Part shown: positions 1-64,000 of the stretch, piece by piece
Position numbering within the stretch: the first letter of the stretch is position 1
Layout: each line of letters begins with the position of its first letter
Source: Drechmeria coniospora
Taxonomy: Eukaryota; Ascomycota; Sordariomycetes; Hypocreales; Ophiocordycipitaceae
Reading direction: 5' to 3'
Length of the DNA: 64,000 bases
NCBI RefSeq assembly: GCF_001625195.1
Contig: NC_054389.1
Span: forward strand, 12,024,520 to 12,088,519
The notes under the pieces: model-generated
What the model was told of the DNA's origin: nothing
The model's database searches: none
What the model saw: only the letters and a program-made list of their open reading frames with translations
Position numbers and translations under genes: made by a program

Positions 1-1814
1 ACCGACGATGATCCTCCGACGAGCGGTAAATTAGTAGTATTAATAATCCATACCATAAGTACTGTACAGTACTTGTGCTCGCCCGCGCTGGCAGTTCCTG
101 ACGGTGCTTGGAGGCCCGGCTTACCACACCACAGGCCACCTCACCACAGGCCACCTCACCGCAGGCCACCTCACCGCAGGCCACCTCGACTCCATCGCCA
201 TTCTTCCCCGGCGCAGAAAGCAGTCGCTTGCGGTGCGGTTGAATCGCCAGCACGCCATGGCCTTTTCGTCGCTCATCCCGGCGCGCACTCGAAAATTTTC
301 ACGGCCGGTCCGCGTGCTGCCGAGCATTGCGGCGGCGCGAATGGTGTGCCTGGAGCGTGCGGTTCGTACGACGTAATGGTATCAGCACTTGTACCTGTAC
401 GTCCATGCCCACGTAGCGGCAAGGTGACCACCACAGGCACGCACACCTACAGCACAGCACAGGCACAGGCACACACACAGCACAGGCACACACACAGCAC
501 AGGCACACACACAGCACAGTACAGGCACACATTCAGTATAGTACAGGCACACCTACAGCACTACAGTGCAGGCACGCCACGGTGCAGTACAGGGACACCA
601 GCATGCGCACCTATACAGTACAGTACAGGCACACATACAGTATAGTACAGGCACACCACAGTACAGTACAGGCACGCCACAGCACGGTACAGGCACACCA
701 GCATGCGCACCTAGTACCTACAGCACAGTGCATGTACAGGCGCCCGGTGCTCGGCAAGCAATGCCTGCTCCGCACGTACCGGCATTCGACGCATCCACCG
801 GCGCGCGCCGCGTACTTGCGGATCAGCGCCAGGATCGAAGGATCGTGAGGAGCGCACCCAAGGATCCGATGCGGCGGCCAACGACGACGACGGTTGCCGC
901 GCGGAGCTCCGTACGCGCACCTGCGCCGTCATCACCGTGTGTCGGCACGGATCGGTTACGGGCGCAGCATGGGAGCTCGCACACCTCACGCCGCTCCTCG
1001 TCACGGCGGCGGTCACGGTACTTGCACCTCCATTCGCGGTGCAGCCAGGTACTGTATTTGCTTACTTACAGGTAGGTGCGCGCGCTGCAAGTACGCAAGT
1101 ACAGTACAGTGCGGTAATACTTACAGCATGCTCGCCTGCGCGGTACAGGGGGTAGGTGCTCTTACGTAAGTGCCAACTCATGCTTGACTGTGTGGAGCTG
1201 CGTGCCGCGAGTACAGTACTGTACCCGCACCGAAGCACAAGCCGAGTGGTTATTCTCAGCTGCACTCGGTCGAACTGCCTTCCATGGCGCCGCGCCCCAT
1301 CCTACCTGTAGCAAGGAGCACCCTTGAATCCTAGCCGCCTGCACCGATGCGGCCCCTCCGCAGCATTACGTATGGTCTACCATTGCTCACCCGGACTACT
1401 GTAGCCTGCGCCGATGCGGCTCATCAGCAGCATCATGGTCCAGGTACTCCGTACTGTGCAGTACCCTCACTCACCCGGACTAGCCTGCACCGACGCGGCT
1501 CATCAGCAGCATTATCGTCTACCCTTACTAACCCGGACTAGCCAGCGCCGATGCGTCTCAGCCGCAGCATTATCGTCTACCCTCACCAATTCGGACTAGT
1601 CTGCGACTCCTCCGCATGCCATGCTCGGCACCGCCACCTGGTGGGTATCACGTCATGCGTCGGCGCATCTGCGCGCACTGGCTTGCGTACTTGCTGCCCG
1701 CTTGCGCCGTGCATTTGGCATCGAGGCGATGCAGTCACCTACAGCTAGGTCAGCCTGCGCCGCTCATGCCGCCCGGTACCTGCGCCCGGCCGGCCGTGGA
1801 CGACGGCGAGGCCC

Positions 1815-1940
1815 GTCGAGGTGGCACGGCGGTCGAGGTGGCGCGGCGGTCGAGGTGGCGCGGCGGTCGAGGTGGCGCGGCGGTCGAGGTGGCGCGGCGG
1901 TCGAGGTGGCGCGGCGGTCGAGGTGGCACGGCGATCGAGC
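1815..1940. repeat. 17-bp tandem repeat array
   Basis: About seven head-to-tail copies of GTCGAGGTGGCGCGGCG. Copies start near 1815, 1832, 1849, 1866 and onward, with a few A-for-G changes in the outer copies. Because 17 is not a multiple of three, the array is open in several frames and gives repetitive Arg/Gly-rich or Arg/Pro-rich ORFs on both strands that I do not regard as genes. Confidence 0.9.
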
Positions 1941-2279
1941 GGCTTCGTCGTTGCAGGCGCACGGTGCGGCCAGGTGCTTCGAGGAGCATGCGGCGAGGGG
2001 TGCGTCGGAATCACCTGCGTTGCCTGCGTCGGCCGGCATGAAATTGCGTCGCCCCGTCTGGATGGCCATGTTGGACGCGGGAGTGCATTTTTTTTCCATG
2101 TCCGAAACGGCGGTGGTGACGAGCCGCGCTGGGCGGGCGACGATGTGTGTGGCCTATTTCGAGCGCCGAGTCGTGAACCCGCCAGCAGCCTGCGGGTGGT
2201 GGTGCCATGCAGTAATTACAGGGGGTTGTGGTGGTGGTTGTTGCGGTGGCGGGGTTGGATGTCGTGGTAGCGTTTTCTG

Positions 2280-2515
2280 GTGCTACTGGTGCTGCTAGTG
2301 CAGCTGGTGCAGCTGGTGCTGCTGGCGCTGCTGGCGCTGCTGGCGCTGCTGGCGCTGCTGGCGCTGCTGGCGCTGCTGGCGCTGCTGGCGCTGCTGGCGC
2401 TGCTGGCGCTGCTGGCGCTGCTGGCGCTGCTGGCGCTGCTGGCGCTGCTGGCGCTGCTGGCGCTGCTGGCGCTGCTGGCGCTGCTGGCGCTGCTGGCGCT
2501 GCTGGCGCTGCCAAA
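2280..2515. repeat. 9-bp tandem repeat array (GCTGCTGGC)n
   Basis: More than twenty near-perfect copies of GCTGCTGGC. The first few units are degenerate (GCTGCTGGT, GCTGCTAGT), so the array is homogeneous in the middle and decayed at the 5' edge. Because the unit is three codons long, all six frames stay open, giving Ala-Ala-Gly, Leu-Leu-Ala, Gln-Gln-Arg, Ala-Ser-Ser and Ala-Pro-Ala repeats. Confidence 0.95.
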
Positions 2516-3570
2516 GCTGAATCGTCCGGCGAACCATGCCCCGCCGTAATTACCGTGCAGATCGCTTGGTTGCACGGCTGCTGCACTTGCTCGGGACAGG
2601 TGCCTGAGCACGCCCACACCGCCGAGCGTTTGAGACACCCCCCCCCCCCCCCCCCTCCTCCTTGAGCCCGCTTACTCGCGTGCTGGCGTTGGCTGCCACT
2701 GCACGCAAGCAAGTCTGCGACGGGATGGAGAGAGTCGGTGCTCCGTGGCGTGGAGCGATGAAAGGCACGGAGAACTTGGGTCAACCTTCATCTACAGTAC
2801 GGAGCAAGTACTTACATGCAGGTACACGTACTGTACATGAAGCCTGGTGAGTGCGGAGCCCCCCGTGCGGGTAGGCATAAGTACCTGCAAGTACCGTACT
2901 GTACCCAAGTGTAGTAAGTAATTACTTGGTCGTGCTCGAAGTTGGTCGGGGTATGCAAGTACTCCGTACGAGCATAATTACTATTATTACGATTATTACG
3001 ATTACTACGATTATTACTATTATTACAATTATTACTCCGTACTATCATTACTACCGCAGCTACACCCTACGGAGTGCCGGGTAATAATGCTTGTACCCAC
3101 CGGACCGCGGAGTGCTCGGCGCCGCTCCTCCGTCATTGCACGTGCCCCGTGCTTCGGTCGACAGAGCACGCTGCACAAATACTGCACCTGTAGGTAATAC
3201 AAGTATTATGCCGTGCTCGTCCGTACGCGTACATTCGCGAGCACGGAGTGCCTGAGGCCTAATTAATTACTTGGCACCGGTTGAAAGGATTTGCAACGAC
3301 ACTCGTCCATAGATCCGCTCGTCACCCGCCGTCCTTCATGCAATCAGCCAGCACTCCCTCCGCCCGACCTTAGCGTCGAGCCCGGCAGGATGAAGTTTCA
3401 TGCATGAATAATGAGATCAAGAACCATCCGCCGGGCCGTCGGCGGCGAGGCGAAGATGGAGAGATGATAAATCCCGGCGCATGCCCCTGTCGACCCCGTG
3501 GCAAAGGGTCCAGCCTCGCCAAGCAATCCTCCTCGTCCGCCGCCATCGTACCCGCAGACGGCAACTCAAC

Positions 3571-5831
3571 ATGCAGCTGGGCAGTCTCGTTCTCGCATTC
3601 TTCGTCTGCTCGAGTGCGGCGCTGTCGCCTCGGCACGCAAGACGAGAGGCAAACGCACCGACGCCAGAGGAATTGCAGAAAGCCGCCGACAGGCAATCGG
3701 AAAAGGTGCAGCATGATTACAATGACGCCATGGATCGTAAGTGGCCCAGGGTCGGACGTGCGCCGCAAGACCATGTTTGGTGCTGACTTGCCGCTCCAGG
3801 CTTGCGTCTGTACGCAAGGCCTCGCTGGCGAGACTATCTAAACGAGGGCCAGGTTGACTCGGCTCTCGGACAACTGGCCAACACGTACGGCATGGGCTGC
3901 GTCGGAGAGAAGGAAAGCACCACCATGACCTGCAAGCCACGGCTGGAAACACCAAACGGCAGACATTTGCATCAGATTTACAACCTAACCGTTACCGTCG
4001 AACTCTTGCTCATGTATTTTGCCGGAACTTCGAGTACCATTTATGCTTACTTTGGCGACAAAGACATCGTCCATGATGAGGATTTAAAGCAGCTTACTCC
4101 CATCTTCTCAAACCCACAAATGGGCGCCACCGAGACTGTTGATATACCGTTGGCCCAGGTGTTCGGCACAAAGTACATTCAACTCGCCGACCTGAAACGC
4201 TTGAAGATCGTGCAATCCCCGGCTCAAAACGATTGGTTCAAAATCCATAGTATGTCAAGGCTAACGTGGAAAACATGCACTCCCGATTCTTGACCGAAAG
4301 CCTCCTTCTAACACTTGTCTGCCAGGCATCAAGTTGAAGGCCATTCATGCGAGCTCTCGCATGCCCTTGGTGAACAACCAATACGAGTTTTTCCCAGGAG
4401 GGTTGCTCGGTTCCTATAGGGAAGAAAATGGCAAGCAGGCAAAATACAACGTCGAGTGGTCGGGAGAGTTAAATTGGGACAGCTGGCAGCAAACATTTGA
4501 CAGCAAACGCAGTAAGTAGGAGCTCCCACCCCTTTGCGGCCATGGAGGCTGACGGCACTATTAGTGGATGAGGACTTGGTACGTTTGCCTCCGGCAGATG
4601 ACCGAGCCGACTTCTTTCACGCAATAATTCGCTGATGCGGGGCGGAGACGCAGGGGCCGGAAATAATCACGCAGCAGGAAAGACAATCCGAGGCAGACGG
4701 TCGCGAGAGAACATGGCTGGAGAAGCACGACAAGTACATGTCTGGTAAGTAGCAATCAGCTCCGACACTTTCCGCAATGACTCATGGCCAGACGTCAAAC
4801 ATACTGGATCGCCACGCTGGGAACACCTGATACGAGATGCCAAGCTCGAAAAGGCAATCGAGGAACTGAGCTCCAAGTATCGCATCGACTGCGATGGAAC
4901 CGATTCGGGCATGGACTGCAAGCCGAAAGTCGAATCCGCCGTGGTGGGTAGGAATTGGCACCAGTTCACCAACATGACAATCGATGCGACGATTCAAAAC
5001 TGGCCCACGGCGGGGACGGACAGCAAGATTTATGCCTACTTTGGCGACAAAGCCTTCATCCACGATGGGGACATGGATCAACTTGTCCCCCTCTTCGACG
5101 CCCCCAGCATGGGCAAAACCGTTCGCGTCGATGTCAAGGTACCCCTCGTTTTTGGGACCGACAAGCCTGACCTTCTGGCCCTTCGAACCTTCAAGATCGT
5201 GCAGTCGCCGGCCGCCGACGACGATTTCTCCATCGGCGGTACGTCGCGCCATGTCCTGCCGCCTCCGAGCAAGCCGTCCGTTCGTCGCCGTCCTTCCAAC
5301 TAACCGTGGTCTTCCAGGCATCACCTTTCGCGTCACCCATGCCGCGTCTGGCATGAAAATGGTCAACACCCAGTACAACGTATTTCCGGATTGGCTCGGC
5401 ACCGAGGTGATGGAACACGGCAAGCAGGCGAAATACAACATCGAGTGGACCGGAGCCTTGGACTGGGACCAGTGGCATACGAAGTTCGGTGGTGGTCGTA
5501 GTGAGTAGACCCTTCGTCGCCGCCGGCTTGCCGCGAGCTGCCTCGTTGGGAACGGGACGCTAACAAGCACCAGGCCAAGAAGAGGTAGGTTTGCTTCCCG
5601 TGCTCGACGAACCGTCAAGAGACGGCCATGGCGGGATGCTAATTAAGGACCGAACGCTCTGCAGTTCCAACGGGTAAGCGCATCGAATCCTCGCAGGCGG
5701 CAGGTTGCTAACGACTACGCCAGGTCGAAGATGCCCTCAACGAAGCCCAATACCCGTGGCAGTGGGCGCCGTGGGACTCGATGCGCAACAGAATGCGTGA
5801 GATTTCGCGCAAATCCAAGGGTGCCGCTTGA
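3571..5831 (+). CDS. Secreted two-module repeat protein, function unknown
   Basis: I do not recognise the family. A ten-exon model closes in frame at 546 aa: 3571-3736, 3800-4249, 4326-4511, 4565-4578, 4678-4744, 4792-5238, 5318-5500, 5574-5584, 5665-5673, 5724-5831. All introns are GT...AG, and three exons are 9-14 nt microexons. Residues 1-18 form a signal peptide (MQLGSLVLAFF, then Ala/Ser). The body is two homologous modules of roughly 200 aa. Both contain KIYAYFGDK, a run of the type L..FKIVQSPA..D.F, VN.QY..FP and GKQAKYN.EW. The spacing resembles a PLAT/LH2-like beta sandwich, which is inference only. Exon boundaries repeat in the two halves, so the second half arose by internal duplication. 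Secretion and duplication suggest a host-interaction role; no catalytic motif is visible. The junction 4579-4677 could hide a further microexon. Confidence 0.62.
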
Positions 5832-5863
5832 GCGGCGTTCGGAACAGGCGCGACCATGCGTAC

Positions 5864-6180
5864 TAACAGCAACAGGCCATGTCGGCGAAGCGAGCGTAAC
5901 ATGACTGCTTTGTCGCCATTTGCATTTCGGTTTGGGCAGACGGCAACTGGCCCCGGTCGGCGAAGCGAGCGTAACATGACTGCTTTCTCGCCATTTGCAT
6001 TTCGGTTTGGGCAGACGGCAACAGGCCCCGGTCGGCGGAGCGAGCGTAACATGACTGCTTTGTCGCCATTTGCATTTCGGTTTGGGCAGACGGCAACTGG
6101 CCCCGGTCGGCGAAGCGAGCGTAACATGACTGCTTTCTCGCCATTTGCATTTTGGGTTGGGCACGGTATTTTGTCTGGAG
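5864..6180. repeat. 75-bp minisatellite, four copies
   Basis: Four head-to-tail units of exactly 75 bp start near 5881, 5956, 6031 and 6106, each opening GTCGGCGAAGCGAGCG (one copy has GGAG). Alternate copies share the variant TTTGTCG or TTTCTCG, so the array probably grew by duplication of a two-unit block. Because 75 is a multiple of three, long repetitive ORFs appear on both strands. The array begins about 35 bp after the stop codon of the upstream gene. It has no unique spacers, so it is not a CRISPR array. Confidence 0.92.
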
Positions 6181-6959
6181 AATATGCGCCAGCAGATTGG
6201 CTTGGTGCCAGCAGAAACGGGCAGTGGTGGCATATATTATGTAGTTGCAATAGTTGTAGCAGACATGGTGGTGCTCACGGCAGATATAGCAGCCACGGCA
6301 GTTGGAGCACGCATGGCAGCCACAGGAGCCACAGCAGCTATAGCAGTTGTAGTGGTCACGGCAGTCACTAGTCACGCAATTACAGCTATTATGCTTACAG
6401 CAGTAACAGTACTTGTCGCAGCCACAGCAGCCACTGCAGTCATAGCAGTCATAGCAGTTATAGCAGTCGCGGCAGCCACAAGTCACGCAATTACAGCTAT
6501 GCTTAGTCATGGCACTCACAGCAGTTACAGCCGTTGTATCAATCACTGCTAGCATGGCAATTGCTAAAGTCGCGACAGTTATAGTAGCTGCAGCAGTCAC
6601 CGTAGACACAGCAGTCACCGTGGGTACAGCAGCCACAGTGCGCAGCAGTCACGGTTACTCACGGCGGGCAAGGTAGCCCAGTTCACAACAACTGCTTGAG
6701 CTTTACGCGTAGCGCCTAGGCGTGCGGCTAATACGGGGCGCCAAACTGCCCGGCGTCATACCAACCTAGCCCACGACATGCCGTCGACTTTCTCTGCACG
6801 GCGCAAGACGTGACGAAAACTCCTGTTGGTGCAAAGTTGGACGTCCATAGCATGTCGACACAACCGTCACGACGCTGGCCCGACAACGTCCGTGCCGTCG
6901 CTCGCTTCGCCCTGCTGCCTGCCTCTGGCAACCCGCCGCCGCCGCCGCCGCCCATCTAC
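6181..6959. repeat. Degenerate CAG-rich low-complexity DNA
   Basis: From about 6240 to 6660 the sequence is a degenerate series of CAGTCATAGCAG/CAGCCACAGCAG-like words. Translation gives Ser/His/Tyr- or Ala/Val/Thr-rich strings, or Cys-rich strings on the minus strand. No gene is supported. The remainder to 6959 is the 3' flank of the AAA ATPase gene. Confidence 0.7.
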
Positions 6960-9735
6960 CTACCGCGACGCGGCGTCCTGGTCCTCCATCTCGTGCTGCA
7001 ACCGCAAGCCGAGCGCCATGGCCCGCTCGTCCTGGCTCATGCGGTTCACCCGCGTCATGTAGACGCGAAACTGCATGCCGAGGTCCACGACGGCAACAAT
7101 GTCCTCCTTCTGCAGGCTGCGGCCCTTGCGGTTGGCAATGGCCGCCGCCGCGCGGATGCAGTTTCGGATCTGCCGCCCGTTCATGTGGAAGCCCTTGATC
7201 TCCCGGAGCTTCGACTCCAGCTGCTGCTGCACAAACTTGAGCAGCTCCACCTTCTTCGCCCGGTTCGCCTCGTCGTTTTCGTCGAGCCGTAGGTTGCGGA
7301 CAAAGATGAGCCACACCTGTTTCTGCCGCTCAAAGTCGAGGTCCGGCAGGCCGAGCGTGATGTGGATGCGCGAGTGGAACGCTTCGTCGATCTGGCCCGG
7401 CCGGTTCGTCGTCAGGAACAGCAGGCCGTCGTAGTACTCAATGTGCCGGAGGAAGACGGAGACGAGGGCGTTGCGCTTGAGGTCGTAGAGGTCGCGCTCC
7501 TGCAGGAACACGTCGGCTTCGTCGAGGAGGAGGATCGCCTTCCAGTGCACGGCGTGGATGAACGTCTCCTGGAGCCGCATCTCGAGCTTGTCGGGGTCCG
7601 TTCCGAGGTCGCCGCACGTCACCATGTAGAGGGGTCGCATCTTCTTCTCCGCCACGCACTCTGCCCGCCGTCAGCGACACCCTCGCCCGCGCTCTTCCCT
7701 GATCACGGGGCACCTTACCGGCCGTCAGCGTCTTGCCCGTTCCCGGCCCGCCGTGGAGCAGCACGATCAAGCCGCGTCCCTTGCCCTTGATGATGTCGTA
7801 AAATTGCGCGTTGCTGAGGTAGGCGTCCACCATCGATTCAATCACCTCCTTGTAGTTGTCCTCGATGACGAGCCTCGAGAAGGGGTCGACGGTGACGGCG
7901 ATGGGCTCGAGGTTGTCGAGCTCGACGTGCTTCCACGACTTGTGCTTCAGCGAAAAGGCCCAGACCCGGCAGGGACTGAACATCAGCGGGCTCTGCCGCG
8001 TCCCTTGCCCGCTCGGCTCGTCCGTCTGGTTGGAGCGTGACCATCGATCCTTCATGCAGATGTTGGACTCGCCCAGCGCGTCTTCCGGGTACGACGACGT
8101 GAGCCGCGCATACTTCCTCACGCACGCGGAGCAGCTGCAGTACTCCTCGTCGTCCGAGTCGCTGTAGTCATCCGTGCTCTCCGCCGGGTACCTGCTGGCG
8201 GTGACGTAGTCTATGATGACCCTGACGTAGTCCTGCCGCGAATCGCACCGACGTTACCAAGTGTCTCCGCGTGTGCGTCGGTGCATGGGGGGGGGGGGGG
8301 GGGGCGCCGCGCGGGGCGGGACTCACCGATGGTCGCGTCGTAGGCCACGCCGCGCCGACGTACTGTCGATACGCCGGCTCTCCGTGAAAGCCCCAAAAGG
8401 TGCGGCCCCTGGCTTCGAGAAAGTCGTCCATCTCGCGGCGCCCTTCCACGTGCGATTCCGGAATCAGGCCAAAGTCCGAGACGAAGCGCTCGCCCGAAAA
8501 GGGAGTCATGTACTGCACTGCCTCGACGGGCTCGAGCCTAGAGGCGCTGTCGTCGAGACAGAGGTAGTAACTTCGCATGTGCAGCAGGCCCGGGATGGGG
8601 AGGTGGTTGACCCAAACGTCGTCCACCTTGTACGCCCTCCACAGGCCAGCGTCCCGCACGTACACGGTCGTCCCGGGAGGGTAGAGCAGCCAAGAATCTT
8701 CAAACGATATGCGACGGCACTTTCCCTCCTCGATCTCGTCCAGCTTCGTCCACGTCGCGGCCATCTCCTCTTGGAGAAATTTGAGAAGCAGTCGAAGGTG
8801 AATGGCCTTTTCCCCCTCGGCTTGGTCCGCCGCCTGCATCAGCCTCCTTCGATTCTGGAAGAGCATGATGAACGGCTTCCGAAGGTTGACTTTGCGGGAA
8901 AAGAGTCTCTGGTAGGATTCGGACCTCGACACGGCGATGGTCTCCTTCAGCGCCTCGATGAGAACCGGCGAGTGAATCTTTAGCACCGTTCGCAAGGGGG
9001 ACCCGGTCTTGCTGAAGACGCGCCTGTACGTGATGGGGGCGTGCCGCGGCCCATCCGAGGCAAACTGCTTGAGGAACGAGTCGCTACCCTCATCTTCGAG
9101 GTAGAGATTGTCACCGTGATGACCGTTGCGACAGATCTTGACTTCTCGATAGACCGCGGCTTCCTCTGACGAGGCGTGAGCGATGACGTCCGGAAGCGTC
9201 TTTTCTTTTTCGGCGTACGCTTGGACTTACTCTCGTCGTCACCGCTCGAAGAGCTGGTGTCGCTGTCGGAGGTGGTGGCACCGCGGCTTGACCTACGTCT
9301 CACTTGCGGCATGATCGGCCGGACGGCATGCTCTCTGTTGATTACGCGCTGTTGACGCGTAACCATGCCCTCCAGGTGGTCAACGTAGTTGACTAGAGCT
9401 GCAAGCTTAGCAACACTCGGGCCTTGGATTCCTTCGAGCAGCGACTCCCGCCAGCCTGGAGGTAGTAGTGTTGGTCGTTCCTGTGGGCGACCCTTGCCGC
9501 CTATTTGGGGCGAGTTATGCGAGGCAAACGGAAGTTCACCCATGAAGCTTGGGTTTGAGACTGCATCGAGGGTCCCAGTTTTGCATGTGGCAGTCTTCGG
9601 CTGATCTTCTGGGCGCGTTTCGACGTCGTCGTCCGTGAGTGGAAGCCGTTGATCCTCCGTACCGCCGTCCGAATCTCCGGGTTCAGTCACCATCTCCGGC
9701 TCGCAGTGTGAATCGATCTCTGATTGCGGTGCCAT
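6960..9735 (-). CDS. AAA+ family ATPase (DUF7025-type, fungal)
   Basis: Four exons: 9735-9231, 9165-8327, 8232-7719, 7660-6960, giving 852 aa. All introns are GT...AG (65, 94 and 58 nt). The N-terminal third is Ser/Asp/Lys-rich and probably disordered. The middle carries the region typical of the fungal DUF7025 family (WLLYPPGTTVYVRD, then a stretch around YYLCLDDSASRLEPVEAVQY). A single AAA domain follows, with Walker A GGPGTGKT at about 609-616, Walker B LLLDEADVF with DEAD at about 666-669, and a sensor-1-like LTTNRP at about 702-707. The C-terminus is a helical lid (HMNGRQIRNCIRAAAAIA). The substrate is unknown; it is expected to be a cytosolic or organelle-surface remodelling ATPase. Intron 2 contains a long C-run in the transcript sense (a run of G on + at about 8287-8304), an error-prone spot in any assembly. 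Confidence 0.88.
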
Positions 9736-10366
9736 TATTCCTCAATCGACATTGTCTAGTGGCGTTCGGCACTTGCTGGGTAAATGGCAGATCCGTGACA
9801 GCAGCGGCCGGAGATTCGAGCTCTCGACACCAGATCCTGGTTTCGGATGCTAGCCCATCCTGGCACGACGAGGGACTGAGCCGTGCTTGCTATTGACGAA
9901 TGCCTCCAAAAATCTTGCTTCATGCTCGAATTGCCGATGTAATGTTTATTTATGTCGAGCGGCATTGAGCGTTACGCAAGCTCGCCGGCTCATCAGCAAA
10001 CGAGCGCTCGGAAGGATACCAGGGCGGCAGTTGCGGCTGGAGAGAGCTGAATAGAGGGCGCCGCGAGAGCTGCTAGTGTACGAAGCTGAGCAGGGCCCTG
10101 AAAGTGGTCAGATTTTAGTTCCATGCATACTTGTGCGAAGCAAGCATGGTCGCGAGGGGGCCCTGGCGAGGATCTGCTGCAACGGGTGTTGCCGAAGTGA
10201 AATCGAGGTATCTGTACATGACGGTTACATGCTGTCGGATGCGCGTGCTTATCGTCGGCGCTGGCATGCCAACAAAGCGATAGAAACTGCTTCCTAAACA
10301 CCATCCTCGGAGACATCTTCCTCCGATCGTCTTTGGCGTCCGAGACGGTCAGTGGGAGTAGAAACA
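9736..10366. other. Intergenic region, no feature seen
   Basis: This is the upstream flank of the AAA ATPase gene and the downstream flank of the NACHT gene. I see no ORF with gene-like composition, no RNA gene and no clear repeat. Confidence 0.6.
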
Positions 10367-12053
10367 TCAAACGCCTTCGTCGTCAGAGTCCAAGAGCAGG
10401 CCTGCAAAGTAATCCCTGTTTTCTTGGGCGTCGGTGGATGGCCTCGCTTGCGTCGTATCTGCTTGCATCGAGCTCAGGTCGCTGTACGTGAGCGAGCACG
10501 CCTCATCCATCTCGTCGCCCTGCACAAACAGGGTCGTGTCCCCTCGGCCGATGCGGCATTCCAGGTGCCCACCGGCCATGCTGGCAGCGGATCGACAGGG
10601 GCCGGCTGCCCGTTCGATGCCGAGGCAGCCATCGTCATCGTGGTCCGAGTCGAGGTCGTACAAGTCGTCCTCGACCGGAAAGCTGACGTCCGTGGCGTAC
10701 TCCTCCTCGAAGCCGGTAAAGGTCGTGCCGCGGACACGTCCATCGAGCCGCTCCCCCGCGGCTCGTTCTTCGTCGTTCCACGGCAATGCCTCGATGAGCG
10801 CGCGGAACTTCCTGCGTGATCTTGTTGGCGGCCGCTTCCGGTGAGGAGGTTTCGGGATTCGGAGGCAGACGTGCCGATGCGGTGCCCGAGCGGCGGCGGT
10901 GAAGTGACGCGATGCTTGCGGCATCCTCGATGTGACGACTATTTTGATCAAGACGACATCCGTACGGCTGAGCCTCAGCAATCCGTCGACGAGCTGGCGG
11001 AAAGGCGCGTTACCGTCACCGGGCCGGTTCGACGCCGCGAAAAGAGCGTCAATGTTGTCGATGACAACCACGAGTGTGCTGATCCTCGAAACAAAGACGC
11101 ACGTGGTGAACAGATCCCACAGGCCGTCGAAGCAACCGGATGCCTCTTGGAACCGGACGCTGTTGAGGCGGCACCTCTGGCATGCATCCTGCGTGAAGTT
11201 GTGGGCGTGGCTGTCGATTAGTTGACGGATCAAATCCTGGATGGCAACATCGGGCTGCCCCGGGCGGCCGTCAGCAGTTTCGCTGCAGAAATGGTGGACG
11301 ATGGCCATTTCATCCGTGGCAAGGTGAGAGTTGGCAAAGGCAGCCGTGCCGATGATTTCGAGCGACAAGTCCGTCGTCCAATCGGACGGCCCCGTGCCCA
11401 AGCATCCATCTATCCATAGAAGCTGGGATGATGCGTGCTTCGCCCACGAAAGAAGCTTATCTTGATCTTGGAGGCTCAGCGAGTCGACAACCTTGCCCAC
11501 CTGTCCGTCGGGGTAACGGCTCACGCTCCGCAGCATGTCGCTGCCGAACGGACGGAGACGAGGAAACGACAGGTCCCAGAAGCTGGGCTTCGAGCGGCAG
11601 AGCAGAGCGTCGTGGACCGTCGAGTCAGTGGGCAACGCGCTCTCATGCGCAGGAGAGGGCGCTGGCGTGGAAGTGACGGACATTTCTCTGAGAAATTCTG
11701 TATTCTCGGTCAGGATGCCACGTATCAGGCGATGACTGTAGGTGGAGCATCAAACCGGCAAGTCTCTGGTCTACATGGTCGGACTCTGGTGGGTTTGCAT
11801 GCGCACCGAGCTTGCGAAAGATGGCCTCGAGGTACCTCAACCCGTCGAGCTCGCCACCGGCATCCTCGTCTACATCGCCACCGCCGAGGCCGAGCTTCAC
11901 AATGAGCCGGCCGATGTTGACGAGGCTCGCATTTCCGGATGCCGAGTTGTGGCTCAACTCTATGACATCGCTATTTATGTTTGCCTTTGTCGGAGGGTGC
12001 ACGCTCATCGTTGACTGGCCGTCGACAACTTGACGGCCGGGTAGGAGCGTCAC
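10367..12053 (-). CDS. Short NACHT/STAND protein with N-terminal Asn/Gly motif
   Basis: Two exons, 12053-11756 and 11697-10367, joined by a 58-nt GT...CAG intron with CTGAC before the acceptor: 542 aa. A start at 12008 (Met16) is equally possible. Residues 36-48 read NSASGNASLVNIG and match two motifs in the divergent neighbour. A NACHT-like domain follows: a P-loop-position stretch LLWIDGCLGTGPS at about 192-204, Walker B STLVVVIDNIDAL, then a sensor-like VVTSR. The P-loop has Pro where the ATP-binding Lys should be (about residue 203), so nucleotide binding may be lost. There are no WD, ankyrin or TPR repeats; the C-terminus is acidic low complexity. Between about 10790 and 10910 another frame also reads plausibly, so a pair of small frameshifts or partial decay cannot be excluded. 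Family knowledge: fungal STAND proteins with such N-terminal motifs act as sensors for a HeLo-type effector. Confidence 0.6.
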
Positions 12054-12689
12054 GGCGTCACGGGCTGCGGATGTATAATCGATGGGTCATGTCGGGAAGT
12101 TTGTAGAATCCAATGCCGGCGCGCCGGCATCTCCTGCTGCTTATGCTCGGCGCCTCTCGAGTGCTGCCGAGGGCTCGTCGGGCAGGACGACGGAGAGGCA
12201 TGTAGCGAAACGTACAGATACCTTGACGACACCCCTGAGAGGCTAGGCTTGGGAGCTGACGTTGGCACGCCGTCATTGGGCGGCCATATGCCGACCCGTC
12301 ACCGTCGTTGGATGGCTTGCAGAACAGGTCCAACAGGGGGAAAGTAATGAAGGACCGACTCGCAGGGATGGCGGCGTATGCGGTATTTTCACACGCCGCG
12401 ACTCGTCGTCACGAGGCTCAAGCACACTCGAATGCAGAGCGGCTGAATCCATCGACGACGTGATGACCAGTAGTGGCGGCACCGTCCACGGACAATGCCT
12501 CGCAGCCAGCTCGACGGCGGCGGCGACGCGTCATCGCCCATGGTCCATGGTGGCTGTCATGAATTCCTGCTCCGTGGCGTTCTGTTACCAGAGTATAACA
12601 ATGCCGCTGCGGACGTCGTCTGCCGTCGTCCCCCTCCGTCGCAAGCCATCCCATAGCTGCCTGGCATCGACAGGTCGAACAAGTGCACA
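12054..12689. promoter_or_regulatory. Shared divergent promoter region of the NACHT/HeLo-like pair
   Basis: A 636-bp region lies between the two divergent start codons and holds no gene of its own. I see no convincing TATA box on either side. Its role as a bidirectional promoter is inferred from gene orientation only. Confidence 0.4.
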
Positions 12690-13534
12690 ATGGTGATTTT
12701 CCGTCGTCTCCTTGCGCAACTCCAAAGGAGCAGAGCAGCCAATGCTGACAAGGAGGACGGTAGTCGGGACTGGAAATCTTTGGCGCCGTCATCGCCGGGC
12801 TGGACGCGACGATCCTGATCGTATCCAAGGTGCACGATGCCATACGGGACGCCAAGGAGCTCCCCGAGCGGCTCCGGGGATACAGAAAGGAGCTCGAGAT
12901 GGCCAAGACGATCGTCAGGAGCTCATGTGAAGAGCCGACGATACGAACGAAGAAGGAGGTGGTGGAGGCGGTGCAGGAGATTGGCGTCGTCGCCTTTGCG
13001 CTCGACAAGTGCCTGAGGCAGCTCGACCAGGGACGGGGCCGGGTGAAGCAGATGGCCCATCAGCTGATCAAAGGCGGCAAGGAGGTGGGTGAGATTGAGA
13101 AGTCGATGGGATACCTCGGCCGTCGAAAGGACGACCTGGTCGTGCTCATCGGCCTCCTCAACACGTCGCTCTCGCAAAAGGTCAAGGAGCAGCTGGATCG
13201 ACTGGAAAGCAGGTACGCGTCCGGCTTGGCATCCGCGGCGCTCGCGAAGCCGCATCGGGAGACGTGCCGGACCGTGACGGACAATACGGCGACGGGGGCC
13301 TCGTTCATGTTCAACGGGCCCGTCGTGACGGGGCCGTCGGATCGCGACCCGTACGCCGACATCGACAAGGTTCTCATCCACGGGAACCGGACGGAGGGGA
13401 GCGCGACGATGCTCAACTACGCCGTCCACATTGATGTGCTCGAAAGGCTGGCGGACAACTTTTTGAAAAAGGTTCGCGGCGAGGTGGAAGACGAGGGTCG
13501 GAACGGTCAGAACGGTCAGAACGGTCGAGTCTGA
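12690..13534 (+). CDS. HeLo-like domain protein with two C-terminal repeat motifs (candidate amyloid-signalled effector)
   Basis: Best model: ATG at 12690-12692, intron 12693-12763 (GTGATT...GTAG, GCTGAC branch), exon 12764-13534, giving 257 aa beginning MSGLEIFGAVIAGLDATI. The single-codon first exon and weak donor make the start uncertain; the frame from 12764 onward is solid. The N-terminal 22 residues form a hydrophobic helix, followed by helical, charged sequence to about residue 150, as in HeLo-like/STAND N-terminal bundles that act on membranes. The C-terminal part has two similar motifs: NTATGASFMFNGPV (from about 175) and NRTEGSATMLNYAV (from about 209), 34 residues apart. The NACHT neighbour carries one related motif near its N-terminus. 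In the HET-S/NWD2 system such motifs seed amyloid to activate a pore-forming HeLo domain; that role here is inference. Confidence 0.62.
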
Positions 13535-14890
13535 AGAATAGCAATGACGACAATGACGAGCGACCAAAACGGCCAGCGGGCGAGAATGCTCCGGGGCCGC
13601 ATCGTCTCCGTAGCGCACTCGGAACATGCCGCCGCAGAGCAGACAGTCGAGCAAGCTCCGGCGTGATGCCGCAAGACGGGCACCGTAGAGCAGCCGGTCA
13701 CCCTTGGCCTGCCTTTCCAAGGTAGGGACGGCCTGGAGCAGAGGCAGACAATCAATCCCGTCGTGCGTCCACGCCGGCGAGTTCTCTCGACGTCGAGAAG
13801 TCGAACGAGGGCATGACGGCGTGGCATGATGACCAAGAAATGAAGAAGCGTCCCCGATGCAGGTGACGACGAAAATGATGACGGTGAAGGCCAGGATCAA
13901 ACCAGCCACGCATCATGTACTGTTGTGTTTTCAAGTCGACGTCGACAGCGGGCCTTGACGACGCCTGCGTGCCAGCCAGCGTGACTTTTGGAGAGGTGAG
14001 GGACGATGAGGGACACTCGTCGATGCAGGATGTTGGGTTGTCGTTGTCATGATGGTTTTTTCCCGTTAATTTTATTGTTCTTTGTGCGTCGTCGACAGTC
14101 GGTGGAAGAATGGTTGCTCAAGGCATGGGCGTCATCCATCGCCACTGCCTTCTTTGCGAGTGAATATTTTCCCCCAGCGCGCGGGCCCCGGGGCCAGGAA
14201 GTACCTGTACCTGCCGAGCAGAGCAATACGAGCGCGTCCACTCGTACCGGTACGCAGACGCAAGCTTCACACGGTATGCCATTTTGCTTCGTGTCGACAT
14301 GAACAGCAGAGCAGTGATAAGACGGTCGAGAGGACGACGCAGAAATGAATACGTTTGTGCGTCGTGGCATCTCACGATCCTGCCATGCGAACCTCTCGAG
14401 TGCAAGCTTTCAGCACCTGCCACGAGGCATCACGGCGACGCATCACAGGCGATTCGACTGACCCGTGGACGTCCGTGCCGCAAGACGAAGATTGGCAGCG
14501 CCGAGAGAGAGTTTGGTGTGCCGACACGACGCCGACAACTCTCGCATCGTGCTTGTCACCCCCCTGGGACTGCTTAATTGTCCGTCGCGAAATCATCGTG
14601 TCGCCCAAGCGAAGGGGAGCGGAGCGTTGACGTTTGATGAGCCCGTTGTCGACGTCGGTGGGAAGCCCAAACGCAAAGCACCTCGTGATCATCGGCGTCC
14701 CATTATTCCGACCCGTTCCTTCGAGCCGGCTGACGCCCTCGAGGCCTACGCAGGACGACGATTGCCATGCTGGTTGCACGAGCGCGCGCCGGTGAATTCA
14801 ATGCATTCGCCTCCGTCCCCCGTACAAGTGCGTGTGCATGGCGACCGTTGGCCGTTTCTCGCCTCACGCCCTGCTTGGCTGCCCCATGAC
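13535..14890. other. Gene-free region, GC-rich
   Basis: No supported gene. Several open frames of 100-330 aa on the minus strand mirror the HeLo-like coding exon or lack any family signature. No repeats or RNA genes are visible. Confidence 0.55.
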
Positions 14891-17400
14891 TGGTAATAAA
14901 TCAAGCAAGAGGGTGCGAGGGGACGTGAGCGTGGCCCGACGAGCTCCTTAGTGCCTAGTACCTAGAATTAATTACCTACATTAGTAATACTCCGTACCTA
15001 CGGAGTAGTTACCTACAGCTACTAACGGAGTAATGTGCATGCAGTACCTGCCGTCACCAGCGGGTGCTTGCGGTGCACACGCAGCAATCCCCATGCATGC
15101 CCAGTCGCAACCGCACTGACATTGTGACGATGACGCCGTCAGCGGTGCCAAGGCACTTTTACTCTGGCCCGGCGTAGCTCCGCGATGGCTTCGCCTCGGT
15201 GTTGGTTCTGCTGCCTGTTGGTCGCAAGCAGCAATCTCCGCCGGCCCACTCCGGACCTACGAGCCTGTACTTATTACTGTCAGCCTGTGCTGCAAGCACG
15301 GTAGTCCATATACTTGAGTTTCTGTGCGGCGTGCGGAGCAGCCTGAGTACAAGTACAAGGACTTGTCCCGCGGACTAGGTACCTACGGGAGTGCGCATTC
15401 TAGTGGGTGATTGGCACGCTGCGCTGGGCCCTTGGCCCGTCCACAGCAAGAGTCCTTGCAGCCGCATGTACAGTACACGTGCTAAGCAAGCAAATAAGTA
15501 CCTAGTACTTGGGTGTTTGTGCATGTGCTTGCATGTACCCTTATTCCATGTTCTGAAGCCGTTGTATCCTATGCGGCCAGACCCTCCGCTCCGCCATTTG
15601 CTTTTTTCCAGGACAAGATGCAATATTACTCCGTTCAGTACTCCGTATTACTGTACTTATAGGTACAGTCACTTGACAAAAGTGACGATTCAGTTTTGGT
15701 AGCACTACTCCTACAAATTGAATCGACATTTTTGCACCCCACTGTACCTAGTAGGCGCCGTACCTTTGTCGTGCAGCACCACGAGCTACTGTAGGTGCAG
15801 AGTACAGCGTACTGAGGAATACTCGTCGGCGACTTTCAGCGCCCGCCTCCCCCCCCGCACTTCGTCGTCCAAGTCCCGCGATGGTGAGCGGACTGTTTTC
15901 GTCCCTTCTCTTCTTGACCGTGCGTCCAAATGATCAAGTCGAATGTCGCTTGTTCGGAATACGGCCATGGTGCACCACTGCATGCCACTGGCATATGCAC
16001 CCCTGTAACGGTATAGTTGCTTCCGACCCGACCATACGTCAGTCAATGGTCGCAGGGAACTGTGAAACTGTACGAGTACGTACATACAGGAGCAGTGCAC
16101 TGTACGTACGGAGTAATTAAGTGCTCCGTACGGATGCTTACTTGGACCATGTGCAGCTACTAGGTACCTACAGGTAGGCACCTAGTAGTCCCGATGGTAA
16201 AGCTGACGCACAGTGTCGCCCGGAATACAGAGTACTGATACATGTCCATGTACTACAGTAATACTTGCTCCGTACGTACATGTACATGCCTACTTACAAG
16301 CTACAGCCGTTGTAGGTGGAGTTGCAGTCATACTGTAGTTAGTAGGTAGGTACCTAGTATTAATTACCTGTAGTGCCTGTAAGCGCTTGTCCTGCAGCTG
16401 GCACCACGACTTTCTGCTGCAAAGTGTTGCTTAGCAGCAGTGCAACTCCCTTCACCAACTCCAGTGCTCGGCAACGGCACGTTTGCACCTCACCAAACTT
16501 GTGTATTTGTACTGGCAGCCTGTACTGCGCCAGCGGTGTGCTTGTCGTGGTGGGAACGCAAGCGCATGCACTCTGCATGAGTACGCTGCACTCCGTATTC
16601 ATCCAGAGAATTGCTCTCGCCACGGACGTCGTACTGTACCAACCATGTTGTCGGGCTTCCTTTGCTGTACATGTAACTGTACACCCAAGTACTTGCTGCT
16701 GCACCCGTGGTAAAGTGGGGGAGACGCACTCTGTTCATGCACCTCACGGCATTGGTGAGTGCTGTTTGGCGTACCGAGTACCTGGGGACATGCACAGGTA
16801 GGTGTATACAAGTGTACATGTACAAGCACTCACAGTCCTTACACTGCTGTTCGAGGTCGACAGGGTACCACCAACCTGCTAGGGAGGCGGGCGGGTGCTG
16901 CACGCCTGGCCTCGACGTGCAGTTCTTGACGCTGCAGTGGAAATGAAGTCGTATTGACGCGTACTTGCACACGTACTTGCATGTGAGCGAGGTATGGTGG
17001 CAAGAGTCGTGTCTGCATATGACGTTCTACCGGAACCCTGCGCAAACTACGAGTGGCGACAAGTGCATGAATGTGATGCTGGTGTGCTTAGGTCAGCGAA
17101 TATCTGGTGGAATCCCCTACAAGTACTCCGTACGCCGTACTCCGTTCCCTCCCATTTCTCCGTACTTGCAAGTGGTATTACTATTAATATTTCTTGTGCT
17201 CCGGACAGGTAAGTTCTTCGTCCTTGGTACAGCCAGCACGACAAGTAATACAGCGTGGTTGTATCAGGTGATTCCATGTGCCATCTACAGAGTATTATTA
17301 CTTGTACCGTATTACTGTACTGTGGATGTGCTTGTACCCCATGCTTGCATCTACGTGATATATTGCTATAGCGCGATACCCACCCCCCCCACCACCCCAA
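14891..17400. repeat. GTAC-rich gene-free region with TACTCCGTACGGAGTA-like palindromes
   Basis: The composition shifts to words such as TACTCCGTAC, TACGGAGTA, AAGTACTTG and GGTACCTAC. Complete or near-complete inverted forms occur near 14988-15008 (TACTCCGTACCTACGGAGTA), 16100-16135 and 17120-17150. ORFs are short, random-looking and on both strands. No gene is supported. Confidence 0.65.
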
Positions 17401-17877
17401 CATCCACCGCGCTAGACCTGTTCCTGAATCCCACCGGGCCGAGCCAACGACCCATCACCAACCATCCAACCCTCCTCGATTCTTCCTTTCCCTTCTTCGC
17501 CACTTCGCCGAAGAGTCAGTCAGCCGGCGACAGGGCACGTCTCTGGCCGCCAGCCCGATCAGGAAAATGTCCGAATCACCAATGTCTGCCTTGCGAGCCA
17601 GCCAGTTGAGCCGCAATGTCTGTGCTGGACGTCGAGTGTGGTCCCTCGACGGGACCCTCACGGCCGTCGAGGGCAGAGAGGCATCGTCTATTAAACCCCG
17701 TTGATTCTACCCTCTCGTGCAGCTCTGTTCTTCTTCTCGCTCTCTCGCTCTCATCGACGCTCGTTACTCTGGCAAACCTTTGGTTTGCGTCCATTCTTTC
17801 CCTTGATCGCTGACCTCGCTCCTTCTCACCCCTCGTTCTCTACAACGTCCCGTCGACCCGGACGAGCTTCCTTTGCC

Positions 17878-19671
17878 ATGGCACTCTCCATTGCCAACGC
17901 CGGTGCCAATGGTGCCCTCAACGGCTTCTGGGTCCGTCTCTTCACCCCCTTTCCATGTCTCTGGGCAGCGAGGCTTCTCGGCCGAGGTTCTCGTGGTCGC
18001 TGACCGACTATTTGCAGGGCCAACATGGTGGTCACAACTTGAGAGAGTTCTGCGACACTGGCATCCAGTACGCTACCCTCGGCTTCGTCAACATGTCGCC
18101 CGAGAACGACTATACGGAAGCCGGCTACCCGGGAATCAACTTTTCCGCCCACTGCTGGGCCGACAGCTATCTGGACAAAAAAGGCCAGCCCACGAAGCTG
18201 CTCTCCCACTGCAACTCCCTCAAGGAGGACATCGAGTACTGCCGCGACAGGGGCGTCAAGGTCATCCTCGCCATCGGTGGTGACTACAACGCCAAGAGCA
18301 ACTACAAGGTTTCGACGACGGAGAACGGAGAGTACTTTGCCGACTTTCTGTACAACGCCTTTGGCCCCTACAGCCCGAGCTGGAAAGGCCCTCGTCCCTT
18401 CGACATCAGCCCGACGGAACATGTCGAGGTCGACGGCTTCGACTTTGACATTGAGGCCAAGCTGGGTACGTCGCACCCTCGTCCCTGCCTCCATGACCCT
18501 CGCCGTTTCCGATTCCGTCTTCCGATCTTGCGTCGGTGCCCGTCGGCCGCCGTCGTTTTTTTCGTAGATGCCGCGCCGTTGTGGCTAACGGCCGGGTGCA
18601 GACAACAAGCCTTACATTGCCATGATTGACCGGCTTCGTAAGCTCGACCAGTCGCTCATCATCACCGGCTCCCCCCAGTGCCACCTTGCCGATGAGTGGC
18701 AGCACATGAAGCTCATGCTCCAAAAGGCCGCCTTTGACGCGCTTTTCATTCAATTCTACAACAACCCGTCCTGTGACTACATCCCCGGCAACGGTGGCTT
18801 CGGTGAAAAGTTCAACCTCGACGACTGGGTCGACTTCATGGCGACGACGGAGAAGAGCCGGAACGCGAAGCTCTTCGTCGGCTTGCCCGTCAACGGCGTC
18901 ACCTCGGGAGGCAACAGCGCCGCAGGCTCCGGCTACGTCTCGCCCGACGAGATGCAGGAGCTCGTCTGCAAGTATCGCGGCACCAAGAACTGGGGCGGCA
19001 TCTCGTTGTGGGACCTGAACCTCTCGGCCGAAAACGTGGTTGGCGGCAAGCCGTTCCACGAGCACGTTCTCGACGCGCTCCGCCACGGTTGCGGCACCGA
19101 GAAGCCGACCACGACGGAGGTGAAGGCGACGTCGTCCCCCGTCTGGTCCAACTCTACCGTCACCACACAGGCCCCCTTCGTCACCAGCACCGTCTACACC
19201 ACCTTGGTCCGCACCATCACCGAGTGCCCCCCTCAGGTCGTCGACTGCCCCCTCGGCACCGTCAAGACCGAGGTAGTCCCTCTCTACACCACCGTCTGCC
19301 CCTTTACGAAGACGGGCACGCCTGCCGCCGAGACGGGCATGCCTTTCCCCGAGACGGACGAGGAATCCTCCGGCAACGAAAGTGTCCACCGACCGGTCTC
19401 CAAGGCCAGAATCACCCAGACGCTGGCCACGCCCTCGCCCCATTCGACCAAGCATGCCTGCGCCCACGGTCACTGCCCTGGCCGCTTCCAAGCCGGTAGC
19501 TGCCACGGCCGCAACTGTTCCGCCGTGGCCGTCCCAACGGACCGATGGACCACGGCTGTTGTCAGCCCCCCCGTCGTGCCCACCATGCCCGTCCAGGCAG
19601 GTGCCTCCACCGTCACTCTTGGGTTGGCTGGCGTTTTGATCGCCACGGCCTTGCAGCTGCTTGCCCTCTGA
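17878..19671 (+). CDS. GH18 class III-type chitinase with GPI-type C-terminus
   Basis: Exons 17878-17931, 18018-18465 and 18602-19671 give 523 aa. The GH18 barrel motifs are clear: FWGQ at the first strand, VKVILAIGGD, and the catalytic DGFDFDIE at about 157-164, with Glu164 as acid/base. A late-barrel strand is GGISLWDLN. After about residue 320 comes a Ser/Thr/Pro-rich region with a TSTVYTTLVRTITECPP/PLYTTVCPFT unit found in many fungal GPI-anchored wall proteins, and a hydrophobic tail (VTLGLAGVLIATALQLLAL) that fits a GPI signal. It should hydrolyse beta-1,4-GlcNAc linkages in wall or exogenous chitin at the cell surface. Oddities: the modelled start (good Kozak context GCCATGG) has no obvious signal peptide and the first donor is GTCCGT, so a further 5' exon may carry the secretion signal. 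Confidence 0.88.
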
Positions 19672-21815
19672 GTCGGCTCCTCCTTCCCGAGTTTTGATGA
19701 CAGTCTCCGACTAGATGCGGTCCTCGATTCACTCTCTGCATATTCTTCTTCTCCCACAATACTCAACGTATTATGACCCTTTTTTTTCTTTCATGCACAC
19801 GATATTTTTCTATTGACCAAGGATATGCCCGTGGCCTCGTTTCAGATATTTATCGGAACAAATTCGTCTACTGCTCGCCATGCCTTTGATCAGTGCCAAC
19901 CTTGCCAGCCTTTCGTATACACAGCGGCACAGGGCAGAATGACTCGCAGCGAGCATTCCAACCATGATGCGTCAATGAACCACTTGGAACTCTACTTTTA
20001 CGTAAAGAAGCGGTCGAGGAGCGGGAGGAATCTGCACCAAGACCCATCGCCGTAGATGGGAAATATGACATGTCTGAAAATAGCCTTCCCAGCATCTTGA
20101 CGCTGCTGGCTTAGCAATTGTACCTCTAACCTCCCCCCCCCCACCCCCCCCCCTTCCCCCCCCTTGTGGTGGCGGGGTTCTCACCCCTCCTACTATTCAT
20201 CCTCGAGCGTCATTTTCCCTCTTGAGAGCTTCACCAATCGTCGTATCGCCTCGACATAGCCTAGAAGGCTGACGTTGGGACGCTTCTCCGCTTCTGAACG
20301 ATCGTTTCCTCGACCAGGCACCTGGCATCACCTTTCGTTTGCATTGGCGCATAATCAAAAACTACGGCGCATTGTCATGGGAGCCTCCAAAGTACGGGAA
20401 TCTTGTTATAATTGATGCCGGATCAGAGTCGAAAGTATTACCCACCATTTCGCCAACGTACACGTCGCAAGAAGTCGCAATGTGCACTGATGGAGATGAA
20501 AGCAGCGATTCTACGCAGCGTGGCAAGCACCGGTCCGTCGGTAGGTGAGCCATGACTTGCTCTTCTCCATCACCACCGACTTCCGTCCAAGGCTGAGGTA
20601 CCCTGCGGATCATGCACGCTGCATGCAGTCAACCCTGCTCATCCCTCTCCCTCTCCCTGGTTATCGTCGCAAAGGTAGATGCAGGTGCAGGGGATAATCG
20701 GCATTGGCTAGCCTTCTCTTGGCTCACAAACGAATGTTCAACTCCTACTCCGTGGTCGCCATGCATCTCGAGCCTGCCCGAGTGCCTATTGCGGCACGTC
20801 CAAAGATCAAGTAGAAGCGGATTGAGCGATCTGTGCGTCTGAGATGTACCATCGACGGAAGAAACAAACTGCTTCGACAACAGACGATTTCCATGATGAT
20901 GGGTTTATACCATCGACGGAAGAAGCAAACTGCTTCGGCAACATACAAGTTCCATGATGATGGGTCTGTACCATCGCCAGCTTTGCAACAAGACGTTGCC
21001 ATGCGACCCCCCCCGTAGGGAAGCCATGGCAGAGCAAACCCGGCTATTCTAAAGACTGCGGGGCCAAGGGGGGTAGCATCAGGGGTTACGGGTATTATGT
21101 GACGGTATGATGGTAAAAGACGCATTCGAATCCGGCCCTCTGAGTGGTAAGTTGCATCAATAGCCTCCTCCTGACGGGATGAATGTAACATCAAATCTAC
21201 GGTACACACTTGTCATACCATCGGCTGACAACCCAACCTCCCGAGTGTCGCGGTTGCTGCTGCCCCTGAGGATAAGAAATAAAACCATCTTCATCATTCA
21301 GGCAAGCTTTTGCCAAGACTATTCAGCCGATCAAAAGCGGTCACGGCACTAGAACTCGAGGTTCTCGGTTTGCTCAAACAGCTTCCCCTTGCGTTCTAGC
21401 ATATGCATCGTGTCAGCAACAAGCTGTCCATTGACGGCCCAGAGGTGATCGGAAATAAGCAATACCAAGGCGGCTCGAGCCACGGCGTCTCCTGCGTCGT
21501 CGCGTGTTGATGGAGGCAAAGCGCCAGCTGCGATGGAAAACGATGGCGGTTCAAGCCCATGTCGAGTAAGACGAGCCGCCATAGCTCGCAGCAGCGGCAC
21601 AGCGGACTGGCATTTGCCGGTCCTTTCCATTTGATTACCCCTCTCGTCTTGCCCATACGTGAAATGGGCAGATTGGGACGGTGTTTGCGGCGAGCGAGGA
21701 AAACTATATCTACCCAACGCCGTCCGTTCCAACACCGATCTTGTCCAGAGCGATTCGAGGCACGACACAAGACAATATCGACTATTCTTCCGTCGTCACC
21801 ATTTATCCGTTCAAA
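19672..21815. other. Intergenic region with a 61-bp tandem duplication
   Basis: No supported gene. There are C-runs at about 20133-20165. A 61-bp unit containing ACCATCGACGGAAGAA is repeated at about 20848 and 20909, with part of a third copy to about 20975. A CTATATC element at about 21702-21708, about 110 bp before the next ATG, could serve as its TATA region. Confidence 0.55.
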
Positions 21816-22415
21816 ATGAAGTTCCTCGCCAACATCCTCCTCCTCGGAGCGCTCATTGCTCCCGTCCTCGGTCAGAGGGTGAGCCAGGTTGCCTCACTTG
21901 ACGTGTTACGGGCGCAACGGGACTGACGCTTTTCTCAGGCTTGCCAAACCGACTCAGACTGCGGGCAGTGCATCGGCGGAGGCCCACGACGCAACCACTG
22001 CCAGGCAAACCCCAGGCAGGTGAGTTGGCAAGGCCTCCGTTTGAAATCGTGAATACGTCTCCCCTAACCTACCGATAGGAGTGCCGCAACGACAATGACT
22101 GCGGTCAATGCATCGCAGGCGGCCCTCGCGGTCGACACTGCCAGAACACCAAGCTGGTGAGCCTCCTTTCTCTCCTCCTCCATGAGATGCCTCCTGCTAA
22201 CAAGTTTGTCACCGCCAGCCATGCCGCGTCGATGCCGACTGCGGACAATGCATCATCGGCCCCCCTCCTCGCAACTTCTGCCAGGCAAACCCTCGACGAG
22301 TAAGTCTTCCATGGTTCATCCCCATCTCCTTCAAGCTTGCCAACATTTACGTGTTCTTTAGGACTGCCGAGTCGATGCCGACTGTGGAAAGTGCTTCCGC
22401 AACAAGTGCCAGTAA
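21816..22415 (+). CDS. Small secreted cysteine-rich protein with four exon-encoded repeats
   Basis: Five exons: 21816-21878, 21939-22019, 22079-22156, 22219-22299, 22362-22415. All introns are 59-63 nt and phase 0; the product is 118 aa. Exon 1 encodes exactly a signal peptide (MKFLANILLLGALIAPVLG plus Gln-Arg). Exons 2-4 each encode one module of 26-27 residues of the form C..D.DCGQCI.G.PR...CQ, and exon 5 a shortened fourth module (DCRVDADCGKCFRNKCQ). Each full module has four Cys (C-x5-C-x2-C-x8/10-C), so intramodule disulfides are likely; the mature protein has 16 Cys in about 97 residues. The family is not one I can name. The size, secretion signal and Cys content are those of small secreted effector-like or antimicrobial-like peptides. 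One module per exon with identical phase implies growth by exon duplication. Confidence 0.85.
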
Positions 22416-22599
22416 AGCGTCAATGGTGAGGTGAAGTCGACATCTAGCTTGTCTGATGGCTGTCTTGACATGATACGTTGCATGTGGCATCGATCAATTT
22501 CATTTCCCATAGCAACGAATAAGACAGTCAGCTCAGGTTGCCTTTCCACCTCCATGTGATTATCTCATGCCAAACTATGTAAACTGTATTGACATTGGT

Positions 22600-22950
22600 G
22601 AGAATATCCCCTCAAGTGTCCGTCAGCTCAAGATGGTGGTGATGTTGAAAAGCGAACGCATGAATATGTTCTGATACTAGACTTGATTCTTCATTTCGGA
22701 GAAAAATAGGCAGTCGACGAGGAGCATGCTATCACGCCGTGGAATAACCCAACCACCAAAAGGGGTGAAAGTATCGGAGAATCCCCTCAAGTGTCCATCA
22801 GCTCAAGATGGTGGTGATGTTGAAAAGCGAACGCATGAATATGTTCTGATACCAGACTTGATTCGTCATCTCGGAGAAAAATATGCAGTCGACGAGGAGC
22901 ATGCTATCATGCCGTGGAATTACCCAACCACCAAAAGGGGTGAAGGGTAT
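22600..22950. repeat. 175-bp direct tandem duplication
   Basis: Two adjacent, nearly identical copies begin near 22600 and 22775. The word CTCAAGTGTC occurs at 22611 and 22786. The copies differ at scattered single bases (for example CCGTC/CCATC, TCTTCAT/TCGTCAT), so the duplication is recent. It lies just downstream of the cysteine-rich gene and I see no gene in it. Confidence 0.9.
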
Positions 22951-24055
22951 CACGTCCCGACGACGGCGACAACGGCAGATTCGGTCCCTGTGGTTGTCTG
23001 ATCCTCTCATCCTCCGATGGTCTGTTTCAGAACCACCATCACCTTTTCAATTTTCTCTTCGCTCGAGAGGGCACACACTGCTATAAGATCGAACTGGAGG
23101 GTCAAGCATCACGGCTTGCGGTGTAACCGCGCTTGTGCCGTCTTTGACAACCGCGGCCGACGTAACCTACCCATAGATAACAGAGAGCCCGAGGGGAGTA
23201 AGGAGTACGTCCACTTACGCATCCCTCTAGGTTTAGTAGGATGAATGGGCGATCGCGATACCGGCCACGGCAGATCCTAAGAAGGTCATCATTGGCCTTG
23301 GATCTCGCAGACAGAGTGAACAAGCAATGCAATACGACATTGCCATACCTCGCTCTCCCTGTTTTCTATTTTCGGTTTTGGGCCCCCCTGGCCTCTTTCT
23401 TGACATTGTTTACCACTGTGTTTGTAATTTGGGGGGGTGTTTTTATGCTTTTGCTGCCGTTGTTGCGACCTCTTTTTCGCATATCCCGGGTTTTCGTTGG
23501 AAACGTTAGCTCTCTTCCGGCAAAACCACTTACAAGGCCAACACGATGGCAGAATATCAACTCGTGGAAGCGCAAGAGCTGCGCTTCATCGTTGCTTCAC
23601 ATCATGCTGACGTCTCAAGGCCAGTTGTGGGTTGTCCATCGAGTACGGCATCGAACAAAGAGACATTGGCAGCAGGAGGCGGAGGGGAGAGGGGGCATTC
23701 TTATGCGTATACGGCGCGGAGAAAACGGAAGTGTGTTGGTGAGCTTGTCTCGGCAGCAAATGATTCTCCCCTGTTCCACAGTAACGTGAATGAGTCCTAA
23801 GGGAACCGGGCTTCTGGAGCAGCAAATCAGGCAATTGCTCTGTTGGGGCAGTAAAAGTCTTCATTACCACCTCGCCCATCTCTGGTGAGTCAGGTCTTCG
23901 TCGTAAACTTCCCCTCGTGCGCCCAACCATCAAATGCTCGCCAGTCAACACATCCAACCCGATTCATTCATTATATAATGCTGTGCGTGAGAAAATTGCG
24001 CCATGGTATCATTTCTAGTCCGTACCTGTGATTCGCTGCCAGTGCCAATCTCCGT
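22951..24055. other. Intergenic region, no feature seen
   Basis: Open frames up to 182 aa are present on both strands (for example 23241-23789), but they lack family signatures, intron support and gene-like composition. I see no RNA gene or repeat. Confidence 0.5.
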
Positions 24056-25600
24056 TCACCCGTCCATTCTTGAAAAGCCGAGACCGAGATGTGAATGCGA
24101 CAAGGGCGACGCTGAGCCGTCTGATATGGCACATTCCAGCTCCCGCACCGTCGAGGACGTCAGGTCGTCAAACTCGACAGTATAGGTTGTTTGGCACGTG
24201 ATTTGGTTCCCCTTGGTGTGCGACGCGTCATGGGACCGCTCGGCACGCGAGATTGTGCCCGTCCTTCCCAGCTGCGTCGGTCTCTGCACCGTCATGGATA
24301 GGTGCCTTCCGCTCGAGTACTTTTCGTACGTCCGTTGCGTCGTGCCGAGGAGGCGGGGGAACAACCTCACGAGGAGCAGGCGCAGGGTGGGCATGCATAC
24401 GCAAATAATGCCGACGTTGATCTCAACCGTGGACCAGACGCCGACGTCGAAAAAGTCCCACGTCAGGTTCATCGTCTCGGAGCCAAACTTGACGAGGGAG
24501 CGGAGTCGGAGAATGCTGACGATTGTGACGCTATCGAGGGTTAGAGGGGCGGGGACCGATGGGTTGGCACGACGTACGAGGTGCCGACGCAGAACATGAT
24601 GGCGACGCCAGCCTTCTTCCTCCAGTCCATGTGGAGAGCCCTGAGCTGCCAGAGAGGAATTCCGAGCATCCAGCCGTCGAGGGCGATGCTGATGGCGGCG
24701 TTGGACCAGGCAATGGCGTTGATGTCGAGGCACATGCCCGGGTGCTCCCTGTCCCACTGCAGCCAGAAATGGTTGACGGGGGTGCATTGGAAGAGCGCGA
24801 CGAAGACGAAGATGATGCCGAACAGGCAGACAAAGGCAACGGTTCCCCACAGGAGCCGGCGCACGGCGGTGCTCGGGAAGATGCGGACGTAGAAGCACAA
24901 AAGGGCAATCTTGACGAGGGCAATCTCGGCAAGGTAGTTGATCTCGAGCATGTAAAAGAACATGCCAAAGTCGGCGATCTGGTTCGGCGTCAAGGTCCAG
25001 ACGTCACGGCCCATGCCGTTCTGGACGACGGGGTACGCGTTGAAGACGGTGCTGGGAACGCCGACGACAATGGATGCGAGCGTAAACCAGTCGTCGGGGC
25101 CAAAGTCAATCTTGGCCCAATACTTGTAGGCAAAGCGCTGGATGACGAAGAGGGCCGAGATGATGCCGCACGTGTTGGAGATGGCCACGTAGGACGCGGA
25201 CTTGTCTCGTACAGGCTCATGGCACGCCGTGGCCGTGAGATTTTTGGTCACTGCCGGCCGGTCAGTGTCGGAACGCGCGACGACGGACGGAATGTGCATA
25301 GCTCGACTCACAAAGGGCTTCCCTGACGGTGCAATTCGTCAAGACGCACTTAGTCATGATGCCTTGCAACGTTTGATCGGCGCACATGCAGGCCAGATCG
25401 GTGACGGCGCACGTCGTCGTGCCGTTGTCGGCTCCGAGGCACGACAGCTTGCATTGTCAACTCCCCAACACTTGCAGCTTCATCGAACGAATACATACAG
25501 CGCAGCCGGGGAAGCCAGAGATGGCTGCGGGAAACGATGGCTCCTGGGCCGCCACGGGCAGGGCGACGAGGCCCAGGATGCAGAAATTCGAAGACTTCAT
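24056..25600 (-). CDS. CFEM-domain seven-transmembrane receptor-like protein (PTH11 type)
   Basis: Exons 25600-25499, 25447-25312, 25250-24578 and 24530-24056 give 461 aa; introns are 51, 61 and 47 nt. Residues 1-19 are a signal peptide (MKSSNFCILGLVALPVAAQ). Residues about 24-95 form a CFEM domain whose eight Cys are all visible, the first in FPGC (33), the ACMC pair, and the last in TACHE (89). About seven hydrophobic helices follow, starting at YVAISNTCGIISALFVIQRF and including the FGPDDWFTL and SVTIVSILRLRSLVKF segments typical of the fungal Rhodopsin-like/PTH11 family. The tail of about 110 residues is hydrophilic. Known relatives are plasma-membrane proteins involved in surface sensing and host-related development; the ligand is unknown. 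Confidence 0.9.
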
Positions 25601-28081
25601 GTCGCGGATTCGAGCCACGAGCTTTCGATTCGAGCCACCAGCTTTTGCGTTCAAACGAGCGGCTTGGACGTACGCTGCAGCGTGGTCGATCCTTTTCAAT
25701 GTCCAGCGAAGTGCGAAATCATCTCCTTGGGCGCATCGCGAGGGGTGTGGCCGGGTGCGAGCGCGGCATCAATGGTCGACGAGGCAGAATACGTGTCGAA
25801 GTGGCTATGGGAGCAGGGCAAGACTGAGAAAAAGGAACGACGAGTGGTGGACAGCCGACTCTCACGATATTGGCAGCCATCTGTCTGTTGGAGGTATAAA
25901 GCAAAGGGCCGTGCGTCTGGCGAAAAATCGAGGTCGACGCCAGCCAAGGACGCGATTCTTGGGGGGGACCATGTCGTCCACGTCCGAGCGGGCGGCCAGG
26001 TCTGGTGGTGGGAAAAAATCGATAGATCGATGGCCGTCCAGAGAGAAGTCGGGTCGATGGCGGTGGCTTTCCCACGTAGCCAGCGAACCATTGGCGTACG
26101 ATTCCGCCCGTCCAAGACTTCGAGGGAGGCAGACGGGGCACGAGGGCGGCGTGGGACCTCGACTGCTCCAGAAGCGCTAGAACCTGAGTTTTCCGCCGCT
26201 AGGCCCGGAGACGGAGACGACGGCCGGGCTGCGCATCTGTCGACGAAGCGAATCATGGGTCGTGAGAATCCAAAGGGTCCCTTGGACACGTACGGCAAGG
26301 TCGAGAGGGGGCAAGATCCACAGCGGGAAAAATCATCCGCGCCAGTACCTCCGTACGACTAGAAGTATTGCCGTCCGCTTGAATCCCGTGGCTTTTTCAA
26401 AAATAGGAGTCGATTTATGCACCGCACACGCTGTCTGCGTCGCGAGGATAACGCATTGAGGTGGCTGAAAGTTCTACCCGTGTCGTATCTGCCATCCCGG
26501 TCGACGAGGTGATGGCGGCCGCAGAGATTCATTCGGTTCCCCGCACGAGCTGGGTGTCGGTTTCATCATTTTCCCGAGTTCTATTTTGCTGCCATCGAAA
26601 GAGCCCGCTGCCAAGGGTCCGTTCCAAGGCCTAGGTGTGGCGGGTCCGCAGGGACATGGGTCGATCGGACTTGAACGGATCGAGAAGGCCCCTGGCTCGC
26701 TGGCGGGGACGGCCCTGGCAGCCATGACAGTCCCGAGCCGCGGCTGAGCGGCCCAAACGCCATTTCTAGAATAGCGGACGATGCAAGGTGTGGCAGCCCT
26801 CGGTTCGTGAGCGTTGGCAGCTGAGCTAAATGCGTTTCTGATGGAGCGGCGAGAGAGAGATCAGCGGAGGTTCTGCACGAGCACGAGCACCATGTGCCAG
26901 CCTCGACACCCACCTCTCCATGCACAGGGCGTCTACCTGTACTTGTCGTACCACCGTACCCTTGTCCGAGGCGGCATCTTTCGGGTCTTGCGTTGACGAT
27001 GATGGCAATGTGGAAGAAGCCAACAATGCACCGGAAGATTTACTTCTTCCCAGGCAATGGCATAAAAAGGGAGAGGAGTGGATGGGGGAGAGGAAGAAGA
27101 GGGTGGGTAGAGGAAGAAGAGAGGAGAGGGGGGAGAGGGGAATGGCCATAGTAGCAGTAATTGTACGTGCAAGCACAGTTCAGTACGATACGTGCACAGT
27201 GGGGTGGCAAAAATATCGATTCAATTAGCAACAGGGATGCTACCAAAATCGAATCGTTGTTTTTGTCTACACGTAGTGACTGCACATGTACTTGCACAGT
27301 ACAATGCAGAATATTGTACGGAGTACTTCGTGCCTGCCTGGATAACAGTACGCTCAGTTCGTTCCTTCCCTCGGTCCACTTCAACCGAGCAAATAACGAG
27401 AGGAAATGGGTGTAAAATGTTTGCCGACAGAAGTCGCATCGGAATAGTGCAAGTAGTGTCGGCGTCTTTTTGGCACCCTCTTTCAACCATTTCTTCCTAT
27501 TAATGCTTCCTTTCGGTGCCGCCAACGAGTCCGCATTTGACGCGATGACGAACCCGAGTAATAAAAGTTGAATAGCTGTACATGAATCGAACGTGAAACT
27601 ATATCTACACGTTACTGTCCTCAAAGGGCCATCTTGGAAGTCGCTGCGGATCCCACTGGTTGTGGTAGTTCTCGTCCATCAGTCCAAGGTAAGTCAGAGG
27701 GAACGACATGGCGCATCGACAGTACTACTGACCGATTTCACGAGGCCGATATTCTCAATAATAATCACTGCAGATCCTGGAGTTGTTTGGTATACTCGCA
27801 AAGAGTTTTAAAAAAAATATTGCGTCTTCATTCCAGGAACGGGGGTGTATCCGATAGCTCAACCGGTCCTGCGGACTGGCCAACACCAACCAGGCTTGAT
27901 GGCTTCAACAATGTTCAAACACCTCCACAAGGCGGGCATTGCAGCCATGACGTGTGATTGATACAAAGTAGATATCGTACACGTGGGAGAATCCTCGCTG
28001 CTGATTCACGCGTGAGGCCTTTGTCGGTGGGTGAAGAGCACTGCATGTCAACGGGCCGGGGCGGTGTTGTCGTGCATCGGC
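25601..28081. other. Gene-free region
   Basis: No supported gene. A purine-rich tract (GGAAGAAGAG-like) runs from about 27080 to 27140. Long ORFs around 25202-26362 and 27040-27624 show no domain, signal or intron logic and overlap frames open on the other strand. Confidence 0.5.
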
Positions 28082-29046
28082 TCATTCATCTTCCCCTGCC
28101 CCTTGACCCGACGGCATGGTCGAGTCCGTGTCGGCGTGTCGCAGAAAGAAGTTTTCACTCCAGCCGCCAATGACGCGCAGCATTTTGAAAAAGTTTTCCG
28201 TGCCCGCGTAGACGTACTCGCCGGGGGGGACTCGCGGACCGGGACTCTGCAGCTCCAGCGTCTGCGTGCGAGCGCGAATCATGCGGCGAGCGTAAAGGAC
28301 GGCTAGCTGGCAGTTTTCGGTTTGGAATAGCCGGGCCATTTCGACGAACTGCACATTGCCGAGGCATTCCTTCATCTCTCGGTCCCTGTCAAAATTTCTG
28401 TTCGGTTCCACGAGGCAGAGGTCGCAGGCGCCTACGGGAGTGCCGCTCTCGTCGACAAGGCCGACGGTGAAGCTGGCCCACGGTTCAAAGTTGAAATCGA
28501 AACGGTAAAAGACCTGACCCAAGCCGCTGCCTGTCGAAAAGTGCATGGTTGAATACCGGGAGAGTCTCTACTGCTGCTGCTGGGGAACTTACCATTCTGG
28601 ATGTAGCCCGCCGGCTGGCTTCCGTCGTGCGAAAGCTTGTTTGCGAATCTCGTTTTCGCCTGAATATTCAGCGGAGTCTCGGATTGGGAGTTCCAGTTGA
28701 TGAAGATGTTCTCGAGGAACATCTGAAATACCTCCCAGCTTATCTCGTGGCTCGACGACTGCCTCTTGATGGCCGCGTCGATGATGCGGTAGCATTCCCG
28801 CAACTCGAATTCGTCCAAGTCGTCGGCAGACTCGACTACACGAAGCTGTCCTTTCATCATATCCTTCCGCATCTTTTCAAAGATCCTTTGATGCTTGGCA
28901 GTTGCATCCTCTTCTCCGATAGGGTTGGCAACGGTGACAGCTCCCTCGGGCTCGAACGGGGATGCTGCATCAACTTCCTCTTGCAGCTTAGGCTCAAAAA
29001 CCTCCTCAACGGTCGCACCGGTCTTGGACTTTTTGCATCGAATCAT
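28082..29046 (-). CDS. Conserved-looking protein of unknown function, 300 aa
   Basis: Two exons, 29046-28593 and 28530-28082, with a clean intron (GTAAGT...CGACAG, 62 nt), give 300 aa. There is no signal peptide or membrane segment. The N-terminal 60 residues are charged and Glu-rich; the rest looks globular, with aromatic-rich beta-like stretches (QVFYRFDFNFEPWASFTVGL) and a helical region around GNVQFVEMARLF. The distribution of Trp, Phe and Cys and the frame-preserving intron support a real gene. I do not recognise a family. Confidence 0.68.
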
Positions 29047-32010
29047 TCTCGATTGTTCCCTATTCTCGGTAGCTCAAGTACCAGCGATCAAGGAAAAAGG
29101 AATCGTCTGAATGGGGACAGTAGGAGCGTCAGGTCGGGATTCAATGGGGAATAATTGTGCAGGAGAATGAGTGACGATGGGTTATCAACTTGTGTCTAAA
29201 AGGAAATGCAGTTGTTCATCTCGAATGGTTGGGGGGGGCTTCACTCACACCACCATGGGCATCAACTCCTCGAGTAAAGCGGATGCCTGCGTCTGCCGTT
29301 TCACTCATTGTCCCTCCAACACCACCACTCCTCGCTCCCCCATGGACAATCTTTCCATTTCCATTGCATCTTGGATTGCCCGCAGAGCATTCGCCGAAGC
29401 TCGGTGTGGGATAGCCACATGCATCAAGTCCAAGGGGCCCCAGGTGGCGGCGTGTTTCCCCCTTCATGGCGCCTTGACGCTGCAATGCCGAGGTAGATGC
29501 TCGAAAGCAGCTTGATTTTCCATGCACCACGACGGATATCGACATGGGAAATCACTTGATTTTCGTCCATTTCGTTTACTTTCATGTGCATCCCCGCGTG
29601 CTTGCGACGGACTCGATACACGTTCCTTGCAGCTGGTCACGGCACGAGCACTGCGCCGACGTCAGCCAGCTAGAGATATTTTCTAGTCACTGTTTTCGTT
29701 GCAAAATTACCAATCAGCAATAGGCAAACATCCTTTATGAAGATCAAGCTCGATGCCTGCGGTGCAGTTTACTGAGTGTAGAATACTGAGGTTTATTGAA
29801 AGTTCACTGCAAGATCTTGTCACTCTCGATGCCTGCGATGCAATTTACTGAGGTTTATTGCAAGTTCACTGCAAGATCTTGTCACTCTCCCCGACCATGA
29901 TTCACCCAAGACGCTTTGTTCAGCAGGTTTATCAGCACTCACGGTAGCTTCATGAAGGATACATACTTGAATTTCTGCAGAGGACCAAAACCAATCATGG
30001 AAAATACATCCAACAATACGTTGAGTGACTGGTCCAAGAATGCGATTTTTTTGGAGGCCCCAACCCAACATGGCCAATCCGGGAGCCAGCGTCGATTGGA
30101 ACTCTCAACGGTGAGCGCATGGTGCGCATGTGTAGTTGGCCTAAAAGGGTGACAGGGCATGAACACATCGAAGTTGGTCGTTTTTTTTTCGGAATGATCA
30201 CGGGCTCTGATCATCACAACCACCAATCCTTTGAAGGTGCCGATGCACCATTGGATCCCTTGCTGTTTCGAGGTGGAAGGGACGGTGTCTGGTTCATGTA
30301 TTCGATAGCTGTTACTGCGCTGTGAAACTCGCCACTTGATGAGCCATGGAGATTGAGTGCTTGAAGTGCGTCGCTGCATAACAAAATGAAAGGAAAGGTT
30401 TCCAGTGACCCAGTCGCATCATAGCCAGTCGCACCATGCTCGGATCTCATGACTAGAAGGGGCAAAAGTTTGCTCAGTGCCACGTGTGCTGCATTCCCGC
30501 ATGGCCACAGACGTGGTCATCACCGACGGTTAACGAGGCGGAGAGTTGTCTATAACACGACCGCACCAGGCCGGCTCCATCCCATGGCTGCGGGCTCCTT
30601 GGCTTGAGTTATCGCACATCTCCAAGGGCGGCGGTGTCATGGCTTCCAGGGCCGGTAGTGGCATCTGCGGCGACTCCAGCTTCCTACGCGGATCGAGGGT
30701 GAGCTGAAGGGTACATGTAGATACCATGTCGGAAAATACCGTAGCGGTCGAGATGCTAGAGATGCGAGCGATGGTAGGGGGGGGCGTGGCGCCGGAAATG
30801 GAGGCGTCGGGGAGCAGCCGTTCCGACCGACGCCCCCGCCGATTCAGAAGACGTACGTGGACAGGAATAACGTGAATCCTGGTGTGCTGGGCTTCGGTAA
30901 CAGGTGTCGAGGCCGTCACAGTCGTCATATGTTGATGGGTCATGGCCGTTTGGTGAGGGCGAAGGGATCCGAGCAGTGACTCGACAAGGGGACGTCGGCC
31001 ATGGCCACGAGCTTCGAGGTGCCGTCGGACGGGACCGTCGCAGAAAGCTGCAAGAGCGAGAAAATCTTTGTTACGAGCTTGATGACGGGACGGCTGGCGT
31101 GGACTCGATGGTCGCTGGTCCTTGCCGTCGAACCGCCTGAGAGGGCGGTTGATGGAGGCAACGGAGATGGCGAACGGACGAGCGAAGCCGCCTCTCCCCT
31201 CGCCGGCCTACACGGCCACGGTCATGCCCACGCGTATGTCGGCCGTGATTACTTTTCTCGTTACTGGAATCGAGCGAGACGATGTTGCAGCAGTTGTTTA
31301 TGCGGTTCTTGGCTGGGCTGCTGCCGCGGGCCGCTGGAACAGGCAGACGGAGCAGAAGCACCAGGCTCAGCACAGAAGCATCAGGCTCAGCATGAGCATT
31401 CCGAGCACGTGATCCCTTCCATATTCAATCGGCCTCGTGTAAAACCTTTGTTCTCGAACCTTCGAGCACCTTCTACGACTATAAAGGCGGTCTCGAGACT
31501 CTTGCGGCTCAAGTACCTTCTCGTACCTCGCAGGAGCAGCTGTACAAGGAGACCGTAGTCGATGGTGCGGATGTACAAGTATGTTCCTGTCAGTACCGCT
31601 GCGGAGGCGCACGGCTTGTGCCTGCTTGCTCATGTACTCGTCTGTACGCCGAGATACAACACCGCTAACACATGGCATCGTGACACTCACGCGGTGGGAA
31701 CGAAACGGGCGTACGTGTCAAGATTTCAATCTTGACCCGCTCACCGCCAACGGTCCTTGATCGTCCACATATCACGGTGCCCATCGCACAGCCGAATCCA
31801 GGGCTCGAATGTGATTCAGATGGGCTCATAGAGAGAGGAGAAATATCCCAGCAAACGTCCCGTCCGCCCGTCACAGCGCCCCCTGTCCCGTTCGTCCCTC
31901 GTCCCGTTAGTCTCGCGTTCGGTGTCCGTCCGGCGATGCTCGCGGATGGCTCGCTTCCCGAGGCTCCCGTTCCTCGCTTCCCACGACGAGGCCGGCTCGA
32001 AGTGTTTCGC
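29047..32010. other. Intergenic region with a 62-bp tandem duplication
   Basis: From about 29745 to 29890 a 62-bp unit containing GAGGTTTATTG and CAAGATCTTGTCACTCTC is repeated (29788 and 29850), with older flanking similarity in GATGCCTGCG. From 30530 to 31400 there are competing open frames on both strands with no family signature. No gene is supported. Confidence 0.45.
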
Positions 32011-32964
32011 TCACGAGGCCGACTCTCCAAAGCCCATGAGGGCCACGACGGCTGCCTCCCTGCCGACGAAGCCCATGTCGTCCTCGGCTTGACCCATGGA
32101 CACGCCGCCCTTGCTCCAATCGACCATGAGGCGACGGGCCTGCCATATGGCGAGGTGCTTGTTGAAGCGGTGAATCTTGGTCACCATGCGGCTCAGCAGC
32201 GTCTGGCGCAGCGTGCGTCGCCAGTCGGACGCCTCGATCCAGCGGATGTCGTCGCGTCCGATGGGGCAGAAGGTCTCGGGTCGGCCGGTGAAGGGGTCGA
32301 CCATGGAGAACTCAAGCCTCACCATGGCCGGGTTGCAGCTGTAGGCGGCGGTGGCCGAGACGGCGACGGTGCAGGTTCCCGAACCCGCACAGGCGGCGAC
32401 GTCGCCGTGGCGGTCGGGCGCGACTGGAGAGCAAACATCGGGACGGAGCGTCAACGACGAATCTTTCGGACGCGGAGCAGGGAGGGCCGACTCACGGCAC
32501 ATCTTGCCGGCGACGACCTCGGCGTCTACCTCAAAGTCCATCTCGGGCCGCAACAGCTCGCCGGCCGTCTCGCTCGTCCAGCCGAGGAAGGCGGCGTCGA
32601 GGAAGCCGTCCATGCTCTGGCGCGTGACGGCCGGCGTCGCCTCGTCGTCGGTGGCCCTTCCGCAGGCGTGCAGGACGGCGAAGAACTTGGCCAGCTGCGG
32701 CTCGCTGAGGTGGTCGGCGCACGAGATGGGCCGCCGCATGCCGGGATGCCTCTCGCCCCTCTCGAGCGCGTCGAAGAGCCGCCGGCGAGCCTCCCGAGCG
32801 GCCTCGGGCGAGATGCGCGGACCCGTCGCCACGTAGATGGGAGACTCGGAACGCCGCCGGTGCTTGGGGGAGCGAGCGGAACGGGTCGCGCTGGCCGGCC
32901 GCGAGGGATGCTGTCGGTGCTGTTCGGTTCGTCGAGGCGGCACGGGGATGCCGTCGGCGGCCAT
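32011..32964 (-). CDS. Protein of unknown function, about 293 aa
   Basis: Exons 32964-32496 and 32423-32011 are joined across a 72-nt GTGAGT...CTCCAG intron. Because 72 is a multiple of three and has no stop, an unspliced reading is also open. The frame extends upstream to 33366, but that part is Ser/Pro/Arg low complexity; Met at 32964 (MAADGIPVPP) is the more natural start. The N-terminus is basic and probably disordered. The C-terminal half looks globular (CTVAVSATAAYSCNPAMVRL, PFTGRPETFCPIGRDDIRWI) and helical after HRFNKHLAIWQARRLMVDW. No signal peptide, transmembrane helix or known domain is recognised. Confidence 0.55.
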   Translation of the reverse strand: MAADGIPVPPRRTEQHRQHPSRPASATRSARSPKHRRRSESPIYVATGPRISPEAAREARRRLFDALERGERHPGMRRPISCADHLSEPQLAKFFAVLHACGRATDDEATPAVTRQSMDGFLDAAFLGWTSETAGELLRPEMDFEVDAEVVAGKMCRESALPAPRPKDSSLTLRPDVCSPVAPDRHGDVAACAGSGTCTVAVSATAAYSCNPAMVRLEFSMVDPFTGRPETFCPIGRDDIRWIEASDWRRTLRQTLLSRMVTKIHRFNKHLAIWQARRLMVDWSKGGVSMGQAEDDMGFVGREAAVVALMGFGESAS

Positions 32965-35212
32965 GAAGCTGGCACGCGAGCAGGCACGACACTTGGCGAG
33001 TGAGGGCAGGAAGAGCGACCGAGACGGTGAGGGGCCGAGAGTTGGTGAGGGAGGTGGTGAGGACGAGCGGGAAAGGTGCGGGCACACACATGCGAGCGAG
33101 GGTGCGGTGTCCACGACCATGCGAGCCCAGAGAGGCGGAAACGGGAGATGGATCGACTCGAGGCCGGGCCGAGGACGACGGGCCGGACGGAGAAGCTCGC
33201 GTCGTCTATGAGAGGCGTCCCGAAGAAAAGAGGCGACGCGAGAACTGGCTCGATTCGCACCACGAAGCGTCTCGTCTTTGCCCGCATCGCCTATCGCTTC
33301 GCGTGCGGTTGAATGCGCTGCTGCGTGTGCGCTAGTGCCAATCAAAGGTACCTCTTGTGCCAGCACAAGTCACGATTGCGCGGTGCAACCAAGCAGTTGT
33401 GTTCAGCAGTTGGCCATTGTATTTTCTCTGCTGACGGTGATGTGCTGTTTATGGTGGCAAGTTTTGCATTTCTCATGGCCATTCACAGTCATGCCCGAGC
33501 ATGCCTGAGTTCTGAGGCCGTCGTCACCTTCACCGGCTTGCCCTTGACTGTCTGCACTGTCTGCACTGTGCACAGGCACTTTAGTTGAGCTACATGTACT
33601 TGCATGTACTTGCTATAGTATTGTCTTGGTAGGTGCAGCATTGGTATCTCCGGGGAATACAGTGTGCCTGTACAGTGCGAGTGTGCTCCGTGCAGTCCAC
33701 CGGTCCTTGGCGCCGGTAGCGTTGCTAGTGCCTCTGACGGATGAAAAGACGGAGCCAATCACAGCGCAGCAGCTGTCCCGTTTGGGAACTTCTGCCTCCG
33801 TCCCCCGCCTGCCCTGCTTGTGGAGAAATGCTCCTCCGTTCCTGCATGGTTTCGTTGCGCTTTGTGCTCTATACTTGGTTTTGTACTCTTGCACAAGTAC
33901 AGAGCACATTTACACTGCACAACGAAAGTACACTTACAGTACTTACTTGTACTTGCAAGTAACTGCTGTGCGGAGAGCGGATCAGCACTGTATTCCGTAC
34001 TTGTACAAATGAGTACATGGACTGACTGTAGACGTGCTGAAGCACCGCGTCATGGGCTCGGGGGGGTTTCAGCGCGACGAACGGATGCATGCCGCGAACA
34101 ATTCGGACCTGGCGTTGGAGGGACATTATTGACGAAGGCAGCAAGGAGCCGGGATAGGCGACAATAGCAACAGGTGCGGCATAGATGGATGCTGGTTTTC
34201 GTTGCATCTCATGCCGCCTCGCCCACAGCCGCCTCCGATGGTAGGCATCTTTGGCCACGTGATGTACCTTGGAGTACACCTACATGCATACGCACCTTCA
34301 TGTACAGTGCATGTACTCCAAGGTATCTGAACTGTACATGTACGCACGCTCAATGATTCTTTCTCATGTACTGGTACTTGTACTGGTACTTGTACTGTAC
34401 TGGTACTTGTACTGGTACTTGTACTGTACTGGTACTTGTACTGGTACTTGTACTGTACTGGTACTTGTACTGGTACTTGCATGTATGTGCAGAGTACTTG
34501 GTGATACTTGAGCTACGCCATACAAGTTGGTGCGGCGCGCTCCATAAACAACTACCGGGTAATACCTACTAGGTAGTATGTAGGTTACTCCGTCGTAGAG
34601 CCAAGTACAACTACAGTACACCTACAACCAGTACGTCACTTGGTAGGTGCAAGTACGTGTAGTGCCTGGACATGCACGTGCCATGTACCGAGTACAATGT
34701 AATGAATCATGGCAAGCAGCGACAGGGAGGGCGCCCACGTCATGGTCCAGCATTCTCCAGTTCTCCAGGGTTGCCGCCTGCTTTACAACGACCTGCTAGC
34801 CATCTCCTTGCCTGCTCCCGCATTTCGCCATCCTGCGTCTGCTGCGTTGCGTTCCACGAGACGCCCTCAAAGGCCTTCCCTCCTCGCATCCGTCACCGCG
34901 CCATCCTCCAGTATCCTCGGCTTGCATCGAAACGCCATCTCCTTGGGTCTGGTGGTTCGAGGAGGTGATTCGACAAGAGGCCTCGTGCTCCACCTGACAC
35001 CGCCCGGGGGCAACGCGGACGAGCAACAAGGAAGCAGGGCGCCGTCGATGGTGATGCCAACCCGTCCTTGGATCGGTTGCGGGGGGGGGGGGGGGGGGCG
35101 TGTACCGTCGGGATGCGACGCAAGCGTGGGGTTTGGAAAGAGCACATGCATCCTGCCGTGATGCTGACGGCGAGTCTGGTTGCATCGCGACGCGCACGGC
35201 CGGCCGGCAGGC
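32965..35212. repeat. Gene-free region with a 29-bp GTAC-rich array
   Basis: After GC-rich 5' flank (to about 33330) the sequence is GTACTTG-rich. About four copies of a 29-bp unit built from TACTGGTACTTG occupy 34368-34480. A G-run lies at about 35080-35098. Several half-palindromic TGTACATG words surround the array. No gene is supported. Confidence 0.65.
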
Positions 35213-35974
35213 CTACTCGAGGACGACGACGCTGAGGAGGTCATTCTTGCCGTCTCGGATCTGCACCGTCGTCTCGCAATCGCTGGTCAGCGGAACGCCC
35301 GACGAGCACGACTTCTTGAAGTAGTCGCCGTATTGGCTGCAGCTGTCCTGCAACCCCGAGTCGCACATCCTGCGCTCCGAGCTGCACCAGATGAACGGCT
35401 CCCCCCGGCAGACGCCGCGGAGGACGGCCTGGAAGGTGACGGTCTGGATGCGGCACGTCCTGCCGGCGGCGCAGGTGGACGCGTACTCGACCGTTCGCGT
35501 CTGCGTCGTGAGGTCCGTCGTCTCGTCCTTGTAGGTGCCCGACACCTCGGCGAAGCCTCCCTTGCCGCTGAAGAGCGTCGAGACGGTGGCCTTGGCGCTG
35601 ATGGTCCAGCCCTTGGTCGTGCCGCGGGCGACGGCGACGGATTTCGTCGACTTGATGGTCCCTACCTCATCCTTCAGGTTGATGAGCTCGGCGTCGACGT
35701 GCACCGACGGGATGATGGTGACGTTTTCGATTTGCGCCAGGTAGTGCCGCGTCCAAAACTCCGTCGTGAAGCACTGGCCCACGTTTTGGATGCACGTCGG
35801 CTCGAACTGGTTTGCGCCGTCGTAAAAGGGCGGTCGGTCGTCGTCCATTGTCATCATCGCCTTGGAGAGGCGATCCATGTAGGCGGCAAGCTGGGAATTG
35901 GGCACCGGTTCCACGGCCGAGATGCCGCTCACGAGCGCGGCAACCACCAGTCCGCACTGAACAATTCGCTGCAT
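35213..35974 (-). CDS. Secreted cysteine-rich protein, possible beta-pore-former fold
   Basis: Single exon. Met at 35974 starts a signal peptide (MQRIVQCGLVVAALVSGISA); the product is 253 aa. A longer in-frame start at 36064 would bury the signal peptide, so I prefer the shorter one. The mature part has ten Cys, consistent with five disulfides. Its middle (about residues 120-170) has alternating Ser/Thr and hydrophobic residues flanking a Gly-rich turn (LFSGKGGFAEVSGTY), the look of the insertion region in aerolysin/ETX-MTX2-like proteins. This similarity is visual and weak, and toxicity is not shown. It may be an extracellular interaction protein. I do not recognise the family with confidence. 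Confidence 0.66.
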   Translation of the reverse strand: MQRIVQCGLVVAALVSGISAVEPVPNSQLAAYMDRLSKAMMTMDDDRPPFYDGANQFEPTCIQNVGQCFTTEFWTRHYLAQIENVTIIPSVHVDAELINLKDEVGTIKSTKSVAVARGTTKGWTISAKATVSTLFSGKGGFAEVSGTYKDETTDLTTQTRTVEYASTCAAGRTCRIQTVTFQAVLRGVCRGEPFIWCSSERRMCDSGLQDSCSQYGDYFKKSCSSGVPLTSDCETTVQIRDGKNDLLSVVVLE

Positions 35975-38864
35975 CGTGATGGTGTGAAGGCGAGAGGATC
36001 GTTCGGATTGCAAAGGAGGCTGTGGTTCAACCTTGCCCGGCAATGTCGACCAACGGAGCGACATATATAGACGAGCCTGGATGCAGATGAGTCGTCGGAA
36101 AAATGGAATAAACGGTCATCTTTGTCGTCGTGAAACAAACGAGCGCCGACTTGCCCCTTGTCGTGATTCCAGCATGAGCCAATGTTCAGACCCAACGTCA
36201 TGTGCGCCGGTTCCAAACCTCGATCCGCTTTAACCCAAGGCCTGTCCATCTCGGCCCGCATCAACTTCGGAGATTTTGCGCATGCTTGACAGCGCGTTGC
36301 CATGTGGGCGCCTCCACGGTGGTGGGATACGCCGTTGACGTGAACGGGGGTTGCTTGACGTTCCAATGCGGATCGAGCAAGCATCTTCCCCCACGCAGCG
36401 AGAGCAATCTCCGACCCGCACCGTACCCTGCACGTATTCGAATCACCCTGCTGTTTTTACTTCCGACTTGGAAGAGACCGCATGATTCGGAATGCGGCGC
36501 ATTGCCTGGAGCTGTCTAGACAAAACTCCTTCGGCGGGGGGCCAGCTCTCGTGGCGGCACCGACGCACATCTGCCAGGGGCGAGCGGCGCTGCCAAGGCA
36601 GGACTGACAGAGGCATTTACTCTGAGATGAGACGGCTTCGGAAGCTCATGCAGTTCAAGGTCAGGTCATGGTGACGTGGCATCCGCCGCATGTCATGTCG
36701 ATCGTCATATTCCGACACTTGAACGGTGGCATGTCGTCGCGGCTGCCGTCACAGGAGCAGAGATGGGGCGAGGACGGATGTTGACGATCCAAAGGCGCAC
36801 ACACGTGCGTCGGATTCGGACGAATCGGCGGTTGGCGAGGCAAGGAAGATGGACCTGTGCTTGAGCCTTGTTCATCTGATTGTCGAGGACGGGCACGTTT
36901 GGAGACAAGCCAGCCGACAAGGTTTGCGGTCGGAATTCCGTCTCCATCGGCAGCCTCGGGTGTCGGGAGCCGGAAATACCCAGGATCCTACAGGCAGTGA
37001 TTCGAGAAGGGGTTTACTCTGCACCGCAACATCAGCATGCCTCGTCCCCAGGCGGTGATTCGAGAAGGGGGCCTCCTTGCACCGCAACATTGGCATGCCT
37101 CGTCCCCCGACGGAGTGCCCTCGATTTGGCTGGACAGCGTTGCTTGCCGTGCCAGGGTTGAGAGAGCGAGCCGGACATTGTCCTACATGGTTCTCGAGTG
37201 ATGGTGCATCGCATCGCAGATGACCATGGACCGTAGATTGAGGTCGACGTCGCGTTTGACGTGGTGAGTGCACCTTCGACGGTCCAAGAATTAGCATCGT
37301 ACCGTCAAGGACATGTTGCGTAGCATCCAGGCAGTTTGGACGTCATTCGGACTTGAACTCGAGCCATCACAAGGATTGCCATGTCACGTTTGGGGGACAA
37401 TTCGATGCATCGAGTCTTTGTCTGCGTCGTCTGTTCTTGGTTGCATCATGGACGAGACGTATGGCTGAGAACTTGTGCGGGCAAATCACATCATGTCACC
37501 TGACCGCCTGTTGGAGTCGTATGCTTGGGGCGCTTTTTTGGGGATCATGGCCATTGCACGAAATGGAGGGGAAACTAAATTGACCATAATTTCATGGCAA
37601 TCCCCTTGGCTTCGCAAGGAAGATGTAGAGTCCCTTGGGTAAAAATTCCGTTTGCGTGCGACGTATTTTGACCATCGTCACAGAGAGCCGAGCGAGCAAG
37701 GTTGGTGGTGCCCATTCACGATGAAAACCAAGTGAGCTCTACAGCAGGAACACAAATACGTGGATCCACCACTGCCATAGCTTTTCGTCATTACGGTAAA
37801 ATGGAATAATGTACGGAGTACCGAGCACTCGGTAGATGGTGCGCCATCAGAGATCCCTTGAAAGCATGGTGCTGGCCATCCTTGTCGGAAGCGTTGTGTC
37901 ATGTTGGTTGGTACAGGGTAGGCAGAATTATATGAATCGAGAGGCCGATCGTGTGTCATGCAAAGCATGCATGCGGTTTCGGCGACATGCGCAGACGACG
38001 ATACACACCATGTCAACCCTGTCATGTCATGTATTGATGAGGTGCGTACCGCAAGACACTTTGATGACCACAACGGCCATTTGTTTCCGCGGCGAAAGGC
38101 GACAAACGTATGAGCAGGTAATTACTCCGTATCGAGGTATGCATGGCACGCCGACAATGAAGATCCAACATGGTGCGGGGGAATCACAGGCTGATCCCTG
38201 TGGCGCAAAGTACAAGTACAGAGTACCTCGCAGAGCGTGATGCTGCCAAGTACCTACCAGGTAGTAGGAACATGTGCTCATTGGAAGCAATAACACGGGT
38301 TGCCGTCCATGACATGCTTCAGCGGTGACGCTGCTGAGACGTGGTGTCTCGCAAATGCGTCGACGCCGAGGACAGGTACCGGAGACGGGCGCGGTACAAG
38401 CTGGCATATCGGGTGGGTGGTGGTGCGGGCCGTCACCAGCAAGTACGCGGTACCTCAGCTTCGGGTCAACCACCCCCCCGGGCAGGACTCTGCTTAGGGG
38501 GCCTCCGGGGGCTCTTAGCGCAAGCTGCAGCGACAACGACGCTGTGTTTGTCACTGTCCATTGGCGCTCGATTCGCCCCCCTGCAGTGATATAAGCACTT
38601 ACGTGGCGGTGAAAGGTGCTGTGCCACGAGGCAGGCTTCGGAGGGACGGGCAGCAAGAGCGATGGCTCACCGTCTCTCTCGATCCCTTCGCCGCAGAGGA
38701 CAGTCATCAAACTCGTCTTTACCTTGACGAACCCCCTCATCCCATCCAAGCTTCCCATCCAAGCTCACCGCGTGACGGACGCAACGCTCGTGCGGCTCGC
38801 CTCGACGCATCGTCGATGAGGGAAGCACAATAACGGCGTCGCCCTCGGCCCAGGACCAGCGGCC
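35975..38864. other. Gene-free region with a 58-bp tandem duplication
   Basis: A 58-bp unit containing GTGATTCGAGAAGGGG and GCACCGCAACAT is present twice (about 36992-37049 and 37050-37107). The rest shows only short or signature-less open frames. A 243-codon open frame at 38027-38758 (-) has no recognisable feature. GTAC-rich words recur near 37800-37830 and 38120-38270. Confidence 0.5.
36062..36068 (-). promoter_or_regulatory. TATA box of the secreted cysteine-rich gene
   Basis: The minus strand reads TATATAT about 90 nt upstream of the preferred ATG at 35974. Both the distance and the motif fit a core promoter, which also favours the shorter start over 36064: the longer start would lie right at the TATA box. 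Confidence 0.5.
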
Positions 38865-39668
38865 ATGGATCGGATGATCTACGTTCCCGGCCCTCAGGCC
38901 AAGGAGCAAATTTTTCAGGCCCAGGGCCACATGTTCTTCTCGCGTCAGACGGCGCTCGACTTTGCCGACGAGTTCGTCCGCAAGGCGCCCGGCGGCTGCA
39001 CCGGTCCTCATCTGCCGCAGCTCTACGAGAGGATGCGGACGTGCCTGGGCGAAGGCGAGCAGGTCGACATCTGGTTCGGCCTCTGCAGGCCAGACACGAC
39101 GGCCGGCCAGGAGGAGTTGTCGTCGGGCGAGCTCGTCGGGCACACCTGGGCCCTGCACCGGACGGCCGACGGCGAGGAAAAGCATCTCTGGGAGGTCGGT
39201 CGAGGCACGCCGGCCATGGGCGAGGCCTTTGCCGCCCGAGCGTTCAACGCCTACCGCGAGGCCATGGCTCGCTTCCTCGGCAAGGGCCCGCCGCCGGCCG
39301 TGCTCGTGGACCAGACGGGAATGGCGGCGGAGAGGCCGAGGGAGTTTAAGAGGAAGCCCATCATCTCGCGGGCGCTGTCGCCGTCGAACCTCTACCACGC
39401 GTCGGGCCGCATGTGGTACTTTGTCGAGCTCGCACCGCCGCCGACGACGGTGGACGAGCCGGTCGTGCTGTCGCGGCCGATGCGATCCTTTGACGCGCTC
39501 GCGCTCTCGGCCCTCGCGGCGCTCGCCTGGGGGGAGCCGCCGCTCGTCTTTGGCATCAGCAGCACGACCGACATGCTGGGGAAGCTTCCGACGGGGTTCG
39601 TGAGGACGACGTACGAGGCCGACGAGACGGTCAAGCGACGGGACGGCGAGATTCTGCTCGTCATCTGA
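38865..39668 (+). CDS. Protein of unknown function, 267 aa
   Basis: Intronless ORF starting MDRMIYVPGPQAKEQIF, with strong third-position GC bias. No signal peptide or transmembrane segment. The sequence looks globular (MFFSRQTALDFADEFVR, GRMWYFVELAPPPTTVDEP, FGISSTTDMLGKLPTGFVRT). The minus strand and the +2 frame are also open over this GC-rich stretch, but only this frame has a balanced amino-acid composition. I do not recognise a family. Neighbours on both sides are gene-free, so context adds nothing. Confidence 0.66.
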   Translation: MDRMIYVPGPQAKEQIFQAQGHMFFSRQTALDFADEFVRKAPGGCTGPHLPQLYERMRTCLGEGEQVDIWFGLCRPDTTAGQEELSSGELVGHTWALHRTADGEEKHLWEVGRGTPAMGEAFAARAFNAYREAMARFLGKGPPPAVLVDQTGMAAERPREFKRKPIISRALSPSNLYHASGRMWYFVELAPPPTTVDEPVVLSRPMRSFDALALSALAALAWGEPPLVFGISSTTDMLGKLPTGFVRTTYEADETVKRRDGEILLVI

Positions 39669-39733
39669 GCGAGCTCCCGACGCAGTCGGGGTAGGGATGC
39701 CATGGCACCGAGCGAGGGCGACGCTACGGAGCA

Positions 39734-39836
39734 GGAAGCAAGCAAGCAAGCAAGCAAGCAATCAAGCAATCAAGCAATCAAGCAATCAAGCAATCAAGCA
39801 ATCAAGCAATCAAGCAATCAAGCAAGCAACACATTC
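39734..39836. repeat. CAAG / CAATCAAG microsatellite
   Basis: About five CAAG units are followed by about nine copies of the 8-bp unit CAATCAAG. It lies about 70 bp after the stop codon of the unknown-protein gene. Confidence 0.93.
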
Positions 39837-40519
39837 ATGGCCACGACGGCCGAGGTACCGATGCATGTGCACAGGATGTGTACGCAAACAGCGGCGGTCC
39901 ACGTGTCAGCGACACGAGCTTCGACGACGGACGAGGCAAACGATGGGACTGACGACAATGGAATGAGGGCGATTGACCAGTCACGCCGACTCCGCCTCTC
40001 CTCTCTTCCTCCCTTGCCCCCCTGCCCTCCTGCCCCCATTTCCCCCTCCCTTTGGGCACTGCTGTCGTCGGAGACAAATGTCGACGGTAACAGACAGTGC
40101 TGGGGAGACTTGGGGTCATGTTGCGGGGGTTTTTATTTTTCTAGAGCGCAGACGAAAAAGAAAAGCCCGGGAGAGGCCAACCTTATTATCAATATTGCCT
40201 TGGTTCTAAAAATGGCCTCCCCCCCCTTCCCGCCGAAAGGTCACCACCCACCATCCTCGGACGGAGGCAACCCGCAATCTCCCTTCGCTCGAGCCTTGGG
40301 AAGCAAAACAGCCACCAATCTCGCAGCGGGCGACGAGTGCGAAAATTGGTGCCAAAGTCGGATGGACCATGAGGCGTCCGTTTCAAGCGTCCGATCCAGC
40401 TACGCGTACGGAGTGCTCCGTACTTGCCTGCCCATGTACAGTGCCCGAGTGAACAAGGCGGATGAAGAATGAGGGTTCGGTGGGGGATCATCGACAACTC
40501 GCAAGCGGCCATGCCACAG

Positions 40520-40543
40520 CAACAACAAGAGCCAGGGCCAGGG

Positions 40544-40616
<73 letters not shown>

Positions 40617-40680
40617 CAGGGCCAGGGCCAGGGCCAGAGCCAGAGCCAGGGCCAGGGCCAGAGCCAGAGCCAGAGCAAGT
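40520..40680. repeat. 6-bp (GAGCCA/GGGCCA)n array
   Basis: About 26 hexamers, mostly GAGCCA with interspersed GGGCCA in pairs or triplets. All frames stay open: Pro-Glu and Ala-Arg on the plus strand, and Gly-Ser or Trp-Leu on the minus strand. There is no evidence that it is translated. Confidence 0.93.
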
Positions 40681-41612
40681 GCGAGAGCAAGAGCGACAGC
40701 GACAGCAGCACAAAATCAGCCCTGGCCGCCGAGGAGCGGTTCTCGGATGAAGCTCGCCGAGGAGCTCCAACACCAATAAGAGCTCGTCATGTTCAGAAAT
40801 GCACCCACATATTTGGCACGAATGCAAACGCCATCCGAGCTCGAGCGGCAAGGTCCGTAAGGCTTTCGCTCCTCGACGCTCCTCGACGCGCACCAGTCCG
40901 AGGTCACTTTGACAGTCCGTGGCACATGACTATCGAAGCCCATGCCAGGAGCTCGACGGGCCTGTCGAAAGCCAATTGGCCGCCCGGCGCTGAAACGGAA
41001 ATGGGGTCGTCAGCCCTCTGGGGCGGCTGAGGTGGAGGCGAGGGCGACGACGGCTCTGCTAGCGCATCGCAAGTGCTCGAGATGGCATGCGCTCGCTCGG
41101 AACTCGGGACCTGATTGGGGTTCTTCACTTCCTCCGTCCTTCAGTCGGTCCTCGAAGAGGAGGGAGGGGGGGGGACGCGCCAGCGAATTCGACGAAAGGG
41201 AGACGAGAACGCCTCGACGCCTCGACGCCCGCGAGCCCAGGCCAAACCGAGGAGGGATATTTCCGAACGGACGAGGCTTCGACGATGCAGCCCAGATGGC
41301 AGGTCACTTCTCGCCCGTCGCCGAGGGAATGTGTACCTTGGTCGTCGACGTCCTGCGCGCTGGCACCGACTGTACGCACCACACGCAGCACGGCGGCATT
41401 CGCTTCGTCGACGTTCGGGACCTGCGAGCCACAGCAAACACTCTTTAAGGCCGCCCTTCCCACGCACGCCCCTTGGCGCGCCACCCGATTCGATTCTCCT
41501 CTCGCCCTCCTCGCCTTCTCCTCACCTTCTCCTCGCCCTGCTCGCTTTCCTCTCCTCCGTTGTCCTCGTCCCTTCTCCTTTCTGTGCAAGATACCCCATC
41601 TCCTTCGTCGCC

Positions 41613-42346
41613 ATGGACGCTCAGCAAGCCGATCAGGCCCAGCAGCAAGCCGCGGCCGCGGCCCAGCCGGCCGATACCGTCACCCCGGCACCGGCGCCGG
41701 CGCCCGCCCCCGGCTCGGCTCCTACGACGGCTCCCGCGGCTCCGGCGACGGGCACGTCGCACAGCAACGGCCCCATCGACGAGCAGGATCTCAACGACTG
41801 GAAGACGCGCTTCAACGACGTGCTTGCCCGCCCCAGCGAGCACATCAACTCCAAGTCGGCGGCCCAGGCCTCGCCCTGGCACGCGGGCTTCTTCGAATGC
41901 TTCAAGCCCATCGACCTCTGCCTCATCAGCTGCTGCTTGCCCTGCGTCACCTTTGGCAAGACGCACCACCGGCTGCGGAAGAACGGCGACCTCGTGGGCT
42001 ACGAGCCCATCAACACCTCGGTATGTTGCGCCGCCTCCCTCGCGCCCCGACGACGGCTGACGCGCCTCGCGCCCCCCAGTGCCTGCTGTTCTGGGGTTCG
42101 ACTTGCTGCTGGCTCTACTGGATACCGCTGGCGATGCAGCGCCAGAACGTGCGCGAAAAATACAACCTCCAGGGCAGCTGCCTCGTCGACCTCGCCGTCT
42201 CCTGCTGCCTCGGCTGCTGCACCGTCATCCAGTCGGACAAGGAGGCCGAGTACCACGAGGCGCTGCTCAAGAGCTCGGGCGTGCAGCAGCAGTACCAGTC
42301 CAACACGGAGATGACGTACCCCGAAGCCAAGCCCGCCGGCACCTGA
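41613..42346 (+). CDS. PLAC8 family cysteine-rich protein
   Basis: Exons 41613-42020 and 42080-42346 (intron 59 nt, GTATGT...CCCCAG) give 224 aa. The ATG context is strong (TCGCCATGGA). The first 50 residues are Gln/Ala/Pro-rich and disordered. The PLAC8 domain runs from about 88 to 190: FFECFKPIDLCLISCCLPC with the Cys-rich signature at 103-111, then FGKTHHRLR, a hydrophobic Cys-rich segment (CLLFWGSTCCWLYWIPLAM), and DLAVSCCLGCCTVIQSDKE. Fungal and plant members are small membrane-associated proteins linked to metal handling or cell-size control; the role here is not determined. Confidence 0.92.
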
Positions 42347-44491
42347 GGACCTCGAGCGTCGGAGGACCCGGGGACCCGATGACCGGGCCGGGGGTCCTCG
42401 TCGCCTGCCGCGCGCCCACCACCTGTCGTTGCTTGTATCTCGCGAGGGCTGTAATGGTCGAGAGGGCCCGCCCGTGCGCCGTTTGCTTTCCGCACCGCTT
42501 GAGTGCTTCGGATCAGTGGTTCAAGAATATGAATACCCCCCAACTTCAGAATCCATCTTTCACAACCATGCCCACCGCGGCGACGGCACCCGCATGAATG
42601 CTTCGTGCCCCCTTGCCGCCATCGCCGTCCTCGTGTCTGCCGACGTTTTTGGCGTCGGACCGCGTCACCTCGTATTCCGGGGACCTTGTTTTGCGTCGAG
42701 AGCGTGACGAGAGACGGACATGGCGCATCACGCCTTGCCGCTTCGAGGTCGGAAGGTCCAGTTCGATTCACGTCCGGCTGCGTCGGCCCGTAGTCGTTGC
42801 CGAAACAGCCGCAACGAGTGGTGGGAAGATGAAATATGTCGCACGTCCGTCATGGCCTGCCGCGTACGACGGACTGTACAAGGGCCGAGTCGAGGGATTT
42901 TATGCCGGCCGTCGCGATGCCAAGTTCGTGATGAGCAGGAGAAGACGTGGCCGATGGCATTAGGGATACCTCATGTCTCTCCAAACGCCCGTGGACAGAG
43001 CCAGGTCGAGTGGTGAGGTGACGCGTTGAGCATGATGAATTTGCGGTGAATATTGCTCGGAGCTGTACGGAGTACCGAGAATCACATGCACGGTAAGCGA
43101 GCACTGCCGAGGCCGCACAGCAGGTGCATTGTACCTGTACTTGTTGTGCAGTGGGCACAGTGCGGTGACGGTACTTGGTGCGACACTGGCGCTGTGTCAT
43201 CATGGGCCCGAACTCCAACGTGTCACCAAGAGCTCACACTCGGCACACTTCTGTGTACTCTGTACTCTGTACGGAGTAGATGGACAGGTAATCGGCTTCT
43301 GACCCCAACCTATTTAGGGACACGAATGGCATTTCTCGGGTCGAATCGTGCGATCGATCGATTTCAGGAATGTCGAAATGTCAGATACGAGATCCCTTTG
43401 GGGTTAGACGTCTACCGTTGCGAGGGGCTAATCTATTTGCGGTAATACTCGGTCGAACACATGTAATACAGAGTAGTTGTACATGTACTCCGTGGATTTA
43501 CTGTACATGTAGCTGTACATGTAGTTGATGAGCGACACAAGTACCAGCTCGGTGCGGAGTACTTGTGCCTGGACAAATGCAAGTAACTTTTACAGTTCGT
43601 GCTTGTTCCGGCACTGTAATCTGGCACATTTAGTGTCAGTTGCTCCGTACGGTGTACTAATTGCAAGTTCTTGCGCAAGTACAGAGTACAGTTACTGTAG
43701 GTACTGGGTACATGGTGGTACCCACATTACTCCCTGTTCATGTACTTGTACTTGGTTGCAATTGCAGTACGCGTCCTGCACAAGCACAAGTACTTACATG
43801 TACAACTACAGCAGAGTGTCCGAGCCAGCGCATGTGCAGTACTCCGAGCCGATACCCGGCTCTGTACGGAGTACCTACTGTACTTACTAACTCACTTACA
43901 GTATGGGGTACACCTACTGTAGTTGTTATGTATACATGTACTCGGTACTTCGGCTGTTCGCTTCATGCACAAGTACCTGTACTTGCTTGTACACGACTTG
44001 CCTAGTAACACTGTGTACGGGTCTATCCGGATAAAGCTTGGCGTTGTTCATTTCTGACCCGCCGACAAGGAAGGTGCTGACAAGTCGTTGCTCGTACGAC
44101 TTCACCTCGACCGCCTCGGCCTCACCGCTTCAGGGGCATCGTGTCTTTTCCAAATTTTCATCCTCCGCACGCGACGGCCTCACCCCCCCGGCCGCCTCTC
44201 GCCTCGCCTCTCATCCGATAGCGGCCTGAGCCTGCTACCGACCAAGCCCCCTCGAGCCCGCCTTTGTTGCTTCATCAAGCGCGGCGGATGCGGAGAGCTC
44301 GAAGCAAAGAGCAGAGCAGCACCGTCGTCTTCGTCGGCCACAGGTCAAGTCAATACGGCGTGTCGACGACCCGCCGTTGTTCCCTCCATCTCCCGTACCG
44401 ACCGACACGGTGGCCTCGACTCTGCTCCTCGCAGTCCCCTTCTCCTCCGCCGCCGCCGGTGCACGAGGGGGAGCGCTAGCTGTCGCTGGCG
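42347..44491. repeat. Gene-free region, GTAC-rich in its second half
   Basis: 42347-43020 is GC-rich with no supported gene. 43040-44010 is dominated by GTACTTG, TACATGTAC and TACGGAGTA words, for example TGTACGGAGTAC near 43059 and CTGTACGGAGTACC near 43861. 44030-44490 is the 5' flank of the next gene. Confidence 0.6.
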
Positions 44492-45952
44492 ATGGCGTCG
44501 ACGGACCTCCCGCCGACGCCGACCGGGTACGATACGATGCTCGGCAGCGACGACACTCGCACGGCGGACGGTGAAGAGAAGCCGGACCGTGTTTCCGTGG
44601 ACCCCGCGGAAGGGGTCGTCGAGGGACCGGCGGCGAATGGCCCGAGCAAGGAATCGTCTCGCCCGGACGACGGCCGAGAGCGCGTCCGGCTCGTCAGGGG
44701 CGACGACGGCGCCTTCACCTTTGTCGACGGCTCGCGTCTCGTCAACAACCTGCCCTGGATCGTCGGCTTCATGGAGCTCGCCAACGCCGGCGACTTTGCC
44801 GCCAACGTGTGGAACCAGGTGCCCGTGCCCGTCTACGCCATCGTCTTCATGGCCATCGGCGGCACCGTCGCCGGCATCCTCAGCGTCTTTGCCTTTCGCG
44901 ACGCTCGCCTCTCCTGCAAGAACGTCCGCTTCCTGCGGCGGCAACGGCGGGAGCAGCAGGCCGAGCGCGCCCGCCGCCTGCGGCATGGCCTGTCGACGCT
45001 CGACGTGGACGTCCTCATGGCCGTCACCTTCCGCGAGTTCGGCAGCGAGGTCATCGGCCGCTGGTTCATGGACATTCTCATGGGCTGCGGCGCCGTCCTC
45101 ATCTGCGTCGGCACCTTCATGGCCATCGGCGGCGCCGACCCGGCCGTCTACGAGGCGAGCAACATCCTCTCCGGCTACCTCGGAAACGCACCCATCGCCC
45201 TCTTCGGCCTCGTCAACTCGGCCTGGGCCGCCTACATCTTCGCCAAGGCTCGGGGCCACGTGAGGGCGACGCGCGAAACCCTCAGGGGCTCGGCCGCCGC
45301 GGCCCTCGTCAAGCGTCGCAGCCGCAACGTGCAGGTGTTTTGCGCCGTCAACGGCACGGCCGCCATCCTCGGCGGCCTCGGCTCCATGCTGACGGCCACG
45401 TACTGGTGGGGGTACGTCATCCTGATCCCCGTCATCGTCGCCTCCGTCTTCTGCAACGTCTGGTGGCGACACCGCGTCGGCTACACCCGCTGGCACCCCA
45501 AGCCCGGCGAGTTTCCGGCCCTCGTCCCCGCCGAGCTCGTCGCCGAGCTCGAGTTTGCCGCCCGCGCCGCCGTCGTCGCCCGCGAGCGCGAGAGGTCGCC
45601 GATCGACGAGTTCGTCGCCGACGCCGGCTCGGTCCGCGACGTGCTCGCCTTCCTGCGTCGACACCTCTTCTTCGACGCGTTCTGCCTCCGAGTCGCCTCG
45701 ACGCCCGACCTCTGCGACGCCCTCGGCGGGAAGCATCAGCCCGAGCTGCTCGTCGGCATCGACGAGCTTCTGGCCCTCCCCGAATCGCTTCACCCGACGC
45801 TGCTGGCCACGGCGCACGCCTACGTCGACGAGTTTGGCCGGAAGCAGTTTCAATACCACGAGCGGTACATGGCCGAGCTGCTGGGCACATACTACAGGAT
45901 AGCAGGGAATGTCAATTTCGACGGAAACTCGGACGTCACGGAAAAGCAATGA
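44492..45952 (+). CDS. Multipass integral membrane protein, unknown function
   Basis: Intronless, 486 aa. Residues 1-80 are acidic and hydrophilic. Hydrophobic segments follow at about 108-130 (VPVYAIVFMAIGGTVAGILS), 186-206 (FMDILMGCGAVLICVGTFMA), 222-242 (NAPIALFGLVNSAWAAYIFA), 285-305 and 310-330 (WGYVILIPVIVASVFCNVWW), giving about five transmembrane helices. A soluble C-terminal domain of about 150 residues follows, with an Arg/Glu-rich helix and ALPESLHPTLLATAHAYVDE. The arrangement resembles fungus-specific conserved membrane proteins of unknown role. The +3 and minus frames are also open because of high GC3. Confidence 0.8.
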   Translation: MASTDLPPTPTGYDTMLGSDDTRTADGEEKPDRVSVDPAEGVVEGPAANGPSKESSRPDDGRERVRLVRGDDGAFTFVDGSRLVNNLPWIVGFMELANAGDFAANVWNQVPVPVYAIVFMAIGGTVAGILSVFAFRDARLSCKNVRFLRRQRREQQAERARRLRHGLSTLDVDVLMAVTFREFGSEVIGRWFMDILMGCGAVLICVGTFMAIGGADPAVYEASNILSGYLGNAPIALFGLVNSAWAAYIFAKARGHVRATRETLRGSAAAALVKRRSRNVQVFCAVNGTAAILGGLGSMLTATYWWGYVILIPVIVASVFCNVWWRHRVGYTRWHPKPGEFPALVPAELVAELEFAARAAVVARERERSPIDEFVADAGSVRDVLAFLRRHLFFDAFCLRVASTPDLCDALGGKHQPELLVGIDELLALPESLHPTLLATAHAYVDEFGRKQFQYHERYMAELLGTYYRIAGNVNFDGNSDVTEKQ

Positions 45953-46330
45953 TGCATGAAATAGAGCGCGCGACGGCCTGCAATTTTGCATACATGGATG
46001 GATATGGCATGGCAAATACAAGTGATGACATTGCTCCGTGAATAAACTCGTACGATGAAATGGCGTACGATGAAATGGCATTCCATCTCGGCAGCATCTC
46101 CATCTCGGCAGCATCTCCAATGGGTCGAGTCTCGAATGAAACCATGGTTCATTCCACCTTACCAGCATCCTCACAGTCCCTGCTCGCGCCTGTGGTGCCG
46201 TGGACAGTTTCTGTCGCCTCGTTTTCGGCCTGGGAGAGTCAGCGTCACGGCACCGACGACGGTTCCGTGTGACGTACGGCGGTTCCACGCAAGCAAGCCA
46301 CGACCTTTGCCGTGACCTTGGCCCTTTTCT

Positions 46331-47566
46331 TCAGGCCACGACGGCATCCGGCGGCCGAGGGCCAAAGCTCGCCATCAAGTCCGCCAGCGCCTGCGCTCCG
46401 TTCTCGCCAAAAATGAGCTGGGCGTTGGAAAGGGTCTCCTCGGCGGCCTTTTTCGTGCGGGCAAACATGCGGTTGTCAAAGTCGGCGACGCGGGTCGTCA
46501 GTGCGTCCGAGAAGGAAGCGTCATCGCTCGACGCCCGCCAAGCCCCGGTGATGGCGGCGGCAAGGTCGAGAGCGTCCCACAGGGCGAGGTTGACGCCCTC
46601 GCCCGCCCAGGGCATCATGAGGTGCGCGGCGTCACCGACGAGGGCGACGCCAGCCTTGGCCTCCCACCGATGTCCAACGGGCAGCATGTACAGCGGCTTC
46701 AGGGGCGGCGCGAGGGGGCCCGATAGCTCGACCTCGCCGTCGCAGGCGCTCGCGATCAATTTCTTGTTCAGCTCGCCCCAGCTCGCAAAGAGACTCGGGC
46801 TCGAGAGAAGCAGGTTCTTGAGTTCGGCGAGGGAAAGCTGGCGGGTTTGGTCGGCCCAATGCCGTTCGTCATCGTCGGCGACGGCGACGTACAGAGACAC
46901 CGAGTCGTTGGTGCAGCGGTGGGTGAAGAGGCCCTTGGCGTCGCCGAGGATCATGCAGGAGCCGGGACCGATCATGCTGGTGAGCTCGGGGTGGTTCTCG
47001 GTCACGCGTAGGATGTGCAGCGTGTTGAAGCTAATGCCGCCGTACTGCGGCTTCACGTCCGTCAGCAGCGGCCGCACCTTGGACCAGGCGCCGTCGGCAC
47101 CGACAACGAAGTCGTGCTCCGACGTGCCGTCGGGGCCAAAGTCGAGCCGTATCCGGCCCTCGCGAGTCCTCGTCGCGGCGAGAAGCTTGTGCGCCCAGCG
47201 GACCGCGGCCGGCGGTGTGGCGGAGAGGAGCAGGTGGGCGAGAGAGTTGCGGGCAATCTCGGGTCGGTAGGTGATGCCGCCGTCGTCGCGGTGGACGACG
47301 GTGCCGTCCTTGGCGATGATGACGTCGTCCTCGCCGCAGTCGGCCGTCAGGGGAAGAAAGCGGTCCCAGAGGCCGCAGGCTCGAATGGCGGCGAGGCCCG
47401 ACTCTTGGTGCAGATCGAGCATGCCCGAAGGCGTCGACAGGGCCTCCTCGGTCGGCTTTTGGCGGAGCTCGTAGATGGTAAAGGGAATCCCCTCCTTGTG
47501 CAGCAGAGCCCCGAGACAGAGGCCAGCCGGGCCGGCGCCGACGATGGCTATGCTCGGTCGCGGCAT
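46331..47566 (-). CDS. FAD-dependent monooxygenase (salicylate hydroxylase/TetX-like fold)
   Basis: Single exon, 411 aa from Met at 47566; the frame stays open upstream to 47971 but that part is Ser/Arg low complexity containing a tandem repeat. It opens with a Rossmann dinucleotide-binding motif (IAIVGAGPAGLCLGALL; GAGPAG at 10-15), has the mid-domain DG-type motif (VVGADGAWSKVRP) and the C-terminal FAD-ribityl motif VALVGDAAHLMMPWAGEGVN. This is the PF01494 class A flavoprotein monooxygenase pattern: NAD(P)H-dependent hydroxylation of an aromatic or polycyclic substrate. No biosynthetic partners lie next to it, so the substrate is open. Confidence 0.93.
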   Translation of the reverse strand: MPRPSIAIVGAGPAGLCLGALLHKEGIPFTIYELRQKPTEEALSTPSGMLDLHQESGLAAIRACGLWDRFLPLTADCGEDDVIIAKDGTVVHRDDGGITYRPEIARNSLAHLLLSATPPAAVRWAHKLLAATRTREGRIRLDFGPDGTSEHDFVVGADGAWSKVRPLLTDVKPQYGGISFNTLHILRVTENHPELTSMIGPGSCMILGDAKGLFTHRCTNDSVSLYVAVADDDERHWADQTRQLSLAELKNLLLSSPSLFASWGELNKKLIASACDGEVELSGPLAPPLKPLYMLPVGHRWEAKAGVALVGDAAHLMMPWAGEGVNLALWDALDLAAAITGAWRASSDDASFSDALTTRVADFDNRMFARTKKAAEETLSNAQLIFGENGAQALADLMASFGPRPPDAVVA

Positions 47567-48700
47567 GCTGTACTCGGACGTGTAGGTGCTCGGCGGTGAC
47601 GATGCCGTGATGAGATGCGATGATGGCGAGGGCACAAATGACTGTCTCGAAGAAGAGGCGACGTGTCGTGACTTGTGTGCGTCGTTGCCTGAGGAACGAA
47701 TATCCATCGGAGCGGTCAGACTCGGCACGGCAGAATCGGCATCGCTCACCGCATTGCGTCGATGAGGGCAGGAGCTATCGGGGTGGACGAGCTCCGAGTG
47801 CACCTGCCTCGCGTCGACGAGGGCAGGAGCTCTCGGGGTGAACGAGCTCCGAGTGCACCTGCCTCGCGTCTCTCGGGTACGACGTCTCCGCCTCGGTCCC
47901 GAAGTGGGGGCGCCGGTCACGGCCGCCAAGCCTTGTGCCGCCCCGGCCGCCACTAGCCGATTGCGCTGCAAGTACTCCGTACGGAGTACTCCGTACCAAG
48001 TAAGTACTTTATGTACATACTGTGCTTACTCCGTTGTCGTACTGTACTTTATGTACATTCTGTACTCCGTTCTCGTACTGTACTTGCAGCAATAAGTAAG
48101 TATACTTGGGTTCATACTTACGTAAGCAGCACTTTTGTACAACGAAGTACTTGTACTTACTGTACGGAGTACGGGGAGTACAAGTTCAAGTCCTCCGTAC
48201 TCCGTTCTGCACAGTACGTACTGATAAGTACATAAGTACGTACTCCGTACAATAATGCAAGTACTCAAGTACGTACTCCGTACAGTACAGCAAGTACTCT
48301 GTGGCACCAAACCAGCCACAAAGAATGGGCGGCACAGTCCAATTGGGCTTAGTAATACTAAGTGCTATATGATGCGACATACTCCGTATGTACCATCGGC
48401 CTTGCAATTTCACCTACCCTACAGTAGCTTGGGCGTTCTCCTGCTTGAGGATTGACAACCTCCTGGCACCGGTACTGGATTCGTGCATCGGCGTATCGGC
48501 TGCAAAATGGCATGGTAATACGGTGCATGCATATATCGTGCTCCTCTCGGAGAATCCATCTCGACGAGAGCGGCCGAGATGGTTCGGCCACCAGGAATCA
48601 AGACATGCGAGGTGAGAGATTGTTCGCAGCAATTAGTATATTGCCACCCATGGGGCGAATAATCCGGCCATGGCCCTGGCCTCGCAGATTCTATCTATAT
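47567..48700. repeat. 55-bp duplication and palindrome-rich block
   Basis: A 55-bp unit starting GAGGGCAGGAGCT is repeated at about 47764 and 47819. From 47965 to 48330 the sequence is a dense cluster of TACTCCGTAC / GTACGGAGTA palindromes, including GTACTCCGTACGGAGTACTC. No gene is supported. Confidence 0.75.
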
Positions 48701-49369
48701 GATTTGTGTATTGTGCATGTGTATATACAGGCATAAACAAACGACATGTGTGAAAGAGAGCACCGTTACCCAAGCGAACGACGGTCATTACTCGTCGGAG
48801 AGAATCTATGTACAACGCGAAAGGAAAGGTAAAGGACGGACCCCGTGTTCCATAACATCGTAATCATGCTCATGAGGCGATTAATATTAGTATTATTATT
48901 GCGTGTTTTGTGTATATCTGCCATCGTTCGACGCGTTAGCAAACGTTGACGGCGTGCGCGCGCGAGGGATGGGGGCGAGGTCACCCATACCCATCTTCTA
49001 TCTCTAGGTCGTGCGCGTCACGACGGCCTGTTTTGCCCGTCGATTCATGGGTACTAGAATTTGGAAGAGAGGTGTGTCTCAACGCACGCGGAGACCCGCC
49101 CTCGGCGCATGGTTGGAAACCAATGCTATGGGATCATGGGAAACCTGTCCTGTCGGATCGTTTCAGCCATGTTCTGGTGGATTCGCTGTGGAAATCCCTT
49201 CTAATGGATCATGAAGACCCGGTGTCGCGATGCATCGCTGACGTCATTCGTGGTGTGTGCCTCGTCGAGGGAGGGCTTTGGTGGTACTAATTGTTGCCTC
49301 GTGTAGATGGAGGACGTGAAAGACATTATTATTGCTGCCGCCGGCAACCGCTATGCTTGTTCCATTGTC

Positions 49370-49580
49370 GTATCCATTATGATCCTTGTCGTAACCAATG
49401 TGATCTTTGTCGTATACATTATGATCCTTGTCGTAACCAATGTGATCTTTGTCGTAACCGTTGCGATCTTTGTCGTAACCATTGTGATCCTTGTCGTAAC
49501 CATTATGATCTTTGTCTTGCCAATATGATTGTCGTATGATGGTCTTTGTCGTATCCATTGTGATCTTTGTCGTACCCATT
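49370..49580. repeat. 21-bp minisatellite, about ten copies
   Basis: Units of 21 bp built on TGATCTTTGTCGTAACCAT or TGATCCTTGTCGTAACCAA run in tandem. Because 21 is seven codons, both strands carry regular peptides (a Tyr-Asp-Lys-Asp-His-Asn-Gly repeat on minus). Copies vary at two or three positions; no gene model supports translation. Confidence 0.9.
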
Positions 49581-52500
49581 CGGTCATTATAGCCCTGTCT
49601 CACGTTGGCATTTCGCCTTCTCTCGGCGCCCCCTCCCCCGGCGCCTCCTCGCACGGCACGTCCCGAGGACAACATACCAGACTGGGGCTCCGTCATCACG
49701 AACTAGTTGCTTCGTTTCGTACTAGTTTGTTCATTTGTCGTACCGCCCAGGAATTCCTCTGCTTTGGGTCGGGATATCCATGCGGCGCCCCGAGTACGAA
49801 TGCTGCGATGCGGTCCAAGGTGGGATGCAACGAGGTAGCGTCGATTGATGGATGGCGACGAGGCCCATCGCCCGTCCATGCCTTCCGTCCGTCTTGATGG
49901 AGCGGCATGGAAAGGGCTGGGTCCTTGTCGGTAGAGGTTGTCGGTAGAGGACGTCGGTAGAGGACGTCGTGCCTCTCCGATGCGATTCTTCGACGTAGGT
50001 CGGGGTGGATGCGCTGCAAAGGAGGCTCATAACTGTCGCGGATTGAGGTTTGCGTCCTTGGTACTACGGACGATCATGATGGACATCTGATCGGATGGGG
50101 GAGCAAGTGTCCCAAGAGTCTCTTGACGGGTTGATGGCCTGACGTCTGTCGTCCCGGAGGATAGAGAGGCTCAATATATAGCCGTTCCGTCGTCGAGGAG
50201 AGAAGGTGCGATGGGTGAAGCAACTGCCTAGCTTGGCCCGATGCGTGGGTACCGACGGACGGAAAGCGCAACCCGATGCGTCCGAATGGGTTCCTGCCGT
50301 ATTCGTGGTGGAGCCCGAGTGGGTGGCTAGTTGTGGCTAGTGATGGCTAGTGATGACTAGTCACGACTCCCCCGCACGGCTTGCCTGAGGCTCCCCAATG
50401 ACTCCTCACGACTCCTCACGACTCCTCACGACTCCTCACTTGACAGATCACCCCCCCGATCGCTAGATCCCCAGTGACGAAAGCTTAATGGCGGCGAGAT
50501 GGCGCCGGCGAGATGCCAAGTCGACCTGCCATCGTCGGCGCGAGGGCCAATCTCGATCGATTCCAAGCGCGAGGAAACGTGCGGTGGCGGCCATCGTCTC
50601 ATCGATTTATGCTTTTCTTCCCGCCCACCAAGGAACACTCCCCCTCTCGCACCCGCCCGCGACGACGGCGATGGATGGAAATGTGGGAATCCGCTGCGCG
50701 TGCCATCGACCCAGCAGCCGCCCATTGGCTTCCCCTGGCCTTCTCGGCCCCTGCTCTGCGCCGCCATGTTCATGCGAGCCGGCCTCGTCGCGAGGCAGTG
50801 GCATCACCGACGCTCACAACGCGACCATGATCGGGGGCGAAGGGGGCCGCGCCGGCGCAAAGTGACGAGTCTGACGATCCCCTCAAACCCCACCCTTCCC
50901 CGCCCGTCGCTCCGGCGGACGCCTGCTGGGCCATGACCTGTCGTGGGACGGCGACGACCTGTCGGGGGCGTCAACACCCGGGCCAGTACAGCCGGTGAAT
51001 TAAACTTTGGCAGCGTTGGCCGCCCGGCGCGCGTTGCCTGCTCGCCAGGACCTGTCGTGCCGCCATGACGGTGATCCTGTCATGACGGCACCAGGCGGCA
51101 CGAGGCGGTGCTGCGGGGTGCGTTGCCACGACGCGACCGAGTCTGTCGTCCATGCTCCGCCGCGCCGTCTTGCCACGGGGAGACGATGCGTCGACGGCGC
51201 GCCATGGGCCACGTCCCTCTCCGACGGCAGAGCCTCCGACCAAAGGATCCGGATCATGATGAGGGAAGCGAGTCCATATCGGCCGCATCCGCGGCATCTT
51301 GGCCTCTCCGTCGCCGAGGGCAAGCTCGCGCCTGGCCGCGGCGGAGAGCAAAGGAACCTTTCGTCGGCAAAAGAGAGTTCCGTCGCCAAGGGCCCATCGC
51401 CGAGGTCGTGCACGCGCGCACCCACACGTCGGCCGACCGTCCTATCCAATCTGCGTTACCGGGCACGCAGGCAAGTGCAGGGGCACCAACGGAGCACAAG
51501 TGCCGAGATGCCTCGTCCACGGGAGCCCCATAGTATAGACTCCTTGCAGCCACCGACTGGCATCCTTGCTTACCTGCGCGATAGACATGGTCGAGCTCGG
51601 GCACTGGAAGCATGCCTCGCGCCGAAACTGATTCGCCACCACGGCTCGACGCCTTGAAACGAAGCTCTACACCTCCTTGTGCGTAGCGGCACCTTGACGT
51701 CCGTCTCCGCCGTCTCCGCCCCTCTCCCGACAGACGCGCACCCTAGCCGGTTCGGTTCCAGTTTGCCCTTGGACTTTGCCGAGGAATATGCTTCGACCGC
51801 GCTCGTTGCTACGGGCTCGTTGCTGCCGCCGCTTTCCTGGGCTCGCGCGAACGGCGCAACGACGTCGATCACGTTCCAACTTGCACTGGCGACCCCCCGA
51901 GGGCATCTATCGTTTCGCCGAGTCATGCATATACGGGGGGATCGGTTCAGGGCTCTTCACCCATCTCAAAGTTAAAAGGATAGCCACCGGGTATGTATGA
52001 TTCGGGACAATGTCAAGCTGGAAGAGGATGGCGGTTGGCAATCAGACCACGGCACTCGATTCGGCGCATCTGCTCGCAAAAGCCATGCTTCGAATAATGC
52101 CGCCCAAAAGTACAGGCTAGTGACACTAGAGACCACCGACGGTACGGGCGACCAGTACATGCACAAGTACTAGGTACGTGCTGACCCTGCTCTCAAGTAT
52201 GGCGCATGCACGGCGCCATGCGGCGTTTACATGTACATGTACTGGCATGTGCTCTGTACTGCAAGTACCTGCAAACTCTACCGTACTGTAGTTGTAGTTC
52301 TACAGTAGGTACTTACTACGGAGTACCAAAGACTGAATAGGTACCTAGTAATACTTACTTGTATACCGGGATCATGTACTTAGGTACCTACGTGTAGGTA
52401 CAAGTATGCATGCAAATGCATGTACAGCTACAACTGCAGTTGCTACCGCCAGGCCGGACTATTAGGTATCTACGGAGTAGCGAACGCCGATGTACAAGTC

Positions 52501-52689
52501 AAGTCACCTATGCCAGCCAACCAATAAGTAAACGTACCGGTGGGACGGACCGTCGAAGCATGTACAGAGTACAGTGAGCGCCGGTACTTGGTTGCACTGT
52601 GCAGAACATGCCATCATTCCATTGCAAGCACCGAATACAAGCGAATACAGCACACACAGTACGTGCTTGCGTAAGCGCTCCGTACTCTG

Positions 52690-52920
52690 TACCGTATGAA
52701 TACTGTGCACCGTACGGAGAACTCTGTAGCCGTATGAATACTGTGCACCGTACGGAGTACTCTGTACCGTATGAATACTGTGCACCGTACGGAGTACTCT
52801 GTAGCCGTATGAATACTGTGCACCGTACTCGGGTAGCCGTATGAATACTGTGCACCGTACTCTGTAGCCGTATGAATACTGTGCACCGTACTCTGTACCG
52901 TATGAACACTGTGCTCCGTC
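52690..52920. repeat. 27-37-bp repeats containing the GTACGGAGTACTC palindrome
   Basis: About seven copies of CCGTATGAATACTGTGCACC, followed by CGTACGGAGTACTCTGTA in the longer units; the last units lose the GGAGTA arm and are shorter. A different 15-bp CATCACCACCACG repeat continues at about 52930-52980. Confidence 0.88.
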
Positions 52921-53410
52921 TTCCCATCTTCACCACCACGCATCACCACCGCGCATCACCACCACGCATCACCACCACGCACATCCTCCCACCCAAACTC
53001 AAAACCCCCTGCCTGCATGGCGCAGCTGAGCCCTCGCCTCGATCGCAAGCATCCGTAGAACCTTGGCAACCGCCATTGTCGCGGCTTGGGCGGAAGCGAT
53101 TGGCCAGGTGCCGTTTCGTGAGCAGCTTTCTCTTGGTATAGTGCTCGTTACCACCCCAAGACATGCCCAGGCAACTCTAAACATGCTACCGTTTCCGTCG
53201 ATGAGCAGGGAATTATACGAATATTCACCTACAACAGAACACGCGCGAATGGTCATGTTTGGACCCATGCCGTCCCGCAAACCAGGAACGTCACCATCCT
53301 TGATGCCCCACTCCCCCCGCCGAGACAAAAGCGGTTATAATGAAAATTAAATCTTGTTCATTCCAACCGAGCCAATCACTCACTACGACGCCTGCTCACA
53401 GGTGTTCGAA

Positions 53411-53482
53411 TCTTCCGTAGTATAGTGGTCAGTATGCAAGCTTGTCACGCTTGAGACCCGGGTTCAATTCCCGGCGGGAGAG
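53411..53482 (+). tRNA. tRNA-Asp (GTC)
   Basis: A 72-nt cloverleaf without intron. The acceptor arm TCTTCCG pairs with CGGGAGA (one G-U), followed by the discriminator G. The D-arm contains TAGTGGTCAGTA, the anticodon loop CTTGTCACG has GTC at 53444-53446, and the T-arm is CCGGGTTCAATTCCCGG, carrying the B-box. The A-box TAGTATAGTGG is intact. It decodes GAC/GAT. Confidence 0.96.
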
Positions 53483-53502
53483 ACCGCCAGGATCGCAAGG
53501 TC

Positions 53503-53520
53503 CTACTTTTTTTCATTTTT
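53503..53520 (+). terminator. Pol III T-run terminator of tRNA-Asp
   Basis: Two T-runs (TTTTTTT then TTTTTT) lie about 20 bp after the tRNA 3' end, as expected for RNA polymerase III termination. Confidence 0.7.
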
Positions 53521-53760
53521 TGCTTCTACAAACACGCGACGCAATCGAGATAATAAAGATGCTCGCACTTTGCTTTCACCTTTGAAGCCGCTTGTTGCGG
53601 CACGAGCAAACGCCTAGATGCTACGGAGCTATCCGAGTAAGAAGCCATTTGTGCTCCTGTTCTCTACCATGGCCTATTCCTCCTCATCCACCAAAGTGTA
53701 AATTAAATACATGTCATGTGTGAGTGGGATCGCCGTCTCGTACCACCTAATCATCCATCG

Positions 53761-56700
53761 TCAACATACGACGACTTTACACGCCATTCTGTCCCCGACG
53801 CTCCACCTCTCCCTCACCTTGTCCTTCCATGCCGCGAAGCTCTGCACCCTCCCGTCCTCGAGCAAAATCTCCCCCGTGTGCAGCAGCCGGTTCAGCGGCG
53901 GCACCGTGAACCACGCGTGGTCGCGTCGGCAGACGACCTTGTCGCTGCCCTCGCCCACCTTGTCGCTGCCCTCGCCCACCTTGTCGCTGCCCTCGCCCAC
54001 CTTGTCGTTGCCCTCGCCCACCTCGTCGTCCGCCGCCTTAATCACCTTGTCCAAGCACCGGCGGCAGAAGCACTCCACGCAGTAGCGGCACACGACAAAC
54101 TCCTCCCACGCCGCCATGTTCTTGAAGCACTGGAAGCAGCTGCGGTTGTAGCATTGAATGTCCGGCAGCTTCGGCTCGCCGAGGTGCTCCGCCGGCGATT
54201 CGCCAATCGTGCTAAACGACGCTTCCGGGTTGACCTTGCGCATCGATCGCGCCAGCGCCTGCGCGTTCGTCGTCTCCCCCGCCGCCGTGAAGATCCGGAA
54301 CAGGTTGTCGAGCGCAAACACGTCGTTTTCCGGTTCGCCGTCCGACAGCAGGTCGAGGCTGTCCCGTATGAGCGCCCGGAGCAGCGCCTCGGCCTCCGAC
54401 TCCCTGCCCAGGTGCCGGTAGAAGCAGGCGAGGTAGATGGACGCGGCGTTGACGTCCGATCCCAGCATGTACGGCGGCATGTTGAAGTTGTGGTGCTCGT
54501 CCTGCTTCTGCTGCACCACCTCGAGCCTGCCGATCCACGCCCTGGCTTCGGCCGACGTCCAGCCGGCGTCGAGAACCTTTTGCTTGTACAGGGCGGCGAG
54601 CCTCTGGAACGACATGGCGTACGCCTGCCGCGTAGGTATGCTCCCGCGCGGACGGTACTCGTCCAGCGAGATTTGCTCGAAGACGGCGATGGCCCGGTCA
54701 ATGTCCCGGGCGTACGCAAACGTCGTCCCCAGCGCCAACCGGAGGTGCAACACGACCAGCGTCTCGCGCAGGTGGACGTCGGCAATCTCGATGGCAAGCG
54801 ACAGGCGCTGCTGCAGAAAATCCGTCTTGCCCGTCTTGCTCGCGGCCTTGGGTATCCAGTCCATGACGAGCCGCGTCCGGTAGCTGGTCACCAGCAGGTT
54901 GACGAAGCGGCTCTGACCATACCTGCTTCGCGTCGAAGGCGCCGCCATCTGCTCCGCGAGATCCATGACCGCGCCGTACAGGTTTTCCAACGAGAGAACC
55001 TCAAAGTAGCCCCTTTCCGCTTCGAGAAACTCGTCCTCGTTGAGGCCCGCCCCTTCGGCGCTGCCGATGGCTTTGCCAAAGTGCTCGTGGGCAACCTCCA
55101 GCTTGCCGGTGCGGTACGCGCACTGGGCGATGAGAAGGAAATCCTTGTACAGCCGCCACCTGCTCTGCCCGAGCGCGCCTCCCCGCCAGCGGCCTTGGCG
55201 CATGTCGCGATCCTCCATCGCCGCGCACTCGAGGGCTTGATCCAAGGCGGCGCCGTACCGCTCATCCCTGTAGAGGCAAAAGGCGATGCGACCGGACGTC
55301 TCGACGCTGCTGCCGTCCATCTCGAGAGCCGTTTCGTAATGTTTGAGCGCCTCGGCGTGCATCTCCATGGTCAGGTACGTGCTCCCAACGCGCCTGTGCC
55401 AGTGAGCCGTCTCGGGCTGAGCCGCCCACGCCGTCGCCGTCGCCACCCGTTCCTCGATCGAGACGTCGGGCCAGTGGAGGTTTGCCTGAGACCACTCGTG
55501 CCCCGAGCTCACAAAGGCGACGTTGTGCACAATCTTGAAGCAGAAGCGCGTTGGGACGTAATGTGCGCAGTCGGCGGCCAGCCAGGCTTTGGCATAAAAT
55601 CGCCCCATGGGCTCGCAGACCGTCACGGGCTTCTCAAACGATCGCCTCGCAAAAGTCTTGGCTCCATCGTCGAGGCCGTCGATGACTGCCGGATCGTTGA
55701 GCCATCGTCGCAGACCGTGCATGTTGCCATCGCTAAAGATGTCCAAACCCTCGTCGTTTTTCTCGTACGTGATGCTCCAGTCGAACATGGTGCTCTCGTC
55801 CGTCAGCATCAGGTATAGCTGAGGCCCAAGCGCTCGCTTGTCGTCGTCGGACACACCCGCCGGGTCGATGGCGGCCACGTGCTCCTGCCAGTACCATGCG
55901 GCGTATTGCTTGATCGCCTGCTTTCCACGACCGAGGTCCAGGCCGGCGAACCAGGCCGGTTGGGTGAAAATCTTGAGACAGGATTTCAGTATGTGGATGC
56001 GAGCCTTGTTGATGTCGAAGCCGACGGTGGATTCGACCGCCGCCGCCTGGGCGGAGCGTCCGTGCCGGAAGAACTCGTGCACCGACGTGTGAAAAAAGGT
56101 GACGTGCGTCGTGGATTCGTTGGACCGGAACTCGACGTCGCTCGCCGAGTCGAGCAGTTCGGCGTGCAGCGGGCTCAGCGGCCTTGGCGGGCTCACGGTA
56201 GGGCTCGAATGCCTACTCGTGCTCACGCGAACGGCAGGGCTGAGATGCTGTCTGGGAACCGGCACGTCGCCGACGCTCAGGCTTCGTCCGTGGGCCGTCC
56301 TCGCCGGACCGACGTCCCGCTTCAGGTTTCGCTGCGCCCTGTCAAAGTCCTTGACGAGGTCGTCCGTGGTCAAGCCGTCCTGGCGTTCGAGCTCGAAGAA
56401 GCAGGCGTACTGGCGTCGCATCGACTCCTCCAAAAACAGGGGCGAGTCTCCAAACTCCATGACGAGGACGGCCTCGAGCTGCTCGAGGGTCAGGGCCTGC
56501 CGGCGCAGGTGACCCATCGCAGCATCTCGTTGAGATCCCTGACTTCCTCTCTCGATATGCTCTTGGCGAGACTGTCGAGCGTCCTCTGCAGCACGCCGTC
56601 AATCTCCTTCGGGTAGGCCTCGAGGCTTTCGAGGATGGAACTCTGATGACGCTTGCGGTTCACGTCGTCCATCATGAACTTGGCCACGATGAACAGGCCG

Positions 56701-58350
56701 TCGGCCTTTCGTTCAAGCGCCTCCATGACCCTCCTCTTGAAGTCGACGTTGGTGCGGCCGAGCACCCTGGAGTGGAGAACGCTGTCGTGGATGAAGGCGC
56801 TGACATCCATGGCGATGCGGTCCGACGTGACCTGGACCGTGGTCAGGGTACCGCCGGGAACGGGCGGGTCGAGCGATGCCGTGAGCTTGTCGGACATGTA
56901 CGACCGGCCGACGAGGGCAAACTGAAAGCGCGGTCGGGACCCCGGCCGTAGGTTGTCATCCGGTGCCAGCATGGACAGGAGCTGCTTGATCTCGTCTTCG
57001 TCGGCCTCGTCGATGCCATCGAAGAATACGTATCTGGTCCGGTCGACGGGGCCATCGGGAGGGGGAGTGCAAAAGAGCTGGCGGAAGGCACTCGGGACGG
57101 TCCTGATTTCGTCCTCACCATGAAGCTTCTGCATGAGCTCACTGGCGTAAAAGGCATCGCCCTCGCTCAGCTGATAGGCCACGTCGCGCAGCGCTTGCAG
57201 CACCGACCTCGTCTCGGGGTTGTTTGCGCGGAAGAAAAAGTAGCCGACGCTGGTGCGCTGGTCAAAGGTTTCCTTTCCCCATCTGATGATGCGCGCCGTG
57301 AGGTAGGACTTTCCGGTTCCTGCAAGTGGCGTGCATGAGTCACGGGTAGTCTCGATTTCGATGCATTCTGTTACTGACCCGCATTGCCGGATATCCAGAG
57401 ATATGGCTTCTCTCCCCGGACCCATGCATTCAAACCCTCGTCTCGAAGGATCCATTCGCAGGTTCCCGGCACGATGGACTTGCGAAAGGCGTTGTAGAAG
57501 TCCTCGGGGAAGGGCGAGGGCGCCAATACCTTCCGGAGCTTGTCACCGCTGGCGGCACGCTCAGACTGCTCCGACCGGATATTTTGGACCGTCTGGTTGA
57601 CCTGGGTGACGGCGACCTCGATCCTGTCGGCCTTTGCATCTATTCTGGAGACGCCGCCGTAGGTGTCGGCCGCCACTTGGCGCTCCTCACCCGAGGTCAA
57701 CGACTTGAGGGACTCGAGGGCGGGTTGGACGGGATTCTCGAGGCCCATGAGGCGCTTGAAATATGCCTTGAAGCGGCCCTGACGAGCCTCGTTTGCCGAA
57801 AGGACGAGGACCTGGAAGAGGGCCGCGAGTATGGCGATGAGCTTGTCGCGCAGGGCGGGCGAGAGCCGGTGCTTGACGTAGACGTCGAGGCGTGATGTAA
57901 AGTCCTGAGGGCGCTTAGCCGTGCACGCCGAAGAGGGCAGGCAAGAAGCATCGCTTCGGGTTGCGTTCTTACCGCGAGCTGGACGAACAGCTCGACAATG
58001 GAGTCGTACGTGGCCGACACATTCTGCGCAGCCTTGGTCAGGTGCAAGACGGCGGCGTAGATGCCCTGCGTCGGTGCAAAGACGGCGGAAGCGACGCCGA
58101 CCAAGACATCGCCAGCAACCTCGACGGGGGCAAAGGCGGCACCCAGGGTGTCGAAGAGGGCGCGACGACGGGCGCGAAAGGCGGAGAAATGGTCATTTTG
58201 CACCCTCAGCTCCCGCTTGAGGTCGTCGATGGACCGCATGGGTGGGGACAGGAAGTCTTTCATCTTGTTTCCGGACTTGACGCGGTAGGCCTTGGCAGCA
58301 TCGGCGACGATGGCACCAAACTGGCGTTCCACGTCGAGCGGCACCGCCAT
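53761..58350 (-). CDS. NACHT-TPR STAND protein with C-terminal zinc-finger-like motif, frameshifted
   Basis: Exons 58350-57973, 57913-57379 and 57319-53761 (introns 59 and 59 nt), about 1,490 aa if one missing base is allowed for. The N-terminal 250 residues match the fungal STAND N-terminal type (MAVPLDVERQFGAIVADAAK, later DSIVELFVQLA). NACHT: Walker A SGNAGTGKS at about 301-309, Walker B YVFFDGIDEAD at about 401-411. TPR-like helices occupy about 950-1150 (HWHRRVGSTYLTMEMHAEAL). A Cys-rich finger (CYNRSCFQCF, CRYCVECFCRRC) precedes four 7-residue GEGSDKV repeats near the C-terminus. The frame breaks near 56490, where one base is missing in the codon after WVTCAGR; the same protein continues in the next frame. 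A 47-nt GTCAGG...GCAG intron would also restore frame but would delete conserved residues. Likely an NLR-like sensor of self/non-self or damage; the ligand is unknown. Confidence 0.82.
53939..54022 (-). repeat. In-frame 21-bp repeat inside the NACHT-TPR gene
   Basis: Four units of CTTGTCGCTGCCCTCGCCCAC (+ strand; last unit with G-to-T change) encode Gly-Glu-Gly-Ser-Asp-Lys-Val on the minus strand. The near-identity of the copies indicates recent expansion or homogenisation within the coding sequence. Confidence 0.93.
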
Positions 58351-60016
58351 GGTGATTTGGGCGCCCGGCGTACCGAAAGACGAGAGACGCAGGTCGTGGG
58401 CGTTGGGAGCCGAGCCTGGTGCGGTATATGTACACGTATGTCAACCGACGAGGCACCCGGCCCAGCGGCAACGCTCCTCGCGGCAACGACCCTTGGTGGT
58501 GCACAGCCTTTCGCGGGCAGAAGAGATTGGCTGGCGAGGTGCAGAGGGAGGGCGGCTTGTGACGTTGCTGCAGGTGGCATAGGGTGTGATTGGGCCATCG
58601 GGACGGTGACGGCACATGCGGCTCAGCATCTTGCCTACAAGGCTGACCATGGTCACGCCTTGCATCCGGGTTGCCTTGTGGGTGCCTAGGTACGGTAGCA
58701 TCGTGCAATAATCCATCGTCACGGCGCTGCCAGCCCCAAGGGTAGAGGTTGAACGGAGCTTCGACCAGGACGTTGCCCATCACCGATCAAAAGTCTTGGT
58801 CGAGGCGACATGGACGGTTGGCGGGTGTGTTGTGCTGCACGGATACGAATGGTGAGTCGTATGCGGGTGGACAATTTCGGTGATTTACTGTGCGACGATG
58901 ACGATTCAACGGAGAGGGCATGATGCGGGCAGACGAGCTTGGTAGAATTGGAGAGGGCAGGGTGAATCGGGTGAATCGACGAGGCTCGGTGAGAGAGAGA
59001 GGAGACGACGGTGAGAGGAGACGGCGGTGGTGGGCGGTTGCGGACACGCACTGCAGGCGCGACCGTCCCCATCGATGACTTCCTTCCCTTGAAGTGAAAA
59101 AAAAACTTGCACGGGTTGCTCCTGCCTCGTACATGTCCAGTACGTGGGAATTATCATGGTGCGTTGGTACCGACTTTGCATACCACTGTGCAGACTTTGA
59201 CGATGGCATCGGCGATGGCTTTCACTGTTCCTTCATTTGATCGACGACCGACACGATGGACATCCATTTCGGTTTACGTGGATGGACATTGCTCGCATGC
59301 TGGTGTGCTTGCCCAGGGAAGATGGCGACAATTGCCAGGGGCTGACGACAAGTGCCGCCCAGGACCGATGGCATGCAGAATGCATAGGTCCGAAAGCACC
59401 AAAAACATCGACCCCGTCCTCGTCAGCAGTCGTTATCCACGCGTCCGTGGATACAAACACCCTGGACATACTACGTCGAGGCGCATGGCAGGCAGGTTTC
59501 CGTCGGGCAGCGGGCACAAGTGCCGTCCGTCCGCACGTCTTTCACGCGGACACCAAGCTCGGCCATTCATCCAATACCAGCCGTTGATCCAAACCCAGCC
59601 GTTGATCCAAACCCAGCCGTTGATCCAAACCCAGCCGTTGATCCAAACCCAGCCGTTAATCCAATCCCTGCCCATTCATCCATTCTAGCAGCCAGATGAT
59701 GCGGTGCCTTTGCATTACGACGGAAAAGAGTCGAGATGGAAGCACAAAACGATTGTCGGCGCCGAATGCAATGACTTTTCCACGGAGCGGTAACCGAGTC
59801 GTACCCGAAATCCAAGCCACAGGGGGCCAGTTCGTCTGATGACACCGACGGCAGTCGCTGCAGGGGGGCGGATATTGCCAGGGATCGATTCCATTTCCAG
59901 CAGGTACTACAAAGGTGACGCAGCTGACATGCTCGCCACGGCACAGCCATCACCCCCCAGGCCGTTCGCACCAAGCTCACGCATCTCCAGGATGGGGGCA
60001 ACGATGGACGAGATGA
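58351..60016. other. Intergenic region with an 18-bp repeat
   Basis: About five copies of CCGTTGATCCAAACCCAG lie in tandem at about 59580-59668. The rest (5' flank of the NACHT-TPR gene and 3' flank of the tubby-like gene) shows no supported gene; overlapping open frames have no signature. Confidence 0.55.
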
Positions 60017-60724
60017 TCAGCGGCCGGCCCAGAGCAAGGTCAGACACGTCATGATGACCATGGTTTCGAACACCGGACCGCACTGGACGTTGAGCTGCAG
60101 CCTCCCGCAGCCGGCTTTGCCCCCCGTGCTGGTGAAGACGGCGAGAACGCGGGGCCAATGGCAGTCGCCGCCTTTGGTGAGCACATCTGGTGGTTCCTCC
60201 TCGACGAGCTTGTAGTTTTGCGGCCTCCAGGCCGCCACATTCATGCCATCGACGGCGACGTGCCGCGTCCGCTTCCAGAGAAACGATTTTCGCTCGCCAT
60301 CTCGACGACCATGTGGCGGCGAGGTCTGCGGAGACATTGCCGAGGTGTCGGCCGTTGACTGCCGCGGCGACCCTAGCGGCAACGTCGGCAGATGCAAGCT
60401 CCAACGGTGGCTCGTGCCTGACCTGTTGGCCATTCGCATGTCCTCCCAGCAGACACGGTCCGGGGGCGCATCCAACGACGCATCGCCGAGGCCGATGGTG
60501 AAGTGCTTGCTGAAGAGCGGCAGCCGACTGACGGCGATGACGGGAGAGGCGACGTCGAGGCCGGCGTGCATCGTGAGCATGGGCGGGAAGGCGCCGGCCC
60601 GGACGAGCGAGTGGCTCGCGTCGGCCTCTGTCTCGCCTTTTGTCAACGCACAGGGGGGTGGGGTGACGGTGAAGCGCTTCCCGAAGACGGACCTGTCGAC
60701 GGTGAACGTCTTGATGGCGTCCAT
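60017..60724 (-). CDS. Tubby C-terminal-like (LURP-one-related) protein
   Basis: Single exon, 235 aa from Met at 60724; a start seven codons upstream (60745) is possible. The order of motifs fits the tubby-like beta-barrel fold of LURP-one/scramblase relatives: an N-terminal FTVDRSVFGKRFTV, a middle strand pair PVIAVSRLPLFSKHFTIGLG, RKSFLWKRTRH, AAWRPQNYKLVEEE, VLAVFTSTGGK, and a final helix-like FETMVIMTCLTLLWAG. Family members bind membrane lipids or are of unknown function. The stretch around residues 118-145 is Ser/Pro-rich and probably a loop. No introns are needed. Confidence 0.72.
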   Translation of the reverse strand: MDAIKTFTVDRSVFGKRFTVTPPPCALTKGETEADASHSLVRAGAFPPMLTMHAGLDVASPVIAVSRLPLFSKHFTIGLGDASLDAPPDRVCWEDMRMANRSGTSHRWSLHLPTLPLGSPRQSTADTSAMSPQTSPPHGRRDGERKSFLWKRTRHVAVDGMNVAAWRPQNYKLVEEEPPDVLTKGGDCHWPRVLAVFTSTGGKAGCGRLQLNVQCGPVFETMVIMTCLTLLWAGR

Positions 60725-60809
60725 GTCGCTTGATGCTGCTGACAATTAATGAAGGAGACAGATTCCTCCTTGCTCGCAGTCATTGTTCCATGGGGTAATC
60801 GGAGAGAGC

Positions 60810-60815
60810 TTTATA
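60810..60815 (-). promoter_or_regulatory. TATA box of the tubby-like gene
   Basis: TATAAA on the minus strand about 90 nt before the ATG at 60724. Confidence 0.45.
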
Positions 60816-60824
60816 CTTTCGACG

Positions 60825-61625
60825 AGGCCTTTCGTCCGTCCCCGAAACCGTTGCGGCGCCAAGCCTTGTCGGGTGGAATAGTGACTTGCGATTGACGTGG
60901 AATGCAGCTAGGCAGCAGTGACAAGGACAAAGCAGCATCGCCGCCACCGTTGAAGGACGCGGCGCGGGACATCACGGACGGATGGATATACGACGAATAC
61001 GAGTCAGCCTGGTGGGCCAATCAATCAATCGATCACCGGATGACCAAAGGACGCACAAAAGAACAACACTCACAAACACTCCTACCTCTGCAATTCATGT
61101 CACACAGCGGACTACGATTTGATAACCGTTTGGCACCCAGCCCATGCCGCCGGTTCCCCACCAGTCCACCCTCCTTGGCAGAACAATGCTGTACTTGCAG
61201 TACACAGCAACTGGAACCTCGGCGGTGTGGAGATTTGGACCGTGACGGAATGGGCTCGTGGCAGATGCCTGGGGTCGGCAAGCGGCACATCGGTCTCGAA
61301 ACATGGACGCACGTCGGCATCCCGCCGGCCAGCTCCCGCGCGCCGGCCAATGTTTGGACGACACCCCTGGAGCACGAGCACCGTTCGCCGAGATGGACAG
61401 GCGACTGAATAGGTGGTCCGATAAAATGCGCACGGGAAATGGCGAGCGAGCGAATGCCGCGTACTTAAATGGATGCATGCGTGGCCATGCACGCTTTTCA
61501 GGCGCCCATACATCCAGGCCCAAGTATAAGATTGTGTGCGCCGGACACCGAGAGCCTTGCGCCGAGGCGACCCCTTTGCCGAGCAGGGGGTGCATCGTCA
61601 GTCCAACGGCGCCAACTTTTCGCTC
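60825..61625. other. Intergenic region between divergent genes
   Basis: This is the upstream flank of both the tubby-like gene (-) and the DJ-1-like gene (+). A GTATAAG element at about 61524, about 100 bp before the latter's ATG, may be its TATA element. No other feature is seen. Confidence 0.5.
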
Positions 61626-62557
61626 ATGTCTCACTCGTGCCTCGCCCTCGCATTCCCCTTGGCCCTCGCTCTGGCGGTCGTGCCGTTGGCCTTTGTCCCA
61701 TCCTCCACGGCACCGACGTCCCCGTCGCTCGCCGCCGCCATCACGACGTCGACGGCCAGCATGCTCGCGCCAGCATCGCCGACGGCGGAAGCAAAGCCGC
61801 CGGCGCCCCCCACGCACTATGCCGTCCTCCTCTTTGACGGCTTCCAGGCCCTCGACGTCTTTGGCCCCCTCGACGTGCTCAACATGCTCTCGCGCGACCA
61901 CGGCCTGCGGCTCTCCATCGTCGCCGCCCGTGCCGGATCGGTCTCGACGCGGACGGCGAGCATGACGCAGCGCATCGGCCAGGACGTCACGGCCACCCAC
62001 ACGCTGGCGACGGCTCCGCGCGACATTGAAGTGCTGCTGATCCCCGGCGGCATGGGCACACGGCTCGAGGACCTGCGACGACCCGAGGTGGCCTTTATCC
62101 GGTCCGTCTTCCCGCGCCTGCGCTTCCTGCTTACCGTCTGCACGGGAAGCTCACTGGCGGCCCGCGCGGGCGTGCTCGACGGGAGAGAGGCGACGACCAA
62201 CAAGCGGGCCTTTGATCGGGTGCGTCCCCCTTGCCCCGGAGACGTGCCATTCCGCGCGGAGCGGAGGAGGAGTGAAGCCGAACGGGGCGCCGAGCGGACT
62301 CGCCGACGCTGACGCTTACCTCGTCGCAGATCCGGGCGCAGAGCCCCAGAGTGCACTGGGTTCGGCAGGCCCGCTGGGTGCGCGACGGCAACGTCTGGAC
62401 CTCGTCCGGCATCTCGGCCGGCATCGACATGATGTACGCCTTTGTGGGCGCCCACTACGGCGAGGACGTGGCGGCGGCCATTGCCTGGGATGCCGAGTAC
62501 ACGCGCAACCTGGATCCGTCGGACGACCCCTTTTCGGAGCCGAGGGCGATGCTGTAG
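61626..62557 (+). CDS. Secreted DJ-1/PfpI superfamily protein
   Basis: Exons 61626-62219 and 62330-62557 (intron 110 nt, GTGCGT...GTCGCAG) give 273 aa. Residues 1-29 look like a signal peptide (MSHSCLALAFPLALALAVVP), unusual for this mostly intracellular superfamily. The GATase1-like fold starts at HYAVLLFDGFQALDVFGPLD (about 64-83), with LLIPGGMGTR at about 137-146. The nucleophile elbow is LLTVCTGS with Cys172. The C-terminal part has WVRDGNVWTSSGISAGIDMM with the motif region around His/Asp. Relatives include isonitrile hydratase-like and other ThiJ/PfpI hydrolases; the substrate is unknown. Confidence 0.9.
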
Positions 62558-63250
62558 GAGCAGCCCTGATGACTTGTGCGGAATTGCCGTCATTGATGGC
62601 ATGACGTCGCAGGGGACCGAACTGGAACGAAGCAACACGTATTTGTTTGTCGAGGAACGGCACGAAGCACATGAAAGTACAAGGGCAAGCAGTTGCGCGT
62701 GTGACGGCGTCAAGTACGGTATTAATACAACAAGTACAAGTAAATACAGTACGTGTGCACAGACTGAGCATTTTTCGGAATAAATTGCACAAGCATTATA
62801 CACGTACACTAATGAATGCTATTCCTTGCTGTTCTTGTGCATACTTGTATGTACTTCCGAGTGCTTGTAAGTAAGTACAGTAATTAAGTACTTTGCCACC
62901 CTCCCTCCCAAGTACAGTGGATTGCAACAAGTACATTTGAAGTACTTTCATGTCCTACGGAGAATTACGGATATGCACTTAAGTAGTATTGAGTGCCACT
63001 TGAAATTTCATACGTCTCCATTTACATGTACATGCAAGTACAGCTAGGTACATGGTCGTGTACTTACTCCGTACCGTAAGTGGTATTTACGGAGTACTGA
63101 CTGCACACCTCCAAGTACTGCACATGTACATACAAGTACTTACAACTATTCTCCTGCCGAGGCGCAGGCTCGGGATAATGCTCCATAGAGAGTATGCATC
63201 TCAGACGACCAAAGTTCGCGTACCTCAGTCGACCACACTAACGCTACAAT
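62558..63250. repeat. GTAC-rich gene-free tail region
   Basis: After about 62690 the composition turns to AAGTACAAG, GTACTTCC and TACGGAGTA words with no gene. Half-palindromes CTCCGTACCGTAAG and TTACGGAGTACTG lie near 63066-63100. Confidence 0.65.
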
Positions 63251-64000
63251 AAGAAAAAACAGGTTACGGTACATAACCTTTTGCGTAAATACTTTTGGAA
63301 AATTAAAAAATACTTCCTAGGAACTACAGCTCGAACTCCAACTTACATCTAAAAAATAAACTGTATACCTAGAAATTACAGTACTTAGGAAAATATAGGG
63401 TATCTATTGCGCTAGGAACTAACTGCTAATTACAGTATATCTACTGCGCTATAAACAACTTTAAGTTATAGTGCGTCTACTGCGCTATAAATAACTTTAA
63501 GTTACAGTACGTCTACTATATTGCGAATTAGTTATCGCTTGGAATTAGTTCCAAACTACTTCCTGTGCGTTTTAGTGGAATTAATTCCGAACTACTTTAC
63601 TATACCTTATTGGAATTAATTCCGAACTACTTCGCCATACCTTATTAGAATCGGTTCCAAACTACTTTGCCGTACCTTATTGGAATTGGTTCCAAACTAC
63701 TTCGCTGTACCTTATTGGAATTAATTCCAACCACTTCGTATACGTCTTGGTGGAATTAATTCTGACTACTTTACCGTACCTTATTGGAATCGGTTCCGAA
63801 CTACTTTACCGTACCTTATTAGAATTAATTTCGAACTACTTTACCTTATCTTATTGGAATCGGTTCCAAACTACTTTGCTATACCTTATTGGAATTAATT
63901 CCAACTTACTTTGCAGTATCTTATTAAAGTAAGAGATAGATCTAGTTCTATACCGTATTATTATAGATTCCAATAGTTATATACTCTTGTATTGCAAATA
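63251..64000. repeat. AT-rich block with 36-bp and 35-bp tandem satellites
   Basis: Base composition changes abruptly to AT-rich at about 63250. From about 63435 to 63530 roughly three copies of a ~36-bp unit contain CTACTGCGCTATAAATAAC. From about 63541 to 63925 about eleven copies of a 35-bp unit each carry the palindrome GGAATTAATTCC (or GGAATCGGTTCC) followed by AACTACTTT and a TACCTTATT end. Nothing codes here. The block runs off the end of the window. Confidence 0.9.

Follow-up and report, generated by a model that had tools for sequence, protein, structure and literature searches.

The window, the whole stretch of 64,000 nucleotides that was analyzed, originates from Drechmeria coniospora, a nematode-killing fungus. 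Two of its genes, RJ55_04269 (minus strand, receptor-like) and RJ55_04270 (plus strand, effector-like), are adjoining and divergent (Table 1). The spliced model of the receptor-like gene encodes 510 residues, 501 of which are identical to RJ55_04269, and the motif considered below is free of any difference. Exon 2 of the effector gene matches RJ55_04270 at 255 of 256 positions. The public model starts the effector at position 12347, which would leave 338 bp between the two start codons. This start was set aside, by judgment rather than by proof, and position 12690 was preferred because, with a 71-nt intron, the protein then begins with MSGLEIFGA, like its Monosporascus relative. Paralogues in the D. 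coniospora genome were listed neither for the effector (E up to 0.001) nor for the receptor-like gene (E up to 10).

Table 1. Features of the divergent gene pair (positions in the window).
Feature	Position	Strand	Basis or remark
Receptor-like gene RJ55_04269, exon 2, encoding a diverged NPHP3_N domain (NACHT-type), then a basic linker and an acidic tail up to the stop	10367..11697	-	PF24883, 39.4 bits (cut-off 24.8)
Acidic tail ending LLLDSDDEGV, hydrophobic-acidic (SIM-like) patch	10370..10777	-	Kind of patch recurs in relatives; lead only
Degenerate Walker A GCLGTGPS, Pro replacing the catalytic Lys, residues 165-172	11384..11407	-	Alignment with family
Receptor-like gene, intron, 109 nt, GTGCGC...ACAG	11698..11806	-	Predicted splice, GT..AG
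Receptor-like gene, exon 1	11807..12008	-	Start codon 12008-12006; 9 differences between spliced model and public 510-aa protein
Motif r0, HNSASGNASLVNIG, residues 20-33 of the receptor-like protein	11910..11951	-	Best site in own protein for three profiles, weak alone
Intergenic region between the two start codons, 681 bp	12009..12689	.	Holds if the effector starts at 12690
Effector start codon, preferred	12690..12692	+	Splicing yields MSGLEIFGA, as in the Monosporascus relative; public model, 12347
Effector intron, proposed, 71 nt, GTGATT...CTGAC...TAG	12693..12763	+	Prediction
Effector gene RJ55_04270, exon 2, encoding a probably helical N-terminal domain, the motif tail, and a C-terminal segment up to the stop	12764..13534	+	
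Hydrophobic N-terminal stretch GLEIFGAVIAGLDATILIV	12767..12823	+	Mean Kyte-Doolittle 1.95
Motif r1, DNTATGASFMFNGP, core NTATGASFMFN at 13283-13315	13280..13321	+	Rank 1 of 89,318 windows, Fusarium-only profile
Motif r2, GNRTEGSATMLNYA, core NRTEGSATMLN at 13385-13417	13382..13423	+	Rank 2 of 89,318 windows, Fusarium-only profile

The initial annotation had placed one copy of a short motif in the receptor-like protein and two in the effector. The three strings were read in the translations at these places, and the effector copies are 34 codons apart, as claimed. The core of the receptor copy, NSASGNASLVN, corresponds to residues 21-31 of the minus-strand protein (window 11948-11916). The pattern proposed for the motif, N-x3-G-x-[AS]-x-[ML]-[FLV]-N, fits the Drechmeria copies but is too narrow outside the species: both Fusarium copies fit only once Ile is admitted ahead of the final Asn, and the exact pattern had 0 regex matches in the Monosporascus effector, although profiles find both copies there. 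At the DNA level, a form of the pattern covering only part of the possible codons, which misses r0, hit the 64 kb twice, each time within the effector, versus a mean of 0.01 in 100 shuffles. The consensus is approximately hydrophobic-x-x-N-x-[AT]-x-G-x-[AS]-x-[ML]-hydrophobic-N-[GIY], with one deviating position in one Monosporascus copy and three in the other, and its two Asn residues are 10 residues apart (N-x9-N).

Six proteins were compared: the effectors of Drechmeria (P0001) and Monosporascus ibericus (P0002, DL764_003877), and the receptor-like proteins of Drechmeria (P0003), a metagenomic contig (P0004), and Fusarium (P0005 and P0006; loci FPSE5266_20258 of F. pseudograminearum and H9Q73_003074 of F. 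xylarioides). The motif recurs at matching places in relatives of both Drechmeria proteins in other genera. A profile of r0 was built from the two Fusarium proteins and contains no Drechmeria sequence. Among the 89,318 peptide windows of the 64 kb, this profile ranked Drechmeria r1 first and r2 second (13.2 bits for r2 versus 12.2 for rank 3). Within the Drechmeria effector, r1 (18.6 bits) and r2 (13.2 bits) again occupied the first two ranks, the next site scoring 1.5 bits; within the Monosporascus effector, the corresponding values were 16.3, 6.5, and 3.2 bits. The score of the better copy was reached by 0 of 5000 (Drechmeria) and 1 of 5000 (Monosporascus) column-shuffled Fusarium profiles. 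Conversely, a profile of the Drechmeria effector copies picked out the N-terminal site of each Fusarium protein at 20.9 and 21.9 bits, scores that none of 5000 column-shuffled profiles reached in either case. Over the six Fusarium-effector comparisons, the best score was reached by 0 to 4 of 5000 column-shuffled profiles of equal composition. Chance matching, the objection that had been set beforehand against the motif, thus does not account for the effector copies, which lie far above chance in the cross-genus profile tests.

Other copies are weaker. The score of the second Monosporascus copy was reached by 537 of 5000 column-shuffled profiles. Drechmeria r0 was the best site in its own protein for three profiles, with scores reached by 326, 421, and 474 of 5000 column-shuffled profiles and by 15, 22, and 28 of 500 shuffled proteins. 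Used as a profile, it was also weak (115, 447, 1133, and 254 of 5000 column-shuffled profiles for P0001, P0002, P0005, and P0006, respectively), and its best site in the Monosporascus effector lies outside the motif. Drechmeria r0 was counted as a copy because it coincides in N-terminal location with the strong Fusarium copies. The N-terminal motif is present in three of the four receptor-like proteins, the exception being the metagenomic protein, whose contig is only 1584 bp long. Together, these sequence comparisons indicate that the motif is more than chance, the Drechmeria receptor copy being unconvincing on its own. Adjacency of the motif-bearing genes is known in one species, Drechmeria, and the motif is conserved on each side in other genera. 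Three protein-database searches, two of which confined scoring to the candidates with the most words in common (7996 and 7994) and so may have missed relatives, reached no partner gene in Fusarium or Monosporascus. In IMG/VR, 26 and 7 stretches fitted a peptide pattern and none of these encoded a relative.

The layout claimed for the pair, with one motif at the receptor N-terminus and two at the effector C-terminus in divergent neighbors, is borne out by the sequence. Copy number and position follow the rule of HET-S/NWD2 (PMC4518210; PMC3321046), and the layout matches, by analogy, that of fungal cell-death switches known to be triggered by amyloid templating. In Podospora anserina, the pair HET-S/NWD2, with HRAM1 of the HET-s-related amyloid motifs (HRAM), likewise consists of divergent adjacent genes with two C-terminal copies in the effector and one N-terminal copy in the receptor, a motif containing Asn and Gly, and a hydrophobic effector N-terminus. 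The HRAM2-HRAM5 pairs (Daskalov 2015, PMC4518210) have the same layout, repeat spacing, charge-poor r0, and likeness of r1 to r1 and of r2 to r2 across species, a likeness judged by eye for the effectors analyzed here. The r0 copies analyzed here are, by eye, poor in charges and rich in Ser, as reported for NLR motif copies (PMC4518210). The starts of the effector copies are 34 (Drechmeria) and 37 (Monosporascus) residues apart, in agreement with the two C-terminal repeats of HRAM effectors and within the range of a 21-mer plus a loop of 6-18 residues.

These likenesses raise the possibility, which we hold to be the less probable course but a serious one, that the motif belongs to the HRAM family as a diverged member and is not separate from it, with no change of mechanism. 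In one register, r1 of either effector combines an Asn at position 3 with a Gly at position 19, and all five core positions of Drechmeria r1 hold A, C, T, or a hydrophobic residue. However, the strict hydrophobic core reaches only 2/5 in each of these registers, which lack R/K at position 15. If the first Asn is placed at position 3, neither r2 copy and none of the three r0 copies has the G19 that is reported as fully conserved across the HRAM set (PMC4518210). More generally, no N/Q/H3+G19 register exists at r2 of either effector or in Drechmeria r0, and the Fusarium r0 copies have a single such register apiece, which covers no more of the motif than its first part (strict hydrophobic core 1/5 and 0/5). 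None of the Drechmeria, Monosporascus, and Fusarium copies fits the complete HRAM rule (G19, N/Q/H3, and hydrophobic residues at 5, 8, 10, 16, and 18). The Asn residues are 10 rather than 17 residues apart, HET-S/NWD2 having an N-x16-N motif with G before the second N. PF11558 did not match any of the six proteins at E up to 10, a model that recovers only 38 of 155 published HRAM proteins (PMC4518210). The distinction from HRAM2-HRAM5, namely G19, R/K15, and the core pattern in the motif register, is one of position rules, not of logos.

PP (HELLP/PNT1), sigma (SesA/SesB/Het-eN), and PUASM (PNP_UDP) also define receptor/effector pairs with a common short motif, but PP and sigma effectors carry a single copy (PMC4518210). 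By eye, none of the printed patterns is apparent here (PP, G-hydrophobic-Q-hydrophobic-G; PUASM, FxGxGxQxxGxGxF; sigma, a three-fold repeat of roughly 40 residues in all). The proposal that the motif falls outside the named classes holds as far as the HRAM position rules and PF11558 reach, short of the logos of HRAM2-5 and of the unassigned motif NLR34. Elsewhere in the D. coniospora genome, a canonical HET-s candidate, the sole PF11558 match (19.2 bits, cut-off 32.2), was rejected as it is antisense to a larger open frame.

The label NACHT given to the receptor-like protein needs correcting: the domain is a diverged NPHP3_N, scoring above the cut-off in the Drechmeria protein, and its P-loop is changed. 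Among relatives, the metagenomic protein matched NACHT below the cut-off (E 0.02), and the Fusarium proteins had no match to a NACHT or NB-ARC type domain at E up to 10. At Walker A, the three family members covering the site have no lysine (GCLGTGPS, GCFDQRQS, and GPWSPAIS), and none of them matches GxxxxGK[ST]; the gene model of P0006 skips the site. No Pfam repeat family was listed for any of the four proteins (E up to 10, within HMMER filters), no match of the family to the Pfam inactive STAND model was listed, and solved structures gave no match at E up to 1. The receptor-like protein is therefore not the normal NLR initially assumed and, judging from its residues, seems to have lost the usual nucleotide-binding site. 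NWD2, in contrast, has the WD repeats and P-loop lysine that the Drechmeria protein lacks; NLRs sense and switch by means of such repeats and of this lysine. Fungal NLRs with non-canonical P-loops (Dyrka 2014, PMC4986451) and the Pfam inactive STAND proteins also combine a NACHT-type domain with a changed Walker A, whereas here the change is common to members of a family without detected repeats, three of four of which carry an N-terminal motif.

A protein unable to switch alone might be a regulator or decoy, a pseudo-NTPase whose single motif caps or damps the effector, activation of the effector coming from another protein. The loss of the lysine, the lack of repeats, and the drift of Drechmeria r0 away from r1 and r2 fit this reading. 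We consider it unlikely: the single-copy r0 peptide of NWD2 nucleates and does not cap (PMC5485727), and conservation of the motif is strong in both Fusarium receptor-like proteins.

In the acidic tail, LLxDS[DE] occurs in all four receptor-like proteins and [VI]DLLSDS in the two Fusarium proteins. A looser SIM-like pattern is found in all four and the strict one in two, the Drechmeria protein not being among them; the SUMO-interacting reading of the tail was accordingly rejected as a finding and kept as a lead.

The effector was initially labeled HeLo-like, an assignment that Pfam did not confirm: HeLo, HeLo-like, and SesA gave no match above the cut-off in either effector (SesA, 14.6 bits versus 26.3, in Drechmeria; none in Monosporascus). 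HET-S differs in this respect. A comparison by hhalign of the effector (query profile Neff 1.45) with L012 (HeLo) and L015 (sub-threshold PigL_N) of the same genome found nothing. Against solved structures, the effector gave a single match at E 0.74 and three others with E values of 0.42-1.1, which were not regarded as meaningful. The N-terminus of this small protein is hydrophobic in both species (19-residue mean hydropathy of 1.95 and 1.61). The AlphaFold model predicts helices followed by an unstructured motif region, with a mean pLDDT of only 38 (low confidence).

Also in departure from HET-S, the sequence continues from r2 into a predicted helix and the conserved segment VRGEVExEG; many HRAM proteins have an aromatic, glycine-containing segment after r2 (PMC4518210). 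It is quite improbable that the effector copies belong to an ordinary folded C-terminal domain and that convergence of Asn/Gly/Ser-rich sequence produced the match in the receptor-like protein, for, despite the Drechmeria-Monosporascus conservation of the tail outside the motifs (including the segment after r2) and the weakness of Drechmeria r0, the same ordered positions are common to unrelated protein types in three genera and are rarely matched by the shuffled profiles of equal composition.

We favor, with some reservation, the interpretation that the pair is a two-component templated amyloid switch of the HET-S/NWD2 type, with a motif of no assigned class and a pseudo-NTPase partner. The motif would form a beta-arch. 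Receptor-like proteins brought together would stack their N-terminal motifs into a cross-beta seed, which would template the paired effector motifs and free the N-terminal helix of the effector to attack the fungus's own membrane. Because the Walker A lysine is lost and no repeats were seen, clustering would probably be driven by means other than ATP-switched NLR assembly, such as binding of the tail to a multivalent partner. Counting against the switch are the weak Drechmeria r0, the weak second Monosporascus copy, the motif-less metagenomic protein, and adjacency in a single species, and also the lack of a P-loop lysine, repeats, and a HeLo-type Pfam match, and the helix and VRGEVExEG segment after r2. 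Much more tentatively, the pair could belong to a family not yet named, in which a compact N-x9-N beta-arch would connect a membrane effector bearing two copies with a pseudo-NLR devoid of nucleotide binding and sensor repeats; SIM-like patches of the acidic tail would set clustering, polymeric SUMO or another multivalent ligand replacing ATP-driven assembly.

If the pair works as proposed, fungal amyloid signaling can dispense with a nucleotide-switched receptor. The pair would then offer a minimal, chemically tractable system for studying how a cell deliberately starts an amyloid seed, and a motif with another Asn spacing would join the small training set of predictors. The 2016 genome paper reports D. 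coniospora as devoid of NACHT-domain (PF05729) proteins, versus 8-117 in 11 other fungi (PMC4859500); the gene found here is NACHT-derived, paired, and endowed with a cross-genus motif. About 40 kb from the pair lies a complete-looking NLR, labeled NPHP3_N by Pfam.

RJ55_04269, encoding a receptor-like protein, and its divergent neighbor RJ55_04270, encoding a putative effector, were initially annotated as a candidate NACHT/HeLo-like amyloid-signaling pair sharing the motif N-x3-G-x-[AS]-x-[ML]-[FLV]-N. The three motif strings are all present in the Drechmeria pair, with a single copy near the N-terminus of the receptor-like protein (r0) and two copies near the C-terminus of the effector (r1 and r2). 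The observation is real and its interpretation is good with two changes, which concern the receptor-like partner and the effector domain. We lean toward the pair being a templated amyloid switch.

Related copies were found in other genera. The Fusarium receptor-like proteins FPSE5266_20258 and H9Q73_003074 (30% and 29% identity to the Drechmeria protein, respectively) harbor SNIAEGSSIMINGD, beginning at residue 22, and SNSAEGSSIMINGD, beginning at residue 24. The Monosporascus effector relative DL764_003877 (40% identity) harbors NNKAGGRGVMLNGP at the place of r1 and GNEVKDSGFMVNYA at that of r2. In the alignment of seven copies from the three genera, including two near-identical Fusarium copies, both Asn residues and a hydrophobic residue three positions upstream from the first Asn were conserved in all copies, Gly at +4 in six, and Met at +8 in six. 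The exact pattern initially proposed fitted the three Drechmeria copies and none of the Fusarium or Monosporascus copies. Widening it by Ile accommodated the Fusarium copies, never those of Monosporascus. No motif was found in a fourth receptor-like protein (P0004), which originates from a 1584-bp metagenome contig and has a short predicted N-terminus.

Profiles built on one protein family were used to score the other family in other genera, the test sequences being outside the training set, with 500 shuffled proteins and 5000 column-shuffled profiles as controls. These cross-genus tests carry most weight since the boundaries of the 14-residue motif were chosen by eye and the pair had been picked beforehand. 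The Fusarium r0 profile ranked the r1 and r2 copies of the Drechmeria effector first and second (18.6 and 13.2 bits); the best score was reached by none of the shuffled proteins or column-shuffled profiles and the second by 7 of the 5000 profiles. In the Monosporascus effector, the same profile also ranked the two copies first and second (16.3 and 6.5 bits), the former score being reached by 0/500 proteins and 1/5000 profiles and the latter, a weak one, by 537/5000 profiles. Reciprocally, the Drechmeria r1 and r2 profile scored the two Fusarium proteins at 20.9 and 21.9 bits (0/500 and 0/5000 each), and the Monosporascus r1 and r2 profile scored them at 16.5 and 18.0 bits (4/5000 and 3/5000).

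The profiles were also run over 89,318 fourteen-residue windows from all stop-to-stop frames of at least 30 residues in the six frames of the 64 kb. The effector copies came first and second with the Fusarium profile (18.6 and 13.2 bits; third, 12.2) and second and first with the Fusarium and Monosporascus profile (22.6 and 24.1 bits; third, 12.5); the receptor copy was sixth and ninth, respectively. Counting against the initial interpretation, Drechmeria r0 was weak on its own. With three profiles, its score was reached by 326, 421, and 474 of the 5000 column-shuffled profiles and by 15, 22, and 28 of the 500 shuffled proteins. Used as a profile, r0 detected r2 of the neighboring effector (115/5000) and the Fusarium sites (1133/5000 and 254/5000); its best site in the Monosporascus protein was not the motif (447/5000). 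Drechmeria r0 is nevertheless believable as a motif copy because its position matches that of the strong Fusarium copies.

The Drechmeria receptor-like protein matched Pfam NPHP3_N above the cut-off (39.4 versus 24.8 bits), P0004 had a sub-threshold NACHT match, and no Pfam domain was found in the two Fusarium proteins. The receptor-like protein appears to be a pseudo-NTPase: the Walker A site reads GCLGTGPS, GCFDQRQS, or GPWSPAIS in the three proteins covering it, all without the lysine, the segment being omitted from the gene model of one Fusarium protein (P0006). Pfam listed no repeats in any of the four proteins. Since LLWIDG upstream (3/3) and WTTDL[SC]LE downstream (4/4) are conserved around the changed site, these proteins look like a stable family rather than a random wreck. 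Downstream from the domain, a basic stretch is conserved, and the acidic tail contains hydrophobic-acidic patches that we take to resemble SUMO-interacting motifs; the strict form of this pattern occurs in two of the four proteins and a looser form in all four. That the receptor-like protein acts as a decoy or regulator is a live rival to the amyloid switch.

The HeLo-like label of the effector is a lead rather than a finding because the only Pfam match was a sub-threshold one to SesA. The segment from residue 3 to residue 21 is hydrophobic, with a mean hydropathy of 1.95, compared with 1.61 over the best 19-residue stretch of the Monosporascus relative. The AlphaFold model, too poor for use (mean pLDDT 38), places helices up to about residue 158, coil across r1 and almost the entire r2, and a further helix spanning residues 219–249 (numbered from the S of SGLEIFGA).

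The pair was compared with known systems as described in the available portions of the literature (PMC4518210, PMC5485727, PMC9815663, PMC3321046, PMC4986451, PMC12258605, PMC12261475, PMC4859500). It has the layout of HET-S/NWD2 and HRAM pairs. A diverged HRAM is nonetheless doubtful since the motif breaks the published position rules (PMC4518210): with the first Asn at position 3, the second is at +10 instead of +17, G19 is absent from r2 and r0, and the r1 registers lack a basic residue at 15. The amyloid switch, diverged HRAM, and decoy or regulator readings overlap, their likelihoods not adding up to one. The printed patterns of PP, sigma, and PUASM, set apart by descriptions rather than profiles, are unlike the present motif. 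The unassigned NLR34 motif is reported in 29 NLRs, mainly from Ascomycota, with no effector or neighbor matches in the portion available (PMC9815663). The present motif may be NLR34 or the edge of an HRAM subfamily, both compared by description rather than by logos. Searching the literature with five gene tags retrieved no paper, and the word Drechmeria was absent from the papers among the matches listed for Drechmeria and amyloid-signaling terms.

The open frame of effector exon 2 contains no ATG upstream from SGLEIFGA. The public model starts at 12347; we prefer a start at 12690, which, with a predicted 71-nt intron (GTGATT...CTGAC...TAG), would give a 257-residue protein beginning with MSGLEIFGA, also the exact start of the Monosporascus relative. 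The D. coniospora proteins RJ55_04270 and RJ55_04269 were retrieved by protein searches with rounded identities of 100% and 99%, respectively. Since 1 of 256 residues of the effector exon and 9 of 510 of the receptor-like protein differ from the public proteins, with none in the motif cores, the window probably derives from another strain of the species. Residues 42, 48, and 50, three of the nine, lie close after the motif.

According to the portion available of the genome paper, D. coniospora has no NACHT (PF05729) proteins (PMC4859500). In our Pfam search of the genome (32.8 Mb, 28 contigs), in which NLR-type counts are lower bounds, NPHP3_N matched at least six places in at least five loci, including the receptor-like gene and a locus that is helicase-like by eye (L009). 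PF05729 exceeded its cut-off at least once, at L016, where an AAA model scores higher; NB-ARC gave no match at E up to 0.001, and HeLo was found at two loci. The species thus appears NLR-poor yet not devoid of NLRs, and the pair would be among the few remaining. A second NPHP3_N locus in the window encodes a complete-looking Goodbye-NPHP3_N-TPR NLR; its P-loop, read by eye as GNAGTGKS, spans a putative intron and was missed by a contiguous scan. GKST occurs at two other loci, L005 and L007. The NPHP3_N frame of L007 (G000:C2:7508041-7508520) contains one TGA and one TAA, reflecting either introns or a decayed NLR.

Features of the pair and of its surroundings in the window.
Feature	Position	Strand	Details
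Receptor-like gene RJ55_04269	start 12008, end 10367	minus	predicted model, 510 aa
Receptor-like gene intron	11806-11698	minus	109 nt, predicted splice model
Effector RJ55_04270 exon 2	12764-13534	plus	predicted model
Complete-looking NLR, in pieces	53764-58440	minus	Goodbye E 7.5e-21, NPHP3_N E 7.9e-16, TPR repeats
Fungal AAA ATPase gene, adjoins pair	6960-9741	minus	DUF7025, AAA, AAA_lid_13 domains
Minisatellite	5881-6163	both	75-bp unit, 3.8 copies, 95% matches; within open frames on both strands
Degenerate tandem arrays	63403-63925		36-bp unit at 63403-63517, then 35-bp unit

The adjoining AAA ATPase gene was examined for the motif by the six-frame profile scan only. Among the tandem arrays, the 35-bp unit is present in about 10 copies, with higher periods of 70 and 174 bp.
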